Below are positions 1 through 64,000 of a DNA stretch of 64,000 nucleotides, piece after piece. How positions within the stretch are numbered: the first letter of the stretch is position 1; the number at the start of each line of letters is the position of its first letter. A program made the position numbers and the translations under genes. Under the pieces are notes generated by a model. It saw only the letters and a list, made by a program, of their open reading frames with translations. It was not told the DNA's origin and made no database searches. Source of the stretch: an uncultured Thiotrichaceae bacterium (lineage in GTDB: Bacteria; Pseudomonadota; Gammaproteobacteria; Thiotrichales; Thiotrichaceae); the NCBI GenBank assembly GCA_937925855.1, contig CALAMO010000020.1:1-64000 (forward strand). Direction: 5' to 3'.

Positions 1-60
1 GACTTTTGGGGAAGGTTTAAGACTAGCGGGAAGGGGGGTGTGGGGCAAGCAGTGGGCGTG

Positions 61-2295
61 TTAAACAGTGGACAATATGGCCGATTCTGTCAGTAGTGGG
101 GCTGGCAGGGGTTGATAGCTATCTAGTAACGCATTGAGCCATTGGGTGCCGTCCCGCAGTGCGGTGTCGGTATCAGCGTTGAGCTTTTCCCAGTTTTTGT
201 CGAGATAGTCGATGCGAAAGGGATTATCGCCCTGTCTTTTTTCACGTTTGAGCCAGTCCTGTACCGACTCTCTGGCGGTTTTTAGTTCGCCTTGACTGGC
301 AATATCGGCCTGCAACAGCTGTAAATAGCGCCATAGGCGGACTTCCAGTGGGAACTCCTGTTGGGTGGCTGCGTCGTAGGGTTGCAGCACGTCGGTATGC
401 CATTGCTCGTTTGCTACCGCCTGTTGCAGGGCTTTGTGCAGTGGGAGCAGCATCTGAGTTGCGGTTATTGGTTGGCGCGCTGCTTCCTGTGTGGATGGTG
501 CAGTGTTTATGGCCGTATTGGAATTGGATGTGGCGAGTGGGCGTACTGAGGCGGCAAAGGCTATCCAGGCCGGGTCGGTTTCGGTAGATGGAACGTCAGT
601 GTCACTCAGGGCCGAATCCTGGGTTTTATTATTGGTAAAGATAGTGTACTGGTCCTTATCTGGTAGTTGGTAACTATTTAGATTTCGTAAATAGCTTTCG
701 GCTTTTGAGTTACCCGGATAACGTTCAGTGAAACGCTGCAAATGCGCAATAGCTGATGGTATATCTCCGTGTTGTCCGCGATGTTCATAAGCGGCGGCCA
801 ATAATAAAGCACATGGCCCGTGTTCAGGGTCAATTTGCAAGCCCTGACTGGAGTAGTGAAGAGCTTGCTGCCAATCCTCCTGTTGGATAGCTATTTTTGC
901 TAGAGTTGAGTAAGCGTGTAAATGCTCTGCGTCTAGTTTTAATACCTGCTTTAACAGATGCTGCGCTTGGTGTTGATCTTTTGGGCTTTTGGATGCAGCT
1001 AATAAACGTGCCAGCTCTACCCGACAAGGCACCTGCTCAGGAAAGCGGCGGGTCATTTCCCACAGCACCGATTGTGCTCGTTCAGGAAAACCAGCTTTTT
1101 GTAAAACCAGTTCCCACAACATCCAGCGTCGCGGTTCATCGGGCTCCATGCGCAGCGCTAGCTGCACCCATTGCAGTAATTGTCCCTGAATACTGGGGTC
1201 GCGCAATTCGTATTTTTCACATAAAGCACGGCTGCACTTATCAAGGGTGCGGACAAAGTTATAAGCATTGCCTGAACTATGCACAAAGGCAGCATGCGCA
1301 CTCAGCAGCGGGTACATGCCCAGAACACCTTCCCAAGCTTGCAGCAGGCTGTTCGACTGCTTGATGGCGGCTACGACCTGATTAGCCTCTTCAGCTTCTC
1401 CTGGTGGCGGCAAGGCATAGTTGCCGCTGGCAAGGTCATGTACATTGCGTCGCATTAGCTGCTGATTGAGCAGGCCCATCATTTGCAGTACTGACAGCGT
1501 GACATCGCCGCCCAAAGGCGTCAGCAAGTCCAGCAGAAATTCCCGATAATGATCTTCACTCATGCTTGGATTTCGCGCCATCACGCTGAGCAGCGTCGTA
1601 GCCAGTTCTTCCTGAGCGGCTACCCCCAGCATTCTGCGCCGCTGGTAGCGATTCACCAGCGCCTGCACCTGTAAGCGTGGGTTACGCAGGCTGTCGTCTT
1701 CCGACAGAGGTAATTGCGCCAGCGCCAGTAGCCCCATATTGCGATAGCGCAATGAGCGGGTGCGTCCCGCTTCGGTCACAAAGGAGTGCCAGAAGACTTG
1801 TAAATCGTTATTCGTTTGATGGGCCGCCAGTACCTGCCAGTAGTCATATTCCGGTTCGCGGTAGGCGGAAATAGTGAGTTTGCCCAGCCAGCTGAGCCAT
1901 GCGCTGCGTTTAGCACGCAAGGTCTGTAATGTTTGTGGCAGGGTGAAGTATAAGGGCCATTGCAGCGCCTCACACACCTGCGCACTGTACGCCGATAATT
2001 TTCTGGCATTGGGCAGGGCCTGTTCGCGCTGCGTCAGCAGCCAGGCATTTAAACCGGTATCTAAGTACCCCGCTAAATCAGCCTGCGGATCGACAGCCAC
2101 CGGGTCAAAGTCAGGTTCACCCACTAAAGGTTCGCTGCGCACCACGCTGCGGCTTTGGCGGGGCAAAATCTCCAGCAAAAACTCATGTGCCGCAATACGC
2201 TCAAACGGGCTTATATCAGCCGCGCCGCGCAGTAAGTCATGCACGGCCTGTTCCGGGGTGGCGCGTAGTGCATTACGCCACTGTTGCCAGCTCAC
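61..2295 (-). CDS. TPR-repeat protein of unknown function
   Basis: This 744-residue protein has no signal peptide or clear membrane segment. Its middle part (about residues 380-530) is helical and holds tetratricopeptide-like repeats, for example the segments around HLHAYSTLAKIAIQQEDWQQ and HYSSQGLQIDPEHGPCALLL, followed by another repeat ending near RYPGNSKAESYL. TPR repeats are protein-protein scaffolds, so an adaptor role is possible, but no catalytic motif is visible. The start is a GTG at 2293-2295 that overlaps the stop of the upstream gene by four bases (GTGA). The two genes are therefore almost certainly translationally coupled. I do not recognise the family beyond the TPR region. Confidence 0.75.
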   Translation of the reverse strand: MSWQQWRNALRATPEQAVHDLLRGAADISPFERIAAHEFLLEILPRQSRSVVRSEPLVGEPDFDPVAVDPQADLAGYLDTGLNAWLLTQREQALPNARKLSAYSAQVCEALQWPLYFTLPQTLQTLRAKRSAWLSWLGKLTISAYREPEYDYWQVLAAHQTNNDLQVFWHSFVTEAGRTRSLRYRNMGLLALAQLPLSEDDSLRNPRLQVQALVNRYQRRRMLGVAAQEELATTLLSVMARNPSMSEDHYREFLLDLLTPLGGDVTLSVLQMMGLLNQQLMRRNVHDLASGNYALPPPGEAEEANQVVAAIKQSNSLLQAWEGVLGMYPLLSAHAAFVHSSGNAYNFVRTLDKCSRALCEKYELRDPSIQGQLLQWVQLALRMEPDEPRRWMLWELVLQKAGFPERAQSVLWEMTRRFPEQVPCRVELARLLAASKSPKDQHQAQHLLKQVLKLDAEHLHAYSTLAKIAIQQEDWQQALHYSSQGLQIDPEHGPCALLLAAAYEHRGQHGDIPSAIAHLQRFTERYPGNSKAESYLRNLNSYQLPDKDQYTIFTNNKTQDSALSDTDVPSTETDPAWIAFAASVRPLATSNSNTAINTAPSTQEAARQPITATQMLLPLHKALQQAVANEQWHTDVLQPYDAATQQEFPLEVRLWRYLQLLQADIASQGELKTARESVQDWLKREKRQGDNPFRIDYLDKNWEKLNADTDTALRDGTQWLNALLDSYQPLPAPLLTESAILSTV

Positions 2296-3296
2296 AGTAA
2301 CACCTCGCCAAAATCCGCACAGTCCGGTTGGCGTTGTAGCCCCTGAATATGGCGGTTGCGTGCATCCAGCAGCGCCTGTTCATCGTGCAACGCATGTTCC
2401 CGCGTAATGAAGCCCAGCGCTTTAATGTGTTTGGCCTGATAGTCCAGTGGGAAGGTTAGCATTTCCGGTGTGAATTGGCTGGGAATGTCGGCGCAGGCTA
2501 AGTCCAGCGTGTGGCCGTAGCTGGTGTTGGCTGAGGTTGTCGGGGCCGGGATAAAGGCATCGGACATTTCCATATCCAGTACGGTTGGGCGGGTGAAGCC
2601 GGAAGTTGCGCCTTTGCCAGCGGCCATTAGCTGAGCCGCACGCACTTCATCGACGCTGTAACAGACTAAAATAACCGGCAGCGGTTCTGTGGCACTGCCC
2701 TGCAAGTGCGTCAAACCGAGACGATCGCGCATAATATGTGGCCAGTCCTGCTTAATCAGTGCGCCGAGATTGCCGCCGAAGTCGTTCAGAAAAGTGGTAA
2801 ACATTGGGCGCGCCTGAACACGCTGTGCATTCCATTGGTTAATGAACTCAGTGCGCAGGCTGTCTGCTGCAATTGGCAGCGTATCTTTTTTCAGGTCTTT
2901 TAAGTTGTGGTAAAAGCGATCCCAGAATGCCGTCGCAACGCCTTTAATGGCTTTTTTGTGAAATAAATAACCGACGGATTCAAGGCGTAATAACAGCGTA
3001 TTATCGATTTCATTCAGATGAGCCTGCTGGTTGCTGGCTGCAAAACATTCGGCGCTGGCGGGCGCATCCTTCGCAACATGAATACAAGCGTCTACATATT
3101 GACGATGCTCGGCTTTCCAGTCCTGATGATTGTCCACTGGGTCAATGAAGTCGTTATAGTCCGTTGAGCGCTGCTCGGTCAGCGCACATTCCCAGCGGAA
3201 ATTACTGGTAATACAGCGCATTGAGGTGCCTGCGGTGGCGGCAACCTTGTCGGCGGCAAGCGTGTCGAGTTGGGATTTTAATTTCATCAGACCCAA
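2292..3296 (-). CDS. uncharacterised protein coupled to the TPR protein
   Basis: This 334-residue soluble protein has no motif that I recognise. The chosen start is TTG at 3294-3296, which has a GAGGT ribosome-binding sequence about six bases upstream. An in-frame ATG three codons later (3285-3287) is the alternative. The sequence is rich in charged residues and aromatics around DFIDPVDNHQDWKAEHRQY, and a strand-rich segment around PLPVILVCYSVDEVRAAQLM is the only part that looks like a folded core. It overlaps the downstream TPR gene by four bases, so the two products probably act together. No function is proposed. Confidence 0.65.
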   Translation of the reverse strand: MGLMKLKSQLDTLAADKVAATAGTSMRCITSNFRWECALTEQRSTDYNDFIDPVDNHQDWKAEHRQYVDACIHVAKDAPASAECFAASNQQAHLNEIDNTLLLRLESVGYLFHKKAIKGVATAFWDRFYHNLKDLKKDTLPIAADSLRTEFINQWNAQRVQARPMFTTFLNDFGGNLGALIKQDWPHIMRDRLGLTHLQGSATEPLPVILVCYSVDEVRAAQLMAAGKGATSGFTRPTVLDMEMSDAFIPAPTTSANTSYGHTLDLACADIPSQFTPEMLTFPLDYQAKHIKALGFITREHALHDEQALLDARNRHIQGLQRQPDCADFGEVLL

Positions 3297-3493
3297 AATG
3301 ATACCTCAAGTAACCTGAATATAGCAGTATTTATCTGCGCTAGGCGTGCGCTACGGCGCGCTGCGATCCACTGTTACGCATTGAGCGCGGACTTTTGCCA
3401 CTATTCCTACTGACGGTATTCTGTAATATCAATCGTTAGAGATTATTCTATAGCGCTAGTTCTCGTCACTATTATCGTTACCGGAGGCGCAAA

Positions 3494-4606
3494 ATGCAGA
3501 TAAATCGCTGGAAAATGTTGTTTCATGGATTGTTGCTCTGTTTTTTCTTGGGGGCGGGACATGCCGTCGCACAAACAAAGGTGCAGCCGGTCAAAGTCGC
3601 CGGTGGGCTGGAACATCCGTGGAGCATGGTGTTTTTGCCCGATGGTGAAATGCTAATCTCCGAACGTTCTGGCCAGCTCCGCCGTATTGTGAACGGTGAG
3701 TTGCAGCATGCTCCGGTGAGGGGCTTGCCAAAGATTGCTGCACAGGGGCAGGGCGGTTTAATGGGGCTGGCGCTGCATCCACAGTTTGCACAGAATCGCC
3801 TGTTATATCTTTCGTATACGGCTGAGAGTCAGGACGGTGGTTACAATACACACGTTGCTCGTGGTCAGTATAAGGACGGTACGCTTAGCAATGTACAGAA
3901 TATCTTTTCTGCAACGCCGGGTGTAAGAGGCGGTCGTCATTTTGGGGGGCGTTTGTTATTTGATAAGGCGGGTTATTTATATATCACGCTGGGGGATCGC
4001 GGTGAGCGTGAGCTGGCGCAGCAACCGCAGAATCATACCGGTAGTTTGGTGCGGCTGCATGATGATGGTCGCGTGCCCGCCGATAATCCGTTTGTAAACC
4101 AGGCGGGCTATGCGCCGGAAATCTTTAGCTATGGGCACCGCAATGCCCAGGGTATCGCGCTGAATCCGTTTAACGGCCAAATCTGGACGCATGAACACGG
4201 CCCGCGTGGTGGCGATGAGGTGAATGTGATTAAGCAGGGGGCGAATTACGGCTGGCCGGTGATTAGCTATGGTGAGGAGTATTTTGGCGGCAGCGTCGGT
4301 GAGGGGCTGACTCAGAAAGCCGGTATGGAACAGCCCTTGCATTACTGGGTGCCTTCTATCGCGCCGTCGGGTATGACGTTTTATAACGGGGATAAATATC
4401 CGGGCTGGAAAGGCAGTTTGTTCGTCGGGTCGCTGAAATTTGGTTTGCTGGTGCGGCTGAGTTTTGCGAGTGATCAGGTCAACGAGGAGCGCATGCTGGA
4501 CGGGCAGATTGGACGTGTCCGCGATGTCCAGCAGGGGCCGGATGGGTATTTGTACCTGCTGACGGATCAGGATGAGGGCGGTTTGTATCGCTTAGAAAAG
4601 CGGTAA
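3494..4606 (+). CDS. periplasmic PQQ-dependent sugar dehydrogenase (YliI/Asd type)
   Basis: This 370-residue protein has a Sec signal peptide (hydrophobic residues 9-25, cleavage after AVAQ) followed by a six-bladed beta-propeller of the GSDH family. These enzymes use pyrroloquinoline quinone to oxidise aldose sugars in the periplasm. Family signatures are present: HPWSMVFLPDGEMLISER near the N terminus, GGLMGLALHP, the blade motif YGHRNAQGIALNP, the HEHGPRGGDEVNVI block and NYGWP. The C terminus ends on the usual DGYLYLLTD blade. A GGAGG ribosome-binding site lies just before the ATG. No PQQ biosynthesis genes are in the window, so the cofactor must be made elsewhere in the genome or scavenged. 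Confidence 0.9.
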   Translation: MQINRWKMLFHGLLLCFFLGAGHAVAQTKVQPVKVAGGLEHPWSMVFLPDGEMLISERSGQLRRIVNGELQHAPVRGLPKIAAQGQGGLMGLALHPQFAQNRLLYLSYTAESQDGGYNTHVARGQYKDGTLSNVQNIFSATPGVRGGRHFGGRLLFDKAGYLYITLGDRGERELAQQPQNHTGSLVRLHDDGRVPADNPFVNQAGYAPEIFSYGHRNAQGIALNPFNGQIWTHEHGPRGGDEVNVIKQGANYGWPVISYGEEYFGGSVGEGLTQKAGMEQPLHYWVPSIAPSGMTFYNGDKYPGWKGSLFVGSLKFGLLVRLSFASDQVNEERMLDGQIGRVRDVQQGPDGYLYLLTDQDEGGLYRLEKR

Positions 4607-4697
4607 TATTTTTACCGTAATTTAAGCACAGTATGCTCGACTTATAGAGGTGCGCGCTGGTATTTTTTCAGGTGTTAAGGCTTAACGGTGGATTCAG

Positions 4698-5252
4698 ATG
4701 TTCTTGTATTTACATGGTTTTCGTTCTTCTCCGCAGTCGACTAAGGCGCAGCAATTCCGCCAGTGGCTGGCACAACAGGGCCGGGAAGCGGAGTGGCTTT
4801 GTCCGGCTTTGCCGCCTGATCCTGAACAGGCCATTGCGCAGCTGGAGGCGTTGATTGAACAGTTCGATACGCGCTTGAAGCTGGTGGGCAGTTCGCTCGG
4901 TGGCTTTTATGCGACGGTGTTAGCGGCGCGCTATCAGCGCAAAGCGGTGGTGATTAATCCAGCGGTGCACGCCGGTTTGGTGTTGCGTACGGCGGTGGGG
5001 CCGCAGCAGGGTTGGCATGATGCTGAGGCGTTTGAATTTACCCAGGCGCATGTGGATGCCCTGCATGCCATGGATTTAATCGCCCCACGCTACCCGGAGA
5101 ATATTCTGCTGCTGCAGGAAACTGGGGATGAGGTGCTGGACTGGCGCACCGCCGTGGATTTTTACCGGGACAGCCATCAGCTGGTGCTACGTGGTGGTGA
5201 TCATAGCTTCACCCGCTTTAGCACGGTGCTGGCGCTGATTGATCAATTTTAG
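4698..5252 (+). CDS. yqiA: YqiA-type alpha/beta-hydrolase esterase
   Basis: This 184-residue protein is a small alpha/beta-hydrolase of the UPF0227/YqiA family. It begins directly with the strand and oxyanion segment MFLYLHGFRSSPQS. The nucleophile elbow is GSSLGG (about residue 73), a later acidic residue sits in ETGDEVLDW, and the catalytic histidine is in GGDHSFTRF. YqiA of Escherichia coli hydrolyses short-chain acyl esters; the physiological substrate is not settled. The gene is convergent with the GDSL hydrolase gene, and a short hairpin sits at the junction. Confidence 0.88.
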   Translation: MFLYLHGFRSSPQSTKAQQFRQWLAQQGREAEWLCPALPPDPEQAIAQLEALIEQFDTRLKLVGSSLGGFYATVLAARYQRKAVVINPAVHAGLVLRTAVGPQQGWHDAEAFEFTQAHVDALHAMDLIAPRYPENILLLQETGDEVLDWRTAVDFYRDSHQLVLRGGDHSFTRFSTVLALIDQF

Positions 5253-5270
5253 CCCCGTTGAAGCGGGGTT
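5251..5270. terminator. hairpin between convergent yqiA and GDSL genes
   Basis: Bases 5251-5257 (AGCCCCG) pair with 5264-5270 (CGGGGTT) around a six-base loop, with one G-T pair. The hairpin overlaps the ends of both convergent genes, as expected of a bidirectional terminator. Confidence 0.55.
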
Positions 5271-5886
5271 AGCGTTGTATGAAGGCTGCCATGGCTTGAC
5301 CCAGCTTACGCTGGGCCGCCGCGCTAAAATGGATGCCATCCACCGGGCTGGAGCTAATCACTGCACCGACATCAAAAAACGCACAACCCAATTCGCGTGC
5401 AACCTCCGCATAACAGCGGGCGAACTGGGCTGATTTCTCCAGGCCGCCTTGGCGCGTGTCCAGTCCATCCTGCCCCATGACCGTGGGGGGCGGAGCCATG
5501 AGTACGACTGCGGGTGCCGTACCGTCTGGCCCGGTGTCGCTGGCCTGGATGATTTGCACCAAGCGTCCGGCGGATTTAGCAATCTCGGCGGCGCCGACAC
5601 AAAAGCGATCCTTGAGGTCATTCGTGCCCAGCATCAACAGCACCTGGTCCAGCGGCTTATGCGACAGCAGGCAGGGCGGCAGATACGCCAGGCCGCTCAT
5701 CAGACCATCCACCGGGTCATCCCACACTGTCGTTCGCCCGTTCATGCCCTCTTCAATCACGGCGTAGCCTGGGCCGAGCGCGCTGCGCATCACCTGCGGC
5801 CAGCGGGTATCAGGGGCATAGCGCTGCTGTGTTTCCGGGTTATAACCCCAGGTGTTAGAATCACCGAAACAGAGTAAGTTAATCAT
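5269..5886 (-). CDS. SGNH/GDSL-family hydrolase (arylesterase type)
   Basis: This 205-residue protein without a signal peptide carries the SGNH blocks in order. Block I is LCFGDSNTWG (nucleophile Ser in GDSN), block II has the glycine in EEGMNGRT, block III is MLGTNDLKD with the oxyanion Asn, and block V is PVDGIHFS with the catalytic Asp and His. The arrangement and the YNP sequence after block I match arylesterase/acetylhydrolase members of the family. The substrate is unknown. It is transcribed toward yqiA and probably has its own promoter in the region 5887-6053 that it shares with the divergent kinase gene. Confidence 0.87.
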   Translation of the reverse strand: MINLLCFGDSNTWGYNPETQQRYAPDTRWPQVMRSALGPGYAVIEEGMNGRTTVWDDPVDGLMSGLAYLPPCLLSHKPLDQVLLMLGTNDLKDRFCVGAAEIAKSAGRLVQIIQASDTGPDGTAPAVVLMAPPPTVMGQDGLDTRQGGLEKSAQFARCYAEVARELGCAFFDVGAVISSSPVDGIHFSAAAQRKLGQAMAAFIQR

Positions 5887-6053
5887 GGTCGCTTCATCAT
5901 GGCTGCGGCGGATGTGATCGGTGGCATGTGGGCATGTGTATGAATGGACATAGGCGTGCGTTTTGAATGCGTTTTGAACGGTGTTGGGTTAAAGGCATAG
6001 GCACAATGTATCGCTTTTTGGCACACAGTCAAGCATGAGGATAAAGAAGAAGC

Positions 6054-7040
6054 ATGCTAGCCACTCGCACCACAGCGGCTAAGAACGGCGCTGCGGCTAT
6101 GCGCCAGCAGCACGGTACGTCGCCGACTGCGGCTGTATTTCCGGCGGCCTGTGTGGGCAGTCTGTTATCCGGCCTGCCGAGGGTGGCTTCGGGTCAATCA
6201 TTCGCCAGCTTCGGTGAAATCATCCAGGGGCGGTTGTCCGGTGGGGACGATTTTCTGGTGACGCTGCCGGTTGAGTTATGGAGCACCTGCCGCTTGGTCG
6301 TGCGGCCTGCGTCTGGCCCGGTGCGCGTCGATAGCCGCTGGGAAAAGTCTGGCCAGGTGGCGCATGCGCTGCTTCGGGCTTTAGGGGTTGATACGGGGGT
6401 TAGCGTCGCGCTGACGCTTGCACGCAATATTCCGGTGGGTAAGGGCTTAAGTTCCAGCACGGCTGATATGCTGGCCGTACTGCGCGCCTTTCAAAATGGC
6501 TATGGGATCACCCTCACCCCCGCGTTGATTTCGGCGTTGATGGCGGCAATCGAACCGCACGATGCCTTGCATTATGACACGAGCGTGGCCTATAACCACC
6601 GTCAGGGGCAGCTGTTAAAACGTTTCGCTTATGTGCCAGATTTTCAGATTGTGGGCGTGGACAGCGGCGGTGAATTATCAACGCTGGCGTATAATCGCAG
6701 GTTAAGTTTTACCCCGCAGCAGTGCGCGCAGTACGATGCGCTCTTACGGGAACTGTATGCTGCATTTGCACGGCGTGATGACGCGGCTATTGCGCGCTGC
6801 GCCGGGCGTTCGGCACAGCTGCATGCGGGGCGCACGGATAATCAATGGCTGCAACAATTATTAAGCCGGGCGGCTAGCGGGTGCCTGAGTCCATTAGGCT
6901 TGGGCATTGTGGCGGCTCACAGTGGGACCTGTGCCGGGGTTTTGCTGCCGGGCAATGCCAGCGCGGCTCGCCTGCGGCAGGTGGCTGCTGCTGTTGCTGA
7001 CTTGGGGCAGGTCTTTCATACCCGCACGCTGCGCGGCTAA
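6054..7040 (+). CDS. GHMP-family kinase, L-threonine kinase (PduX)-like
   Basis: This 328-residue protein has the PduX-like block ASFGEIIQG (about residue 51) followed by the glycine/serine-rich ATP loop IPVGKGLSSSTADM (about residue 130), the signature of GHMP kinases. PduX phosphorylates L-threonine for the aminopropanol arm of cobalamin synthesis. The first 45 or so residues lack homology to that fold and are Ala-rich. A later in-frame ATG at 6099 is an alternative start, although an AAAGAAG sequence lies before the first ATG. No other cobalamin gene is near. The next gene is a lone ectoine synthase, so the kinase may act on an amino-acid precursor of a different pathway. Family assignment is firm; substrate is inferred. 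Confidence 0.8.
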   Translation: MLATRTTAAKNGAAAMRQQHGTSPTAAVFPAACVGSLLSGLPRVASGQSFASFGEIIQGRLSGGDDFLVTLPVELWSTCRLVVRPASGPVRVDSRWEKSGQVAHALLRALGVDTGVSVALTLARNIPVGKGLSSSTADMLAVLRAFQNGYGITLTPALISALMAAIEPHDALHYDTSVAYNHRQGQLLKRFAYVPDFQIVGVDSGGELSTLAYNRRLSFTPQQCAQYDALLRELYAAFARRDDAAIARCAGRSAQLHAGRTDNQWLQQLLSRAASGCLSPLGLGIVAAHSGTCAGVLLPGNASAARLRQVAAAVADLGQVFHTRTLRG

Positions 7041-7108
7041 TAGTGTTCAGTTAATTGTGAAGTTCATTGTGCCGGTAACGGTGCGCAGATGGTGATGGAG
7101 AAGAAGCG

Positions 7109-7492
7109 ATGATTGTAAAAACATTGGCTGCAATCAAACAGCAGGGCGGCTACGTTGAAAAGCCCGGTGTGTGGACGAGTACGCGCTATCTGCTGCGTGC
7201 TGATGAGGTGGGTTTCACCCTGACGCAGACTACCTTTGCGGCGGGCCAGTCGCTGGAAATGGAATATAAGCATCACATTGAGGCCAATCTGGTGATAGCG
7301 GGGCAGGCGCGGGTGACTGACGTGAACAGCGGGGCGGAATATATGATTGGGCCGGGGGATATGTATACCCTGGATAAACATGACCGTCATCGGCTGGAAG
7401 CCATCAGTGATCTGCGTTTAGTCTGCGTGTTTACGCCAGCGTTAACCGGTGCTGAAACGCATGATGCGGACGGTTCCTATCCTATACTCTGA
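7109..7492 (+). CDS. ectC: solitary ectoine synthase (EctC-like)
   Basis: This 127-residue protein is a cupin of the EctC family, which cyclises N-gamma-acetyl-L-2,4-diaminobutyrate to ectoine using an iron centre. It keeps the family landmarks: MIVKTL at the start, EYKHHIEANLVIAGQARVTD with the metal-binding Glu, GPGDMYTLDKHDRHRL with the Tyr and His ligands, VCVFTPALTGAETHD, and the DGSYP tail. ectA and ectB are not in the window; instead the gene follows a PduX-like kinase and precedes a PaaI thioesterase, all on the same strand. Solitary EctC proteins are known in other bacteria, where they may use imported or alternative substrates. A GGAGAAG ribosome-binding site precedes the ATG. Confidence 0.88.
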   Translation: MIVKTLAAIKQQGGYVEKPGVWTSTRYLLRADEVGFTLTQTTFAAGQSLEMEYKHHIEANLVIAGQARVTDVNSGAEYMIGPGDMYTLDKHDRHRLEAISDLRLVCVFTPALTGAETHDADGSYPIL

Positions 7493-7514
7493 GCATGCTA
7501 TTAGGAGCGGCAAA

Positions 7515-7961
7515 ATGATTGATGATGCAGATGAATTACTGCGCGAGCGCGTGCAACAGGGTTTTGAGCAGCAGGGCTTTATGCATACGCTGGGGGCGGA
7601 GCTGACCCAGGTGGCGGTGGGCGAATGTTCCATCCGGCTAGCCTATCGCGAGGCCTTAACTCAACAGCACGGGTTATTTCACGGCGGGGTGACGGCAACG
7701 TTGGCGGATAATGCGGCTGGATTTGCGGCTTATACGACGATGACGGGGGAGCAGCAGCCGCTCACTGTGGAATTTAAGGTGAGCTTCCTAGCGCCGGGAC
7801 TGGGCGAGGCGTTAGAAGCGCGGGCCAAGGTGCTGCGTGCCGGGCGGCGAGTAAAGCATGTGCAGGTCGAGGTCTATGCGCTGGATGCGGCGGGCGAGCA
7901 GCTCGTTGCGGCTGCGCTGGCGACGGTCGCTGCGTCCAGCGCGGTGGTGAGCTGGGGCTAA
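7515..7961 (+). CDS. PaaI-type hotdog-fold acyl-CoA thioesterase
   Basis: This 148-residue protein has the single hotdog domain of PaaI/YigI-like thioesterases. The core motif is HGLFHGGVTATLADNAAG, in which HGGV begins the long helix that carries the catalytic acidic residue. The downstream strand VEFKVSFLAPG is also typical. The ATG at 7515 is preceded by AGGAG at 7503-7507 and fits better than an upstream in-frame codon at 7449 that lies inside ectC. It lies 22 bases after ectC and is probably cotranscribed with it. The acyl-CoA substrate cannot be told from the sequence. Confidence 0.87.
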   Translation: MIDDADELLRERVQQGFEQQGFMHTLGAELTQVAVGECSIRLAYREALTQQHGLFHGGVTATLADNAAGFAAYTTMTGEQQPLTVEFKVSFLAPGLGEALEARAKVLRAGRRVKHVQVEVYALDAAGEQLVAAALATVAASSAVVSWG

Positions 7962-7970
7962 GCTGCTTTG

Positions 7971-8003
7971 GCAGTCGGTTAGCAGTCGGTTAGCAGTCGT
8001 TTA
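7971..8003 (+). repeat. three tandem 11-bp units
   Basis: The unit GCAGTCGGTTA occurs twice perfectly (7971-7981, 7982-7992) and once with one change (7993-8003). It lies between the convergent ends of the thioesterase and DUF1287 genes. Confidence 0.85.
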
Positions 8004-8007
8004 GGCG

Positions 8008-8793
8008 CTACTTTTCTGCGGTGGCCTGCTTCAGTGGTGGCTCAAAGTAGCGGTAGTGGCCGATGATTTCCCAGCGAAACAACACGTCTTCCAGCATGAC
8101 ACCCCGGTCAATATTATGCCCAATCAGCGGGCGCAGCTCATCGCGGCTGCGGGCCTGCATGACAATGCCGACATGGTTTTGCTTCTCGTTGAGCTTCCAG
8201 GCGACCACATCGCCGGGCCGGTAGTTTTCGGGGTCGTCGCTAATCGCTAAGTCGACACCCCGGCGCTCAAAGTAGGTCATCATATTGGGTACGCGGCGAT
8301 GGTCAATATTTGTGTCGGGCGAGCGTAGGCCCCATTTGCGCGGATACTGCCGGAAGTGGCGGCGCATGTCTTCATGAATACGCTGCTGTAGGTCGATACC
8401 CTGTGCGCGAAAGGCACGCACCACAACATCGGTACACACGCCCACTTCCGGCGCGACATCGCCGCCGGGATAGCTGATGCGCACGTATGAGGGGTCGTAG
8501 TGGTAGGTGGTGTCGAGCTGCGCATAAATGGAATCCAGCAGCGCGGCGACATGTTCCGGTGGTTTAGGCCGTAGGCGTGGCGGTGGCGTGCTGTACTCTC
8601 GAAAGGCGGGAAAGTCTAAGGCTTCCGCCGGTGCGTCAGCTTGGCCCGGCGACGTGGGGGTGTCATCAATCGGCGCTGGCAAGATAACGATACGGTAGTG
8701 CTGCTCGAAGTAGAGGTAGCTGGCGCTGAAGAGCAGCGTGAAAAGCAGGATATAAAAAAGATCCGCGATGAGGGTGAAGCGATGTATCTGCAT
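8008..8793 (-). CDS. DUF1287 membrane-anchored hydrolase-like protein (YijF type)
   Basis: This 261-residue protein has one N-terminal transmembrane helix (residues 8-27), then a Pro-rich linker to about residue 80, then a DUF1287 domain. Recognisable family blocks are YDPSYVRISYPGGDV, GVCTDVVVRAFRAQGIDLQ with a conserved Cys, NIDHRRVPNM with a conserved His, and PGDVVAWKL followed by NHVGIVM. The Cys/His/His pattern resembles NlpC/P60 cysteine peptidases, so a cell-wall or lipid-linked amide hydrolase role is plausible but unproven. The gene follows the Rieske ferredoxin gene by two bases and is cotranscribed with it. The domain should face the periplasm. Confidence 0.85.
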   Translation of the reverse strand: MQIHRFTLIADLFYILLFTLLFSASYLYFEQHYRIVILPAPIDDTPTSPGQADAPAEALDFPAFREYSTPPPRLRPKPPEHVAALLDSIYAQLDTTYHYDPSYVRISYPGGDVAPEVGVCTDVVVRAFRAQGIDLQQRIHEDMRRHFRQYPRKWGLRSPDTNIDHRRVPNMMTYFERRGVDLAISDDPENYRPGDVVAWKLNEKQNHVGIVMQARSRDELRPLIGHNIDRGVMLEDVLFRWEIIGHYRYFEPPLKQATAEK

Positions 8794-8795
8794 GG

Positions 8796-9122
8796 TTAGT
8801 TCTGTGGTTGCTCTGGCACTGGATAAGCAATCATGAGTTGCTCATCGTGTAAGGATACGACATACGTTTGTAGTGGCAGTTCCGCCGGTTCAACGGTGGC
8901 GGCACCGGTTTTCACATTAAAGCGGCCGCCGTGCAGTGAGCACTGTATTTCCTCACCCTTGAGGCAGCCCAGGTAGAGGGAAGCATCTTCATGCGTGCAC
9001 ATATCGTCGATGGCATAAAAGTGACCGGCAACATTACAGACCAGGAGGCGCTTACCGTCTGGGGCCTCAATCCGTTGCATTTTGCCGGGTTTGATTTGGT
9101 TTATACTGCCAGCATTAATCAT
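8796..9122 (-). CDS. Rieske-type [2Fe-2S] ferredoxin
   Basis: This 108-residue protein is a stand-alone Rieske domain like those that serve aromatic-ring dioxygenases or NirD. The cluster ligands are visible as CTHE (Cys and His, residues 42-44) and CSLHGGRF (Cys and His, about residues 61-64). It has no signal peptide, so it acts in the cytoplasm as a one-electron carrier; its partner reductase or oxygenase is not adjacent. Its start codon lies only 14 bases from the divergent SDR gene start, so the promoter must lie partly inside that gene. Confidence 0.9.
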   Translation of the reverse strand: MINAGSINQIKPGKMQRIEAPDGKRLLVCNVAGHFYAIDDMCTHEDASLYLGCLKGEEIQCSLHGGRFNVKTGAATVEPAELPLQTYVVSLHDEQLMIAYPVPEQPQN

Positions 9123-9136
9123 TGTGGAGCGGTCTC

Positions 9137-10081
9137 ATGAGCCAGTTATGGATAATGGGTTGCGGCGATATAGGCCGCCGTGTTGCCAGTTTATACCAAA
9201 AGCAGGGGCGGAGTGTGATTGGCTGGGTCAGAAGTGAGGAGTCTCTGCGGCTGGGAGAGGCGCAGGGGATTAGCATGCGGCGGGGTGATTTGGATGTGGG
9301 TGAAGGAATAGCTGCGAGTTTTGCGCAGCAGTTTGTGGGTGCAGATGTTTTTTGGTTTATGCCGCCGCGTTCCGAGAGAAAAATCCCCTCCGTCTCCCCC
9401 GAGCTACGTTTACAAAGCGAAACGTCTGAAATAAAGGGGTGGAACGAGGGGGATTTAAGGCTTGACACACGCCTGCGCACCTTCTTATCCACCGTACAAA
9501 ATGCACCACGCCGTATCGTATTAATTAGCACCACCGGCGTTTATGGCGATTGTGCGGGCCGCTGGATTGATGAAACTGCGCCGCTCAAACCTAAGGCTGC
9601 GCGCGCTGTGCGCCGGGTTGACGCCGAAAATGCGCTGCGGGCTTGGGGTGAGCGTTATCAGCGGGAGTGGGTGGTGCTGCGCGTACCGGGTATTTATGCC
9701 CAGGATCGCCTGCCGCTGGCGCGCTTGCGGCGCGGTGAGCCGGTCTTGCAGGCTGCAGAAGCGCCGTGGACTAACCGGATTCATGCCGATGATTTGGCGC
9801 TGATTTGTCAGGTGGCGCTGGCGCGGGCGGCGTCTGGCAGCACTTATAATGTGACCGACGGCCAGCCTTCAACCATGACGGATTATTTCAATCAGGTGGC
9901 AGATTTTTCTGGGCTGCCGCGCCCACCGCAGGTCGCGCTTGCCGAGGCGCAGGGTCGTATGAGTGCGGGTATGCTGTCGTATTTGGCCGAGTCGCGGCGT
10001 ATTTCGAATACCAAGCTGCTGGCTGAGCTGGGCGTGCAGCTGCGTTATCCGTCGCTGCGCCATGGTCTGCTTGTGACTTGA
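9137..10081 (+). CDS. SDR-family NAD(P)-dependent oxidoreductase (YeeZ-like) with repeat-encoded insert
   Basis: This 314-residue protein has the nucleotide-binding loop GCGDIGRRV at its N terminus and an extended-SDR Rossmann core (ISTTGVYGDCAGRWIDE, RVPGIYAQDRLP, RIHADDLA), as in YeeZ and related epimerase-like proteins. Its substrate is unknown. The ATG at 9137 is preceded by GGAG and is preferred to a TTG at 9122. Residues about 82-107 are coded by a palindromic DNA repeat (9381-9455) that lies between the strand ending FWFMPPR and the helix starting DTRLRTFL. Relatives normally have only a short loop there. The insert keeps the reading frame and has no stop codon, so the protein is probably made with an extra surface loop. 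Confidence 0.82.
   Translation: MSQLWIMGCGDIGRRVASLYQKQGRSVIGWVRSEESLRLGEAQGISMRRGDLDVGEGIAASFAQQFVGADVFWFMPPRSERKIPSVSPELRLQSETSEIKGWNEGDLRLDTRLRTFLSTVQNAPRRIVLISTTGVYGDCAGRWIDETAPLKPKAARAVRRVDAENALRAWGERYQREWVVLRVPGIYAQDRLPLARLRRGEPVLQAAEAPWTNRIHADDLALICQVALARAASGSTYNVTDGQPSTMTDYFNQVADFSGLPRPPQVALAEAQGRMSAGMLSYLAESRRISNTKLLAELGVQLRYPSLRHGLLVT
9381..9455. repeat. 75-bp palindromic element inside the SDR coding sequence
   Basis: The element starts AAATCCCCTCCGTCTCCCC and ends with the near-inverted copy GGGGTGGAACGAGGGGGATTT. Within it are inner arms ACGTTT (9406-9411) and AAACGT (9420-9425). The left end resembles the sequence near 44241-44258 (ATCCCTTCCGTCTCCCC), so it belongs to a dispersed family. 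Its length is a multiple of three (25 codons), which keeps the host gene open. Confidence 0.75.
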
Positions 10082-10098
10082 ACAAATAGTCATGCTGG

Positions 10099-10464
10099 TT
10101 ATTGGCCGAGCTCAATAAAGGGCACGATTGAAACGTAAGCAATAATACCCGCAAAAGCCAACAGCCCCAGCGTGCGCAAGGGGTGTTGTAAGAGGGTGCC
10201 CAATAGCGTGGGCTGCTGCTGATTTACGCGCTGGGCGGCATGCGCTGCGCTGGCGCGGGCGGTGTATTCGACTTGAAACCGTTCCAATAGGTTTTTGGCG
10301 CGCGCCAGCTGTGCCGGATCCTCAACCCAGATAATCGGGGCGGAAATGCCCCAGGCATTGGGCGGGGTTTCATAAAACGCGATGTTGTGTTGACGCAGCA
10401 GGTCGCGTACGCCGTCGGCTTCTTCATCGGGTACGTTGCGCAGAGAAAAGAGTTTGGCCGCCAT
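10099..10464 (-). CDS. DUF6164-family small membrane protein
   Basis: This 121-residue protein begins with a small ferredoxin-like alpha/beta module (LFSLRNVPDEEADGVRDLL, then NIAFYETPPNAWGISAPIIWV) and ends with one transmembrane helix at about residues 95-115. The N-terminal pattern is that of DUF6164/DUF2007-type domains often found as short stand-alone proteins in gammaproteobacteria. The function is unknown. The gene is convergent with the SDR gene and stands alone; its upstream region is shared with the nrdA control region. Confidence 0.75.
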   Translation of the reverse strand: MAAKLFSLRNVPDEEADGVRDLLRQHNIAFYETPPNAWGISAPIIWVEDPAQLARAKNLLERFQVEYTARASAAHAAQRVNQQQPTLLGTLLQHPLRTLGLLAFAGIIAYVSIVPFIELGQ

Positions 10465-10663
10465 AACAGTATTGCCAGTATGGAAAAAGACGATTATAGC
10501 GGATTTGGCAGTGCTTTCTCCGTTGACGTGGCTTATTAATTGATCTTGTTACAATTTCAGCATTTTGATCTAAAAAAAAAATTGAGATTGTAAATTTAAT
10601 TCAAAAAATAGTGCGTTTTGTGCTGGGCGATGGTAGGCCGCATGCCAGCGGGTTTTCCCCTTC

Positions 10664-10672
10664 TTATCCACA
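10664..10672 (+). promoter_or_regulatory. DnaA box upstream of nrdA
   Basis: TTATCCACA is a perfect match to the strong DnaA box consensus. It lies about 25 bases upstream of the first NrdR box. DnaA binding upstream of nrdAB is known in Escherichia coli, where it ties nucleotide reduction to replication. Confidence 0.65.
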
Positions 10673-10689
10673 GGCTGTGCACAGCTTAA

Positions 10690-10705
10690 TGACAACATAT
10701 TGTGC
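10690..10705 (+). promoter_or_regulatory. NrdR box 1
   Basis: TGACAACATATTGTGC matches 12 of 16 positions of the NrdR consensus ACACWATATATWGTGT by my count. It abuts the candidate -35 element at 10706. Its centre is 32 bases from that of box 2, close to three helical turns, the usual spacing of NrdR box pairs. Confidence 0.7.
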
Positions 10706-10735
10706 TTGACCGTCATCGAACACACATCCTATAGT
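10706..10735 (+). promoter_or_regulatory. candidate nrdA promoter
   Basis: TTGACC (10706-10711) and TATAGT (10730-10735) are separated by 18 bases. The -10 lies inside NrdR box 2 and the -35 touches box 1, so NrdR bound to both would block RNA polymerase. The inferred leader is about 170 bases. Confidence 0.55.
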
Positions 10736-10737
10736 GT
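10722..10737 (+). promoter_or_regulatory. NrdR box 2
   Basis: ACACATCCTATAGTGT matches 13 of 16 positions of the NrdR consensus by my count and covers the candidate -10 element. The nrdR gene itself is not in the window. Confidence 0.72.
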
Positions 10738-10911
10738 ATTCCCAGGAGTACAGAACTTTATAGTATGCATGCAAAAGTTATAAAAAATCGGGCGCACAGC
10801 TTCACAAAATGAATGAAGGGTGTGACCCGGGGCTTATGCCATGTTGCTTACCCATAAAATTAATTATCAATATTCATAATGCTACGCAATGGGCCGTAGC
10901 CGAGGTTTCGC

Positions 10912-13779
10912 ATGCAATCAGTAAACGTACAAGCCGACGAAGAATTCAACGCCGCACAAATTCAAATTCCTGAATTTACCACGCCAACCTGTAAAGTGAT
11001 TCGCCGTAATGGGCAGGTCACTGACTTTGATGGTGGCAAAATCCATCTCGCGCTCACAAAGGCGTTTCTGGATGTCGAAGGCCGTTCGGCTTCTGGTTCG
11101 GCGCGCATTCATGACACCGTGAAGCAGCTCACCGAGCAGGTGATGGACGGCTTGTTCCGTCGTATGCCCGACGGCGGCATGCTGCATATTGAAGATATTC
11201 AGGATCAGGTTGAGCTGGCGCTGATGCGGGCCGGTGAGCACAAAGTAGCGCGTAGCTATGTACTGTATCGCAACGAGCGGGCACAGCTGCGAGCAAAGAA
11301 GGAAAAACGCAGCAAGAAAAAATCGGCGGCCCCGACGATTAATGTCAAGCTGGCGGACGGCAGCTCAGCCCCCCTAGACGAAGAACGTTTGCAGCAGGTG
11401 ATTGATGAGGCGGTGGCTGGCTTGGAAGGCGTTAGCGCTGAGCAGGTCGCGCAAACCGCCATGCGTAATTTGTACGATGGCATCTCTGAGGAAGAGGTGG
11501 CGACCGCACTGATTATTAGCACCCGCGTATTGATTGATCAGGATCCGAATTATTCGCAGGTGGCGGCGCGTATGTTGCTGGATAGCCTGCGGCGTGAAGT
11601 GCTGACCTTTCTCGAAGGGCGTCCGACTGAAGCGACACAGCAGGAAATGGCCGATAGCTATGCGGCTGTGCTGAAAAAAGCACTCAAGCGCGGCGTTGAC
11701 GTTAAATTGCTGGACGAGGAGCTGCTGCGTTATGACCTGAAAAAGTTGGGTGCGGCGTTAAAGCCGGAGCGTGATCTGCAGTTTACCTATCTGGGGTTAC
11801 AGACGCTGTATGACCGCTACTTCCTGCATTCTGATGGCACTCGTTTTGAACTACCGCAGGTGTTCTTTATGCGCGTCTCGATGGGCCTGGCGATTAATGA
11901 AGTGGATCGCGAAACGCGGGCGATTGAGTTTTATAACCTGTTATCCAGCTTTGACTTTATGAGCAGCACGCCGACGCTGTTTAACTCGGGTACGCTGCGT
12001 CCGCAATTGTCTTCCTGTTACCTGACAACTGTGCCGGATGATCTTGGCGGGATTTATGGTGCGGTGAAGGATAATGCGCTGCTGTCTAAGTTTGCTGGCG
12101 GTTTGGGGAATGACTGGACGCCGGTGCGCGGCATGGGGGCACATATCCAGGGCACTAACGGTAAATCACAGGGCGTGGTGCCGTTTCTGAAGGTGGCGAA
12201 TGATACCGCGGTCGCGGTTAACCAAGGCGGTAAGCGCAAGGGTGCAGTCTGTGCTTACCTGGAAACCTGGCACATCGATATTGAAGACTTCCTAGAGCTG
12301 CGTAAGAACACCGGTGATGACCGGCGGCGTACGCATGATATGAACACCGCGAACTGGATTCCTGACCTGTTCATGAAGCGGGTGGCGGATGAAAAGGAAT
12401 GGACGCTGTTTTCGCCGGATGATGCGCCGGACTTACATGATCTTACCGGTAAGGCGTTTGAGAAGCGTTATGCTGAATACGAAGACATGGTGGAGCGCGG
12501 TGAAATTAAGCTGTTCCGCAAGATTCCGGCCAATCAGCTGTGGCGCAAGATGTTGGGTATGTTGTTTGAAACCGGCCATCCGTGGGTGACGTTTAAAGAC
12601 CCCTGTAATATTCGCTATAGCAATCAGCATGTGGGCGTAGTGCATAGCTCGAATCTGTGTACTGAGATCATGCTACATACCAATGACGATGAAATCGCAG
12701 TGTGTAATCTGGGGTCAATTAATCTGGCGGCGCATACCACGGCAGACGGCGTGGACATGGCGAAGCTGGAGCGCACCGTGACCACGGCGATGCGCATGTT
12801 AGATAACGTCATCGACTACAACTATTACAGCGTGCCGCAGGCGCGGAAGTCTAACTTGCAGCATCGTCCGGTGGGTATGGGCATTATGGGTTTCCAGGAT
12901 GCGCTGTATAAACAGAAGCTGGCCTACACTTCGGAGGCGGCGCTGGAATTTGCGGATCGCAGCATGGAGGCGGTGTCCTACTTTGCGATTAATGCGTCCA
13001 GTGATTTAGCGGCGGAGCGCGGGCAGTATTCTACCTTCAAAGGCTCATTGTGGAGTCGCGGTATTCTGCCGATTGATTCGCTGGCGCTGCTGGGTGAAGA
13101 GCGCGGTGAATACTTTATTGTCGATCAGACCCAGACACTCGATTGGGACAGTCTGCGTAATAAGGTCAAAGAAACCGGAATGCGTAACTCCAACGTGATG
13201 GCGATTGCGCCGACGGCGACGATTTCTAATATCTGTGGCGTGTCGCAGTCGATTGAACCGACTTACCAGAACCTGTTTGTGAAATCGAACCTGTCTGGTG
13301 AATTCACCGTGATTAACCCTTATCTGGTGGCTGAGCTGAAAGCGCTGGATTTATGGGATGAGGTGATGATTAACGACCTTAAATACTTCGACGGTTCGGT
13401 ACAGAAACTGGATCGCGTGCCGGATGAGGTGAAAGAGCGTTATGCCACGGCGTTTGAGATTGATGCGCGCTGGTTGGTGGAAGCCGGTAGCCGCCGCCAG
13501 AAGTGGATTGACCAGGGTCAGTCGCTCAACCTGTATATGGAAGAACCGTCGGGTCAGAAGCTGGATAACCTGTACAAACTGGCGTGGGTGCGGGGCTTGA
13601 AGACGACTTATTACCTGCGTTCGATTGGAGCGACCGGAGCGGAGAAGCTGAACGATGCGTCCAGCGCTAGTGATAGCAGTAAGCCGGATTTAAAGAGTGT
13701 GCCGAATGTGGCTGAAGTGGGATCGGCTGCGCCAGCGGCGTGCTCGATTCTTGATCCTGATTGTGAGGCTTGTCAGTAG
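10912..13779 (+). CDS. nrdA: class Ia ribonucleoside-diphosphate reductase, alpha subunit
   Basis: This 955-residue protein reduces ribonucleoside diphosphates to deoxyribonucleotides together with NrdB. Two N-terminal ATP-cone domains are seen (about residues 27-130 and 148-235), as in Pseudomonas NrdA, against one in the Escherichia coli enzyme; these bind ATP or dATP for overall activity control. The catalytic domain keeps the three active-site cysteines in SSCYLTT, SSNLCTEI (with the Asn and Glu) and VCNLGSIN. It also keeps the paired Tyr of the radical path in TTYYLRSIG and the C-terminal thioredoxin-reducible pair in DCEACQ. The gene is followed by nrdB after 73 bases that hold a palindromic repeat. 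NrdR and DnaA sites upstream indicate replication-linked control. Confidence 0.97.
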   Translation: MQSVNVQADEEFNAAQIQIPEFTTPTCKVIRRNGQVTDFDGGKIHLALTKAFLDVEGRSASGSARIHDTVKQLTEQVMDGLFRRMPDGGMLHIEDIQDQVELALMRAGEHKVARSYVLYRNERAQLRAKKEKRSKKKSAAPTINVKLADGSSAPLDEERLQQVIDEAVAGLEGVSAEQVAQTAMRNLYDGISEEEVATALIISTRVLIDQDPNYSQVAARMLLDSLRREVLTFLEGRPTEATQQEMADSYAAVLKKALKRGVDVKLLDEELLRYDLKKLGAALKPERDLQFTYLGLQTLYDRYFLHSDGTRFELPQVFFMRVSMGLAINEVDRETRAIEFYNLLSSFDFMSSTPTLFNSGTLRPQLSSCYLTTVPDDLGGIYGAVKDNALLSKFAGGLGNDWTPVRGMGAHIQGTNGKSQGVVPFLKVANDTAVAVNQGGKRKGAVCAYLETWHIDIEDFLELRKNTGDDRRRTHDMNTANWIPDLFMKRVADEKEWTLFSPDDAPDLHDLTGKAFEKRYAEYEDMVERGEIKLFRKIPANQLWRKMLGMLFETGHPWVTFKDPCNIRYSNQHVGVVHSSNLCTEIMLHTNDDEIAVCNLGSINLAAHTTADGVDMAKLERTVTTAMRMLDNVIDYNYYSVPQARKSNLQHRPVGMGIMGFQDALYKQKLAYTSEAALEFADRSMEAVSYFAINASSDLAAERGQYSTFKGSLWSRGILPIDSLALLGEERGEYFIVDQTQTLDWDSLRNKVKETGMRNSNVMAIAPTATISNICGVSQSIEPTYQNLFVKSNLSGEFTVINPYLVAELKALDLWDEVMINDLKYFDGSVQKLDRVPDEVKERYATAFEIDARWLVEAGSRRQKWIDQGQSLNLYMEEPSGQKLDNLYKLAWVRGLKTTYYLRSIGATGAEKLNDASSASDSSKPDLKSVPNVAEVGSAAPAACSILDPDCEACQ

Positions 13780-13828
13780 CCCCCCCTCACCCCAACCCCT
13801 CTCCCCCTAAATAGGGCGAGGGGCTAAA
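13780..13828. repeat. C/G-rich palindromic repeat between nrdA and nrdB
   Basis: The sequence starts CCCCCCCTCACCCCAACC directly after the nrdA stop codon, with an imperfect hairpin CCCCTCTCCC...GGGCGAGGGG. It closely matches the repeat at 54476-54517 and resembles the one at 33975-34074. It may act as a partial terminator or mRNA-stabilising hairpin within the operon. Confidence 0.75.
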
Positions 13829-13852
13829 GCATAATAGAGGAAGTAAAAAACC

Positions 13853-15274
13853 ATGATGTTAAACTGGGATGACCCGTTAGCGGCACCGATACCACGGGTA
13901 GAGTCAAAGCCAGCGGTAAAGAAGGAAACTGCTGAACCAATAGCTAGGGATAAAGCGACTGAAACCACGACACCTGACACAACAGAGGCCAAGGGTCATG
14001 ACACAGAAGCCAGCCAGAGCAAGACTGCAACGCCTGCAGCGCAGGAAGAAACTTCAGCGCCAGCAGCAGACGCCACAGAAGCCAGAGCAGCAAAAACGCC
14101 GTTAAAAGCGGTTCCCTTTGCGACTGAGGCGCTGGATGCTCCGGTAGCCGAGTCTGCTGCGCCTGTAGTAGAAAAAGCAGCGCCGCCAGCGCGTGCTGTT
14201 GCCGATAGCGCTGAACGCACGCCGATGCAACAGCGGCGCGAGGCTGAGGCAGCTAAGCCCTTCACGCCGATGTCACCGATTAACCCGGAAGACAAGCGCG
14301 TGATTAACGGTATTGGTGATATTAATCAGCTCGCACCGTTCAAGTACCCGTGGGCCTGGGACTTCTTCATTAACGCCAATAAAAATCACTGGACGCCGCT
14401 CGACGTTAATATGACCAGTGATATTAGCGATTACCACCATAAATTAAAGCCGGAAGAGCAGCATATCTTCGAGAATGTGCTCGCTTACCTCACCACGTCC
14501 GATATTTTGGCGATGCGCAATATTGGTCTCGCCGTGATGGAAAAAATGACTGCGCCCGAGCTGCAGATTTATCAGGCGCGGCAGGTGTACGAAGAGTCGC
14601 TGCATACCTGGACGTATCAGCATTGTATCGAGACTATCGGGCTGGATCAGAGCGAGATTTATAACCGCTATCGCATGGTTCCTGAGATCAACCAGAAGAT
14701 ACAGATTGGTAATCGTCGCCTGGATGCGGTGATGCGGCCTGATATTGATCTGCGTAATCCTGATGACCTTGAAGAGTTTGTGCTCTCCTATGCGTTCTTC
14801 TCGGGTATCTTCGAGGGCTGTTGGTTTTACAATGGCTTTAGTCCGGTTTTTGCCTTACAGCGTCGTGGCCTAATGAAAGGGACTGCGGAACAGCTGCAGT
14901 ACATTATGCGTGATGAGGTGATGCATGTGTCCTTTGGTATCCGCGTGGTGCGCCAGATTATGCAGGAAGAGGGCGTGCAGCTTGATCCGCGTGATATTCG
15001 CGATATGTGGGATGAGGCTGAGGCGGCTGAGATGGCTTATTCTAAATTCTTGTTGCCAAAGCCGATTTTGGGCTATAGCCAGGAAGATCATCATGAGCAA
15101 TTCCGCTTTATTGGTAATCGTCGGGCGCGGCAGTTAGGGATGGAAGAACCGTTCCCCGGTGCGAAGAATGCGTTGCCGTGGTTGGATGAGCAGTCGAATA
15201 TGCGGAAGGAGAAGAATTTCTTTGAGACGCGGGTGACTGAGTATCAGACGGGTGGGGCGTTGAAGTGGGATTGA
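13853..15274 (+). CDS. nrdB: class Ia ribonucleotide reductase, beta subunit, with long N-terminal extension
   Basis: This 473-residue protein houses the diiron-tyrosyl radical centre. The ferritin-like core begins only at about residue 140 (MSPINPEDKRVING). Metal and radical residues are present: Asp in LTTSDIL, then EESLHTWTY with Glu, His and the radical Tyr spaced as in Escherichia coli NrdB (Asp84, Glu115, His118, Tyr122). The second pair of ligands lies in FFSGIFEG and MRDEVMHVSFG. The first 139 residues are rich in Ala, Pro, Thr, Glu and Lys, look disordered, and are not part of ordinary NrdB proteins. The start ATG at 13853 follows an AGGAAG site; an internal start at codon 140 (14270) lacks a clear ribosome-binding site. 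Confidence 0.95.
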   Translation: MMLNWDDPLAAPIPRVESKPAVKKETAEPIARDKATETTTPDTTEAKGHDTEASQSKTATPAAQEETSAPAADATEARAAKTPLKAVPFATEALDAPVAESAAPVVEKAAPPARAVADSAERTPMQQRREAEAAKPFTPMSPINPEDKRVINGIGDINQLAPFKYPWAWDFFINANKNHWTPLDVNMTSDISDYHHKLKPEEQHIFENVLAYLTTSDILAMRNIGLAVMEKMTAPELQIYQARQVYEESLHTWTYQHCIETIGLDQSEIYNRYRMVPEINQKIQIGNRRLDAVMRPDIDLRNPDDLEEFVLSYAFFSGIFEGCWFYNGFSPVFALQRRGLMKGTAEQLQYIMRDEVMHVSFGIRVVRQIMQEEGVQLDPRDIRDMWDEAEAAEMAYSKFLLPKPILGYSQEDHHEQFRFIGNRRARQLGMEEPFPGAKNALPWLDEQSNMRKEKNFFETRVTEYQTGGALKWD

Positions 15275-15370
15275 GGTTTTGGTGAAAAAAGATTGAAGGT
15301 GAAGAGGCTGCTCTGTTTGGGGTGGCCTTTTTTTGTCTTAAACGGCTGTAATAATAAAAGGCTAATCATT

Positions 15371-15577
15371 ATGACTGAATGGGTTCCAGTAAGCTCAACG
15401 GCTATCCGTAAGATTGGATATGATTTGAGTTCAAAAAAAATGTATATCGACTTTGAGGATAGTGATCCTTATTACACTTATTGTAATGTTCCAGAGACTC
15501 TATTCCGACAATTTCTCTCTTCCAGTTCTGTTGGTCGGTTTTATCATCAATATGTAAAAAATCAATACAATTGCTGA
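15371..15577 (+). CDS. KTSC-domain small protein
   Basis: This 68-residue protein is a single KTSC domain: VPVSSTAIRKIGYD, then MYIDFEDSDPYYTYCNVP, then FRQFLSSSSVGRFYHQYVKNQY. The domain is often found alone or fused to nucleases and ligases and is thought to bind nucleic acid or protein; no enzyme activity is known. The ATG at 15371 is used because the upstream in-frame codons (from 15293) run into the nrdB trailer and do not match the family. The gene marks the start of a run of toxin-antitoxin-type genes with lower GC content. Confidence 0.8.
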   Translation: MTEWVPVSSTAIRKIGYDLSSKKMYIDFEDSDPYYTYCNVPETLFRQFLSSSSVGRFYHQYVKNQYNC

Positions 15578-15729
15578 GGAACAATGAGCTAAGTGATTTT
15601 CCTAGCCTTCTGGACGAACTTAATGCGATGCTAAAATGCCATTAAAAGATGGCTAAAAGTCCTAATTTACTCTATAAAAAGGACTTAAAGGTATCTTTTT
15701 ATCCTAGTTCGTCAGTTTCAGGTGTATTT

Positions 15730-16191
15730 ATGAAGCGTATTTTTAAAAAACTCAAACTGCAACAAACCGATAAAGCATTAAATTCCTGGCGCAGTTCCAC
15801 ACTAACGGCCCGCCCCCCGGACGGCTGGATTCGCACCATCCGCGAATCTCTAGGTATGACAACAGTCGCCTACGCAAAACGTTTAGGCATGACCGACTCT
15901 GGCGTTCGCAACATCGAGAAATCAGAAGCTAATGACACCATCACTTTAGCGACTCTACGCAAAATGGCCGAAGCACTTGATTGCGAAGTGAAGTACGCCT
16001 TAGTCCCTAAAAAATCATTACGCGAAATGCGGCAAGTACAAGCAGAGCATATTGCCCGTAAACAAATAGGACCAATTGCACATTCTATGGCGCTTGAAGC
16101 TCAAAGCGTTGAGTCAGATATGATGGAATTACAGCGTGAGGATTTGGTAGAGGAATTGCTGTCTGGTTCTGGTCGGGAGTTGTGGCCATGA
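15730..16191 (+). CDS. mobile mystery protein A (HTH antitoxin-like)
   Basis: This 153-residue protein matches the mobile mystery protein A family, which is always encoded just before protein B. A Cro/C1-type helix-turn-helix covers about residues 35-90 (GWIRTIRESLGMTTVAYAKR, then NIEKSEANDTITLATLRKMAEAL). The C-terminal tail is acidic. By analogy with other HTH-Fic pairs it is probably the antitoxin and autorepressor. The ATG at 15730 is favoured over an upstream in-frame codon at 15649 because the family begins near MKRIFKKLKLQQTDKAL. Its stop overlaps the next start in ATGA, so the pair is translationally coupled. Confidence 0.85.
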   Translation: MKRIFKKLKLQQTDKALNSWRSSTLTARPPDGWIRTIRESLGMTTVAYAKRLGMTDSGVRNIEKSEANDTITLATLRKMAEALDCEVKYALVPKKSLREMRQVQAEHIARKQIGPIAHSMALEAQSVESDMMELQREDLVEELLSGSGRELWP

Positions 16192-16772
16192 ACTTTGAAT
16201 ATCCGCCGGGCGCTACACCACTTGATCCTGATGAGGTCGCTGGGTTGATACCGGGGCATATCACCACTCAGAGTGCATTAAATGCCTGGGAACAAGCTAA
16301 TATTTTACAGGCAGAAAAGTGGGCGTTTCGCCAAAGAAAACCTCAGATATTAACTGAAGGGTTTGTCCGCGATCTCCACAGCAAAATGTTCGATAGCACC
16401 TGGCGCTGGGCAAGCACTTTCCGTTCCAGCAATAAGAATATCGGAATGGATTGGACGCAGATTGCAATGCAGCTAAAAAATTTGTTGGATAACACTCAGT
16501 ACCAGATGGAGCATATGGTCTTTCCTGAAGATGAGCTGGCCGTTAGATTTCACCATCAGCTGGTATGGATTCATCCCTTTTCAAACGGCAATGGTCGTCA
16601 TGCGCGAATAATGGCAGACTTGCTGGTTGTGCAGTTAGGGAAAGAGCGTTTTAGTTGGGGGAGTGGAATTTCACTAACAGAACAGAGTGATGTTAGGAAA
16701 CGGTATATTGAGGCTTTGCGGGCAGCTGATCAGCATGATGTTAGACCGTTATTGATGTTTGCACGTTCATAG
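16188..16772 (+). CDS. mobile mystery protein B (Fic-domain AMP transferase toxin)
   Basis: This 194-residue protein carries a Fic domain with the full active-site motif HPFSNGNGRHAR (about residue 128), so it should transfer AMP or a related nucleotide to a hydroxyl side chain of a target protein. No inhibitory S/TxxxE(G/N) helix is obvious at either end. Inhibition may therefore come from the preceding protein A. The ATG at 16188 overlaps the stop of protein A; a GTG two codons earlier is less likely. The pair is associated with mobile or accessory DNA in many bacteria, which agrees with the surrounding toxin-antitoxin genes. Confidence 0.87.
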   Translation: MNFEYPPGATPLDPDEVAGLIPGHITTQSALNAWEQANILQAEKWAFRQRKPQILTEGFVRDLHSKMFDSTWRWASTFRSSNKNIGMDWTQIAMQLKNLLDNTQYQMEHMVFPEDELAVRFHHQLVWIHPFSNGNGRHARIMADLLVVQLGKERFSWGSGISLTEQSDVRKRYIEALRAADQHDVRPLLMFARS

Positions 16773-16798
16773 AGAAATGCTTCATTGGAGTCAAAAAA

Positions 16799-17206
16799 AT
16801 GACAGATATACGCTGGATACAACGCCTAAACAACTGGAGCCGAGCACTAGCCCAACTCGACAAATTCATGGCGCGTGAAAAGCTCAACGAACTGGAAGAA
16901 CAAGGTTTAATCCAGTCTTTTGAGTACAATCACGAACTTGCCTGGAAAACACAAAAAGATTTCTTGCAGGAACAGGGTGTGCAGGGTTTATACGGTTCAA
17001 AAAATGTTGCCAGAGAAGCGTTTAGTACGGGTCTGATCGAAGATGGGCAGGTATGGATGGACATGATCCAGAGCCGCAACCTCACATCGCACACCTATAA
17101 CGAAGAAACTACGCAGAAAATTATTAAGGATATCGTTGATCGCTACTACCCGGCTTTTCATGCCTTACACACCAAATTCAGCACACTGGCAGAGAAAGCG
17201 GAATGA
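16799..17206 (+). CDS. hepT: HepT-like HEPN RNase toxin (HI0074 family)
   Basis: This 135-residue all-helical protein belongs to the nucleotidyltransferase-substrate-binding family typified by HI0074, now seen as HEPN toxins. The RNase motif RX4HXY is present as RNLTSHTY (Arg, His and Tyr, about residues 92-99). In characterised HepT/MntA pairs the Tyr is AMPylated by the antitoxin, which silences the RNase. The stop overlaps the MntA start in ATGA. A second, broken copy of the 5' end lies at 19021. An AT-rich leader with TTGGAG lies before the ATG. Confidence 0.87.
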   Translation: MTDIRWIQRLNNWSRALAQLDKFMAREKLNELEEQGLIQSFEYNHELAWKTQKDFLQEQGVQGLYGSKNVAREAFSTGLIEDGQVWMDMIQSRNLTSHTYNEETTQKIIKDIVDRYYPAFHALHTKFSTLAEKAE

Positions 17207-17541
17207 GTGAGCGTTTTGGCTTGCAGCTGGAAGTTATTGAGCGAATTCAGGCTGTTCTTGAATCATTTGAAGAAATTGATACTGTACTGCTTTACGGTTC
17301 GAGGGCCAAAGGTAACCACCGTAATGGATCGGATGTTGATCTAACCATTAAAACCTTCTCCGGTGTGCCGGTTAGAGGGAATCTGGTCTTTAGGGTGACG
17401 GATGCTATCGACGAACTGAATTTGATCTACACGTTTGATATTTCGCTGTTTGATCACATCCAGCAGGATGATTTGTTGGATCATATTAGTAGGGTGGGAG
17501 AAATTTTCTATCAGCGTGTTTGCACTCAGCATGATAAGTAG
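17203..17541 (+). CDS. mntA: MntA-like minimal nucleotidyltransferase antitoxin
   Basis: This 112-residue protein is a minimal nucleotidyltransferase of the HI0073 type. The catalytic motif GSX10DXD is complete: GSRAKG followed by GSDVDL, with ten residues between GS and the first Asp of DVD. A third acidic residue is likely in YTFDISLFD. It should AMPylate the Tyr of the HepT-type toxin encoded just upstream and so neutralise it. The four-base overlap with that gene ensures balanced synthesis. Confidence 0.88.
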   Translation: MSERFGLQLEVIERIQAVLESFEEIDTVLLYGSRAKGNHRNGSDVDLTIKTFSGVPVRGNLVFRVTDAIDELNLIYTFDISLFDHIQQDDLLDHISRVGEIFYQRVCTQHDK

Positions 17542-17668
17542 CATGGTGGAAGTTATTAGCAGGCAAAGCCCGCTATAGCTGGAACCCAAGCGTAAAAATG
17601 TTCGATAACTTTTGCATGCAGGCTTAAATCAGATCAGAAAAGTGCATCAGTATAAAAGTGCGAATACC

Positions 17669-18100
17669 CTAAGCAATATACTCCACCGGCAACCCAAGTC
17701 TACCAGCTGCCCCCGCCAAAGCCCCATCACAAGTCACCAAAGCCGCCTCCAACTGCATAGCAAACGCCAAATGCAAAGCATCAAGCGTCCGCAACGCACC
17801 TGTTCGCTGAGCCAGCCAGCGTTCTGCCTGCACAAAATGACTGTCGTTCATCGCCCGCACCTGATAAAGCTTCTGTGCAAGATGCTGAGAAAACAGCACT
17901 TGAATTTGATCTGCTTCATCAGTCGAAAGCTCTTTTGTTCTCACCCAACGAGACAGCGCAGAAGCAAACTCAGTTTTAGTCAGGTTAGAGATAACCGGCG
18001 TCTGTTGCAGCGACTGTAAAAACTCTTGCACCTGCGTTGAGTGCTTCTCTGCACGGTAATAAGGCAATAGTGCGGAAGTATCGAGATAGCACAGAGCCAT
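17669..18100 (-). CDS. vapC: VapC-type PIN-domain RNase toxin
   Basis: This 143-residue protein has a complete PIN domain: first Asp in CYLDTSALLPYY, Glu in LTKTEFASALSRW, Asp in LRTLDALHLAFAM and the last Asp in LVTCDGALAGAA. These acidic residues bind magnesium for single-strand RNA cleavage, often of tRNA. Its ATG overlaps the stop of the antitoxin gene by one base (TAATG). The operon is on the opposite strand to the neighbouring toxin-antitoxin pairs. Confidence 0.9.
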   Translation of the reverse strand: MALCYLDTSALLPYYRAEKHSTQVQEFLQSLQQTPVISNLTKTEFASALSRWVRTKELSTDEADQIQVLFSQHLAQKLYQVRAMNDSHFVQAERWLAQRTGALRTLDALHLAFAMQLEAALVTCDGALAGAAGRLGLPVEYIA

Positions 18101-18324
18101 TAATAACGTTCCTGCTCGCGCATTTCAGCTAGGGTGGTTGTAGTTTCAGCCCGTTCAGCCCGGAAGCCAGATAAATCCGGGAACACAGGTTTAGATTCAG
18201 AATAAGGTGTAATGCGCGCAATAGGCTTGCGATAACGTTGGATGATGACCTCTTCACCTTGTTCGACAGCGTGCAGGATGGCGGCAATTTGTTCGCGTGC
18301 TTCGGTGACGTTGATGACTTGCAT
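18100..18324 (-). CDS. vapB: Phd/YefM-type antitoxin partner of VapC
   Basis: This 74-residue protein starts with the Phd/YefM fold (MQVINVTEAREQIAAILHAV, then EEVIIQRYRKPIARITPY), which binds DNA as a dimer. The C-terminal half is charged and probably unfolded until bound to the toxin. It should neutralise the downstream PIN toxin and repress the operon. The sequence around 18340-18368 holds ATGTACATAAAATAATGTACAT, with palindromic ATGTACAT copies, a plausible operator. Confidence 0.87.
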   Translation of the reverse strand: MQVINVTEAREQIAAILHAVEQGEEVIIQRYRKPIARITPYSESKPVFPDLSGFRAERAETTTTLAEMREQERY

Positions 18325-18340
18325 GGTGATCTCTGAATTT

Positions 18341-18362
18341 TATGTACATAAAATAATGTACA
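18341..18362. promoter_or_regulatory. candidate operator of the vapBC operon
   Basis: Two copies of the self-complementary ATGTACAT (18341-18348 and 18355-18362) lie just upstream of the vapB start with 14-base periodicity. Antitoxins of the Phd/YefM class bind such palindromic pairs to autoregulate. The site is inferred from position and symmetry only. Confidence 0.45.
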
Positions 18363-18407
18363 TTATTTTGAGACTGGAGCAAACTGTTACGTTGAAAATC
18401 TAAGTGA

Positions 18408-18632
18408 AAAATTTTTTCCCGTCCTGTTAGTGCAAACATAAAGTGGCATGACATAGAAGCACTCTTTATCGCTTTGGGCGCTGAAATTAGTGAGCGCGAA
18501 GGTTCAAGAGTCGAGGTTTTTTTGTTTGATGAAGTCAGGATATTTCATCGACTACACCCTTCTCCAGATACTGATAAGGGCGCGGTTGCCAGTATCCGTA
18601 ATGGGTTAGAAATAAACGGTATAACGCCATGA
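18408..18632 (+). pseudogene. hicA: hicA toxin gene without a start codon
   Basis: Translation gives a clear HicA toxin core, KIFSRPVSANIKWHDIE then ALGAEISEREGSRVEV and HPSPDTDKGAVASI, ending at TGA 18630-18632. An in-frame TGA at 18405-18407 lies just before the homology, and no ATG, GTG or TTG start occurs in frame before the core. The usual first ten or so residues (a Lys-rich segment) are missing. The catalytic His region, normally near the HicA beta-sheet, appears as IFHRLHPSPDT. An ATT at 18411 is the only possible rare start. The gene is probably inactive, leaving the intact hicB as an orphan. Confidence 0.7.
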
Positions 18633-18961
18633 TGAACACAATGGAGTTTGATGGCTTTCAAGCCATTATCAAATACGATCCTGAAATTGAAATGTTTCGG
18701 GGTGAATTTCTCGGACTGAATGATGGTGCTGACTTTTACGCCAAAGACATTGAAGGTCTGAAGCATGAAGGAGCCACTTCTCTTAAGGTATTCCTTGCGG
18801 CCTGCGAAGAACGCGGTATCAAACCAAGGAAAGCTTACTCCGGTAAGTTTAATGTGAGAATTGCCCCGGCTTTGCATTCTGATATTGCCGTCAAAGCCTC
18901 TGCAGAGGGTAAGCGTTTGAACCAGTGGGTAGCTGAAACTTTACAACAAGCGACTGCTTAA
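18629..18961 (+). CDS. hicB: HicB-family antitoxin
   Basis: This 110-residue protein has the HicB RNase H-like half (FDGFQAIIKYDPEIEMFRGE, then GLNDGADFYAKDIEGL) and a C-terminal Arc/ribbon-helix-helix segment (FNVRIAPALHSDIAVKASAE then LNQWVAETL). It should bind the hicA operator and neutralise HicA. Its ATG overlaps the stop of the hicA remnant, the normal hicAB layout. A second ATG one codon on (18632) is equally possible. Confidence 0.87.
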   Translation: MMNTMEFDGFQAIIKYDPEIEMFRGEFLGLNDGADFYAKDIEGLKHEGATSLKVFLAACEERGIKPRKAYSGKFNVRIAPALHSDIAVKASAEGKRLNQWVAETLQQATA

Positions 18962-19009
18962 TCCCAATTATCTTACTGGTAGGTTGGTGGTTGCATATTG
19001 TGACATTGG

Positions 19010-19151
19010 AGCCAAAACGCATGACAGACACACGCTGGATAAAACGCCTAAACAACTGGAGCCGAGCACTAACCCAGCTCGATAAATTCATGGCGCGTGA
19101 AAAGCTTAACAACTGGAAAAGCAGGGTTTAATCCAGTCTTTTGAGTACAAT
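19010..19151 (+). pseudogene. truncated second copy of the hepT 5' end
   Basis: Bases 19021-19151 repeat 16799-16930 with only scattered changes, and the match includes about ten bases of leader with the ribosome-binding site. A one-base loss after AAAAGCTTAAC shifts the frame, so the reading frame ends at TAA 19129-19131 after 36 codons. The rest of the gene and its MntA partner are absent. The copy lies in the same orientation about 2.2 kb from the intact gene and brackets vapBC and hicAB. Confidence 0.85.
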
Positions 19152-19247
19152 AAAGTGATGCGTATTCCGCGACAATTATGAGCAGAAATTAATAGGCCGG
19201 AAGGGAATACGGTACAAGCGTTTCGCGGGGGCAGGAGAGCTTTAATA

Positions 19248-20285
19248 TCACTTAAGCCGCACCAGTCTTTCCTCTTCCGCTGAGGTATAGGCCGCCGCCA
19301 CTAGCCTTAAATTCCGCAGGTAGTCGCGCCCGGTATTTTCCAGCGGCGCACCGTTAAGTAAATGCGCCACCACATGCTGCTGCAGTCGAAATACGCAGTC
19401 TCCGCCAAAACCAATATCGTCCCAGGCATAGGGGTGCTCCAGCCATTCATCCTCGCCAAAACGGCGTAGCATAATCTGCGCATCACCGGTCAGTACCAGC
19501 TCACCTGCACTTCCTTCAATACTCAGTTCGCCCATGGTCAGCCGCCGGTTTGTTGCGGGATGATCGGCCAGTCGATTACCATCAAAATGCCCGGCTAAGC
19601 CGCTGCTAAATTGGAGCAGTATATGCCCGGCGTCTTCCCCCTGAATGGCTGGATTAAGGCGGCGCAAAGCGGCGAATACGCCGTTAATTTCACCGAACAA
19701 AAAGCGGAACACATCGAATAAATGCACGCCTGTTTCATTGATGAGAAAGCGTGGCATCTGCTGGAATGAGGGTTGGCGTGCTAGATAGGCCTCTGGTCCT
19801 TGGCCGTCACCGGGACGTAGGCGAAACTGCACGCCATATAACTCGCCCAGCACATTATTAGCCAGCAGGCGCGCAAGCGCACGGTACCAGGGTTGAAAGC
19901 GAAAATTCTCATGAATGATTAAGCGAATACCCGCGGCCTCCGCGAGTTGTACCGCTGTCTCCGCTTCTTCTAACGACCGAGTAAACGGCTTCTGGCAGAT
20001 CACATCCACGCCGTGTTCGGCGGCTAGCCTGATAAAGGGCAGGTGCGTCACCGGCGGGGTAATAATGTCTAACAGATCGGGTTGTTCCGTCGCTAGTAGG
20101 GTCGCCGGATCAGGATAAACCGCTGGAATGTGATACTGGGTGGCGGTTGCTTCTGCTACCTTGGCTTCACGGTCAGCGACGGCGATGAGTTCGACAGGGA
20201 GGCGCTGCCATGCGGCGTGGTGAAACTGGCTGAAGTAGCCACAGCCTAGGGTGGCTACTTTGAGCCGGTTTTCTGTAGGGTCCAA
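19248..20285 (-). CDS. Gfo/Idh/MocA-family oxidoreductase
   Basis: This 345-residue protein has the N-terminal Rossmann fold with the loop TLGCGYFSQFHHAAW, the conserved DIITPPVTHLPF strand and the family signature QKPFTRSLEEAE, in which the Lys helps catalysis. The C-terminal sheet domain follows with NETGVHLFDVFRF containing the conserved His/Asp. Such enzymes oxidise or reduce sugars, inositols or related polyols with NAD(P). The next gene on the same strand upstream is an SMP-30-type lactonase, which would open the lactone formed by a sugar dehydrogenase, so the two could act in sequence. The substrate is unknown. Confidence 0.87.
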   Translation of the reverse strand: MDPTENRLKVATLGCGYFSQFHHAAWQRLPVELIAVADREAKVAEATATQYHIPAVYPDPATLLATEQPDLLDIITPPVTHLPFIRLAAEHGVDVICQKPFTRSLEEAETAVQLAEAAGIRLIIHENFRFQPWYRALARLLANNVLGELYGVQFRLRPGDGQGPEAYLARQPSFQQMPRFLINETGVHLFDVFRFLFGEINGVFAALRRLNPAIQGEDAGHILLQFSSGLAGHFDGNRLADHPATNRRLTMGELSIEGSAGELVLTGDAQIMLRRFGEDEWLEHPYAWDDIGFGGDCVFRLQQHVVAHLLNGAPLENTGRDYLRNLRLVAAAYTSAEEERLVRLK

Positions 20286-20452
20286 ACCTTGCTCCTGTTA
20301 TGTTTCGCTGGCGTGTCTTTGTAGATTTTATCATTGTCGAGGCGCTTAACCTATGAGACTCGACAAATAGGTAAGTTGTACCTAAGACAATATCAGATAT
20401 GGATAATGAACGCCGCTACAGCTGGAACAAAGAAGAACTTTCTGAATACAGC

Positions 20453-21439
20453 CTAAAACCACCAATGCACCGGCGCATGGCCCGCGACGGGCATCCGCAG
20501 TGTGGCAATTTTATCGCCCAACAAGCACCCCAGATAACCTAGCTGCAAGTCGGCACCGCCAAAGGCCAGACTGGAAATATTCTGTAGCCGCTTGCTGTGT
20601 ACATTATCCAGATGAGCTCGCCCCAGATTCTCGCTCAGATACGCCGCCTCAATCTCACTTAGCCGCCCCAGTTCAACATCTTGCAGGTAAATATGCTGCT
20701 CTCCCTGCGGCGTCACTTTAATGATGCGGTTGCTGATGATGCTGGTGACCCACAGATCACCGTTGACATCAAACACCAAGCCATCTGGCCAGCTGCCAGC
20801 GCCAAAGTGAGTCACCGTTTCGCGTGCGCCCAGTGTATGATCGGCTCCGATGCGAAACCGGCTCATGCGGCGACCAAAGGTTTCATTCACGTAGAGATAT
20901 TCACCCGCTGGATCGACCACGCACTCATTGGTATAGCCGAGCTGGTCGGCAACAATCCGTGCTTTACCCTCATGCAGCAGTATAATAAAACCGTCGGCGA
21001 CTGAAGCTTTATAGCCTTGTGCACGCGGGATCAGGCGCGTGCTGACCGTGATCCAGAGGCGGCCTTTAGCATCGAGGTGGATATAGTTGCTGGGCGGGAG
21101 GGGCTGGCCGTTCACTTCAGTCAGGAAGGGTGTGAGCTGGCCGTCTTTATCCAGGCGATACACACCGCCCGTGCTAGCGCCTAGGTGTGCCAGCAGATAA
21201 CTGGTGTCTGCCAGCAGGCAAATACCATTTGGCTGCACGGCCAGCGGAGCGGTGTCTGGATTTGCTAATAAATGCTCGACGCGGCCATCTGGGTAAATTC
21301 GGCTAATACCACCGTCCCAGTTGGCGACGTGCGTGCTGCCATCGGCGGTACACAGTACGCACTCCGGCCGCTTCAGGCCGTGTCCGATGAAGTCAATGTC
21401 GCGTAGGCGTGTCTGTGTGGCGTTTGGTGTTTTAGTCAT
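20453..21439 (-). CDS. SMP-30/gluconolactonase-family lactonase
   Basis: This 328-residue protein is a six-bladed propeller of the SMP-30/strictosidine synthase-like group (RPECVLCTADGSTHVANW, then QPNGICLLADTSYLL, YTNECVVDPAGEYLYVNET and WPDGLVFDVNGDLWV). Family members hydrolyse sugar lactones using one calcium or zinc bound by Glu, Asn and Asp residues of these blades. The ATG at 21437-21439 has GAGAAA upstream; an earlier in-frame ATG at 21469 would place coding sequence in the right half of a perfect inverted repeat and is less likely. It is separated from the Gfo/Idh/MocA gene by 167 bases. Confidence 0.83.
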   Translation of the reverse strand: MTKTPNATQTRLRDIDFIGHGLKRPECVLCTADGSTHVANWDGGISRIYPDGRVEHLLANPDTAPLAVQPNGICLLADTSYLLAHLGASTGGVYRLDKDGQLTPFLTEVNGQPLPPSNYIHLDAKGRLWITVSTRLIPRAQGYKASVADGFIILLHEGKARIVADQLGYTNECVVDPAGEYLYVNETFGRRMSRFRIGADHTLGARETVTHFGAGSWPDGLVFDVNGDLWVTSIISNRIIKVTPQGEQHIYLQDVELGRLSEIEAAYLSENLGRAHLDNVHSKRLQNISSLAFGGADLQLGYLGCLLGDKIATLRMPVAGHAPVHWWF

Positions 21440-21453
21440 AATGTTTTCTCGTG

Positions 21454-21509
21454 GATGCTGCGGTAGCACAGTGCAGTCATTGACTTTAGCGCCGTGCTAC
21501 CGCAGCATC
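21454..21509. promoter_or_regulatory. perfect 16-bp inverted repeat between divergent genes
   Basis: GATGCTGCGGTAGCAC (21454-21469) is matched by its exact reverse complement at 21494-21509, with a 24-base spacer. It sits between the lactonase start (21439) and the divergent TauE start (21540). It could be a two-site operator for a regulator acting on both genes or an RNA hairpin in a leader. Confidence 0.8.
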
Positions 21510-21539
21510 AAGCTTCCCTAGCACCCGGCGGGCCGTCCC

Positions 21540-22286
21540 ATGAGTGACCTACTGATATTCTTCGTCCTGTTTTTTGTTGGCGCCATTGCCGGTTTTATGA
21601 ATGTGCTCGCGGGCGGCGGCTCGGCGTTGACTGTCCCGGTGCTGGTGTTTATGGGCTACGACCCAACGGTGGCGAACGGCTCGAATCGGATTGCTATTCT
21701 GGCTGAGACCGTGAGCGGTATCGCAGCGTTTAAACAAAACCAATATTCTGATTTTAAGCTGAGCTGGCGGCTGGCGGCGATGACGCTGCCCGGTGCGGTG
21801 ATTGGCGGTATTTATGCGGTTTATGTCGACGATGAGCTGTTTATGAAGCTGCTTGGGATCGTGATGGTACTGGTCATTGTGTCCCTTTTATTCCCGAAAG
21901 CGCAGGTATTGGAGCATGCTAAACAACACCGCTGGGCAGGCTGGCTACAATGGCCAGTGATGTTTGTGATTGGTTTTTACGGCGGGTTTATTCAGGCCGG
22001 CGTTGGCTTTCTGATTATGGCCGGGCTGACGCACCTGTATAGCATGGATTTGGTGCGGGTCAATATGCACAAGTTGGTCATTACCCTGGTGTTTACGCTG
22101 CCTGCCGTGATCTTTTTTACCTGGACGGGGAATATTAACTGGTTCGCGGCGATTGCGCTGGCGCTGGGTATGTCGCTGGGCGCATGGGTGGCGGTTAAAG
22201 CGGCAATTAAGAAGGGCGAGGGTATTGTGCGTGTCATGCTGATGGTGGCACTGGGGGTAGTGGCGCTGAAATTGCTGTTCTTTTGA
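21540..22286 (+). CDS. TauE/SafE-family anion exporter
   Basis: This 248-residue membrane protein has about eight hydrophobic helices and the family motif NVLAGGGSALTVPVLVFMGYDP near the N terminus, with its internal repeat at YGGFIQAGVGFLIMAGL. TauE/SafE members move sulfite, sulfoacetate or other organosulfonates out of the cell. A sulfite dehydrogenase operon lies 10 kb away, which makes sulfite a reasonable guess, but no direct link is seen. The ATG at 21540 has no strong ribosome-binding site; GGCGGG precedes it. Confidence 0.85.
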   Translation: MSDLLIFFVLFFVGAIAGFMNVLAGGGSALTVPVLVFMGYDPTVANGSNRIAILAETVSGIAAFKQNQYSDFKLSWRLAAMTLPGAVIGGIYAVYVDDELFMKLLGIVMVLVIVSLLFPKAQVLEHAKQHRWAGWLQWPVMFVIGFYGGFIQAGVGFLIMAGLTHLYSMDLVRVNMHKLVITLVFTLPAVIFFTWTGNINWFAAIALALGMSLGAWVAVKAAIKKGEGIVRVMLMVALGVVALKLLFF

Positions 22287-22300
22287 GGGTTGGACAAGTG

Positions 22301-22753
22301 CTAGAAAATACCCATTTTCAGCCCTTCCGCCATCCCGGCCCCCAGCTCATAACATTGCGCTGTGAAGGTCGCCTGAAAATCGCCGCTTAGGATCAGGGGT
22401 TCTTGCACTGCGTTCCAGCGTAAGCCAGTCACAATACGGTCTACGCTGGTCTTTGCGCCCTGGCCGTCGTTGCCTGCTTTAACGTATAGTGCCATCGATA
22501 AGCCCTGTGTTTCTTCCAAGCAGGGATAATAAATTCGTTCAAAAAAGTCCTTCAGCGCACCGCTCATATAGCCAAAATTCTCAGTGGTACCAAGAATAAT
22601 CGCGCCCGCCCGCCGTACATGCGCCGCATCAGCTTCAAACGGCGTGCAAACCACCGGCTCAATAGCGGCTGAGCGTGCGCCATCGGCGACCGCCGAACGA
22701 AGAGTCTGCGTATTGGGCGATGGGGTGTTGGCAATAATCAATAAGGGTTTCAT
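22301..22753 (-). CDS. flavodoxin-like NAD(P)H-dependent reductase
   Basis: This 150-residue protein has the flavodoxin-like fold. The N-terminal phosphate-binding loop is IIANTPSPNTQTL and the flavin-contact loop is LGTTENFGYMSGALKDFFER. Similar small proteins reduce quinones or act as flavin carriers. The ATG at 22751-22753 starts the fold exactly; an upstream in-frame ATG at 22789 would add 12 residues with no homology. The gene is convergent with tauE, 14 bases apart. Confidence 0.8.
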   Translation of the reverse strand: MKPLLIIANTPSPNTQTLRSAVADGARSAAIEPVVCTPFEADAAHVRRAGAIILGTTENFGYMSGALKDFFERIYYPCLEETQGLSMALYVKAGNDGQGAKTSVDRIVTGLRWNAVQEPLILSGDFQATFTAQCYELGAGMAEGLKMGIF

Positions 22754-22919
22754 GTGTTCAGGGTTGCGTGATGGGTGAGCGGCTTGCATAAAATGCGGTG
22801 AATTGACGTGTCAGTGTATTAAAGGGTGTTAAGCTATGCAAACAAGTGGGTGTGGGCCGTTAGCAGCGCATGATTGCAGGCCGCATCCCGAGAAACTTAT
22901 CTATTATGGAGGCTAATCC

Positions 22920-23372
22920 ATGGCCCAAGCCTGGTGGCAGGAAAAATCACTCACCGAAATGAATCGCACCGAATGGGAGAGTCTGTGCGACCACTGTGCG
23001 AAGTGCTGTCTGAATAAATTAGAAGATGAAGACGACGGCACAGTGTATTACACCGATGTGGCCTGTGATTTATTGGATGCGGGCAGCTGTCAGTGCAGTG
23101 ACTACGCGAATCGGGAGCGTTTAGTGCCGGATTGTCTGCGGCTGACACCGGATAATCTGGATGAGTTATACTGGATGCCCCCCAGCTGTGCTTACCGCCT
23201 GCTGCATGAAGGCAAAGCGCTGCCTTCCTGGCATCATTTGGTGTCGGGCAGCAAGGAAACCATTCACGCGGTGGGCGAGTCGGTAGCGGGGCGTTTTGTT
23301 TATGCGAAGGAGGTTGCTGAAGCTACATGGGAAGAACGAATCATAGAATGGCCGCTGGATCACCAGCCCTAG
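22920..23372 (+). CDS. ycgN: YcgN-family cysteine-cluster protein
   Basis: This 150-residue protein belongs to the UPF0260/YcgN family. It has the conserved cysteine clusters CDHCAKCCLNKLEDED and DVACDLLDAGSCQC, then DCLRLTPDNLDELYWMPPSC. The cysteines probably bind a metal or iron-sulfur cluster; the role is unknown. A GGAGG sequence lies ten bases before the ATG. The start of hslR is inside the last 15 codons, so the two are coupled. Confidence 0.9.
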   Translation: MAQAWWQEKSLTEMNRTEWESLCDHCAKCCLNKLEDEDDGTVYYTDVACDLLDAGSCQCSDYANRERLVPDCLRLTPDNLDELYWMPPSCAYRLLHEGKALPSWHHLVSGSKETIHAVGESVAGRFVYAKEVAEATWEERIIEWPLDHQP

Positions 23373-23743
23373 ACAGCGTCCGCCTCGATAAATGGCTGTG
23401 GGCCGCTCGGTTTTTTAAAACGCGCCAGCTGGCGGTAGAAGCCATTAGCGGGGGCCATGTGCATATTAACGGCGACCGGGTGAAACCCTCGCGGGCGGTG
23501 CGTCCCGGCGATGAACTGCGTATTACCAAGGGCCATGACACCTGGCTGATCACCGTATTGGGCCTGAATGATAAGCGTCGCCCGGCGAAAGAAGCGACGT
23601 TGCTGTATCAGGAAGACGACCATCAGCGAGCGCAGCGCGAACAGCAAACGGAAATGCGCAAGCTGCACGGGGTGAATATTCCGACGCGCAAACCCGATAA
23701 GCGCGAGCGGCGTAAGCTGGAATCGTTTAAGCAGTCTTGGTGA
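23327..23743 (+). CDS. hslR: ribosome-associated heat-shock protein Hsp15
   Basis: This 138-residue protein has an S4 RNA-binding domain (SVRLDKWLWAARFFKTRQLA, then GGHVHINGDRVKPSR) and a basic C-terminal tail (RKPDKRERRKLESFKQSW), the build of Hsp15. Hsp15 binds 50S subunits carrying peptidyl-tRNA and helps to rescue stalled ribosomes after heat shock. Two starts are possible, 23327 and 23348, both inside ycgN; AGGAGG at 23308 lies 13 bases before the first. The 3' end overlaps the convergent patatin gene by 17 bases. Confidence 0.9.
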   Translation: MGRTNHRMAAGSPALDSVRLDKWLWAARFFKTRQLAVEAISGGHVHINGDRVKPSRAVRPGDELRITKGHDTWLITVLGLNDKRRPAKEATLLYQEDDHQRAQREQQTEMRKLHGVNIPTRKPDKRERRKLESFKQSW

Positions 23744-24560
23744 GCGCAGCGAGTTCAGCCGTGTTGTTGAGCACACACTGCTCACCGTGTTGAATCGCCG
23801 TAGCGGCCTTGTAAAATTCCAGCAGACTTAAGGCGCTTACCTGCGGGCAGAGTAAAACATCCGGTGGGTCGTCGCTGAGGCGGCACTGGGTGATGCGGTT
23901 ATGGGTAATATTAATGGTGCCCGTCAGCGTCTCCATTAGGCCGGGTTCCACGTCTGCAGCAGCTTCGCGCTGTGCTGTTTGCATGCTATTTACATTAACC
24001 GCAATCACTCTATCCGCCCCAAGTGCCCGACACAGCGAGACCGGCACCGGATTCACCAAACCACCGTCTACCAACCATCTGTCCTGATAGGCCAAGGGTG
24101 GAAACAGGCCGGGCAGAGCAATCGAAGCCCACACGGCATCAATCACTTTACCTTCGCGCAGCCAGATTTCTTCCCCGCTGTGTAAGTCGGTCGCCACTGT
24201 GGCGAAGGCGGTATTTAGGCCATCGATGCTTTGTTGGGTGGCGCACACATGGTCGTTGAAAAATTCGCGTAGTTTCTGCTGATGGGCGAAGCCATTGAAG
24301 CGCGCTTTTAGCTCAAAGTAGCGCATCATCTCCAATTTACCCAGCGATAAAGTCCACTTTTCCAGTTTGTCTAAGTTATTAACGGCATAGGCCGCGCCCA
24401 CAATCGCACCAATCGAACAGCCCGCAACAATGTCAGGTCGGATACCCATTTTATCTAGCTGTTTTAGCACGCCAATATGAGCCCAGCCGCGTGCGGCACC
24501 ACCGCCAAGGGCGATACCAAGGCGTGGTTTTTGGGGCTGAATCAGGGAGTGTTGTGACAT
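23727..24560 (-). CDS. patatin-like phospholipase (RssA family)
   Basis: This 277-residue protein has the patatin catalytic set: oxyanion loop LGGGAARGWAHIGVL, nucleophile GCSIGAIVG (Ser about residue 48) and the catalytic Asp in DGGLVNPVP. It has no signal peptide. RssA-like members are serine lipases or esterases of unclear physiological role. It starts five bases after the stop of the di-haem peroxidase gene and so may be the last gene of the operon that runs down from 30696. Functional connection to that operon is uncertain. Confidence 0.88.
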   Translation of the reverse strand: MSQHSLIQPQKPRLGIALGGGAARGWAHIGVLKQLDKMGIRPDIVAGCSIGAIVGAAYAVNNLDKLEKWTLSLGKLEMMRYFELKARFNGFAHQQKLREFFNDHVCATQQSIDGLNTAFATVATDLHSGEEIWLREGKVIDAVWASIALPGLFPPLAYQDRWLVDGGLVNPVPVSLCRALGADRVIAVNVNSMQTAQREAAADVEPGLMETLTGTINITHNRITQCRLSDDPPDVLLCPQVSALSLLEFYKAATAIQHGEQCVLNNTAELAALTKTA

Positions 24561-24565
24561 AGTGT

Positions 24566-25876
24566 TTAATCCTTTGCGGCCAGCGCCTTTAAAAAAGCCA
24601 GCAGATCGGCTTGCTCCTGGGCGGAAAAGGCGGGTGCCTGCAAGTGTGCGGCACCGGCTGCCAGCTGAGTATAATGGTGGATAACAGCGGCCAGCGTTGG
24701 GCTGCTGCCATCGTGAAAATAAGGTGCTGTATTGCTGATATTGCGCAGTGTTGGTGTCTTAAACGCCTGTCGCAGCGTATGACGGTCGCGTTGCATAAAG
24801 CGCAGTTCAGCACATTGTTCTGCCTTTGCGTCGCTATAATCCCCCAAACAGTTAAAACGGTCAAAGCGTATTTTATCCAGCGCAGCGGCGCGGCCCGAGT
24901 CTTGTGCGCCCCCGGTGCCGACGTTATGAAAGGATTGATTGGTTAATAATGGGCCAAAATGGCAGTTAATGCACTGTGATTCACGCTGGATAAACAGCCT
25001 AAGTCCGGCGAGTTCCTGCGGGCTGAGCGGTGATTTTTGGCGTAGTGTGCTCGGTGGTTTGCTCGATAGTTTGCTGGGTGAATAACCGCGCGCACTCAGC
25101 GGCTGCTGTGTCCCAGCTTGTGAGGGCTGGGTGTAGCTTGCGATATAATCATCAAGCCGGGTACGCACCGGGGGCAGTGTGCTGAGGTAGGCGGCGATGG
25201 CTTTACCCATATGAGCGAAGACGGTATCGATCTGTTGCCGTTGGCTTGCAGGCATTTTTTTCCAGGCTTTGATCTGGGCGACGCTGCCAGAGGGCTGCGC
25301 CTCATCCGCTAAGTTCTCAGCTGGGCTGATGGGCACGCTGCCAAACACCTGCTGATAAAGGTGGCGATACACCGGTTCGGCCTGGATGAGCTTGGCCAGA
25401 CGAGTACGTGGGAAATCATGCTCCGCCGAATTTTCAAACGGTGCCAATGCCTGTGACCACAAACTGTCTTTCCCTCCGTCCCAGAGGAACCAGCGATTAT
25501 GGGCCACGCCGCGCAGCGATGGCGTATTGCGTTTGCCTAGATCCTGCCCGCGCGCGATGACTTTACCATCTGTGAAGTGGTTGGCTGGGTCGTGGCAGCT
25601 GGCGCAAGCAACCCGGCCATTTTTACTCAGCCGCCGATCAAAGAATAGTTTCTTGCCCAGTCTGGCTGCCGCCGGGTTATTTTGGTAGCGGTTGCTGGGG
25701 TCTGTCGGTGGTTTCAGCCGGTCAATGGACAATGATTGGATAATGCGCCATTCGGCTGCGCTCCAAACCTTGGGCGAGTCGGGGCTGACCTCAGCGGAGT
25801 GTGCGTCAAGCGGGCTGAGTAGCAGGGGTACGAGCAGTAAATACAGGCCGTATAACGGCTTAAATGCTAAAGTCAA
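24566..25876 (-). CDS. di-haem cytochrome c peroxidase / MauG-type oxidase
   Basis: This 436-residue exported protein (signal peptide residues 1-28) has two c-haem sites, CASCH (91-95) and CINCH (302-306), and the family blocks KLFFDRRLSKNG, RNTPSLRGVAHNRWFLWDGG (Trp132 likely between the haems) and PTLRNISNTAPYFHDGS. CcpA members reduce hydrogen peroxide. MauG and MbnH members instead use high-valent haem to modify residues of a partner protein. The axial ligand that tells them apart cannot be fixed without an alignment. The gene overlaps the YtkA-like gene by 17 bases and follows two copper-amine-oxidase-like genes, which makes a MauG-like maturation role worth testing. An insert at residues 250-285 is rich in Ser, Pro and Gln. 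Confidence 0.88.
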   Translation of the reverse strand: MTLAFKPLYGLYLLLVPLLLSPLDAHSAEVSPDSPKVWSAAEWRIIQSLSIDRLKPPTDPSNRYQNNPAAARLGKKLFFDRRLSKNGRVACASCHDPANHFTDGKVIARGQDLGKRNTPSLRGVAHNRWFLWDGGKDSLWSQALAPFENSAEHDFPRTRLAKLIQAEPVYRHLYQQVFGSVPISPAENLADEAQPSGSVAQIKAWKKMPASQRQQIDTVFAHMGKAIAAYLSTLPPVRTRLDDYIASYTQPSQAGTQQPLSARGYSPSKLSSKPPSTLRQKSPLSPQELAGLRLFIQRESQCINCHFGPLLTNQSFHNVGTGGAQDSGRAAALDKIRFDRFNCLGDYSDAKAEQCAELRFMQRDRHTLRQAFKTPTLRNISNTAPYFHDGSSPTLAAVIHHYTQLAAGAAHLQAPAFSAQEQADLLAFLKALAAKD

Positions 25877-26291
25877 AGATTATCCTGTCGTCACCTAATG
25901 CGCCTTCGACTGCAAAACCCAGCAGCCAGCGTCCCGGCATATTGTATTGCAGCCCGTCGATGCGGTAGTGGCCAAGTTCATCCTGAGACGTGAGCACGGG
26001 TGCCGTCGGCAGACCGTGCCCGTGGGCGGGCATTGCACCTTCCAGCCTTACGGTCTGTACGGCGACGGCTTGGTTTTGACGGTTGCTGAAGCTAACTTGG
26101 CAGTCATGAAACTGACCGGCTTGTGGGGCACCTACACAGTCTAACTGTGCTTGATAATAGCCTTCAGCACCTGCGGCGCTTTGCTGCCAGGGGGTGGGTG
26201 CTGGAGCAGATCCGACGTTACAACCGGTCAGCATCATGCTGCTTAATGCTAGCGCCATGCGAATGGGTATGGGGCGTGGCGGAATCGTCAT
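25860..26291 (-). CDS. YtkA/FixH-like lipoprotein
   Basis: This 143-residue protein has a lipoprotein signal with lipobox LTGC (Cys about residue 24) and a YtkA/FixH-like immunoglobulin-type domain. The conserved block is GAMPAHGHGLPTAPVL, followed by YRIDGLQYNMPGRWLLGFAVEG. The His and Met residues of the block could bind copper, as in related periplasmic copper proteins. It lies between the amine-oxidase-like gene (33-base gap) and the di-haem peroxidase (17-base overlap). A metal-delivery or docking role for those proteins is inferred from position only. Confidence 0.8.
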   Translation of the reverse strand: MTIPPRPIPIRMALALSSMMLTGCNVGSAPAPTPWQQSAAGAEGYYQAQLDCVGAPQAGQFHDCQVSFSNRQNQAVAVQTVRLEGAMPAHGHGLPTAPVLTSQDELGHYRIDGLQYNMPGRWLLGFAVEGALGDDRIIFDFSI

Positions 26292-26324
26292 GGTTGAACC
26301 TCGTGCTGATGGTGCTAATGGCGC

Positions 26325-28850
26325 TTATTGATAAGTAATACGCAGGTTATCAAAAGCGGCTTCTATCAGGCCGCCTGCGCCACCATCAGCTGCTTCCAAA
26401 TCCAGATAGATGGCCTGGCCTGCGAAACCACTCAGGTCGAGGCGTAGTTCTTGCCAGTTGCCCAGCTGATTGGCTGCCCGGCCCTTGTGGCTGAAGAGCT
26501 GCTGGCGCTGGCCGTTTTGTCTGACGACATAGATATTGAAGTAATCGACGCTGCTGCTATGGCGTAGGTGTGCAAAATAATAGTCCAGTGAGAGCTGATA
26601 GCGGCGGTTTGCCGGTAGCCTGATGAGCGGTGAGCGTATGCTGGTTTTACCGCCATCAACGTCGTTGCTGCCGACGGCTTCACCCTCTGCCGCGCCGGTG
26701 ACCATGGCTTTGCCGCCGTGCTGCACCGGGCCGGGTTGCAGGGTTCTGCCTTGGAAGTGGGTGATTTTTGGTATGGCATTCTGCCACTGTCCCTTAGTGG
26801 CGCTATCATCACCAAGTGGGTTTAATGTCCATTGGGCTGCGGTTGAAAAATCAGTGCGGAATAGCACATCACCGGGTGCCCCAATGCCGCCGCTGATTGG
26901 CGGGGGTGTTGCGCTACGGCCGGTCTGTTCAATCTGTATCTCATCAATAGCGGCTTCAACAATGCTGTTGTTGCCACCGTCCGCCGCTTCGATGAGTAGC
27001 TGGACTTTGCTGCCTGCCAGTGCGCTGATATCAGCATCAAGGATGCGCCATTGCGCTGCGCGGTTAACGGTTGACCCCTGCACTAACAGCAGGGTGCTGC
27101 GACTGCCGCTGGTGTTAACCAAGCTGATCTTCAGGTAGTCCGCCGCAGTCGCATTACTGAGGTGGGCGAAATACCAGGCCAGTTTGATGCGGTACTGGTG
27201 TCCAGCGGGGAGGTCAAACTGCGGTGAGCGCATGCGAGTGACGCCACCGTCAACATCATGTGCATGTGCGGAACCCCCCGCCGCTGCACCAGTAACCAGT
27301 GCGCGGCTGCCGCGATAGGCATTGCCGATTTGTAGGGTGTAGCCATCGTGTGATGTTGCCTGCGGATTGGCAAATTCCCACTGTCCATGACTGGCGGTAT
27401 CGTTTTGCTCTGGATTAAGCGTCCAATCTTGGGTATTGCTCTCAAAGTTTGCCTGATGTATTACCCCAGCGCTAGAAGGCGTTGCGGTGGGTGCGGGTGT
27501 TGGTGCAGCCGTTGCCGTGGGAGTGGGTGCCGGTGTAGTCGTTGCGGTGGGAGTGGGTGTTGGTGCAGCCGTTGGCGTGGCGGTGGGCGCAGTCGCTGGT
27601 GTGGCGGTGGCTGCAGGTGTCGGCGTTGCGGCTGGGGTGCTAGTGTTACCGCTGCTAGCTTGGGCGTCACTCAGCGGATTTTGGTCGTGCCAGTCGAGTG
27701 GTGTGAGACTGATGAATGACCAGTGCGCATCCATAATGGGGGCGTCTTCGGCACGTGGCATGTGATAGAACGTTGTGCTCGGCCAGACCACAATGTCTTG
27801 TCCGCTGAGGCTTTCGCCATTAACAAAATCAGCTAAGTTCTCAGCGCAGCCCGTGTTGGTTGGATTGTGCGAAGCGAAGCGCTCGCAGTTCCGGTAGTGG
27901 GTAACATACAAGTCGTTATGGGTAAAAGGTTCGCTGTCCGGGCCGATGTCCTGGTGCTCTGCCTGATGGAGGCGGATTTCGTAGGCAATGGGTTGGCCAT
28001 TGGTCGCCTTGATGTTGCCATCTGCGATGCGCCAGCGGCGCAGTGTGCGGGGCGCAACGCGACTGGCGGTTTCAGATGAGTAGCGTCGGTTAGTGCGTTT
28101 GGTTTGGCCGTTTTCCTGGGTGAAGTTCAATTCTTCTACATAGTCATCGCTGCGAGTACCCGCGAGGTCAAAGTCCAGTTTCCAAAAGAAGTTATGCAGG
28201 TGAGCAAGGCTGATTTTATTGTCCCCAGTCAGCCAGCCGTATCGGGCTTTACTGCTGTCGCCAAAGCGCTGGAGCGCACCCGTAGCGCCAATGCCGGGTT
28301 CAATGGCACCGTTATCAAGAAACCGCCATACCGGAATATAGTGGTAGGCTCCAATCTTAGAAACGCTGAACAGGCTGAGTGCATTGCCGGCTAGTTGATC
28401 TGTGCCATAGCGGTAGGCGGTATCATTGGCTTCCGTTTGTTGACACAGCACCGGTTTGCGATTGAATGTCAGTAGCTGGCCGCCGGGGCATTCGTTTTGT
28501 GCCAACTGCGCCATGTAGCCACCACCTAAACCGTAGTCAGTCACATCATGATAACGAGCGCCGTTATCATCATAAGGCACATGGATTTGCGCAATGGCCG
28601 CCTCGTTTAAAATCATCCGTCTGCCGCCATTGCGCGGCGTGTAATGTATTTTGTGCAGCACAATGCCTTCACGGTTACGGTGTTCCCAGCACATGTCCCA
28701 GCGTGCCTGATTGGGCAAGGTCACATCAATATAAAAAGCGTCAGAACAGAATTCGGCAGCAGCCAGCGGCGCATTCCAGCCTGCGCATAGGCCAAGCGCT
28801 ACTAAAAAAGGGAGGCAGCGGCGGAGTACAGGGATCTTGTTCTGCTTCAT
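26325..28850 (-). CDS. secreted copper-amine-oxidase-like protein with two C-terminal repeat domains
   Basis: This 841-residue protein has a Sec signal (cleavage near residue 32). Residues 35-395 match the catalytic domain of copper amine oxidases. The copper ligands are kept as His217-x-His219 in AHLHNFFWKLDF and His363 in FYHMPRAEDAPIM, and the catalytic Asp is probably Asp102 in HDVTDYGLGG. The motif for the topaquinone tyrosine, normally TxxNY(D/E), reads KIGAYHY (Tyr169 kept; Thr, Asn and Asp changed). A Thr/Pro/Ala linker (401-462) leads to two homologous jelly-roll-type domains of about 180 residues, each with a DVDGG...RSP block and a C-terminal LIEAADGG-like block. The start ATG at 28850 is set by the signal peptide; the upstream open frame is spurious. 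The usual N2/N3 domains are absent but are encoded two genes upstream. Confidence 0.8.
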   Translation of the reverse strand: MKQNKIPVLRRCLPFLVALGLCAGWNAPLAAAEFCSDAFYIDVTLPNQARWDMCWEHRNREGIVLHKIHYTPRNGGRRMILNEAAIAQIHVPYDDNGARYHDVTDYGLGGGYMAQLAQNECPGGQLLTFNRKPVLCQQTEANDTAYRYGTDQLAGNALSLFSVSKIGAYHYIPVWRFLDNGAIEPGIGATGALQRFGDSSKARYGWLTGDNKISLAHLHNFFWKLDFDLAGTRSDDYVEELNFTQENGQTKRTNRRYSSETASRVAPRTLRRWRIADGNIKATNGQPIAYEIRLHQAEHQDIGPDSEPFTHNDLYVTHYRNCERFASHNPTNTGCAENLADFVNGESLSGQDIVVWPSTTFYHMPRAEDAPIMDAHWSFISLTPLDWHDQNPLSDAQASSGNTSTPAATPTPAATATPATAPTATPTAAPTPTPTATTTPAPTPTATAAPTPAPTATPSSAGVIHQANFESNTQDWTLNPEQNDTASHGQWEFANPQATSHDGYTLQIGNAYRGSRALVTGAAAGGSAHAHDVDGGVTRMRSPQFDLPAGHQYRIKLAWYFAHLSNATAADYLKISLVNTSGSRSTLLLVQGSTVNRAAQWRILDADISALAGSKVQLLIEAADGGNNSIVEAAIDEIQIEQTGRSATPPPISGGIGAPGDVLFRTDFSTAAQWTLNPLGDDSATKGQWQNAIPKITHFQGRTLQPGPVQHGGKAMVTGAAEGEAVGSNDVDGGKTSIRSPLIRLPANRRYQLSLDYYFAHLRHSSSVDYFNIYVVRQNGQRQQLFSHKGRAANQLGNWQELRLDLSGFAGQAIYLDLEAADGGAGGLIEAAFDNLRITYQ

Positions 28851-28860
28851 TGTATTTCGC

Positions 28861-30027
28861 CTAATAAGGATTAGTAGGGTTCCAGTCGCGGGGGATGAGC
28901 TTAAAGCGGTTCCAGCGTGTGGCAACTCGGTTACTGTCTTCGCTGCGCGGCAGGTAGTGGCGGCTTTGTTTGTACCAGACCACAATGTCGGCACCGTCGA
29001 GATTTTGTCTATCCTGAGTGAAGGCATGCATATTGCCTGTACAGCTGTTTTGGGGGTTGTTGGCACCGTGCCGCTCACAATCCCGATAAGCAGTGAAGAA
29101 GAGGTCGTGCTTTAGCCAGTCGACGTTGGCGCTGTTGGCACCGCTCTGGTCATAGTGCTGTGGGATGATTTCGTAGGAGATCTTACCGATGGCGTTATGC
29201 CCGACTTCAGCGTCGACTACGCGCCAGAACGTTTTATAGTCCGGGTTGAGGCTAACACCCCTCTCGGTCGATACAGGACGCAGCACTTTGTCTTTTTTCG
29301 TGCGATCAGCGGTGGGTACGCTGTTTATCTCTTCGATGTGATCGTTGTTACTGTTGCTGTCTAAATCAAAGTCTAGTCGCCATAAGTAGTGATCGGTATA
29401 GCCCGTTGCGATCTGGTTATTGGCCGCGACGGGCCAGCCAAATTGTGCGTCATTGTTGCCTACGCTAGGTAAGATGCCACTCAGCCCAATCGCAGGTTCA
29501 AGCGTGCCATTCTCGTAGAATGACCAGCGGGTTTGGTAATGCCGGGGACCGCGTTGAGCGAAGGTGCTGATCTGGAAAACCTCGGTTTGACGCTGCCGCG
29601 TGTATTTATACAGATAGCCCGCTTTTTTAGTGCGGCTGCATAAAACGTTGCGGCCTGCGAAGGCGTGCAGCGTGCCCTGTGGGCACTGAGCCTGAGTGAG
29701 GCTGGATAGGTGGCTGCCTCCTAGGCCGGTAGTTGTGTCCATTAAATACGCCGCTGCCGTGCCATCATCCCGCCGGGTTTCGATTTGGGAGAGTGCGGCC
29801 TCACCCAGGACGCGCCGTTGCAGCGTGCTTGGGGCCTGATAGTACACCTGCGATAGTACTAGGCCTTCCTTAGCTTCAATCCGCCAGCAGAAATTCCAGA
29901 CCGCGCCAGAACCAAAAACCTTGCGCATCGGAGTGCCCTGACAGCGGGTATCGGGGGTGGCGCTAGCCGGTGCGTGCCAGCTGAGCAGCAAACCAACAGC
30001 GCAGAGCAATGCACCGAATTTATTCAT
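28861..30027 (-). CDS. secreted degenerate copper-amine-oxidase-like protein
   Basis: This 388-residue exported protein (signal cleavage near residue 23) is a paralogue of the catalytic domain in the next gene. The two share the fold landmarks, for example RWSFYENGTLEPAIGLSG against VWRFLDNGAIEPGIGATG, and WRLDFDLDS against WKLDFDLAG. The topaquinone position is Arg162 (GPRHY) and the HxH copper motif is replaced by YTD, with a His one residue later; only His357 (HYLPRSEDSN) is kept. It is therefore unlikely to be an active amine oxidase by itself and may be a structural or regulatory partner. Its start codon directly follows the stop of the upstream gene, and ten bases separate it from the next. 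Confidence 0.78.
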   Translation of the reverse strand: MNKFGALLCAVGLLLSWHAPASATPDTRCQGTPMRKVFGSGAVWNFCWRIEAKEGLVLSQVYYQAPSTLQRRVLGEAALSQIETRRDDGTAAAYLMDTTTGLGGSHLSSLTQAQCPQGTLHAFAGRNVLCSRTKKAGYLYKYTRQRQTEVFQISTFAQRGPRHYQTRWSFYENGTLEPAIGLSGILPSVGNNDAQFGWPVAANNQIATGYTDHYLWRLDFDLDSNSNNDHIEEINSVPTADRTKKDKVLRPVSTERGVSLNPDYKTFWRVVDAEVGHNAIGKISYEIIPQHYDQSGANSANVDWLKHDLFFTAYRDCERHGANNPQNSCTGNMHAFTQDRQNLDGADIVVWYKQSRHYLPRSEDSNRVATRWNRFKLIPRDWNPTNPY

Positions 30028-30696
30028 CTAATAGCTCACGTTTTGGGTAACGATCCCAGCGGATAAATTAATGATCGGGCTGAGCTCGAACACAATGGAA
30101 TCGTGGGTGTACAGTAAAAGCTGGGCGCAGCGCTGTAGGCCACATTGCAATGATGCGGCGTTGAGTGGTTCGGGTAGGGTGTCTGCGCTAAACGTAAAGG
30201 CTTTGATATGGAGCTGTTCTGGGTTCAGCAGATAACGGCCAGTAATGCGCTGGTACTCAGTCTGCAAAAGGCTGAGCTGTTCCGCATCGTTAAAAATAAT
30301 GGCCGTCGCTCGATCAATCTCGTGCGGGGTCAGTGGGAGCTGCATGAACTGGTGACGTTCATTTGACAAGATTTTTTGGCGGTCAAGGTCAACAATAAGG
30401 TGAATAGTTTCATTGCGCTCATAGTCATAGCGATAAATATCTGCGAGGCGTAGGCCTGGGTTATCTTTATCGCTTGGACGACGTTCAATCAGTAAGGTTT
30501 CTGGGGCTGGGGCATCGGTTTGGTCTGGCTGAGCTTGCTGCTGAAGGCGCTGTTGGGGCAGGCTTAAGTTGAGTGCAGCGGTGATTTCTTGGCTATTCAG
30601 TGGGTCGAGTTCTTTGGCGGCGACATTTAGGGCACAGCAGGCCATCATCATGCCAAGCAAGAATCCTTTAGCTGGACTATGGGCGAGCTTAATCAT
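30028..30696 (-). CDS. secreted stand-alone amine-oxidase N2/N3-like domain protein
   Basis: This 222-residue exported protein (signal with cleavage near NVAA) resembles the N2/N3 domains that precede the catalytic domain in copper amine oxidases. Shared features are the opening DPLNSQEITAALNL, then a strand pair ADIYRYDYERNETIHLIVDL and the characteristic PLTPHEIDRATAIIFND helix. In typical enzymes these domains are part of the same chain. Here they form the first gene of the operon. The ATG at 30694-30696 starts the signal peptide; an upstream in-frame codon at 30783 adds residues without homology. A role in assembling the two catalytic-type proteins is inferred. Confidence 0.72.
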   Translation of the reverse strand: MIKLAHSPAKGFLLGMMMACCALNVAAKELDPLNSQEITAALNLSLPQQRLQQQAQPDQTDAPAPETLLIERRPSDKDNPGLRLADIYRYDYERNETIHLIVDLDRQKILSNERHQFMQLPLTPHEIDRATAIIFNDAEQLSLLQTEYQRITGRYLLNPEQLHIKAFTFSADTLPEPLNAASLQCGLQRCAQLLLYTHDSIVFELSPIINLSAGIVTQNVSY

Positions 30697-31046
30697 CGTT
30701 AGGTTTTGTCCGTTTTGGGGCAGCAGCAAGCTGTTTTCTGTTAATACAGGATTAATATATGGATGGGGCCGCAAACTCACCATGGCGAAGTGTCCGGGCG
30801 GTCATTAATCTTCGATGGGAATAGCGTCCTCTAATAAGCGGCTGTTTATGGAAAATAAACGGCAGGTTTTAGCCGCTGGCAGTGCGTAAATAGAGGGCTG
30901 TTTGGGTGTCGCTAGATTAGGGTAACTGCTCTTTATTAAATATAATTATTGGTGGTAATAAAATTTATTGTTGAAAGTGTGCGTTGGATACCCCAAGATA
31001 AATCTAATTCAATAATATTAACGTATGCTTATGCTGCGAGGTGCTA
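30697..31046. other. divergent promoter region, amine-oxidase-like operon / soeABC
   Basis: This 350-base gap separates two divergent operons. It holds an AT-rich stretch (30930-31020) fit for promoters and a hairpin-forming GTTTAT...ATAAAC pair near 30843-30860, nested in GCGGCT...AGCCGC. No regulator gene or clear known operator is seen. Confidence 0.5.
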
Positions 31047-33974
31047 ATGAGCGCATTACCTAAGTTTGAACCCCATAGCCAGCAGGACGTAAAAGCGACG
31101 ACCTGCTATATGTGTGCATGTCGCTGCGGCATCAAGGTCACGGTGGAAGACAATCAGGTGCGCTATATCCAGGGCAATCGTGATCACCCCGTTAATAAAG
31201 GTGTGCTGTGTGCTAAAGGCAATGCAGGCATCATGAAACAAAATTCCCCGGCGAAATTGAGCACCCCGTTATTGCGTAAACCGGGCACCGAGCGTGGCGC
31301 GGGTGAGTTTGAGCCGATTCCGATGGCGCAGGCGCTGGATATTTTGGAAGCGCGTCTGCGCAAAATTCGCGCAACCGACCCGCTGAAGCTGGCTTACTTT
31401 ACCGGTCGCGATCAGATGCAGGCGTTAACCGGTTTCTGGGCTAGCCAGTTTGGCACTTTGAACTGGGCGGCACACGGTGGTTTTTGCTCGGTGAATATGG
31501 CGGCGGGCGGCTTGTACACCATGGGGCATGCCTTTTGGGAATTTGGTGACCCCGACTGGGAGCGTACCAAGTACTTTATGCTGTGGGGAGTGGCGGATGA
31601 TCATGCTTCGAACCCGATTAAGATCGGGCTGGAAAAGCTAAAGCGCAACGGCGGTAAGTTTGTTGCGATCAATCCGGCGCGCACGGGCTATCAGGCCATT
31701 GCAGATGAGTGGGTTGGGATTAAGCCGGGTACCGATGCGATGTTTGCGCTGTCGATGCTGCATGTGCTGTTAAAGAACGATCAGTTCGACTGGGAATTTC
31801 TGATTCGCTATACCAATGCGCCGTATCTGGTAGTAAATACACCGGGCAAGAAAGGCCACGGTTTAATTGCGCGTGATAGCGGCGGTCATCCCCTGGTCTG
31901 GGACATGGAGAAAGACGAGGCGGTCGATGGGACCCAGGCTGACATCATGCCCGCGCTGTTCTATGAGGGCGAAGTGGGTGTGCAGCCCGTGAAATCAGTG
32001 ATGGTGCTGCTGGCGGAGACCTATCTTGATGCGCAATATGCGCCAGAAAACGCGGCGCAGGTGTGCGGTGTTCCAGCGGAAAGCATTGAACGCATGGCGC
32101 TGGAAATGGCGCATGTCGCGTTTAAAGAAAGCATTGAAATTGACGTGCCGGAGGGCTGGACAGATTGGGCCGGACGTAAGCACTATAAATTTGTCGGGCG
32201 TCCGGTGTCGATGCACGCGATGCGCGGTATTTCGGCGCATTCCAATGGTTTTCAAACCTGTCGGGCGATTCACTTTCTCCAAATCATGTTGGGTTCGATT
32301 GATGTGCCGGGCGGGCACTTAGCCAAGCCACCGTACCCCAAACATATCCCTCCGGCGATAAAACCGGCCAAGCACTGCGCCCCGAATACGCCGCTGCAAG
32401 CGCCGCCTCTGGGTTTCCCCACCGGGCCGGAAGATTTGGTGATTAATGCGGATGGTTCGCCCAAGCGCATCGATAAGGCTTATTCCTGGGACGCGCCGAT
32501 GTCGAATCACGGTCTGATGCATATGGTGATCACCAATGCGGTGAAGGGTGACCCGTACGAGATTGACACGCTGATGATGTTTATGGCGAATATGGCCTGG
32601 AATTCGAGCATGAACAGCGCGGAAATGCAGCAGAAGCTGTGTACGCAGACCGATGATTCCGACCCGGCGGAGCCGCAGTATAAGATTCCGTTTATTGTGG
32701 TATCGGATGCTTATCATTCAGAAATGGTGAACTACGCCGATTTGGTGATCCCAGACACAACGTATCTGGAGCGCTACGACACTATTTCGATGTTGGATCG
32801 GCCTATTTCTGAGCCGCACGTCGCGGCAGATTCGATTCGCCAGCCGGTGATTACGCCTGAGCGTGATGTCCTGGCTTGGCAGGAAGTGCAGCTAGAACTG
32901 GGGATGCGCCTGGGTTTTCCGGCGTTGGTGAATGAAGACGGTTCGCGTAAATTCGAGGGCTATCAGGATTTTATCGTCAATTGGGAGAAGGAGCCGGGTA
33001 TTGGTTTTCTCGCGGGTTGGCGCTTGGATGAACACGGTAAGGAAACCCATCTGCGTGGCGCGCCTAATCCAAAGCAATGGGAGCGGTACGCTGAAAACGG
33101 GGCCTTCTTTGAAATGGAGTTGCCAGCGCATATGCGCTATTACCGCCATGCGAATAAGGATTACCTGAAGTTTGCTAAAAATGCCGCCTGGGTCGGTTCC
33201 ACCGAGCAGATTGTGCTTGAACTATATTCCGAAACGCAGCAGCGCTTTAAGCTGGCTGGGCAGGGGCTGTATGACGGCCCGATGCCAACGCAGGCGCATC
33301 ATAAGGAGCGCCTCAGTACCTACTTCAATCCGCTGCCGTTTTACTATAAGCCGATCGAGCAGTGCCGGGTGGATGAGGTGGAATATCCGTTCTATGCGGT
33401 GACGCAGCGGCCCATGTTTATGTACCACTCCTGGGATTCGCAAAATGCGTGGTTGCGCCAGATTTGTGCGCAGAATTTTCTGTATATGAACCGTGCGCGG
33501 GGCGAGTCGTTGGGGATTGTGGATGAGTCTTGGTGCTGGGTGGAATCGCATAACGGTAAGATTCGGGTGCAGGTCAAGCTGATGGAAGGCTGTCAGCCGG
33601 ATACGGTTTGGACGTGGAATGCGATTGCGAAGCGTAAAGGTACTTGGGGGTTGGATGAGCAGGCGAATGAATCAAATGATGCTTTTTTGATGAATCACCT
33701 GATTTCTGAGCTGCTGCCCGCACAGGGCGATGCCGAGGATAAGGTCACGAACTCTGATCCAATTACCGGGCAGGCCGCTTGGTATGATCTTAAGGTTAAA
33801 ATTTATCCAGCAGATGCGGGTGAAACAGGTACTTGGCCGACGTTCCCAGCGATAAAGCCTTTGCCAAACGCAAAACCCTCGCCGCAGATACTGCGCTACC
33901 AGACGCATGAGGCGGTGAATTTGAAGCGTGCATTTAAGGATGTACTGGCTAGGGGGAGTGTCCATGATGAGTAA
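31047..33974 (+). CDS. soeA: SoeA-type molybdopterin sulfite dehydrogenase catalytic subunit
   Basis: This 975-residue protein is a DMSO-reductase-family molybdoenzyme. The N-terminal [4Fe-4S] site is CYMCACRCG with the last ligand in GVLCAKGN, followed by molybdopterin-binding domains (for example MLWGVADDHASNP and AINPARTGYQAIADEW) and the C-terminal cap. It lacks a Tat signal, so it works in the cytoplasm, as SoeA does in purple sulfur bacteria, where SoeABC oxidises sulfite to sulfate and feeds electrons to quinone. The order A-B-C and the lengths also fit. A polysulfide or thiosulfate reductase is less likely because those catalytic subunits are exported. The ATG at 31047 follows GAGGTG; a GTG two codons earlier is the alternative. 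Confidence 0.85.
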   Translation: MSALPKFEPHSQQDVKATTCYMCACRCGIKVTVEDNQVRYIQGNRDHPVNKGVLCAKGNAGIMKQNSPAKLSTPLLRKPGTERGAGEFEPIPMAQALDILEARLRKIRATDPLKLAYFTGRDQMQALTGFWASQFGTLNWAAHGGFCSVNMAAGGLYTMGHAFWEFGDPDWERTKYFMLWGVADDHASNPIKIGLEKLKRNGGKFVAINPARTGYQAIADEWVGIKPGTDAMFALSMLHVLLKNDQFDWEFLIRYTNAPYLVVNTPGKKGHGLIARDSGGHPLVWDMEKDEAVDGTQADIMPALFYEGEVGVQPVKSVMVLLAETYLDAQYAPENAAQVCGVPAESIERMALEMAHVAFKESIEIDVPEGWTDWAGRKHYKFVGRPVSMHAMRGISAHSNGFQTCRAIHFLQIMLGSIDVPGGHLAKPPYPKHIPPAIKPAKHCAPNTPLQAPPLGFPTGPEDLVINADGSPKRIDKAYSWDAPMSNHGLMHMVITNAVKGDPYEIDTLMMFMANMAWNSSMNSAEMQQKLCTQTDDSDPAEPQYKIPFIVVSDAYHSEMVNYADLVIPDTTYLERYDTISMLDRPISEPHVAADSIRQPVITPERDVLAWQEVQLELGMRLGFPALVNEDGSRKFEGYQDFIVNWEKEPGIGFLAGWRLDEHGKETHLRGAPNPKQWERYAENGAFFEMELPAHMRYYRHANKDYLKFAKNAAWVGSTEQIVLELYSETQQRFKLAGQGLYDGPMPTQAHHKERLSTYFNPLPFYYKPIEQCRVDEVEYPFYAVTQRPMFMYHSWDSQNAWLRQICAQNFLYMNRARGESLGIVDESWCWVESHNGKIRVQVKLMEGCQPDTVWTWNAIAKRKGTWGLDEQANESNDAFLMNHLISELLPAQGDAEDKVTNSDPITGQAAWYDLKVKIYPADAGETGTWPTFPAIKPLPNAKPSPQILRYQTHEAVNLKRAFKDVLARGSVHDE

Positions 33975-34074
33975 ACACCCCCAGTCCCCAGCCCCCTCTC
34001 TCTTACAGGGCGAGGGGAAGAACGTGCTCAGTGCTTTGGTTCCTCTCCTGTTGAGGGAGAGGCTTGAGGGTGGT
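33975..34074. repeat. composite palindromic repeat between soeA and soeB
   Basis: Two hairpins lie in tandem: CCCCTCTCTC...GGGCGAGGGG (about 33993-34017) and CCTCTCC...GGGAGAGG (about 34041-34062). The ends CACCCCC and GAGGGTGG are roughly inverted. It resembles the repeats at 13780 and 54476. Confidence 0.7.
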
Positions 34075-34100
34075 AGCTTTTTCCGCAGGGAGGTGCAATT

Positions 34101-34796
34101 GTGAAATTGGGCTTAGTGATTGATCTGGATGTGTGTGTGGGTTGTCATGCCTGTGCGGTGTCCTGTAAACAGTGGAATACGTCCGGCACCACCGGGCCGC
34201 TCACGGATTATCAGCCCTATGGCGAAGATCCCAGCGGCGTTTGGTTTAACCGTATCCGCCACTATGAAGTTGGTGATTATCCGCATAATAAAACCATTAA
34301 TTTCCCGATGTCCTGTATGCACTGCGAGCAGGCCGATTGTGTCGATGTATGTCCGACTGGCGCGAGTTATAAGCGGGAAGAAGATGGTATTGTGCTCATC
34401 GACCAGGATAAGTGCATGGGCTGTAACTACTGCTCATGGGCCTGTCCCTATGGTGCGCGGGAGCTGGATCGTGAATCCGGGGTGATGAAGAAATGTACGC
34501 TGTGCGTGGATCGGATTTACGATGAGAATCTGGCTGAGATTGATCGCCAGCCGTCGTGTGTCATTACCTGTCCGGCGAATGCGCGTCATTTCGGCGATTT
34601 TGATGATCCTAATTCCAATGTGAGCCAGCTAACGCGGGAACGTTCGGGTTATCAGCTGATGCCTGAGTTGGGTTATAAGCCGACGAATCAATACTTACCG
34701 CCGCGTTTGACCCGGCCGGTGCCGACTGATGACGTGAAGAAAAAGTCATTAATCAGCTCGATTAAGGAATGGACGAATAAGGCGATTGCGCGCTAA
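34101..34796 (+). CDS. soeB: SoeB-type four-cluster iron-sulfur subunit
   Basis: This 231-residue protein carries four cysteine groups for four cubane clusters: CVGCHACAVSCKQWN, CMHCEQADCVDVCP, CMGCNYCSWACPYG and CTLCVDR with CVITCP. This is the pattern of DmsB/PsrB/SoeB electron-transfer subunits that wire the molybdenum site to the membrane subunit. It begins with GTG at 34101, preceded by AGGGAGGTG. It has no signal, as expected for a cytoplasmic complex. Confidence 0.9.
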   Translation: MKLGLVIDLDVCVGCHACAVSCKQWNTSGTTGPLTDYQPYGEDPSGVWFNRIRHYEVGDYPHNKTINFPMSCMHCEQADCVDVCPTGASYKREEDGIVLIDQDKCMGCNYCSWACPYGARELDRESGVMKKCTLCVDRIYDENLAEIDRQPSCVITCPANARHFGDFDDPNSNVSQLTRERSGYQLMPELGYKPTNQYLPPRLTRPVPTDDVKKKSLISSIKEWTNKAIAR

Positions 34797-34949
34797 ACGC
34801 CTGCCGCCACACGATTGCGCTTGGCATTTTGCTTCCTAAGTCGGTCGCTAAATGCTTATTGATCAGGGTGAGCTGCGCGTTTTCGACCGATTTTGTAACT
34901 AAGCTGCTTGCGTTCATCAGTTTTGAGCACAGGCTTTGCGGAGAGTGAT

Positions 34950-35888
34950 ATGCATCCGGCATTATCTGTTATTTTCTTTACCGTCGCTTCGGGGGCGGGT
35001 TATGGTCTGTTTATTCTATTGGCGCTTGCCCACCTATTAGGCTTGGGTGATGTCGATGGTAAAACTCTGCTGTGGGGCGGTTTGCTGTCGCTGCTGCTGA
35101 TTACGGCGGGTTTACTGTCTTCGGTCGGGCACTTGGCGAATCCTAAAAATGCTTGGCGGGCGTTTTTCCGCTTTAAAACCTCCTGGCTGTCGCGGGAAGG
35201 GGTGTTTGCCGTTTTGTTTTACCCCTTTGGTTTTTGCTACCTGCTGTTGGCCTGGCTGTCCGATGGGGCCGTCGGTGCGCTGACGCTGGTGCTGGGCGGG
35301 GTGGCCGTGCTGCTGGCGCTGATTACGGTGTTCTGTACCGGAATGATTTATGGCTGCCTGAAAACAATTCGGCAGTGGAATACCTCATTAACGCCGACAA
35401 ATTACTTACTGCTCGGCTTGGCGAGTGGCTGTGTGGTGCTGGTGCTGGTGTTATTACTGACTGGGCAGCAGGCCGATGCGATGGCGGGTTTGGGCGTGGC
35501 TTTATTGGTCTTAGCGGCGCTGGCGAAAGGGGTTTATTATTTCTGGATGCGGACGCTGAGCGGGCCAACGATTAATACGGCGACAGGATTCACGCGGGCG
35601 CAGGTGCGCCTATTGGATGCGGGGCATACGGCGGGGACATTTTTGACCGATGAATTTGGGTACCAAGCTCCGCTGAATCAGCTGTTTTGGATGAAGGTAG
35701 GGGTGTTTGTTTTTGGGTTTGTAGTGCCGGTGCTGGGATTGGGGGCGGTGCTGGCTGGGGTTGGCGGTGGTTGGTTTGCCGGACTGGCGGTGGTTTCGGT
35801 GTTTGTGGGGGTTGGGGCTGAGCGCTGGCTGTTTTTTGCTGAGGCGCGGCATGTGGTGAATCTTTATCATGGGGCGCAGCGGACGTGA
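34950..35888 (+). CDS. soeC: SoeC-type (DmsC family) membrane anchor
   Basis: This 312-residue protein has about eight or nine hydrophobic helices and opens with HPALSVIFFTVASGAGYGL, the DmsC/SoeC hallmark. It would anchor the SoeAB module on the cytoplasmic face and pass electrons to ubiquinone. The ATG at 34950 has a GGAGAG ribosome-binding site; an in-frame codon at 34908 would add 14 residues without homology. The 153-base gap after soeB shows no clear terminator. Confidence 0.87.
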   Translation: MHPALSVIFFTVASGAGYGLFILLALAHLLGLGDVDGKTLLWGGLLSLLLITAGLLSSVGHLANPKNAWRAFFRFKTSWLSREGVFAVLFYPFGFCYLLLAWLSDGAVGALTLVLGGVAVLLALITVFCTGMIYGCLKTIRQWNTSLTPTNYLLLGLASGCVVLVLVLLLTGQQADAMAGLGVALLVLAALAKGVYYFWMRTLSGPTINTATGFTRAQVRLLDAGHTAGTFLTDEFGYQAPLNQLFWMKVGVFVFGFVVPVLGLGAVLAGVGGGWFAGLAVVSVFVGVGAERWLFFAEARHVVNLYHGAQRT

Positions 35889-36069
35889 TTTGTGGGTAAT
35901 GCTGATGTGCGAGGTGCGGAGCTTTTTAGGATGGCTCATCATTCTAGCCAAACACACGAACTCTGTTTTTTGCAAAAAAATTAATTAGATGATAATGCAT
36001 CACTTGTTAATAGAAAGTTAATCAGTATAATATTTGGTCATCACTTCGCCATAACCCTAGGTAGTTGCA

Positions 36070-36834
36070 ATGGAAAAAGAGCTTTTTGCAGCAATCAGAG
36101 ATAACTATGATCAAGCCTCTACTGAATTATGGTGGTGGTTTAGACAGAAAAACATATTGCTTAAGATGATTTTTATTTTTTGGGTGCTTGCCGCTAGTAT
36201 AACGATGCGAATCTTTGGGTTTTTATTTAGTCTTGGAATCATTTTAGATAAAATTTCCCTTTGGCTGCAGAGTAAGAGGGAGTGGTTTGTAAATAAAATT
36301 GAAGACTCTAAATATCAAATTGGTGGTGGTAAATTTCCTTATCTATTTCAACCAATATTTGCACTTATCCTTTCACCTATAGCACTAATATTTGGCTTAA
36401 TACCTAAGTGGAGTGCAACTTTAGCTATATCAGCTCATCCAGATTTAGACAATTCGCATGGAACAGAATATGGATACTTTACTGAATTGGGTAGAAAATA
36501 CAGCTCACTTTCTAGAGCAATGTTATCTAAAATTTTTGCTCATGGAGTAATATTTTCACCCATAGCATTTGCTTTTTCACTTTTTGCAGTCCCTCTTTTG
36601 CTTTTAGTTGCGGCAATTTTCTTTGCGTTATTAATACTTGATATGTTTGGTTGGGTTGTAAATCTAATCAGAAAGTTCGTAGTTTCATCTAGTGAAAATT
36701 TTGCACGGAGTTCTGGTAAAAATGTTTTTAATGTTATTCTGATGCCCACTCTGCTCACAATTTTCGTGCCTCTATATATTTTCTTGCTTCTGATTCCCAA
36801 AATAGCCACTTATGAAATGGGTCAAAGCGCTTAG
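36070..36834 (+). CDS. AT-rich multi-spanning membrane protein, unknown
   Basis: This 254-residue protein has about four or five hydrophobic segments (near residues 30-55, 95-115, 160-200 and 228-247). Its codon use is strongly AT-biased compared with the neighbouring soe genes, so recent acquisition is likely. No domain is recognised. Aromatic-rich segments such as STELWWWFRQKN and the soluble loop HPDLDNSHGTEYGYFTELGR are the main features. It lies alone before a toxin-antitoxin pair. Confidence 0.65.
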   Translation: MEKELFAAIRDNYDQASTELWWWFRQKNILLKMIFIFWVLAASITMRIFGFLFSLGIILDKISLWLQSKREWFVNKIEDSKYQIGGGKFPYLFQPIFALILSPIALIFGLIPKWSATLAISAHPDLDNSHGTEYGYFTELGRKYSSLSRAMLSKIFAHGVIFSPIAFAFSLFAVPLLLLVAAIFFALLILDMFGWVVNLIRKFVVSSSENFARSSGKNVFNVILMPTLLTIFVPLYIFLLLIPKIATYEMGQSA

Positions 36835-37220
36835 TGCCAACAATCAATAATCCGCATATCGCAATCAGTTCGATTTCATTGGTATTAAGCGAACGCGATT
36901 CGGCTAGATCAGCGGTTTACTGACTGAGGCTCATTCTAGCGTCAACAGAAATCAGACAGTCATGATGCCGAACTACTAGCAAAGTATCACAATGGGTTTC
37001 TCAGCAGAGGCGGATTATTGTCAGCCTATCCAGAAATATTTAGTGAAACACTGGAAGTTTGCAGATGTGAAAAATTCAAAATCATGAATGCTATTCATGT
37101 CGCACTTGCTGTGCGAGTTGCTCAAGGTAATCTGGCAAGAGTTTACTGGACGCATTTTCAAGCGGCTTTTCGATTCATCATTTCACATTGTAGTGGTGCC
37201 GTCTAAACAAGTAATAATGT
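36835..37220. other. 386-bp gap with a possible PIN-domain remnant
   Basis: Bases 37018-37206 can encode KIMNAIHVALAVRVAQGN, which resembles the DAIHVA helix of PIN toxins, but the Asp is replaced by Asn, the following Asp block is lost and no upstream PIN half is found. It may be a decayed vapC. The rest of the gap shows no gene. Confidence 0.35.
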
Positions 37221-37739
37221 TCATCCTTCCAGAAATTCAGCAACTTTTTTCAGGTCGATAGCCAGCATACGTTCTTGATTGCGTAGCGGCTCAAAACCTA
37301 CAGCAACATAGAAATTATGTGCATTGTCGTCAATAGGCTGGGTAACGATCATACGGGCTGCAACCGATGCGCTTGCAGCCAAGCAAGTTCTGATCATGTG
37401 GCGCATGAGATAGCGCCCCAGCCCTTTACCCTGCCAATTTTTATCGATAGCCAAACGTCCCAACAGCACTACGGGGATAGATTCAGGCATATTGCGCTGA
37501 GTCTTTTTAGGCGCATCATTGCGAATGATTTGGCTCATAGAAAGCCCGTAATAACCGATTGCTGTTTGTGCTTTATCGGGTGTTGCAACAAACGTACGGG
37601 TAGCGGCTAGCTTCTGATTTTTCAGAGCACGTTTTGCAAGCCAGTCATCCAATGAACTATCACCGCAAGAAAAGTTTTCAGTGTCATGGCTTGAGTTAAG
37701 AAGCTGGATTGTTATTTCTGGGTGAGAATTATCGCTCAC
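37221..37739 (-). CDS. tacT: TacT-type GNAT acetyltransferase toxin
   Basis: This 172-residue protein is a GNAT acetyltransferase of the toxin class that acetylates aminoacyl-tRNA. The start region SCGDSSLDDWLAKRALKNQ and the acetyl-CoA loop RLAIDKNWQGKGLGRYLM are typical. The tail holds ARMIVTQPIDDNAHNFYVAVGFEPL with the conserved Tyr. It overlaps the DUF1778 antitoxin gene by 11 bases, the standard arrangement. Confidence 0.88.
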   Translation of the reverse strand: MSDNSHPEITIQLLNSSHDTENFSCGDSSLDDWLAKRALKNQKLAATRTFVATPDKAQTAIGYYGLSMSQIIRNDAPKKTQRNMPESIPVVLLGRLAIDKNWQGKGLGRYLMRHMIRTCLAASASVAARMIVTQPIDDNAHNFYVAVGFEPLRNQERMLAIDLKKVAEFLEG

Positions 37740-38013
37740 GATCCCAAGGGCTTTTTTGAGTTAGCGTTTTCTGTAAGCCCTCTGAAACAGGGGCAGGGTG
37801 TTCCAGTTGATCAATGATTGCAGCAAAAGATTCACTATCCACAAATAAAGCTGTTCGATCTAACAGGAGGTTCTTAGCATCACGAACTGCAGCACTAAGC
37901 ATGAACTGAGTACGGTTGATGCCTGCAAGGTTTGCAGCTTGGTCGATCAAGTCACGGTCAAAAGTTGATGCGCGTAACTGAATCACTGTGTCTGATGATT
38001 GTGTGTGTTCCAT
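37729..38013 (-). CDS. tacA: TacA-type DUF1778 antitoxin
   Basis: This 94-residue protein has a ribbon-helix-helix N terminus (VIQLRASTFDRDLIDQAANLAGINRTQ in part) of the DUF1778 family and a C-terminal toxin-binding tail rich in acidic and Pro residues (FAAIIDQLEHPAPVSE). It should neutralise the acetyltransferase encoded just downstream and repress their shared promoter. Confidence 0.88.
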   Translation of the reverse strand: MEHTQSSDTVIQLRASTFDRDLIDQAANLAGINRTQFMLSAAVRDAKNLLLDRTALFVDSESFAAIIDQLEHPAPVSEGLQKTLTQKSPWDRER

Positions 38014-38097
38014 GCCTAGTGAATAACAGTTTGTCGCTACGTTGTCAATACAGAGCAGATGTTCTCAGTTCACAGGAATCGGGTTTAGTATCATTAG

Positions 38098-38754
38098 TTA
38101 CAACAAATTCTGCGCCTCGACCTCCAGCTGCTGTGACGCCAGTGTCGCTGCCTGGGTGCGATTACTCACGCCCAGCTTCTTAAAAATTTCCGTCAGATGC
38201 GCCTTAATTGTCGCTTCGGTAACGCATAACTCATCCGCAATTTCCCGGTTTATTTTACCGTCGACTAGCATCATGAGCACCCGGAACTGTTTCGGGGTCA
38301 GGGTTTCCAGCTGTTCATTAAAAGGGGTGTTTGGTGCCGCCGGGTATTGCAGGTCGACGCCCTTAGGCAGCACAATATCACCCAGCATAATGCGCTGTAC
38401 CGCATCGATAATATCAGGCAAAGCTGAGGATTTTGCGATAAAGCCGGATGCGCCATGTTCCAGTGCTTGCATCATGACCGCATGCTCCTCATGGGCGGAG
38501 ACAATGGCTACCGGAATGCCCGGAAAACGTAGGCCAAGGTAGCGCAGCGCAGAAAATCCAACCGCGCCAGGCATATGCAAATCGAGTAGAATCAGCTGGC
38601 TATCGTTATGGTGTTCTAGCGTACGCTGTAAGGTGGCGAAGCTGCCACAGGTGATGATTTCGAGCTGCCCAAACGTTTTATTGAGTGCCTGACGGAGTGC
38701 GTCCCGAAATAGGGGGTGATCGTCTGCAATGATCACTTTGTTCGCGGCTATCAT
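38098..38754 (-). CDS. NarL/FixJ-type response regulator
   Basis: This 218-residue protein has a receiver domain (acidic pair in IIADDHPLF, phosphoryl Asp in LILLDLHMPG, about residue 59, Lys in GFIAKSSALP) and a C-terminal LuxR-type helix-turn-helix (LTPKQFRVLMMLVDGKINRE, then TEATIKAHLTEIFKKLGV). It is divergent from the ABC transporter operon and probably controls it. No cognate kinase lies nearby. Similar regulators (AgmR/ErdR) control alcohol oxidation in pseudomonads, but that parallel is only suggestive. Confidence 0.9.
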   Translation of the reverse strand: MIAANKVIIADDHPLFRDALRQALNKTFGQLEIITCGSFATLQRTLEHHNDSQLILLDLHMPGAVGFSALRYLGLRFPGIPVAIVSAHEEHAVMMQALEHGASGFIAKSSALPDIIDAVQRIMLGDIVLPKGVDLQYPAAPNTPFNEQLETLTPKQFRVLMMLVDGKINREIADELCVTEATIKAHLTEIFKKLGVSNRTQAATLASQQLEVEAQNLL

Positions 38755-38783
38755 AATGGTGGGCGACTCTCCCTTAATGAAAC

Positions 38784-38797
38784 TAGACCATCGTCTA
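38784..38797. promoter_or_regulatory. candidate operator between regulator and transporter
   Basis: TAGAC (38784-38788) and GTCTA (38793-38797) form an inverted repeat with a four-base spacer in the 194-base divergent region. Dimeric NarL-type regulators bind such short palindromes. Support is position and symmetry only. Confidence 0.3.
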
Positions 38798-38948
38798 ATA
38801 CCTTAATATTAACACTTCTATCATAATAATTACGAAGATGGATATAGTTTTTTAGTGAGACCACATGCGTAGCTTCTCAGCCACAGCATAACCTCTTTGC
38901 GCATATTCCAGATGTGCATCTCAATTCAACCCAGGGGAGGAGACACCC

Positions 38949-40295
38949 ATGAAATTGAAATTAACACAGTCACGTCGTGACTTTATGAAAACCAGCTCAG
39001 GTATCGCACTGGCTGGCGCTGCGCCTATGTTCTTTATGAAGAACGCTTGGGCAGAGAAAGATTTCGTTAACAATCCGGGCGATGGCAAAAGTGTCACCCT
39101 GGGCTTTAACGTGCCTCAAACCGGTGCTTACGCTGATGAAGGTGCGGATGAACTGCGTGCTTATAAGCTGGCGGTGAAGCACCTGAATGGTGAAGGCGAT
39201 GGCGGCATGATGAACACGTTTAAGCCTTCTTCACTGAAAGGCAACGGTGTTCTGGGTAAGAAAGTTGAATATGTAACTGGTGATACCCAAACTAAATCGG
39301 ATGCAGCACGTTCATCAGCCAAGCGTATGGTTGAAAAAGACGGTGCCTTGATGATCACGGGGGGGTCTTCCTCGGGTGTTGCGGTGGCGGTACAGGCTTA
39401 CTGTCAGGAAGCAGGCGTCCTCTTTATGGCGGGCCTGACTCACTCTAATGACACTACCGGTAAAGACAAGCGCCGCTATGGTTTCCGTCATTTCTTTAAT
39501 ACTGAAATGTCTGGCGCAGCACTTGGCCCGGTACTTGAAAAAGAAATGGGTAAGGATCGTGTGGCTTACCACTTAACCGCAGACTATAACTGGGGTTGGT
39601 CACAGGAAGGCTCGATCAAGAAGTACTCTGAAGAGCTGGGTTGGAAAACGCAGGCAGCCGTGCGTACTCCACTGGGCGCGGGTGACTTTTCACAGTACAT
39701 CACTCCGGTATTGAATTCGGGCGCTGACGTGCTGGTTCTGAACCACTACGGTAAGGACATGGTTAACTCGCTGACGCAGGCGGTACAGTTTGGTCTGCGT
39801 GATAAGCAGGCTAACGGTAAAGATTTCCAAATCGTTGTCCCTCTGTTTTCACGTCTGATGGCACAGGGCGCGGGCGAAAACATTAAAGGTATTTACGGTA
39901 CTACTAACTGGAACTGGTCATTGGAAGATGAAGGTTCTGCAGCATTTGTTAAGTCGTTTGGTGCGGAGTATGGCTTCCCACCATCACAGGCTGCACACAC
40001 GTGTTATGTACAGACTTTACTGTATGCGAATGCGTGTGAAATGGCCGGTACGTTCTACCCACCAGAAGTGATTAAAGCGCTGGAAGGCTTTGAATTTGAT
40101 GGCATGGGTAATGGTGCCACTGAATACCGTGCTGAAGACCATCAGTGCTTTAAGGATGTATTGGTTGTACAGGGTAACGATAACCCGTCCAGCCAGTTCG
40201 ACCTGCTGAAAGTTGTGCAGGAAGTGCCGCGTGCACAGGTTGAGTACCCTGCGGATATGTTGGGCGGCGAACTCGGCCCATACGAGAAGTCGTAA
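38949..40295 (+). CDS. Tat-exported ABC transporter substrate-binding protein (branched-chain amino acid type)
   Basis: This 448-residue protein has a twin-arginine signal (SRRDFMK at residues 8-14, hydrophobic stretch to about 35) and a two-lobe type I periplasmic-binding fold (VTLGFNVPQTGAYADEG, then MITGGSSSGVAVAVQAYCQE and MAGLTHSNDTTG). It belongs to the LivJ-like group (HAAT family). UrtA-type urea-binding proteins differ in the start of the mature chain, so urea is not assumed. Export in folded form by Tat is unusual for such proteins and may point to a bound metal or cofactor, or just to lineage. A strong GGGGAGGAG ribosome-binding site lies before the ATG. The transport genes follow after 252 bases. 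Confidence 0.87.
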   Translation: MKLKLTQSRRDFMKTSSGIALAGAAPMFFMKNAWAEKDFVNNPGDGKSVTLGFNVPQTGAYADEGADELRAYKLAVKHLNGEGDGGMMNTFKPSSLKGNGVLGKKVEYVTGDTQTKSDAARSSAKRMVEKDGALMITGGSSSGVAVAVQAYCQEAGVLFMAGLTHSNDTTGKDKRRYGFRHFFNTEMSGAALGPVLEKEMGKDRVAYHLTADYNWGWSQEGSIKKYSEELGWKTQAAVRTPLGAGDFSQYITPVLNSGADVLVLNHYGKDMVNSLTQAVQFGLRDKQANGKDFQIVVPLFSRLMAQGAGENIKGIYGTTNWNWSLEDEGSAAFVKSFGAEYGFPPSQAAHTCYVQTLLYANACEMAGTFYPPEVIKALEGFEFDGMGNGATEYRAEDHQCFKDVLVVQGNDNPSSQFDLLKVVQEVPRAQVEYPADMLGGELGPYEKS

Positions 40296-40342
40296 CATAG
40301 AATGAGGAGGAAGGTCGGGTGGCAGCATGCCGTCCGGCTTTG

Positions 40343-40372
40343 TATATTCCGGTCATGAGTGGCCGGAATATA
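40343..40372 (+). terminator. hairpin between binding-protein and permease genes
   Basis: TATATTCCGG (40343-40352) is matched by CCGGAATATA (40363-40372) around a ten-base loop, followed by TTTT. Such hairpins after a binding-protein gene usually reduce read-through or protect its mRNA, giving more binding protein than permease. Confidence 0.65.
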
Positions 40373-40547
40373 TTTTGGGTATTGGGGTTTGGAACTCCGG
40401 GCGCTGGTAGTCAGCATTATCTGTCCCTGCTAAGTGTCTTGATAGTGCATGATATGTCGCTGTAATGCTTTATTCCCTTTAGATTTTCAGGCTGCTCCGC
40501 TGGAGCTGTCTTTTCCCGCAATTTTACAAAGACTCGCGTAGACGCTT

Positions 40548-41564
40548 ATGGATGCTTTGCTGTTACAACTACTTAACGGGTTGGATAAGGGCGGTGCTTA
40601 TGCGCTGATTGCCCTGGGTCTGACTCTGGTGTTTGGTACTCTCGGCGTGGTCAACTTTGGTCACGGCGCCCTGTTTATGCTGGGTGCATTTTGTGCGGTT
40701 GTCATGCAGAAAATACTCACGCTTTCAGAGAAGGTAAAAGATGAAAGTGTGACGTTCTTTGATGCTTATAAGGAAGTGCCTTACCTGGAAACATGGTTTG
40801 GTGAGACCGGCACAATGATTATTGATTGGTCTGTCCCCATATCCTTATTCTTAGTGATACCTTTTATGATGCTGGTGGGGTGGGCACTTGAGCGTGGCTT
40901 GATTAAACATTTCTATAAGCGCACCCACGCAGAACAGATTTTGGTGACCTTTGGTTTAGCCATCGTGTTACAGGAAATTATCAAAGCCAATTTTGGTGCG
41001 AACCCGATTCCAACGCCGGCACCGGACATTGTGGCGGGTAGCGCCAACGTGGGTAGCTGGTTTGGTATGGGCGATAATCTGGTTTATCCCTGGTGGCGTT
41101 TGATTTACTTCATTTTCTCGATGATTGTGATTTTTATTGCTTTTGCTTTCCTTAAATTTACTACCTTTGGCATGGTCGTCCGTGCCGGCATGCAGGATCG
41201 CGATACAGTGAGTATGTTAGGGATTAATATCGAACGCCGGTTTACGATTGTCTTTGGTTTGGCTGCGGTGATCGCTGGTTTGGCCGGAGCGATGTACGCG
41301 CCGACCCTGCCACCGGATTACCATATGGGTATGGACTTCCTGGTGTTATCGTTCATCGTGGTAGTTGTTGGCGGTATGGGGTCATTGCCTGGTGCGGTGT
41401 TGGCAGGCTTCCTGCTAGGTATATTGCAGTCCTTCGCTTCAATGAACGAGGTTAAATCCATTCTGCCGGGTATTGATCAAATCATTATTTACCTGATTGC
41501 TGTGGTTGTACTACTGGTCAGGCCGCGTGGTCTGATGGGTCGTAAAGGTGTGATGGAGGACTAG
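40548..41564 (+). CDS. livH: LivH-type ABC permease
   Basis: This 338-residue inner-membrane protein has the LivH signature start [20 protein letters not shown] with [14 protein letters not shown]. Later blocks [17 protein letters not shown] and [18 protein letters not shown] are typical of this permease family. About eight or nine helices are seen, with a larger loop at residues 60-90. It pairs with the LivM-type protein encoded two bases after its stop. Confidence 0.92.
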
Positions 41565-41566
41565 TC

Positions 41567-42706
41567 ATGAAAAAATTCTTTGCTAATCAATGGCTGGTCA
41601 TGCTGGTATTTTCTGCCGTGATCCTGACTATGCCGATCTGGCTGTCACCAATTGGTGCGGGCTATCCTGACCTGTTACAGAAGTTTATGATTTTTGGCAT
41701 TTTTGCCATCGGCTTTAATATTCTGTTTGGTCTGACGGGCTATCTGTCATTCGGTCATGCGGCGTTTTTGGGTGTGGGTTCTTATGCGGCGGTATGGTCA
41801 TTTAAGCTGCTCACAATGAACGTATTACCGGCGATTATCTTTGCAATCATCGTCGCGGGCTTGTTCTCGGTGGTGATTGGCTACATTAGTCTGCGCCGCT
41901 CTGGGATTTACTTCTCGATTTTGACGCTGGCCTTTGCCCAGATGAGTTATAACCTCGCTTATTCGGTGTTGACGCCGGTCACTAATGGTGAAACTGGTCT
42001 GCAACTGGAAAGAGCGGATCCGCGCATTATTGACAGCCTGTTTGTTGAACCCACCGAAGGCTTGCCATTAACCAACTTTTTCTCACTGAGTTTAAGTGGT
42101 TATGAAGGGTTTTACTTCTGTGCGGCGTTCCTGATTATTGGTTTCTTTATTTCATTGCGTATCTTCCGTTCGCCGTTTGGGTTGAAGCTACGTGCGATTA
42201 AATCGAATCAAACGCGCATGCAGTACACCGGTTTCAGCACTAAACCTTATCTGCTATCAGCCTTTGTCATTTCCGGTATGTATGCGGGTCTGGCGGGTGG
42301 CCTGATGGCGGCGACTGATCCGCTGGCGGGTGCTGAGCGTATGCAGTGGACAGCGTCCGGTGAGGTCGTGCTGATGACGATTTTGGGCGGTGTTGGTACG
42401 TTGATCGGGCCGCTGCTCGGTGTGGGTATCATTAAATACTTTGAGAATATCTTCTCGGCGATTAATGAAAATGTATTGATGGCCGCCTACAGCGGTTTGC
42501 CGGAAGGTTTACAGCATTTTCTGGTGACGGTGAGTTCGCCCTTTGTGGGTGAAGGCTGGCATCTGACGCTGGGTCTGATGTTTATGCTGGTGGTTATTTT
42601 CCTGCCTGGTGGCATTATGGAAGGTTTCGATCGGATTAAGCGTCTTTTGATGAAGCCGTTTAGCCGAAATAAAGATGCTGTAGAAAGCGCTGAGGAGGGT
42701 CACTGA
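41567..42706 (+). CDS. livM: LivM-type ABC permease
   Basis: This 379-residue permease has the LivM landmarks [38 protein letters not shown], the coupling-helix segment [17 protein letters not shown], and [18 protein letters not shown] ribosome-binding site (GATGGAGGA) lies in the end of livH. It forms the transmembrane channel with LivH. Confidence 0.92.
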
Positions 42707-42708
42707 TC

Positions 42709-43482
42709 ATGGGTGTTGGTACAGGTAATACCGTCCTCAAGGTAGACGGCGTAACAAAAACCTTCGGTGGCTTGCGGGCGCTGGATGATCTGAATCTGAC
42801 GATTGAGGAAGGCACCGTACATGCGATTATTGGCCCGAATGGTGCCGGTAAATCGACCATGTTGAATGTGTGCATCGGTCAGCTTAAGCCGGATACCGGT
42901 ACGGTGACGTTTGACGGTGAGGTGATTACCGGTAAGCAGCCGTTTGAGATCAATCAGGCCGGTGTATCGCGGGTATTTCAGACTCCGGCGATTTTTGAAG
43001 ACCTCAGCGTCTTGCAAAATGTGATGATTCCGGCGATTGCGCACCGCGATGGTAAATTCAAGCTCAACCCGTTCAGCATTCTGGAAAAGCAGGATGACAT
43101 TGAAGGGCGGGCGGTTGAAATTCTTGAGCGGCTGCGTTTGACTGAGCTGATGGATAAGCATGCGGGCAGTATGTCGCGCGGTAATAAGCGGCGGCTGGAG
43201 TTGGCGATGTGTCTGGTGCAGCAACCGCGTTTGTTGTTATTAGATGAGCCAACGGCGGGTATGTCACGCCATGATACCAATCGTACGATTGATATTTTGA
43301 AGCAGATCAAGGAAGGCGGCATGACTAAGGTCATTATCGAACATGATATGCACGTGGTGTTTAGCGTGGCGGATCGGATTTCGGTGTTGGCGCGTGGCCA
43401 TATTATTGCTGAAGGTACACCGGATGAAATCAAAGGTAATCCGGTGGTGCAGGAAGCTTATCTGGGAGGATCGGTGGAATGA
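42709..43482 (+). CDS. livG: LivG-type ABC ATPase
   Basis: This 257-residue ATPase has Walker A GPNGAGKST, the LivG-typical GVSRVFQTPAIFEDLSVLQN, the signature motif MSRGNKRRLELAMCL (MSRGN in place of the usual LSGGQ-like form), Walker B LLLLDEPTAGM and the H-loop His in IIEHDMHVV. It drives transport together with the next gene product. The unusual signature SRGNKRR should still be compatible with function. It overlaps livF by four bases. Confidence 0.92.
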   Translation: MGVGTGNTVLKVDGVTKTFGGLRALDDLNLTIEEGTVHAIIGPNGAGKSTMLNVCIGQLKPDTGTVTFDGEVITGKQPFEINQAGVSRVFQTPAIFEDLSVLQNVMIPAIAHRDGKFKLNPFSILEKQDDIEGRAVEILERLRLTELMDKHAGSMSRGNKRRLELAMCLVQQPRLLLLDEPTAGMSRHDTNRTIDILKQIKEGGMTKVIIEHDMHVVFSVADRISVLARGHIIAEGTPDEIKGNPVVQEAYLGGSVE

Positions 43483-44204
43483 GTACACAACAGGATTCGT
43501 CTGTTTTCTTCTCGGTTAATGACATTCATTCCTACTATGGCGAGAGCTATATCGTCCAGGGCGTCAGTTTCCAGATTAACGAGGGCGAGATTATCGCGCT
43601 GTTGGGGCGTAATGGTGCGGGTAAAACCACAACGCTGCGTTCTATTGCCCGTGCGCCGGATCCACAGGTGCAACGGGGCGAAATCTGGCTGGAAGGCAAG
43701 CCGCTGCATGATATGAAGGCGCACGAAGCCGCTCAGCTGGGTGTTGCCCTGGTGCAGGAAGACCGGCGCATTATTCCCGGCCTGAGTGTGCATCAGAATC
43801 TGCAGCTGGCGCAAATTGCTGAGCCGGTTGGCTGGCCAATCTCGAAGATTTATGAGCATTTCCCCCGTTTGGGTGAGCGTAAAAATCAGGATGGCAGCAC
43901 GCTGTCTGGCGGTGAACAGCAGATGTTAGCGGTCGCGCGTGCTTTGGCGCGTGATATTAAGTTATTGCTGCTGGATGAGCCGTATGAAGGTTTGGCGCCG
44001 GTTATTGTGCAGGAAATCGAAAAAATTCTGATTAATATCAAAGCGCTGGGGATTACCACGATTTTGGTGGAGCAGAATGCGGTCGCAGCATTGAAGCTAG
44101 CGAATCGGGCGATTATTCTGGATACTGGTCAGATTGTATTCGATGGCACGGCACAGGAAGTGCTGGAGGATGAAGCTTTGCGTAATGAGTACTTAGCGAT
44201 ATAG
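43479..44204 (+). CDS. livF: LivF-type ABC ATPase
   Basis: This 241-residue ATPase has Walker A GRNGAGKTTTLR, Q-loop VALVQEDRRIIPGLSVHQN, signature LSGGEQQMLAVARAL, Walker B LLLLDEPYEGL and H-loop-equivalent TILVEQNAVAAL. VEQN instead of a His at the switch is the usual LivF form. It is the last gene of the transporter operon. A hairpin at 44253-44274 lies 48 bases after the stop. Confidence 0.93.
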   Translation: MSTQQDSSVFFSVNDIHSYYGESYIVQGVSFQINEGEIIALLGRNGAGKTTTLRSIARAPDPQVQRGEIWLEGKPLHDMKAHEAAQLGVALVQEDRRIIPGLSVHQNLQLAQIAEPVGWPISKIYEHFPRLGERKNQDGSTLSGGEQQMLAVARALARDIKLLLLDEPYEGLAPVIVQEIEKILINIKALGITTILVEQNAVAALKLANRAIILDTGQIVFDGTAQEVLEDEALRNEYLAI

Positions 44205-44240
44205 GGTTTTGTCTTTTCTGGCCAAAGCTCTGCAAAGATA

Positions 44241-44274
44241 GATCCCTTCCGTCTCCCCTTTTTTCAAAGGGGAG
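44241..44274. terminator. palindromic repeat / likely terminator after the transporter operon
   Basis: CTCCCCTTT (44253-44261) pairs with AAAGGGGAG (44266-44274) around a four-base loop. The lead-in ATCCCTTCCGTCTCCCC resembles the left end of the element inside the SDR gene at 9381. It lies between convergent genes and may stop both. Confidence 0.65.
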
Positions 44275-44405
44275 TACTCTCCATCATAAAAATGGTTTAT
44301 TAAAGCACCTCTTTTTTTATAAAAGTAAAAAGGGCGGCTTCAGCAACCAGCTGATTTTGCTGAAAGATACCCTCCTAAGATAAGGGGAGCTGGAGTGGGT
44401 TTTCT

Positions 44406-45263
44406 TTACCTCATCAATTCCCCAAGCGTTTTTCCCATTGAAAGCAAAGTCGCGGCTAATACCTTTTTTTGCGCCTCATCCAAACTGGCATTTAGCGCCT
44501 GAATCATCAGTATCGACTGTTCGCGGTTAGCGTTTACCAACCCTGGTTCCTGTTGTGACAGGAGAGAATGTTGATTATCCAGCTGCATATGCTTAGCGAA
44601 ACGCTGCGGGAAATCGGCCTGTTTATATTGGTCAAGTAATTTTTCCAGCTGTGCATGCCAGCGTGCCTGAGCGCTAATATGGGCTTCGCCGAGGTGGTGA
44701 AATTTAGGGGCAAAGTCGCGTACGATGTCCAGCTGTGATTTTTGTAGCTCGACGCCGAGGTAAGCCATAATGTCGTCTGTCATTTTAATCAGACGCTGTT
44801 CGCGTATTTCGGGGGTGAGTGCTCGCACCGCGCTGGCTTCTACTTGCTGTTCGTCCCGAAGACGCTTAATGATCTGCGCTCGCTGTGCTGTATTAATGCC
44901 CTGTGCGAGCGTACCCAACCGGTAATTCACCGCGCTGGCTTCGTTAAAGTGTGGGTAGCCATTCATAATGTCGAGAAACTGATTAATATCCTGGCGCGTC
45001 GCTGTGCCGCTTTGTTGGAGTTGAGTGCCTATTCTGGTAGTTAGGGCGGCGTAGGTTGGGAGGCGCTGCTGTCTATGCCATTGCTGTGCCTGCTCACCAA
45101 ACTCGTCGAGCTGGGCGCGTTGTTGTGGGCTGAAATCGGCCATTTGTTTGAGGTCTTTGGCGTAGGCTTTGCCCATGCCATTATAAGAAGTGCGCAGCTG
45201 TTCCGGTGAATAGCTGCAGGCGCTCATACTGAGAACCGTGCATAAAATAATAAGATAACGCAT
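44406..45263 (-). CDS. DUF6279-like lipoprotein
   Basis: This 285-residue protein has a lipoprotein signal with lipobox SMSAC (Cys about residue 16) and an all-helical mature chain rich in Gln and Arg (FSPQQRAQLDEFGEQAQQWH and similar segments). It resembles DUF6279 lipoproteins of unknown function. The ATG at 45261-45263 starts the signal; an upstream in-frame ATG at 45290 adds nine residues. It lies downstream of the RstAB-like genes, with 132 bases between. Confidence 0.72.
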   Translation of the reverse strand: MRYLIILCTVLSMSACSYSPEQLRTSYNGMGKAYAKDLKQMADFSPQQRAQLDEFGEQAQQWHRQQRLPTYAALTTRIGTQLQQSGTATRQDINQFLDIMNGYPHFNEASAVNYRLGTLAQGINTAQRAQIIKRLRDEQQVEASAVRALTPEIREQRLIKMTDDIMAYLGVELQKSQLDIVRDFAPKFHHLGEAHISAQARWHAQLEKLLDQYKQADFPQRFAKHMQLDNQHSLLSQQEPGLVNANREQSILMIQALNASLDEAQKKVLAATLLSMGKTLGELMR

Positions 45264-45395
45264 CTGTTTGATTCCGTTTTTGTTAAACACAGCACATGCT
45301 AAGGCCTCGGACTGTAGCTTTCAGTTGCAGGTTTGTTGACGTTTTGTAACAGCGCTGTACAGAACGAGGATTTGAGATTTTGTAATCAGCGAATC

Positions 45396-46988
45396 TTATG
45401 GCCAGCGAATAATAAAGCAGGCACCGCCGAGTGGAGAGGTGTTAATGCTGACGCTACCGCGATGCATGTGGGCGACCTGCTTCACGATGGCCAGGCCGAG
45501 ACCATAACCACCGGAATCACGTCCACGACTTTCATCCACGCGGGTAAACGGATCAAATAGGCGCTCCCGGTGTGTCTCGGGGATACCGCAGCCGTCGTCT
45601 TCAACACGCAGCTCATAGTGTTTACCGGTCTTACTGAAGCTCACCCGTATGTGCTGTTTGGCATAACGCTGCGCATTTTGCAGTAAGTTCTGGAGTGCGC
45701 GAGTCATCAGTTTGGCGTCCATTACTGCTGTTTCAGTCGTGGGTAGGTTATGACAAATTACCTCCAGCTTAACGGTAGGGTTCTTATCTGTCTGTGCGTG
45801 TGCCACTTGTTGCTGTAGCCATGTCTCCGGCAACAGCGGCGTTTTCTCAGCGATAATATCCTGACGATCCATGCGTGCATAATTCAGCAGTGAGGCGAGC
45901 ATCTCATCTAATTCATCAATATCGGCATTCATCTCGTCCAGATGGCGGCGCTGTGTGTTGGACTGCGGCGTTTTCTCTAGCATCGCCAGACTAAAACGCA
46001 GGCGTGACACCGGTGTGCGCAATTCATGTGACACCGCGTTGGTTAAGGTTTTGTGTGAGGTGATCAGCTGTTCGATGCGCCCGGCCATTTTATTAAACGC
46101 CAGCAGAATCGTTTTGATAAAGGAAAAGCGCGATACCGGGATGCGGGTGGTGAGCTGGCCCTGGCCGAAGCCGTCTGCGGCTAATTGTAACTGGCGCAGG
46201 TCTTGCCACACCGGGCGCAGCCAGAGCCAGATTGCCAGCCCCAGCAGTATAGCGAGCAGCGATAAAATAATGAGATTGGCATGACGCAGCATAGAGGGTA
46301 TTTCCAGCTTGCCAATTTCAAGGTAGTAGTCGCTATTTTTCAGGCGATAATAGAAGTATTCAGCTTCAGTGGGGTGCTGTGAGAGCATCACCATTTTGCC
46401 TGCTGTTAACAGCGCTCGCTGTCGTTGGTTTAGGCGTGGATTGTCATCAATGGCCTGTTGCTCAAGCAGGTTAATAGGAATGCCAAACTGTTGGTCAATA
46501 CGCTGGACAGCCCGTGGCCATTCTGACTGTGGCGACAGTGATAGTTTTTGTTCTAATAACGCTAATGGCCCGGCGAGGAAATCCTGATATTGATCCTCCA
46601 GCGTCGGATCAAGCTGTAAATGCCAGACATACCCCGCCAGGGCTGAACGATAATAAATATATTCGACCCGCCCCCGGGATTGGCTAACAAGACGACCCTG
46701 TCGCAGACTTTTTTTGTCGCGTGCTGATACAGCCAGCGTGTCTATGCGCAGCAAATCAACATCGTAGCGAAAACTGTTTTGGAGCGTGTGTAGACGTTGC
46801 TGGCGTTGCGCTGAGTTGAGGCCGTCAATGGTTTCGTCGAGTTGAACGATAATTCCGCCAATCTGTTGTTGCCGCAGGTCTGTCAGCGTATCGCGCAAAA
46901 GAAAATGGGCGACCTGATTCGCACCCATCAGGTAGCTGATGATCACAATAGCGATAATGGCGAACAGCGAAAGAAATAAACGAATCAT
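45396..46988 (-). CDS. RstB-like sensor histidine kinase
   Basis: This 530-residue kinase has an N-terminal helix (residues 4-24), a periplasmic domain to about 245, a second helix (LIILSLLAILLGLAIWLWL) and a HAMP domain (PVWQDLRQLQLAADGFGQGQ). The DHp domain holds the phospho-accepting His in SHELRTPVSRLRFSLAML, and the ATPase has NLLQNAQRYAK, VEDDGCGIPE and GYGLGLAIVKQ. The HAMP and DHp regions match RstB. It lies one base after the regulator gene. The stimulus is unknown. Confidence 0.9.
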   Translation of the reverse strand: MIRLFLSLFAIIAIVIISYLMGANQVAHFLLRDTLTDLRQQQIGGIIVQLDETIDGLNSAQRQQRLHTLQNSFRYDVDLLRIDTLAVSARDKKSLRQGRLVSQSRGRVEYIYYRSALAGYVWHLQLDPTLEDQYQDFLAGPLALLEQKLSLSPQSEWPRAVQRIDQQFGIPINLLEQQAIDDNPRLNQRQRALLTAGKMVMLSQHPTEAEYFYYRLKNSDYYLEIGKLEIPSMLRHANLIILSLLAILLGLAIWLWLRPVWQDLRQLQLAADGFGQGQLTTRIPVSRFSFIKTILLAFNKMAGRIEQLITSHKTLTNAVSHELRTPVSRLRFSLAMLEKTPQSNTQRRHLDEMNADIDELDEMLASLLNYARMDRQDIIAEKTPLLPETWLQQQVAHAQTDKNPTVKLEVICHNLPTTETAVMDAKLMTRALQNLLQNAQRYAKQHIRVSFSKTGKHYELRVEDDGCGIPETHRERLFDPFTRVDESRGRDSGGYGLGLAIVKQVAHMHRGSVSINTSPLGGACFIIRWP

Positions 46989-46989
46989 G

Positions 46990-47703
46990 TCACTGTTTCA
47001 TCGCCGTCAGAAACAAATAGCCCTGGCTGCGCACCGTTTTAATATAGCGTGGATTCGCCGGGTCATCGCCTAATAGCTTACGCAGGCGGGCGATACGAAT
47101 GTCGATGGAGCGATCCATACCATCATATTCACCTCGGGCCAGCCGGTTGAAAATATGATCACGGCTTAGAATATTACCTGCCTCATTCGCTAATAAATAC
47201 AGTAGCTCAAATTCCTGTGTGGTTAACGTTAGTGGTTTGCCCGCCAGTGTCACTTTACGGCTATGCGGTGTAATACTCAGCTCGCCGAAGTATAATTCAG
47301 GCTGAGCATTGTCCGCTTTATTATCGGCTACGCAGCGCCGTAACAGACTACGAATTCTCGCCAGTAAGACACGCGGTTTCACCGGCTTAATGACGTAGTC
47401 ATCTGCGCCTAATTCAAGTCCCAACACTTGATCAATATCTTCATCTTTGGCGGTGAGCATCAGGATAGGTTTATCATAAGTCGGGCGTACCTGGCGGCAG
47501 ACGGACATACCATCGAGTCCGGGTAACATGACATCAAGAATTACCAGATCGGGCTGCTCGCGTTGAATCCGTTCGATAGCATGGTCGCCCCGGTGTTCAA
47601 GGTTAATGACAAAGCCTTCCGACTGCAGGTATTCCTGCATTCTGTCGGCCAGACGTACGTCGTCTTCGACCAGTAATAAAGTGGCTGGCGCATCATTGGT
47701 CAT
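46990..47703 (-). CDS. RstA-like OmpR-family response regulator
   Basis: This 237-residue regulator has a receiver domain (LLLVEDDVRLADRM, phosphoryl Asp in LVILDVMLPGLDG at about residue 56, Lys in DYVIKPVKPRVLL) and a winged-helix domain (LTTQEFELLYLLANEAGNIL, then RSIDIRIARLRKLLGDDP). It is encoded just before its kinase. The pair resembles RstAB of enteric bacteria, which there responds to PhoPQ and acid, but targets here are unknown. Confidence 0.92.
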   Translation of the reverse strand: MTNDAPATLLLVEDDVRLADRMQEYLQSEGFVINLEHRGDHAIERIQREQPDLVILDVMLPGLDGMSVCRQVRPTYDKPILMLTAKDEDIDQVLGLELGADDYVIKPVKPRVLLARIRSLLRRCVADNKADNAQPELYFGELSITPHSRKVTLAGKPLTLTTQEFELLYLLANEAGNILSRDHIFNRLARGEYDGMDRSIDIRIARLRKLLGDDPANPRYIKTVRSQGYLFLTAMKQ

Positions 47704-47835
47704 GGTCGAGCATGTTTCTAATGGCGTAACGGAGTTTTTAGGATAAACAGTATGGTGGTAAAAGTCTGGTGCTTTTTGTTATAGATTTGTAGTCGGATGT
47801 GAGCCACTTTGTTGGGGTATTGTGTCAGGCCATCA

Positions 47836-49026
47836 CTAGATATTTACCCATTCACCTCCCGCCTGATGTGACTTTACAGTGGCTTCGATAAAACGCACAC
47901 CAGCGACACCATCGGCAATTTGCGGGAAAGCAAGCCAATCACTGGGGTAACGAACGCCATCTTTGTGAGCGGCTACCGCCAGCCCAAATTCTGTATAGAG
48001 ATTAGCCCAGGCCTCGATGATTCCCTCTGGAAAACCACGGCCTGCACGCACTAGACGTTCTACCGCTGGGCTAACGCCATGTCCGTGTCCGCGACTAATA
48101 ATTTGGTCGGGTTCGCCGTAGCGGTTAAATTTCAGCTGCTCAGCCTGTTCAAGATCCCATTCTATACCGCCTGTGCTGCCGAAAATGCGTACCCGCAGGC
48201 CGCCGCGATTACCCGCAGCAAGGCGGGTGGCGATGAGTGTGCCGGGTACTTTGTCGGCGTAACGGGTCAACATGAAGACGGTATCTTCCAGCGGTTTCGG
48301 CGCACCACACACGTGCATTTCCGCGCGTATCTGCGTCAGGGGTAGGTCACTGATGAAACTGGCGAGATGAGCAGCGTGGGTGCCAATATCACCCGTACAG
48401 CTGGTTGTGCCGGATTTGGTGGGGTCTAGGCGCCATTTCACATGAGTGGCATCATGCACTTCTGGTGGGATCATCCAATCCTGCATAAATTCAACATGAA
48501 TTTGGTTAAGGGTACCAATGTCGCCGCGCGCAACAATTTCACGGGCCTGTCGCACCATAGGGAAGCAAGACATGGTGTAGCTAACGCCGAAAACGGCATT
48601 ATTTTGTCCGGCTAACCTTTGTAGCGCTTCTGCTTCTTGGATTTCATTGGTGAGGGGCTTGTCGCATAATACCGAGATACCTGCGTCTAAAAATGCAGCG
48701 GCGGCAGGGTAGTGCAGGTGGTTAGGTGTGGTAATCATCACAGCATCAACACCATCCGCACGTTGTGCCTCGGCTTCCGCCATGGCGCTAAACGAGGGGT
48801 AACAGCGTTCTTCTGGTAAATACCATTGTTTGCCGCGAGCAATCGACTGCTCAGGATCGGATGATAACGCGCCTGCCACCACTGACCAGAAGTTGCTGAG
48901 TTGCGCGGCAGTCGCCTGAGTGCCGGCAATACGCCCCCCGCCAACGATGCCAAGACGCAGGCGGCGTGTTAATGGAGGGAAAGGGCCGGCAAAATTGATC
49001 GTTGGGGGTAATAGTTTTTGGGTCAT
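47836..49026 (-). CDS. Gfo/Idh/MocA-family oxidoreductase
   Basis: This 396-residue NAD(P)-dependent dehydrogenase starts its Rossmann fold at RLGIVGGGRIAGTQATAA. The conserved DAVMITTPNHLHYPAA strand, the catalytic LCDKPLTNEIQEAE and the C-terminal GDIGTHAAHLASF with the active-site His are all present. It is the third gene of a three-gene set with ATGA overlaps. It may act on an inositol- or carbohydrate-type substrate. Its length and the GTSSCTGDIGTHAAH block fit the longer MocA-like subgroup. Confidence 0.88.
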   Translation of the reverse strand: MTQKLLPPTINFAGPFPPLTRRLRLGIVGGGRIAGTQATAAQLSNFWSVVAGALSSDPEQSIARGKQWYLPEERCYPSFSAMAEAEAQRADGVDAVMITTPNHLHYPAAAAFLDAGISVLCDKPLTNEIQEAEALQRLAGQNNAVFGVSYTMSCFPMVRQAREIVARGDIGTLNQIHVEFMQDWMIPPEVHDATHVKWRLDPTKSGTTSCTGDIGTHAAHLASFISDLPLTQIRAEMHVCGAPKPLEDTVFMLTRYADKVPGTLIATRLAAGNRGGLRVRIFGSTGGIEWDLEQAEQLKFNRYGEPDQIISRGHGHGVSPAVERLVRAGRGFPEGIIEAWANLYTEFGLAVAAHKDGVRYPSDWLAFPQIADGVAGVRFIEATVKSHQAGGEWVNI

Positions 49027-49658
49027 GGCAAAATCTCTACGGCCATAAAGATACTCGGTGTAATGGTTTCAAATTGGTGCCAGGGGAAATTCCCCTCCGC
49101 ATCATACATGGGTCGATGCGTGGTGCCGGGTGCCATGGTTTCTTCCCAGTACAGTGTGGCGATGTCGCGCTCGCGACACTGCTGCATTTTGCCAACGCCA
49201 ACGATTTGGGTATGTACTTCTTTAAAGCCGGGTTCTGCACAGAAGGGGTGTTCTTTATGCAAGCCCACATTGAGCGGCACTGAGCCGGAGTGATACATGG
49301 TGAGGCCAATATTATCTACCCATACTTTGGGCGACATGTAATGTTCCACGCCCAGCAGGCGCTCTTCCTGGCGAACCTCGTATGCTGAGGGCCATTGCTG
49401 TTTGACTCCGGCAAATAGGGCGGTCTCGTCATTATGAGCATCAAAGCGTTCTATCACCACGGCGCGTCTAACGGACTGTAACGTGGTATCCGCTACAATC
49501 ACCGACTGTAAATGTCCCAGCACTTGTTGCTCCACCCGAATGGGCTGTGTGGATAAATTGAGTACAATCACGCGCCCTGTTATCTCGTAGTCAGTTAGGT
49601 GTTCAAGGTGGCGTACGCTGAAAAAAGGTTCCGCCAGGTCCAGTGTTTGAATTGTCAT
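49023..49658 (-). CDS. uncharacterised, possibly cupin-like protein of a catabolic operon
   Basis: This 211-residue protein has no recognised family. It has a beta-rich second half with His residues placed like a cupin metal site (NVGLHKEHPFCAEP, then EVHTQIVGVGKMQQ and TTHRPMYDAEGNFPWHQF). The ATG at 49656-49658 overlaps the stop of the upstream gene in ATGA, which fixes the start; a longer upstream frame is ruled out. The end overlaps the next gene the same way. Its place between two sugar-type dehydrogenases suggests an isomerase, epimerase or substrate-sensing role, but this is inference. Confidence 0.7.
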   Translation of the reverse strand: MTIQTLDLAEPFFSVRHLEHLTDYEITGRVIVLNLSTQPIRVEQQVLGHLQSVIVADTTLQSVRRAVVIERFDAHNDETALFAGVKQQWPSAYEVRQEERLLGVEHYMSPKVWVDNIGLTMYHSGSVPLNVGLHKEHPFCAEPGFKEVHTQIVGVGKMQQCRERDIATLYWEETMAPGTTHRPMYDAEGNFPWHQFETITPSIFMAVEILP

Positions 49659-50818
49659 GTTGTGGTTTCCGTCATCGTGCCAAAGTCTTCTGCTAAAGGC
49701 GCAGGAATAGGACAAGTGCTGCGCAGCGTTTTGCTATTGCCATCCTGTGCAGAAGCTAAAATCCCCGACATAGCATCAAATACGTGTAGTGCCAGTTCGC
49801 CGCTGGCACGCGGCTGTCGGTTTTCATGGATGGCGTATGCGAGGTCGAGCAGGCCGACGCCGCGTGAATTTTGGTTAATGGCATGCTGATTTTGTGCCAC
49901 TTGCCAGTGATCCAGTCCGCTGAGTTGACGCGGCTGATAAACCCAGCGTGACGTTTCGCGGGTTCGGTACCAGACCTCGCCTTCAAAGATATTAGCGCCG
50001 TGAACCGGGTCAGGGTCAGGAATGCACAGCGTGCCGTTTTCGCCATAAACTTCAAAGCGTGGCGTGGCTGATTCCCAGATGTCAAAACTCATGGTCATTG
50101 AACCGATGACACCGGATTGGAAAGCCAGCATGCTCTGTACATGGGTATCGATATCGACCGGAATGGTCTCGCCAGCACGCGGCTGTGATTCAATCAGACG
50201 TTGCTCAAAAGTGCGTTTCGCCATGCCACTGACGCTGCGCAATGGGCCAAGTAGAAAAATCATGGCGGTCAAATAATAAGGGCCTAAGTCAAGCAGTGGC
50301 CCGCCGCCGTCCTGGTAATAAAAATCCGGGTTAGGATGGTGCCGCTCTACGCCCCGGGTACCCACAAAAGCAAAGACCCCGGTCGGTTTACCAATCACGC
50401 CCTGGTCAATTAACTTGCGGGCGGTCTGCCAGCGTGCGCCAAAGAAGGTATCTGGCGCGTTGCCTACCAGTAAGCCTTTTTCCCGGGCCAGTTGCAGGAT
50501 TCGTTCGCCTTCTTCCCGCTGTGTAACAAAGGGCTTTTCGGAATAGATGTGCTTACCGGCATGCAGCGCTTTCAGGCTTATCTCAGCGTGAGCTGCTGGG
50601 ATCGTGAGATTAAGTACGCAGTCAATGTCAGGGTCGCTGAAAATGCCTTCTGGCGTGCAGGCTTTGGGAATACGGTATTGTCTGGCTTTAGCGCGTGATT
50701 CGGCAGCATCAAGACTGGCACACGCGGTTACCGATAACTCCGCAAAACGCTGACAGGTTTGCAGGTAGATATCACTGATACGACCACAGCCGATTAGGCC
50801 AATGTTGAGTGTTTTCAA
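49655..50818 (-). CDS. Gfo/Idh/MocA-family oxidoreductase
   Basis: This 387-residue dehydrogenase has the Rossmann loop IGLIGCGRISDIYLQTC, the strand DCVLNLTIPAAHAEIS, the catalytic segment YSEKPFVTQREEGERI and LLDLGPYYLTAMIFLLG in the substrate domain. It is the first gene of a three-gene operon divergent from a GntR regulator. The operon has a second, unlike member of the same family, so two successive oxidations or reductions of one substrate are possible. Confidence 0.88.
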   Translation of the reverse strand: MKTLNIGLIGCGRISDIYLQTCQRFAELSVTACASLDAAESRAKARQYRIPKACTPEGIFSDPDIDCVLNLTIPAAHAEISLKALHAGKHIYSEKPFVTQREEGERILQLAREKGLLVGNAPDTFFGARWQTARKLIDQGVIGKPTGVFAFVGTRGVERHHPNPDFYYQDGGGPLLDLGPYYLTAMIFLLGPLRSVSGMAKRTFEQRLIESQPRAGETIPVDIDTHVQSMLAFQSGVIGSMTMSFDIWESATPRFEVYGENGTLCIPDPDPVHGANIFEGEVWYRTRETSRWVYQPRQLSGLDHWQVAQNQHAINQNSRGVGLLDLAYAIHENRQPRASGELALHVFDAMSGILASAQDGNSKTLRSTCPIPAPLAEDFGTMTETTT

Positions 50819-50918
50819 AATGGCTACCTAAGGTTCTTCCCAGGAATTAAAAAATATAATAAATAAATTGAAATATCATCTGTTTTTGCTTTAAGGTGAT
50901 TAAAATAGTTATAACACT

Positions 50919-50940
50919 AAGTCAATTGAAGAAAGTCAAT
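50919..50940. promoter_or_regulatory. direct repeats at the gntR start, candidate operator
   Basis: AAGTCAAT occurs at 50919-50926 and 50933-50940, spaced 14 bases apart, the second one reaching into the ATG of the regulator gene. The 120-base divergent region is AT-rich. Self-control by the GntR protein is plausible. Confidence 0.35.
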
Positions 50941-51601
50941 GAGTCTGTATGAAACCCTGCGCACCGATATTCTGCATGGCCTGTTTGAACCGGGCAGTAA
51001 ACTTAGGATGGAGGCGCTAAAAACGCGCTACAACAGTGGTGTTAATGTGCTGCGTGAAAGCTTGGCACGTTTATCTATTGAGGGGCTGGTGGAGTCGGAG
51101 GATCAGAAGGGGTTTCGTGTTTCCAGCGTCTCGACAGAACGCCTGCGGCAGCTCACCCAGCTGCGTATTTTGCTGGAATGTGAGGGGGTTCGCCTATCGT
51201 TTCTGCACGGTGGGGTTGAATGGGAGAGTAACCTGGTCGCGGCGCACCACAAGCTAAATTACATGGAAGGAAAAATGCGTGCGGATCAGGACACTTATTT
51301 TCATGCCTGGCACCAGTGTGATTATGAGTTTCACGCAGCGCTGATTGCCGCGTGTGGCTCCGATTTGCATAAACACTATCACAAGCAGATGTATGACCAG
51401 TTTCGCCAGTATGTGTTAACTGAACTGCGCGAACAGGGGTTTCGTGGCGTAGACATTGTGGATGAGCATGAACACATTCTGGCAGCAGTATTGGCGCGTG
51501 ATGCTGATGGCTGCGCAACAGCTCTGCGTGCGCATCTGGAAGGATTCTATGAGCGGGCACTGACATTCCGGCGTGAAGACAGTCTGAGCTCAGGGGGGTA
51601 A
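50939..51601 (+). CDS. GntR-family regulator, FCD (FadR) subgroup
   Basis: This 220-residue repressor has a winged helix at residues 1-65 (LRTDILHGLFEPGSKLRMEA, then VLRESLARLSIEGLV) and an all-helical FCD ligand domain with metal-binding-type residues in HQCDYEFHAALIAAC and DEHEHILAAVLARD. An in-frame TGA at 50927 fixes the ATG at 50939. It lies two bases before the quiC-type gene and is divergent from the dehydrogenase operon, so it probably controls both according to a pathway acid. Confidence 0.9.
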   Translation: MSLYETLRTDILHGLFEPGSKLRMEALKTRYNSGVNVLRESLARLSIEGLVESEDQKGFRVSSVSTERLRQLTQLRILLECEGVRLSFLHGGVEWESNLVAAHHKLNYMEGKMRADQDTYFHAWHQCDYEFHAALIAACGSDLHKHYHKQMYDQFRQYVLTELREQGFRGVDIVDEHEHILAAVLARDADGCATALRAHLEGFYERALTFRREDSLSSGG

Positions 51602-51603
51602 TT

Positions 51604-53460
51604 ATGCGTTATTCCATTGCAACGGTTTGTTTATCCGGCACGCTACGCCAGAAAATTGAGGCGATTGCTGCCGCTGGTTTTCAGGCGATTGAAATCTTTG
51701 AAAACGATTTAATCACTCATAATGGCCCGGCGAGTGAAATCCGTCGCATGACCGAAGATTACGGTCTGGAAATCGTAACCTTCCAGCCGTTTCGTGATTT
51801 TGAAGGGCTGCCGGAGCCTTACCGACAGCGTGCTTTTGACCGGGCGGAGCGTAAATTTGATCTGATGGCAACGTTGGGTACCGATTTGCTCATGGTGTGT
51901 AGCAGCTGTCACCCGCAGGCCTTAGGCGGTATCCGACGTGCCGCTGATGACTTTTATGAACTGGGCGAGCGCGCTGCTCAGCGCAATATGCGCATTGCGT
52001 TTGAAGCATTAGCCTGGGGCAGGCATGTGTACGATTACCGCGATTCTTGGGAAATTGTGCGCCAGGCGGATCATGCGCGGGTTGGCTTATGTTTGGACAC
52101 CTTCCACATCTTCTCTCGCGGCACCGAATTGCAAAGCATGCTAAATATTCCGGGGGATCGGATTTTCCTGGTACAGGTCGCTGATGCCCCTTTTCTGTCG
52201 ATGGATCATCTGAGCTGGAGCCGTCATTATCGCTGCTTTCCAGGGCAGGGAGAGTTGCCCTTAGAACAGTTCATGACAGCGCTGTCTGCTACGGGCTATG
52301 ACGGGCCTTTTTCCTTAGAGGTCTTTAATGACCAGTTTCGCGCCGGATCGCCGGAAAAAACCGCCATAGACGGCTATCGCTCGCTGGTTTTCGTTAATGA
52401 TGCTAGTGAACAACGGGATCAGCAGGTCGCTGAACCTCTGTCTGCGATTTGTGCCCCCAGTGAAATTCAGTTTATTGAGTTTGCACTAAATACAACAGAA
52501 AAACAGAATTTAGCCCAGCTACTCAGCCAGTTGGGTTTTGTGCATGTTGCGAGTCATCGTAAAAAAGCGGTTGAGCTGTGGCGACAGGGGCGCATCAATC
52601 TGCTGATGAACTTAGAGCCAGAAAGTTTTGCACAGCGTTTTCATGCGCAACACGGTGTTTCTGTCTGTGCTTTTGGGTTGGGTTTTGCGCATGTTGATAG
52701 TCTGCTAAAGCGGGCGGCGGCACTTAACTTCACCCCAACTTATGGTAACCCTGAGGCGGACACGCACGGGATTGCGGCGATTGCTGGCCCCGGCGGGGCT
52801 TTATTGTATCTGGTAGATGGGGCTGAACAACCCGCACATTGGGAGCGTGAGTTTGTTTGGCATGAACATACGCCAGCGGCTTGGCTGAGCCGGGTCGATC
52901 ATGTGGCGATGAGTATGAGCTATGAAGAAATGTTGCACTCTGCTTTACTGTATCGCGCAATGTTTGGCATGCAGGCAACGCCGAGTGTTGATGTATCTGA
53001 TCCCGGTGGTTTGGTGAAAAGTCAGGTAATGCAGACCACCGATAGGGCAGTGTCTTTTGCTTTGAATAGCTCACAAGCACAAGCGACTGTTTCCAAGCAA
53101 ATTCTGGAGCGCTATACCGGTACTGGGGTTAACCACATTGCCCTGCAAGCAACGGATATTTTTGCTGTGGCTGAGCAGTTGCAACAAGTGGGCACCGAGC
53201 TAATGGTAGTGCCTGAAAATTACTACGACGACTTAGTAGCGCGCTTTGGCTTAAGTGATAAGCAGCGGGCTCAGCTGGAAAAATACAGTATCTTGTACGA
53301 TGAGGATGAACAAGGTGTCTACTACCAGCTGTTTACCCGTTTATTCGCAGGACGGTTTTGTTTTGAACTTGTTCAACGTCAGGGGTACCAGGGATTTGGC
53401 ACACCTAATGCTCAGCTGCGGGCAACGATGCAGGCTCACGAGTTGCGTGTTGCTTGTTAA
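51604..53460 (+). CDS. quiC: QuiC-type 3-dehydroshikimate dehydratase fused to an HPPD-like domain
   Basis: This 618-residue two-domain protein has an N-terminal AP-endonuclease-2-type TIM barrel (residues 1-275: IEIFENDLITHNGPASEIRR, NMRIAFEALAWGRHVYDY, VGLCLDTFHIFSRG and GPFSLEVFNDQFR with metal-binding Glu/Asp/His). The C-terminal region is made of vicinal-oxygen-chelate modules like 4-hydroxyphenylpyruvate dioxygenase (VDHVAMSMSYEEMLHS, GVNHIALQATDI and FCFELVQRQGYQGFG). This layout is known from QuiC of pseudomonads, which converts 3-dehydroshikimate to protocatechuate. No protocatechuate dioxygenase is in the window, so other cyclitol or sugar acids remain possible substrates. Confidence 0.85.
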   Translation: MRYSIATVCLSGTLRQKIEAIAAAGFQAIEIFENDLITHNGPASEIRRMTEDYGLEIVTFQPFRDFEGLPEPYRQRAFDRAERKFDLMATLGTDLLMVCSSCHPQALGGIRRAADDFYELGERAAQRNMRIAFEALAWGRHVYDYRDSWEIVRQADHARVGLCLDTFHIFSRGTELQSMLNIPGDRIFLVQVADAPFLSMDHLSWSRHYRCFPGQGELPLEQFMTALSATGYDGPFSLEVFNDQFRAGSPEKTAIDGYRSLVFVNDASEQRDQQVAEPLSAICAPSEIQFIEFALNTTEKQNLAQLLSQLGFVHVASHRKKAVELWRQGRINLLMNLEPESFAQRFHAQHGVSVCAFGLGFAHVDSLLKRAAALNFTPTYGNPEADTHGIAAIAGPGGALLYLVDGAEQPAHWEREFVWHEHTPAAWLSRVDHVAMSMSYEEMLHSALLYRAMFGMQATPSVDVSDPGGLVKSQVMQTTDRAVSFALNSSQAQATVSKQILERYTGTGVNHIALQATDIFAVAEQLQQVGTELMVVPENYYDDLVARFGLSDKQRAQLEKYSILYDEDEQGVYYQLFTRLFAGRFCFELVQRQGYQGFGTPNAQLRATMQAHELRVAC

Positions 53461-53542
53461 CATTCGCTTGCAGACCTACCTTGCTGCTTTTCTTGGTTCT
53501 CGTCTATACTGGCCTATCCTTATCTATCACAAAGTTTGTGTG

Positions 53543-53599
53543 ATGAAAAATATATTTGTTGATACCAATTTTCTGGTGTATGCCAGCACACAACTTTGA
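53543..53599 (+). pseudogene. N-terminal fragment of a PIN-domain toxin
   Basis: An 18-codon frame encodes MKNIFVDTNFLVYASTQL, the first strand and catalytic Asp of a VapC-type PIN domain, then stops at TGA 53597-53599. No further PIN sequence follows. It is a decayed toxin gene end between quiC and rlmA. Confidence 0.55.
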
Positions 53600-53632
53600 G
53601 TATTTTATGGGCTGGCTGTTTTCACACACAAT

Positions 53633-54472
53633 ATGACTAAACTCCAATGGCGCTGCCCAGTCTGCTCCAAGGCGCTCATCCCGTACGGGCGCAGTTTCTC
53701 CTGCGCGAATCGCCACACCTTCGACAAAGCCAAAGAAGGCTACGTCAACTTATTGCTGGCGCATAAGAAAAAGTCTGCTGATCCCGGCGACAGTAAGGCA
53801 ATGTTACTCAGCCGCCGTACGTTTCTGGAGCGCGGTTTCTATGAACCGCTGGTGCAGGCATTAGCGAAACGCATACAGACGGCTTTCCCACAGCCTGATA
53901 CCCCGCTGAGCATTCTTGACGCGGGCTGTGGTGAAGGTTACTACGCCGGGAAATTGAAGGAAATATTGGGTGCGCAGGCGCAGCTGATCGGCGTGGATAT
54001 TTCCAAAGCGGCGATGCAATTAGCCGGGAAGCGTTACCCCGAAATGCAGGCAGCCGTTGCGTCCAGCTACGCCATTCCGTTACCGGATGACTCAGTGGAT
54101 GTGGTGATTCGTGTCTTTGCGCCCGCCCTGGATGATGAAATCGCCCGCGTCCTAAAGCCGGGTGGTTTGTATTTGTGGGTGTATCCGGGGGCGCAGCATT
54201 TATTCGCGCTGCGTGAGTTGATCTACGACACGCCGCAGCCACATGGCGAGCATATGGCGGTAACGGCTGGCCTGGGTTTAGAAGTGCAGAGTATTGATGC
54301 GGTGAGTTATCCGCTGCATCTGCCGGATGCGGAGGCCATCGCGGGCTTGCTGGAAATGACACCGTATTATTGGTCGGCTTCGGCGGAGAAACAGCAGCAT
54401 TGTCGTGCGCTGGCTGAACTGGAATTGGGGGTTGATTTTTGTGTGGTACAGGCGGTTAATCGGCCTTTTTAA
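53633..54472 (+). CDS. rlmA: 23S rRNA (guanine-N1)-methyltransferase RlmA
   Basis: This 279-residue enzyme has an N-terminal zinc ribbon with Cys8, Cys11, Cys24 and His28 (CPVCSKALIPYGRSFSC, then NRHTFDKAKEGYVNLL) and an S-adenosylmethionine-binding fold (LSILDAGCGEGYYAGKL; IGVDISKAAMQLA; VIRVFAPALDDEIARVLKPG). It methylates G745 or G748 of 23S rRNA. The start at 53633 fits the zinc ribbon; no good ribosome-binding site is seen. Confidence 0.92.
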   Translation: MTKLQWRCPVCSKALIPYGRSFSCANRHTFDKAKEGYVNLLLAHKKKSADPGDSKAMLLSRRTFLERGFYEPLVQALAKRIQTAFPQPDTPLSILDAGCGEGYYAGKLKEILGAQAQLIGVDISKAAMQLAGKRYPEMQAAVASSYAIPLPDDSVDVVIRVFAPALDDEIARVLKPGGLYLWVYPGAQHLFALRELIYDTPQPHGEHMAVTAGLGLEVQSIDAVSYPLHLPDAEAIAGLLEMTPYYWSASAEKQQHCRALAELELGVDFCVVQAVNRPF

Positions 54473-54475
54473 ACA

Positions 54476-54517
54476 CCCTCACCCCAACCCCTCTCCCTCA
54501 TAGGGAGAGGGGCTAAA
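54476..54517. repeat. palindromic repeat between convergent rlmA and fadH
   Basis: CCCCTCTCCCT (54488-54498) pairs perfectly with AGGGAGAGGGG (54502-54512) around CAT, preceded by CCCTCACCCCAA as in the copy at 13780. The perfect 11-bp hairpin can end transcription from both sides. Confidence 0.8.
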
Positions 54518-54520
54518 AAC

Positions 54521-56974
<2,454 letters not shown>

Positions 56975-57379
56975 ATGACTGTTTACGACATTAAATATTG
57001 GTGGTTTAACCATTTCTATGCTGATATTCGAGGTAGAGGTGCTAGCCTGCGTAGGCGCACTTATCTGCGAAAAAGTACGTTTGAATTTGAAGGTGAACGA
57101 CCGCAAAAGCAAGCTGACCGTTTGGGAAGAAAAAATTCTTTGCCGAGGCTTGATAAGGTAACATCTGTGGAAAATTATAATAATGCAGATGTGATGAAAT
57201 CATTAATAATAAAAATCAAAAATAAAATTAAGAGTGGTACGCTCTTTTCCGAGTGGAACTTTGGCTTTTTCTCTGCGCACGCCACTAAGTTGGGCAACCA
57301 GGACAATAACGTTGATGAGGTTTTTAATGCCATAGGCTTGGATATAAAAAATGCTATAAATAAAGCAAACAAAAAATAA
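56975..57379 (+). CDS. AT-rich orphan protein, basic
   Basis: This 134-residue protein is basic (many Lys, Arg, Asn) and has no recognised domain. It starts MTVYDIKYWWFNHFYADIRG and ends with a Lys-rich tail. Base composition is much more AT-rich than in neighbouring fadH and katG, so it is probably acquired. The next gene follows 19 bases later. Confidence 0.6.
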   Translation: MTVYDIKYWWFNHFYADIRGRGASLRRRTYLRKSTFEFEGERPQKQADRLGRKNSLPRLDKVTSVENYNNADVMKSLIIKIKNKIKSGTLFSEWNFGFFSAHATKLGNQDNNVDEVFNAIGLDIKNAINKANKK

Positions 57380-57398
57380 ATTTATCTAAAAGGTTTTT

Positions 57399-57752
57399 TT
57401 GATGTCAATAAACAATGATTCAGGGAGCAGCAACTCGCTAAAACTACCCATAAAAGAGTTAGCTGAGTTATCACCTGAAGCACTAGAAAGGGTTATGGCA
57501 TTTGCTCAGAAAGAAGCCGATTTGAGACATGAGCGCTTATCTAAGGAATTTAACCTCAAGGTATGGGGCCTGATATTTTCTTTTATCATCACCAGCATTG
57601 CTCTGATGTTGGGTACCTTCATGATTATGCATAATTACGAAAAAGCTGGGATGGTGGCTATCGTTTTTGGGGGAGGTCTAACAATAGCAGGCAACCTCAT
57701 TAAGAAAGCCACCAAAATGGTCAGTGAAAACTTCTTGAGAACTGGCAGCTAA
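57399..57752 (+). CDS. DUF2335-like small membrane protein
   Basis: This 117-residue protein has an N-terminal helix (LSPEALERVMAFAQKEADLRHER) followed by two transmembrane segments (about residues 52-72 and 78-97: WGLIFSFIITSIALMLGTFM and AGMVAIVFGGGLTIAGNLI). The plan is that of DUF2335 proteins of unknown role. It likely forms a two-gene unit with the preceding orphan, and both could belong to an accessory defence or phage-like module, though nothing proves this. Confidence 0.65.
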   Translation: MMSINNDSGSSNSLKLPIKELAELSPEALERVMAFAQKEADLRHERLSKEFNLKVWGLIFSFIITSIALMLGTFMIMHNYEKAGMVAIVFGGGLTIAGNLIKKATKMVSENFLRTGS

Positions 57753-57893
57753 CCGCGTGGCTCATACTGCCCTATAAATCGCCATGAAAATTCATGGGTC
57801 TTTGGGAGCCTTACTCAATGTTCACCGAATTGCTGCTTGCAAAGGAGGCCATCGCATGACGGCCCCCTGGTTTGAGAAGTAAATCTATCTTTT

Positions 57894-60104
<2,211 letters not shown>

Positions 60105-60173
60105 TTAAGTCAAAGTGAACGGTTTGTGCGTTAAGTATGTGGGTTATAGATTTTTAAATAAATTTGAATATTT

Positions 60174-60191
60174 AATAGATAACGATCTATT
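60174..60191. promoter_or_regulatory. palindrome upstream of katG
   Basis: AATAGAT (60174-60180) and ATCTATT (60185-60191) are inverted around four bases, about 85-100 bases before the katG start. It contains ATAG and CTAT eight bases apart, one more than the OxyR half-site spacing, so OxyR or another redox regulator is only a guess. Confidence 0.35.
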
Positions 60192-60258
60192 TTTTATTAT
60201 GTTTAATGAGCGTGATCTAGCCTGAGGTGTGAGTTGTTACGCATTTAGAAGAGCGGCT

Positions 60259-60900
60259 TTAAAAACGGTAAGCCGAGGCCGTCATGGTCTTTGAGATGGC
60301 AGGCATCAGCAGCTTGCGCACTGGCCAAGGCAGGGCTTTACCGCCAGCCTGTGCGGCCATTTGACCATGGTGGATTTCATCTGCTTTCATTTGTTCTAGC
60401 ACGACTTTGCTGGATAGATCATTCGCGGGTAGGGCGGTTAGGTGTTTATCGAGGTGGCGTTCCACCTGTTCTTCCGTTTCTTTGACAAAGCCCAAGCTCC
60501 AGCGATCACCGACCAGGCCCGCTGCTGCGCCGAGTGAAAATGATCCCCAATACCATAGGGGATTCAGCAGACTTTTGTGGGTATCCAATTCGCGCAGACG
60601 CCGCTCACACCATTCGAGATGGTCATTCTCTTCCTGAGCAGCACGTTCCATTTGTGTCCGTACATCGGGCAACTTGGCCGTTAAAGCCTGACCGCGGTAC
60701 AGGCCCTGTGCGGAGACTTCACCGGCATGATTTACCCGCATCAGGCGGCCTGAAAGCGCCCGCTCGGCATCAGATAGCGTTGGGTTTTGTACATCCTGTG
60801 CCGGATAGGTGCGTTCTGTCGTGGCCGGTGTGGCGAACGTAGTGCGGAGTGAGTGATCAATCTCGGACAGTAATTTGTCGATAGGGCTCAGTGTGCGCAT
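60259..60900 (-). CDS. coq7: demethoxyubiquinone hydroxylase Coq7
   Basis: This 213-residue diiron protein performs the late ring hydroxylation of ubiquinone synthesis. Diiron ligands lie in NHAGEVSAQGLYRG, EENDHLEWCERR, EEQVERHLDKHL and ADEIHHGQMA. A hydrophobic patch (LWYWGSFSLGAAAGLVG) fits membrane attachment. The N-terminal 50 residues carry no ligands. It shows that the organism makes ubiquinone in aerobic growth. Confidence 0.95.
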   Translation of the reverse strand: MRTLSPIDKLLSEIDHSLRTTFATPATTERTYPAQDVQNPTLSDAERALSGRLMRVNHAGEVSAQGLYRGQALTAKLPDVRTQMERAAQEENDHLEWCERRLRELDTHKSLLNPLWYWGSFSLGAAAGLVGDRWSLGFVKETEEQVERHLDKHLTALPANDLSSKVVLEQMKADEIHHGQMAAQAGGKALPWPVRKLLMPAISKTMTASAYRF

Positions 60901-60991
60901 GACTTAACCGTTCCTTGTTCCCCTTGCGTGTGGGGAGAGTATTGTACTGCTGCTCGCTGTGAGAGGGGGGACTGAACTAATGTTTGCTATT

Positions 60992-61018
60992 AGCGTAGAA
61001 GTCAAAGATTTCTACGCT
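60992..61018. terminator. hairpin between dsbA and coq7
   Basis: AGCGTAGAA (60992-61000) and TTCTACGCT (61010-61018) form nine perfect pairs around a nine-base loop. It lies 27 bases after the dsbA stop but lacks a U-tract in that direction. Confidence 0.45.
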
Positions 61019-61044
61019 TGCGAGGTGTTCGCTCTTGAGCGTTG

Positions 61045-61680
61045 TTATTTGGTTGCCAGCTTGCTGAGGAAGTTAATCACTTCGATTAAATTTTCACCCG
61101 ACAGCATGCTGGGACTGGTTAAGTACTTGCCACCGACAATAATGGTCGGTACAGAGTCAAGCCCTGATTTGGCGGTGGTTTCGCGGGCAAAGTCCAGTTT
61201 CTGCTGTAGCTCTTCTGACTTCATCGCCGCATCAACCTCACTTTTTTCGTAGCCCAGACTTTTGAAAAAACGCCGTAGCTGATCGTCATTATCAATACGG
61301 CGGCGCTGCTTGTGCATGGCAACAAACACCTTCTCGTGTACGTTGTCTTTACCTTCTGGATCAAGCATCTGGCCAACAAAATGCAGTTTGGCATGGAAAT
61401 TCCACCTTGGGCTCAGCATGGCGGGTACTAGATTAAAGGTAACATTTTCAGGCTTTTGCTTGAGGTACTGTGCAATAGTGGGTTCAAGATTGTAACAGTG
61501 TGGACAACCGTACCAAAATATTTCAGTGACATCGACTTTGCCTTCTTCGGCCTGTGTTGCAATGGGTGGGCTGATGATTCCGTAATGAAGACCCTCAGTA
61601 AAAGACCGGGCCTGCGCTGTGCTTGATAACAGCAAAGCCACCGCTAAAACAGGCAACAGGTAGCTAAAAAATTGTTTCAT
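61045..61680 (-). CDS. dsbA: thiol:disulfide interchange protein DsbA
   Basis: This 211-residue periplasmic oxidase has a Sec signal (cleavage near AQARS), the active-site CPHC in FWYGCPHCYNLEP and the cis-Pro loop DSVPTIIVGGKY. It introduces disulfide bonds in exported proteins. The ATG at 61680 begins the signal; a longer frame from 61734 is not needed. It follows the cytochrome c maturation genes on the same strand, for which thiol redox control in the periplasm is needed. Confidence 0.93.
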   Translation of the reverse strand: MKQFFSYLLPVLAVALLLSSTAQARSFTEGLHYGIISPPIATQAEEGKVDVTEIFWYGCPHCYNLEPTIAQYLKQKPENVTFNLVPAMLSPRWNFHAKLHFVGQMLDPEGKDNVHEKVFVAMHKQRRRIDNDDQLRRFFKSLGYEKSEVDAAMKSEELQQKLDFARETTAKSGLDSVPTIIVGGKYLTSPSMLSGENLIEVINFLSKLATK

Positions 61681-61839
61681 TGAGTTACTGTAGAAGTCGC
61701 AGCCTTTAGTGCCTGCGGGGTGAAATTTTTTCATGCTCGTTACTCCTTGATTGTCATTATTAAGAGACGACAGAAAGTGCTGGATGATAGGACACCTTCA
61801 GCCGTCGGCACTCATTTCCCTCAGACCGGCATGCAAGGG

Positions 61840-63195
61840 TCAAAGTTCACCATAAGAATGTAAGCCGGATAAAAACATATTAACGCCCAAAAAGGCAAAT
61901 AGAGTGATGAATAAACCAGCAATTGCCCACCAGGCCATCTGCGTGCCTTGCCAGCCTTTGGAAAAACGGAAATGCAGCCAGGCCGCATAATTTAACCAGA
62001 CAATGAGCGCCCAAGTTTCTTTGGGATCCCACGACCAGTAGCCGCCCCAGGCTTCTGCCGCCCACATTGCGCCAAGAATCGTTGCGATAGTGAAGAAAGC
62101 AAAACCCAGTGCTATAGACTTATAGCTAATATCATCCAGCATTTCCAGCGTGGGGAAGCCGCGCTGTGCTCTTTCAGTTAAACACAGCCAGCCCAAGAGG
62201 CTTAGCGCTGCGGTGGCAATCAGGCTGGTTTGTGCCGCGCTGAATAAAGCCGCAGTGTCCCAGACAAAGCCAGTGTCTTTACTGTAGATGGTGGTGAGGA
62301 ATAACCAGATAAAGCTCACCAGAAAAATAAGCGCCGGTACCAGGACAGCCAATAGGCGTGACGGATGCTGGTAATGATGCCTAAGCAAGTAGGCCACGCT
62401 GACCATCGCTGAGAGCGCAAAAGCACCGTAGCCGACAAAATTAGCCGGGACGTGAATCTTCATCCAATAGCTTTTCAAGGCGGGCACCAGCGGCTGAATT
62501 TCATGAGCGCCCCGATCAAAGCTATACCACAGCAGAAACGCAACGGCGGCGCTGATCACCAGCAATACGAAGCCACCCATTGCCCGGCTGCGGTACTTAG
62601 CTTCGTAGTACATGTACAGCATGCCCGTAATCAAACAGAACAGGATAAATACTTCGTACAGATTACTGACCGGGATATGACCAAATTCGGGGTCAACCAG
62701 ATAAGATTCATACCAGCGCACCATCAGGCCAACAAAGCCCATGGTGATTGCGACCCAGGTCATGGCCGAGGCGGTTTTTCCAATGAAGGCGTTCGTCGTC
62801 AGCAGCGCCGCGAAATAAAAGACTGTCGCCAGCACAAACAAGGCGCTCATCCACATCACGGCGGACTGGCTTGAGAATAGATATTTCAGGCCAAAGACCT
62901 GATCTGCATTGGCATAATCACTGCCATACAGCCAGATACCCAGCAAACTCAGCAGCGTGACCGCAATGCTCAGCGGTTGAAACGCGCGCCAGTACCAACC
63001 CAGTGCAATCATGGCGGGAGCAGTGAGTACCAGAATGCCCTGTTCATATACGTCCATATAAGCGGCGTAGCGCACGAACACAAAAGCCGCTCCTGCAATG
63101 ACGAGTGCGGCCCATAGCCAGTCATTTAGGCGGAGGCGCTGCGTTAAGCTTGGACGACTAATGATTTCTTGCATGGCGTCTTGTGGAACAGACAT
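61840..63195 (-). CDS. ccsA: System II cytochrome c synthase subunit, ResC/CcsA type
   Basis: This 451-residue membrane protein carries the tryptophan-rich haem-handling motif AEAWGGYWSWDPKETWAL near its C terminus, together with about ten or more helices. His residues in KIHVPANFVGYG and at the C-terminal region fit the haem-ligand positions of CcsA. Some databases name this family CcsB. With ResB it moves haem to the outside and joins it to apocytochromes c. It starts three bases after the resB stop. Confidence 0.92.
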   Translation of the reverse strand: MSVPQDAMQEIISRPSLTQRLRLNDWLWAALVIAGAAFVFVRYAAYMDVYEQGILVLTAPAMIALGWYWRAFQPLSIAVTLLSLLGIWLYGSDYANADQVFGLKYLFSSQSAVMWMSALFVLATVFYFAALLTTNAFIGKTASAMTWVAITMGFVGLMVRWYESYLVDPEFGHIPVSNLYEVFILFCLITGMLYMYYEAKYRSRAMGGFVLLVISAAVAFLLWYSFDRGAHEIQPLVPALKSYWMKIHVPANFVGYGAFALSAMVSVAYLLRHHYQHPSRLLAVLVPALIFLVSFIWLFLTTIYSKDTGFVWDTAALFSAAQTSLIATAALSLLGWLCLTERAQRGFPTLEMLDDISYKSIALGFAFFTIATILGAMWAAEAWGGYWSWDPKETWALIVWLNYAAWLHFRFSKGWQGTQMAWWAIAGLFITLFAFLGVNMFLSGLHSYGEL

Positions 63196-63198
63196 GGT

Positions 63199-64000
63199 CT
63201 AACCTCTTTTGGTTAATGCGTGCTCAAAGGCATGGCTGATGCGTTGAAAATAGCTGCTGAACTCTTTTTGCTGACGGTTGGTTGAACCGGCGAGAATGAC
63301 TTCGGTTTGGCCGTCGTCCAGTGGTTTCATATAAACCCAGATTCTACGTTGCGCTATGTAGAACAGTAGAAAGACCCCAATCATTAGCAGGGTGCTCCCC
63401 AGATACACCACGTTCTTGCCGGGAGAGCGGGTGATTTGTAAACCGGAGGCTTCAATATGTTTGAAGCTGGTCATTTGAATGTACCAGGGCGAGCCATAAA
63501 AGGGCAGATTGGCAATGGCACTCAGGCTGTCGTCGAAGAAGGCCCAGTCGGCGTCGTCGAGTTCGGTTTTACCAAGGGCAGCGAGCGTAGCGCTATAAGC
63601 GCTGCGTAAGCTGGCCTGGAGCACATTGAGGAAAGCCTCAGAAACCTGTTGGCGCTGATCTTCAGGGAAGCGCGCCGCAATATCCTCGGTGATGCCATCA
63701 AAGCCGTCGGATACGAATAATTGTGTCAGCCTGATCATGGATGCGATGACCTGACGCTGTACGCCGTCATTGGCCATTTGTGCATTCTGCATCGATGCTT
63801 GTGTCGTATCGGTCGCAGCCTGCCGCACAAAAGCTTCGTCCTGTAGATTATGCAGGAACTGCATGAACAGCTCGGCGCTGCCTTTTTCATCGGCTGGGAT
63901 ATGTAGGAAACGCTGCGGTTCTGAAGGTGACAGCCTAACTCCACTGAGTAGGTAAGAACGGCCATTCAGCTGCACAGGTGCCATGTAATTAGTGTATTCA
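63199..64000 (-). CDS. resB: ResB-type cytochrome c biogenesis protein, partial
   Basis: The frame is open beyond the window end, so only the C-terminal 267 or so residues are seen. They contain the ResB-like block EYTNYMAPVQLNGRSYLLSGVR, a periplasmic region (residues about 30-160) and a last transmembrane helix (NVVYLGSTLLMIGVFLLFYIA) followed by the RRIWVYM cytoplasmic segment. The internal ATG at 63984 is not the start. ResB works with the ResC/CcsA protein encoded next. Confidence 0.9.
   Translation of the reverse strand, partial: EYTNYMAPVQLNGRSYLLSGVRLSPSEPQRFLHIPADEKGSAELFMQFLHNLQDEAFVRQAATDTTQASMQNAQMANDGVQRQVIASMIRLTQLFVSDGFDGITEDIAARFPEDQRQQVSEAFLNVLQASLRSAYSATLAALGKTELDDADWAFFDDSLSAIANLPFYGSPWYIQMTSFKHIEASGLQITRSPGKNVVYLGSTLLMIGVFLLFYIAQRRIWVYMKPLDDGQTEVILAGSTNRQQKEFSSYFQRISHAFEHALTKRG

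Follow-up and report, generated by a model that had tools for sequence, protein, structure and literature searches.

Six close-set minus-strand ORFs, P1 to P6, in a Thiothrix/Thiolinea-type genome include a split copper amine oxidase (CAO). The reading that we prefer, at a probability a little under one half (about 0.47), is that P1, P2 and P3 make up a heteromeric CAO relative, and that P4 and P5 form a separate copper-site module serving P3. The CAO domains lie on different chains, with the catalytic domain present in two copies of which one has decayed; this arrangement is kept across several gammaproteobacterial groups. The features lie as follows in the window, i.e. the whole 64,000-nucleotide stretch of DNA that was analysed:

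30028-30696, minus strand: P1, exported N2–N3 (D2–D3) module of a CAO as a separate chain, 222 aa
28861-30027, minus strand: P2, exported paralogue of the CAO catalytic domain, degenerate (pseudoenzyme), 388 aa
26325-28850, minus strand: P3, exported CAO catalytic-domain protein, Cu/Tyr/Asp site intact by sequence, 841 aa
25860-26291, minus strand: P4, lipoprotein of the YtkA-like kind in which the motifs M..HxHG and M..G.W are invariant, 143 aa
24566-25876, minus strand: P5, MauG/MbnH/BthA-type di-haem cytochrome c with a Tyr at the axial-ligand position, 436 aa, TTG start
23727-24560, minus strand: P6, RssA-like patatin beside the operon (Patatin, 5.4e-31)

From P1 to P6 the genes are spaced by 0, 10 and 33 bases, then overlap by 17 and are finally 5 bases apart, in agreement with the preliminary description of six same-strand genes with gaps of 0-33 bases or overlaps. 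Its calls of a YtkA/FixH-like lipoprotein, a di-haem protein and a patatin also hold (YtkA, CCP_MauG and Patatin, respectively), and the Pfam matches of P2, P3, P4, P5 and P6 all exceed the Pfam cut-offs. P6 additionally matches PRK10279 (RssA, 2.4e-73), under the model cut-off. It had been counted among the linked genes; a patatin, however, was seen close to the operon in just 3 of the 40 related loci that were fetched, these three belonging to the same genus, and P6 is ruled out as a member of the conserved unit. Promoter and terminator predictions, at 6 and 15, are not informative, since shuffles give 5.1 and 9.1, respectively.

P1 has no Pfam match up to E 10. Against the NCBIfam primary-amine oxidase model PRK11504, N-terminal profile positions 10-126 are matched at 2.6e-6 (26 bits), far under that model's cut-off, and with the structure predicted for the 251-aa ORF (AlphaFold2, mean pLDDT 83), Foldseek gives 49 PDB matches at E<=0.001, every one of them a CAO. 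The start of P1 was placed at 30696, and homologues are of comparable length. An apparent P1–P2 fusion of 606 aa (locus L128) was rejected; P1 aligns there to residues 406-596 only, and the remainder is read as an over-long start. CAOs carry N2–N3 and the catalytic domain on one chain; here P1 is encoded apart from P2 and P3. Thus, the earlier proposal of a split CAO, with an N2/N3-like protein and two catalytic paralogues, stands, P2 and P3 by PF01179 and P1 by the sub-cut-off profile and the Foldseek matches.

P2 (1.1e-29) and P3 (2.4e-44) both have the PF01179 catalytic domain above cut-off, and the model of P3 residues 1-421 (mean pLDDT 84) fits CAOs, which are its top Foldseek matches at about 1e-25. 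P3 also has a Pro/Thr-rich linker and, at its C terminus, two MAM/choice-of-anchor-J stretches (MAM, 6.9e-8; choice_anch_J, 2e-5, under cut-off); these modular tails suggest a cell-surface or polymer-bound amine as substrate. In residue counts based on 157 distinct sequences, to which 219 rows had been reduced with two fragments of locus L122 broken by N omitted, the Tyr305-equivalent, the Asp base, the cofactor Tyr, the Tyr+2 position and the three copper His are each kept in 76/76 P3 sequences (His2 formed part of one recruiting search pattern, and is kept in 45/45 P3 rows recruited otherwise). By contrast, the T-x-x-N-Y-D/E consensus around the cofactor Tyr has been lost: the Asn and the Asp/Glu each occur in 0/76 and the Thr in 2/76, compared with N in 20/20, D in 19/20 and T in 15/20 canonical CAO controls.

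In P2, the Asp base, His1 and His2 are each kept in 0/59 distinct sequences, such that neither member of the HxH pair of CAOs (His1 and His2) is retained, with His3 surviving in 25/59 and the Tyr305-equivalent in 29/59. A His lies one column after His2 in 24/59 rows, so a shifted alignment could mask one P2 His, though the Asp and His1 would be absent regardless. The combination of three copper His, Asp base and precursor Tyr that marks a CAO is hence present in P3 and lacking in P2; neither the decay of this site in P2 nor the C-terminal stretches of P3 had been noted in the preliminary description. In a quick tree the P2 rows cluster together (SH-aLRT 99), and canonical CAOs form a separate group (support 100). 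The genes at the P2 position in loci L114 and L118 scored slightly higher with the P3 profile and were counted as P2 by hand; the L114 row falls within the P2 group of the tree. The position of the former cofactor Tyr in P2 was considered as a target of P5 and ruled out, because 12 kinds of residue occur there, which makes it a poor one.

The P1–P2–P3 triad recurs in Thiotrichaceae and in other Gammaproteobacteria, with two-gene relatives in Chloroflexota bins. In the order, 27 genomes have a match, all of them at least two, and a further 27 loci, not labelled Thiotrichaceae, also have the genes in the order P1–P2–P3. Of the two outcomes that the preliminary description had named as counting against it, a lack of amine oxidase matches and a lack of conservation in other genomes, neither arose. 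Searches of the open-licence literature for 'copper amine oxidase' with Thiothrix, with MauG and diheme, or with pseudoenzyme found no report.

P4 matches PF13115 (YtkA) at 7.9e-7, its 30.1 bits lying above the cut-off of 25.9, and has no NCBIfam family match up to E 1; by eye it has a lipobox-like LTGC. M87, H90, H92, P98, M118 and W122 are present in 39/39 P4 sequences. P5 matches PF03150 (CCP_MauG) at 1.7e-37. Its matches to the MbnH model TIGR04039 (8.7e-36, 123.6 bits against a cut-off of 362.85) and to the TTQ_mauG model TIGR03791 (9.9e-36, 123.4 bits against 443.85) fall short of assignment either as MbnH with an MbnP partner or as a MauG equivalog. Both CXXCH motifs of P5 keep their His in 41/41 sequences, as does Tyr402, which aligns with Met258 of 1iqc, which we take to be an axial haem ligand, and with a Tyr of BthA (position 258 is by our own count, and our count for BthA differs from the published His371/Tyr463 spacing). 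With two haem motifs and predicted Tyr-His ligation, P5 would belong to the Tyr-ligated MauG/BthA class.

The link between P4 and P5 is observed directly. P4 lies immediately upstream of P5 in 13/13 sampled cassette genomes, 9 of which belong to one family, and the two genes are fused in one further genome. A P3-like gene was found in 0/13 of these, in a search repeated on 6 of the 13 with five positive controls, all five of which were found. Among 30 fetched YtkA loci, the HxHG motif is present in 8/8 with P5 beside and in 0/22 without. The invariant Trp of P4 was considered as a P5-specific mark, an idea weakened by the G-x-W pattern matching in 18 of the 22 YtkA domains without P5; it is the HxHG motif, rather than the Trp, that separates P5-linked from P5-less sets. 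No report that brings together YtkA, copper and cytochrome c peroxidase was found in the open-licence literature.

The association of P4–P5 with the triad is close in the order but loose elsewhere: P4 and P5 lie beside triad genes in 23/27 genomes of the order (the contigs of the remaining four end first), yet P5 adjoins only 1/27 complete triad loci not labelled Thiotrichaceae, with at least one contig among the other 26 (L118) ending inside P3. The altered motif of P3 is shared by these loci. No P5 adjoins the tandem P2-P3-P1-P2-P3 arrays. P5-type matches at E<=1e-30 occur in 13/20 triad genomes outside the order search against 13/397 sampled Pseudomonadota, a comparison confounded by relatedness and by uneven scoring depth (at most four candidates scored per genome in the 397 set). 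Since the three P5-type genes inspected in two Methylococcales among the 13 lack an adjacent P4, co-occurrence of P4–P5 judged from whole-genome matches alone has been partly withdrawn. A cassette or linked P5 is present in 11/20 triad genomes: P4 and P5 are adjacent in L151, L153, L155-L160 and L229 and fused in L154, and L152 has P5 beside the triad without P4. For the other nine, none was seen among the matches inspected in six (G429, G430, G431, G435, G441 and G446), G439 has a single weak match, and G440 and G447 have no P5-type match at E<=1e-10. P5 travels with P4.

On the preferred reading, P1 would supply the N2–N3 domains as its own chain in an exported P1/P2/P3 heteromer, with P2 as a pseudoenzyme standing in for one protomer of the usual homodimer. 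P3 would be the catalytic subunit, its three His binding copper, its Tyr giving rise to a topaquinone-like cofactor and its Asp acting as base, and would probably oxidise primary amines with O2 to give aldehyde, ammonia and H2O2. P4, taken as copper-binding, would serve the copper needs of P3, and P5, as a Tyr-ligated MauG-like enzyme, would work with P4 or oxidise it. By analogy, the likeliest role for P4–P5 would be copper-site maturation or delivery, as has been suggested for CorA–CorB.

The preliminary description had instead supposed that one of the paralogues, P2 or P3, receives a cofactor or cross-link from the di-haem protein. On this proposal, P5 would act on P3 (or P2) as MauG does on pre-methylamine dehydrogenase, and would finish a cofactor or cross-link derived from the Tyr, which self-processing can no longer produce now that the neighbouring Asn and Asp/Glu are lost. 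For the N404A variant of Hansenula HPAO-1, 5-10% TPQ is reported (PMC3382800), and the mtoX–SCO1–mauG operon is interpreted likewise (PMC5739008). The Tyr-ligated class of P5 (41/41) together with its triad linkage in the order (23/27) makes direct action on P3 possible in Thiotrichaceae. However, P3 has the same altered motif in the 26 of 27 loci without linked P5 and in G440 and G447, P5 accompanies P4 in all 13 triad-less genomes, and the Arthrobacter N381A enzyme is deposited, by its entry title, in holo form (7wir), and therefore loss of the Asn need not block TPQ. We consequently do not favour this proposal and regard it as rather unlikely. It is quite improbable that P5 is a peroxidase that clears H2O2 from P3, a housekeeping partner and no maturase. 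CAOs do produce H2O2 (PMC3382800), P5 is in the CCP_MauG superfamily, and BthA, also Tyr-ligated, is described in PMC6405878 as reducing H2O2 efficiently; the same paper, though, gives canonical bacterial peroxidases as Met-His ligated, unlike P5, which moreover accompanies P4 in 13 genomes where a P3-like gene was not found and does not adjoin the tandem arrays.

Similarly doubtful is the proposal that P3 is no amine oxidase, its Tyr staying unmodified and its copper/Tyr/Asp site doing other chemistry or only binding copper. The loss of the Asn and Asp/Glu in 76/76, with Thr(-4) kept in 2, would fit, but amine turnover and the positioning of TPQ depend on the Asp base and Tyr305-equivalent (PMC3382800), both present in 76/76 P3 sequences, and pure copper binding would not require them. 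It is unlikely, but deserves more weight, that P2 regulates, as a dominant-negative or export partner of P3, with a P1/P3 homodimer as the working oxidase. In humans, VAP-1 pairs with an inactive splice form, and the resulting heterodimers lower its activity (PMC3548902). P1 and P3 without P2 occur in three genomes and solitary P3-like genes are found, because of which P3 may work without P2. P2 nevertheless is found time and again between P1 and P3, and the tandem arrays repeat P2-P3 as a pair, which is no less compatible with an obligate subunit. Confidence in the heteromer reading is lowered slightly by results on a zinc/copper heterodimer and on VAP-1, both of which argue that a dimer with one dead half would make a poor oxidase. 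A bolder version of the heteromer reading, which we also hold to be unlikely, is that the cofactor which P3 derives from its own chain differs from ordinary topaquinone, with the P2 half shaping the site and, in Thiotrichaceae, P4–P5 completing or loading it by an undescribed oxidation.

Compared with known TPQ CAOs (PF01179; E. coli ECAO, Arthrobacter AGAO, Hansenula HPAO-1), the N2–N3 and catalytic folds are shared, as are, in P3, the three copper His, Asp base, cofactor Tyr and Tyr305-equivalent. The differences are three chains in place of one, the pseudoenzyme paralogue and the loss of the consensus Asn and Asp/Glu; according to a 2012 review, all CAOs structurally characterised by then were single-chain homodimers (PMC3382800). 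The split CAO is thus a natural test of what the N2–N3 domains and second protomer do, and of topaquinone formation without the conserved Asn and acidic neighbour. As with VAP-1 and VAP-1-delta-3, an inactive CAO form may pair with an active one, but VAP-1-delta-3 is an activity-lowering splice variant with N2–N3 unsplit, whereas P2 is a separate conserved gene (PMC3548902).

P5 shares with MauG (TTQ biogenesis) two haem-binding motifs and, by alignment, the axial-position Tyr, although it scores far under the TTQ_mauG cut-off. MbnP–MbnH likewise has a small partner protein encoded beside the di-haem protein, and MbnP undergoes kynurenine chemistry; P5 is far under the MbnH cut-off, however, and P4 has no NCBIfam match. 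In the mtoX–SCO1/SenC–mauG operon (methanethiol oxidase), a copper enzyme (SBP56), a copper chaperone (SCO1) and a MauG-like protein are encoded together, with chaperone–MauG fusions in some bacteria (PMC5739008); the likeness to P3 and P4 lies in operon make-up. In CorA–CorB/MopE–SACCP of methanotrophs, the gene for an exported copper-binding protein accompanies one for a di-haem protein of the peroxidase family, which was proposed to oxidise a Trp to kynurenine near copper, and one homologue apparently still bound copper without the di-haem protein (PMC3912023). P4 differs in being YtkA-like, and the likeness is one of gene pairing, kynurenine being proposed for the CorA side. Like CorA–CorB and MbnP–MbnH, P4–P5 may couple a copper protein to a MauG-like enzyme, as a further type that is found in bacteria well beyond the methanotrophs of those two systems.

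The split copper amine oxidase (CAO) with its pseudoenzyme is a new form within the known CAO type. The 3.57 Mb genome carrying the window encodes it in a minus-strand operon of six genes, with spacings of 0, 10 and 33 bases, then a 17-base overlap, then 5 bases: P1, an N2-N3 module; P2 and P3, catalytic-domain paralogues (with P1, the triad); P4, a YtkA-like lipoprotein; P5, a MauG/MbnH-type di-haem protein; and P6, a patatin. Profile matches uphold the domain calls of the preliminary description except that for P1, which had no Pfam hit in the profile search and matched the N-terminal part of NCBIfam PRK11504 (primary-amine oxidase) under that model's cut-off. The AlphaFold2 model of P1 (mean pLDDT 83) gave PDB matches at E<=0.001 that are CAOs in 49/49 cases; that of P3 (residues 1-421, mean pLDDT 84) matched CAOs at about 1e-25, and all of the matches listed at E<=0.001 (50 of 94) are CAOs. 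PF01179 has two matches genome-wide, both in this operon, and none elsewhere in the genome. Divergent from P1, window positions 31041-35888 hold molybdopterin oxidoreductase, ferredoxin-type and membrane-subunit genes, DMSO-reductase-like by eye.

The active-site alignment comprised 155 counted rows, i.e. 20 canonical (single-chain) CAOs, 76 P3 and 59 P2. Conservation in P3 is complete (76/76) at the three copper His, the Asp base and the Tyr305-equivalent, as well as at the precursor Tyr and a second Tyr two positions after it; part of the loci from a scan of 84,980 species were recruited by a pattern containing His2, which is kept in 45/45 P3 rows recruited through P2 (window and L048-L087). 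The Asn preceding the cofactor Tyr (Ala in 61 rows) and the Asp/Glu following it are each missing from P3 in 76/76, whereas canonical controls have Asn in 20/20 and Asp in 19/20. In HPAO-1 (Hansenula CAO), 5-10% of topaquinone remains on Asn-to-Ala substitution (PMC3382800); a structure title records a deposited holo form of N381A AGAO (Arthrobacter CAO). The P3 tails vary by lineage, being, by eye, dockerin-like, proprotein-convertase P-domain-like or Ig-like repeats (L122 2176-4173, L123 448-2469, L114 5736-9497); that of this operon, MAM/choice-of-anchor-J, is unlike these. Solitary P3-like genes (458-584 aa; L070-L075, L085-L087), with no P1 or P2 nearby in the retrieved stretches, occur in genomes that also carry triad genes.

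P2 lacks the Asp base, His1 and His2 in every row (0/59 each). Remnants are seen at His3 (25 rows) and the Tyr305-equivalent (29 rows), seven rows have Tyr in the cofactor position, and 24/59 rows have a His one column past His2. In a quick tree of 101 rows with open forks, P2 forms a single group (SH-aLRT 99), canonical CAOs form a separate group (SH-aLRT 100) and P3 requires two changes. Three metagenome bins (G435, G440 and G448, the last with a contig starting inside P1) have P1 and P3 without P2, the sole P2-profile match in each being P3. The candidate order of events is read as chain splitting, then duplication and decay of P2, unproven by the tree.

Across the order, 27/63 genomes matched, each with at least two matches. 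A class-wide sample gave 8/369, including the source genome; beyond the family, the split form was found in G354 only, the remaining five being ORFs of 643-710 aa. Scanning one genome for each of the 84,980 species yielded 63 loci, with labels including Leucothrix, Cocleimonas, Methylomonas, Pseudomonadales, Granulosicoccaceae, Hydrocarboniphaga, Caldilineaceae and Herpetosiphonaceae. The operon observation is confirmed, and the arrangement is conserved in other genomes. P1, P2 and P3 occur together in 27 loci without a Thiotrichaceae-genus label, a manual count that takes in L122, where a run of N interrupts P2, as well as L114 and L118 (P2-position genes counted as P2 though the P3 profile scored slightly higher). 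In Chloroflexota, L122 alone has the full triad; L123 and L134 have two genes. Tandem P2-P3-P1-P2-P3 arrays (L068 6322-11707, L069 7830-13278) occur in two same-genus genomes also holding the full operon. The Granulosicoccaceae triads (L131, L132, L136, L139, L142, L144-L146, L149, L150) have partly similar surroundings, most with, by eye, MaoC-like and glutamylcyclotransferase-like genes upstream and a GreB-like gene downstream.

P4 and P5 adjoin triad genes in 23/27 genomes of the order, with contig ends in the other four and P4 only in G401; neither is beside the second cluster L056 or the tandem arrays. P5 directly follows the triad in one (L126) of the 27 loci not labelled Thiotrichaceae, some contigs stopping inside or soon after P3. 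Among triad genomes reached through the species scan, 11/20 have a P4-P5 cassette, fusion or linked P5. P4 is invariant at Met87, His90, His92, Pro98, Met118 and Trp122 (39/39). P5 has the axial Tyr in 41/41 and the interhaem Trp in 37/41; this Trp is Ala in L062, L063, L076 and L084 (Cocleimonas group), where the Tyr ligand is kept. Tyr-His ligation is described as a MauG/BthA feature (PMC6405878).

The preliminary description proposed that P5 modifies a CAO paralogue, giving a protein-derived cofactor or cross-link. A P5 profile (E<=1e-30; at most four candidates scored per genome) matched 14/398 Pseudomonadota genomes, 13 besides the source, nine of these from one family. P4 lies directly upstream of P5 in 13/13, and a P3-like gene is present in 0/13; a repeat P3 search of six of them with five positive genomes recovered all five positives. 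G436, itself a triad genome, encodes P4 and P5 as a single 565-residue chain. YtkA domains have HxHG in 8/8 cases with P5 adjoining vs 0/22 without (Fisher p 1.7e-7), for 30 YtkA loci out of a longer list, the eight being related cassette genomes already counted. Together, the upstream position of P4, the absence of P3-like genes, the fusion and the tracking of P5 by HxHG argue that the regular partner of P5 is P4; P5-to-CAO modification is possible but less likely than a pairing of P5 with P4.

We propose that P1-P2-P3 may be a heteromeric exported amine oxidase, of which P2 would be an inert protomer. Published cases speak against it: HPAO-1 dimers in which one site carries zinc are described as working poorly at both sites (PMC3382800), and VAP-1, a human CAO, as inhibited by its own inactive splice form (PMC3548902); P2 could therefore be a regulator instead.

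P4-P5 would be a copper-site module, in which P4 may bind copper and deliver it to P3. Kynurenine chemistry is a feature of MbnP-MbnH. A parallel is CorA-CorB, where the gene for a copper protein, with kynurenine near its site, is paired with that for a di-haem protein; one homologue seemed, in the account given, to bind copper without the di-haem protein (PMC3912023). As described in PMC5739008, mtoX-SCO1-mauG is a further parallel to the P4-P5 module.
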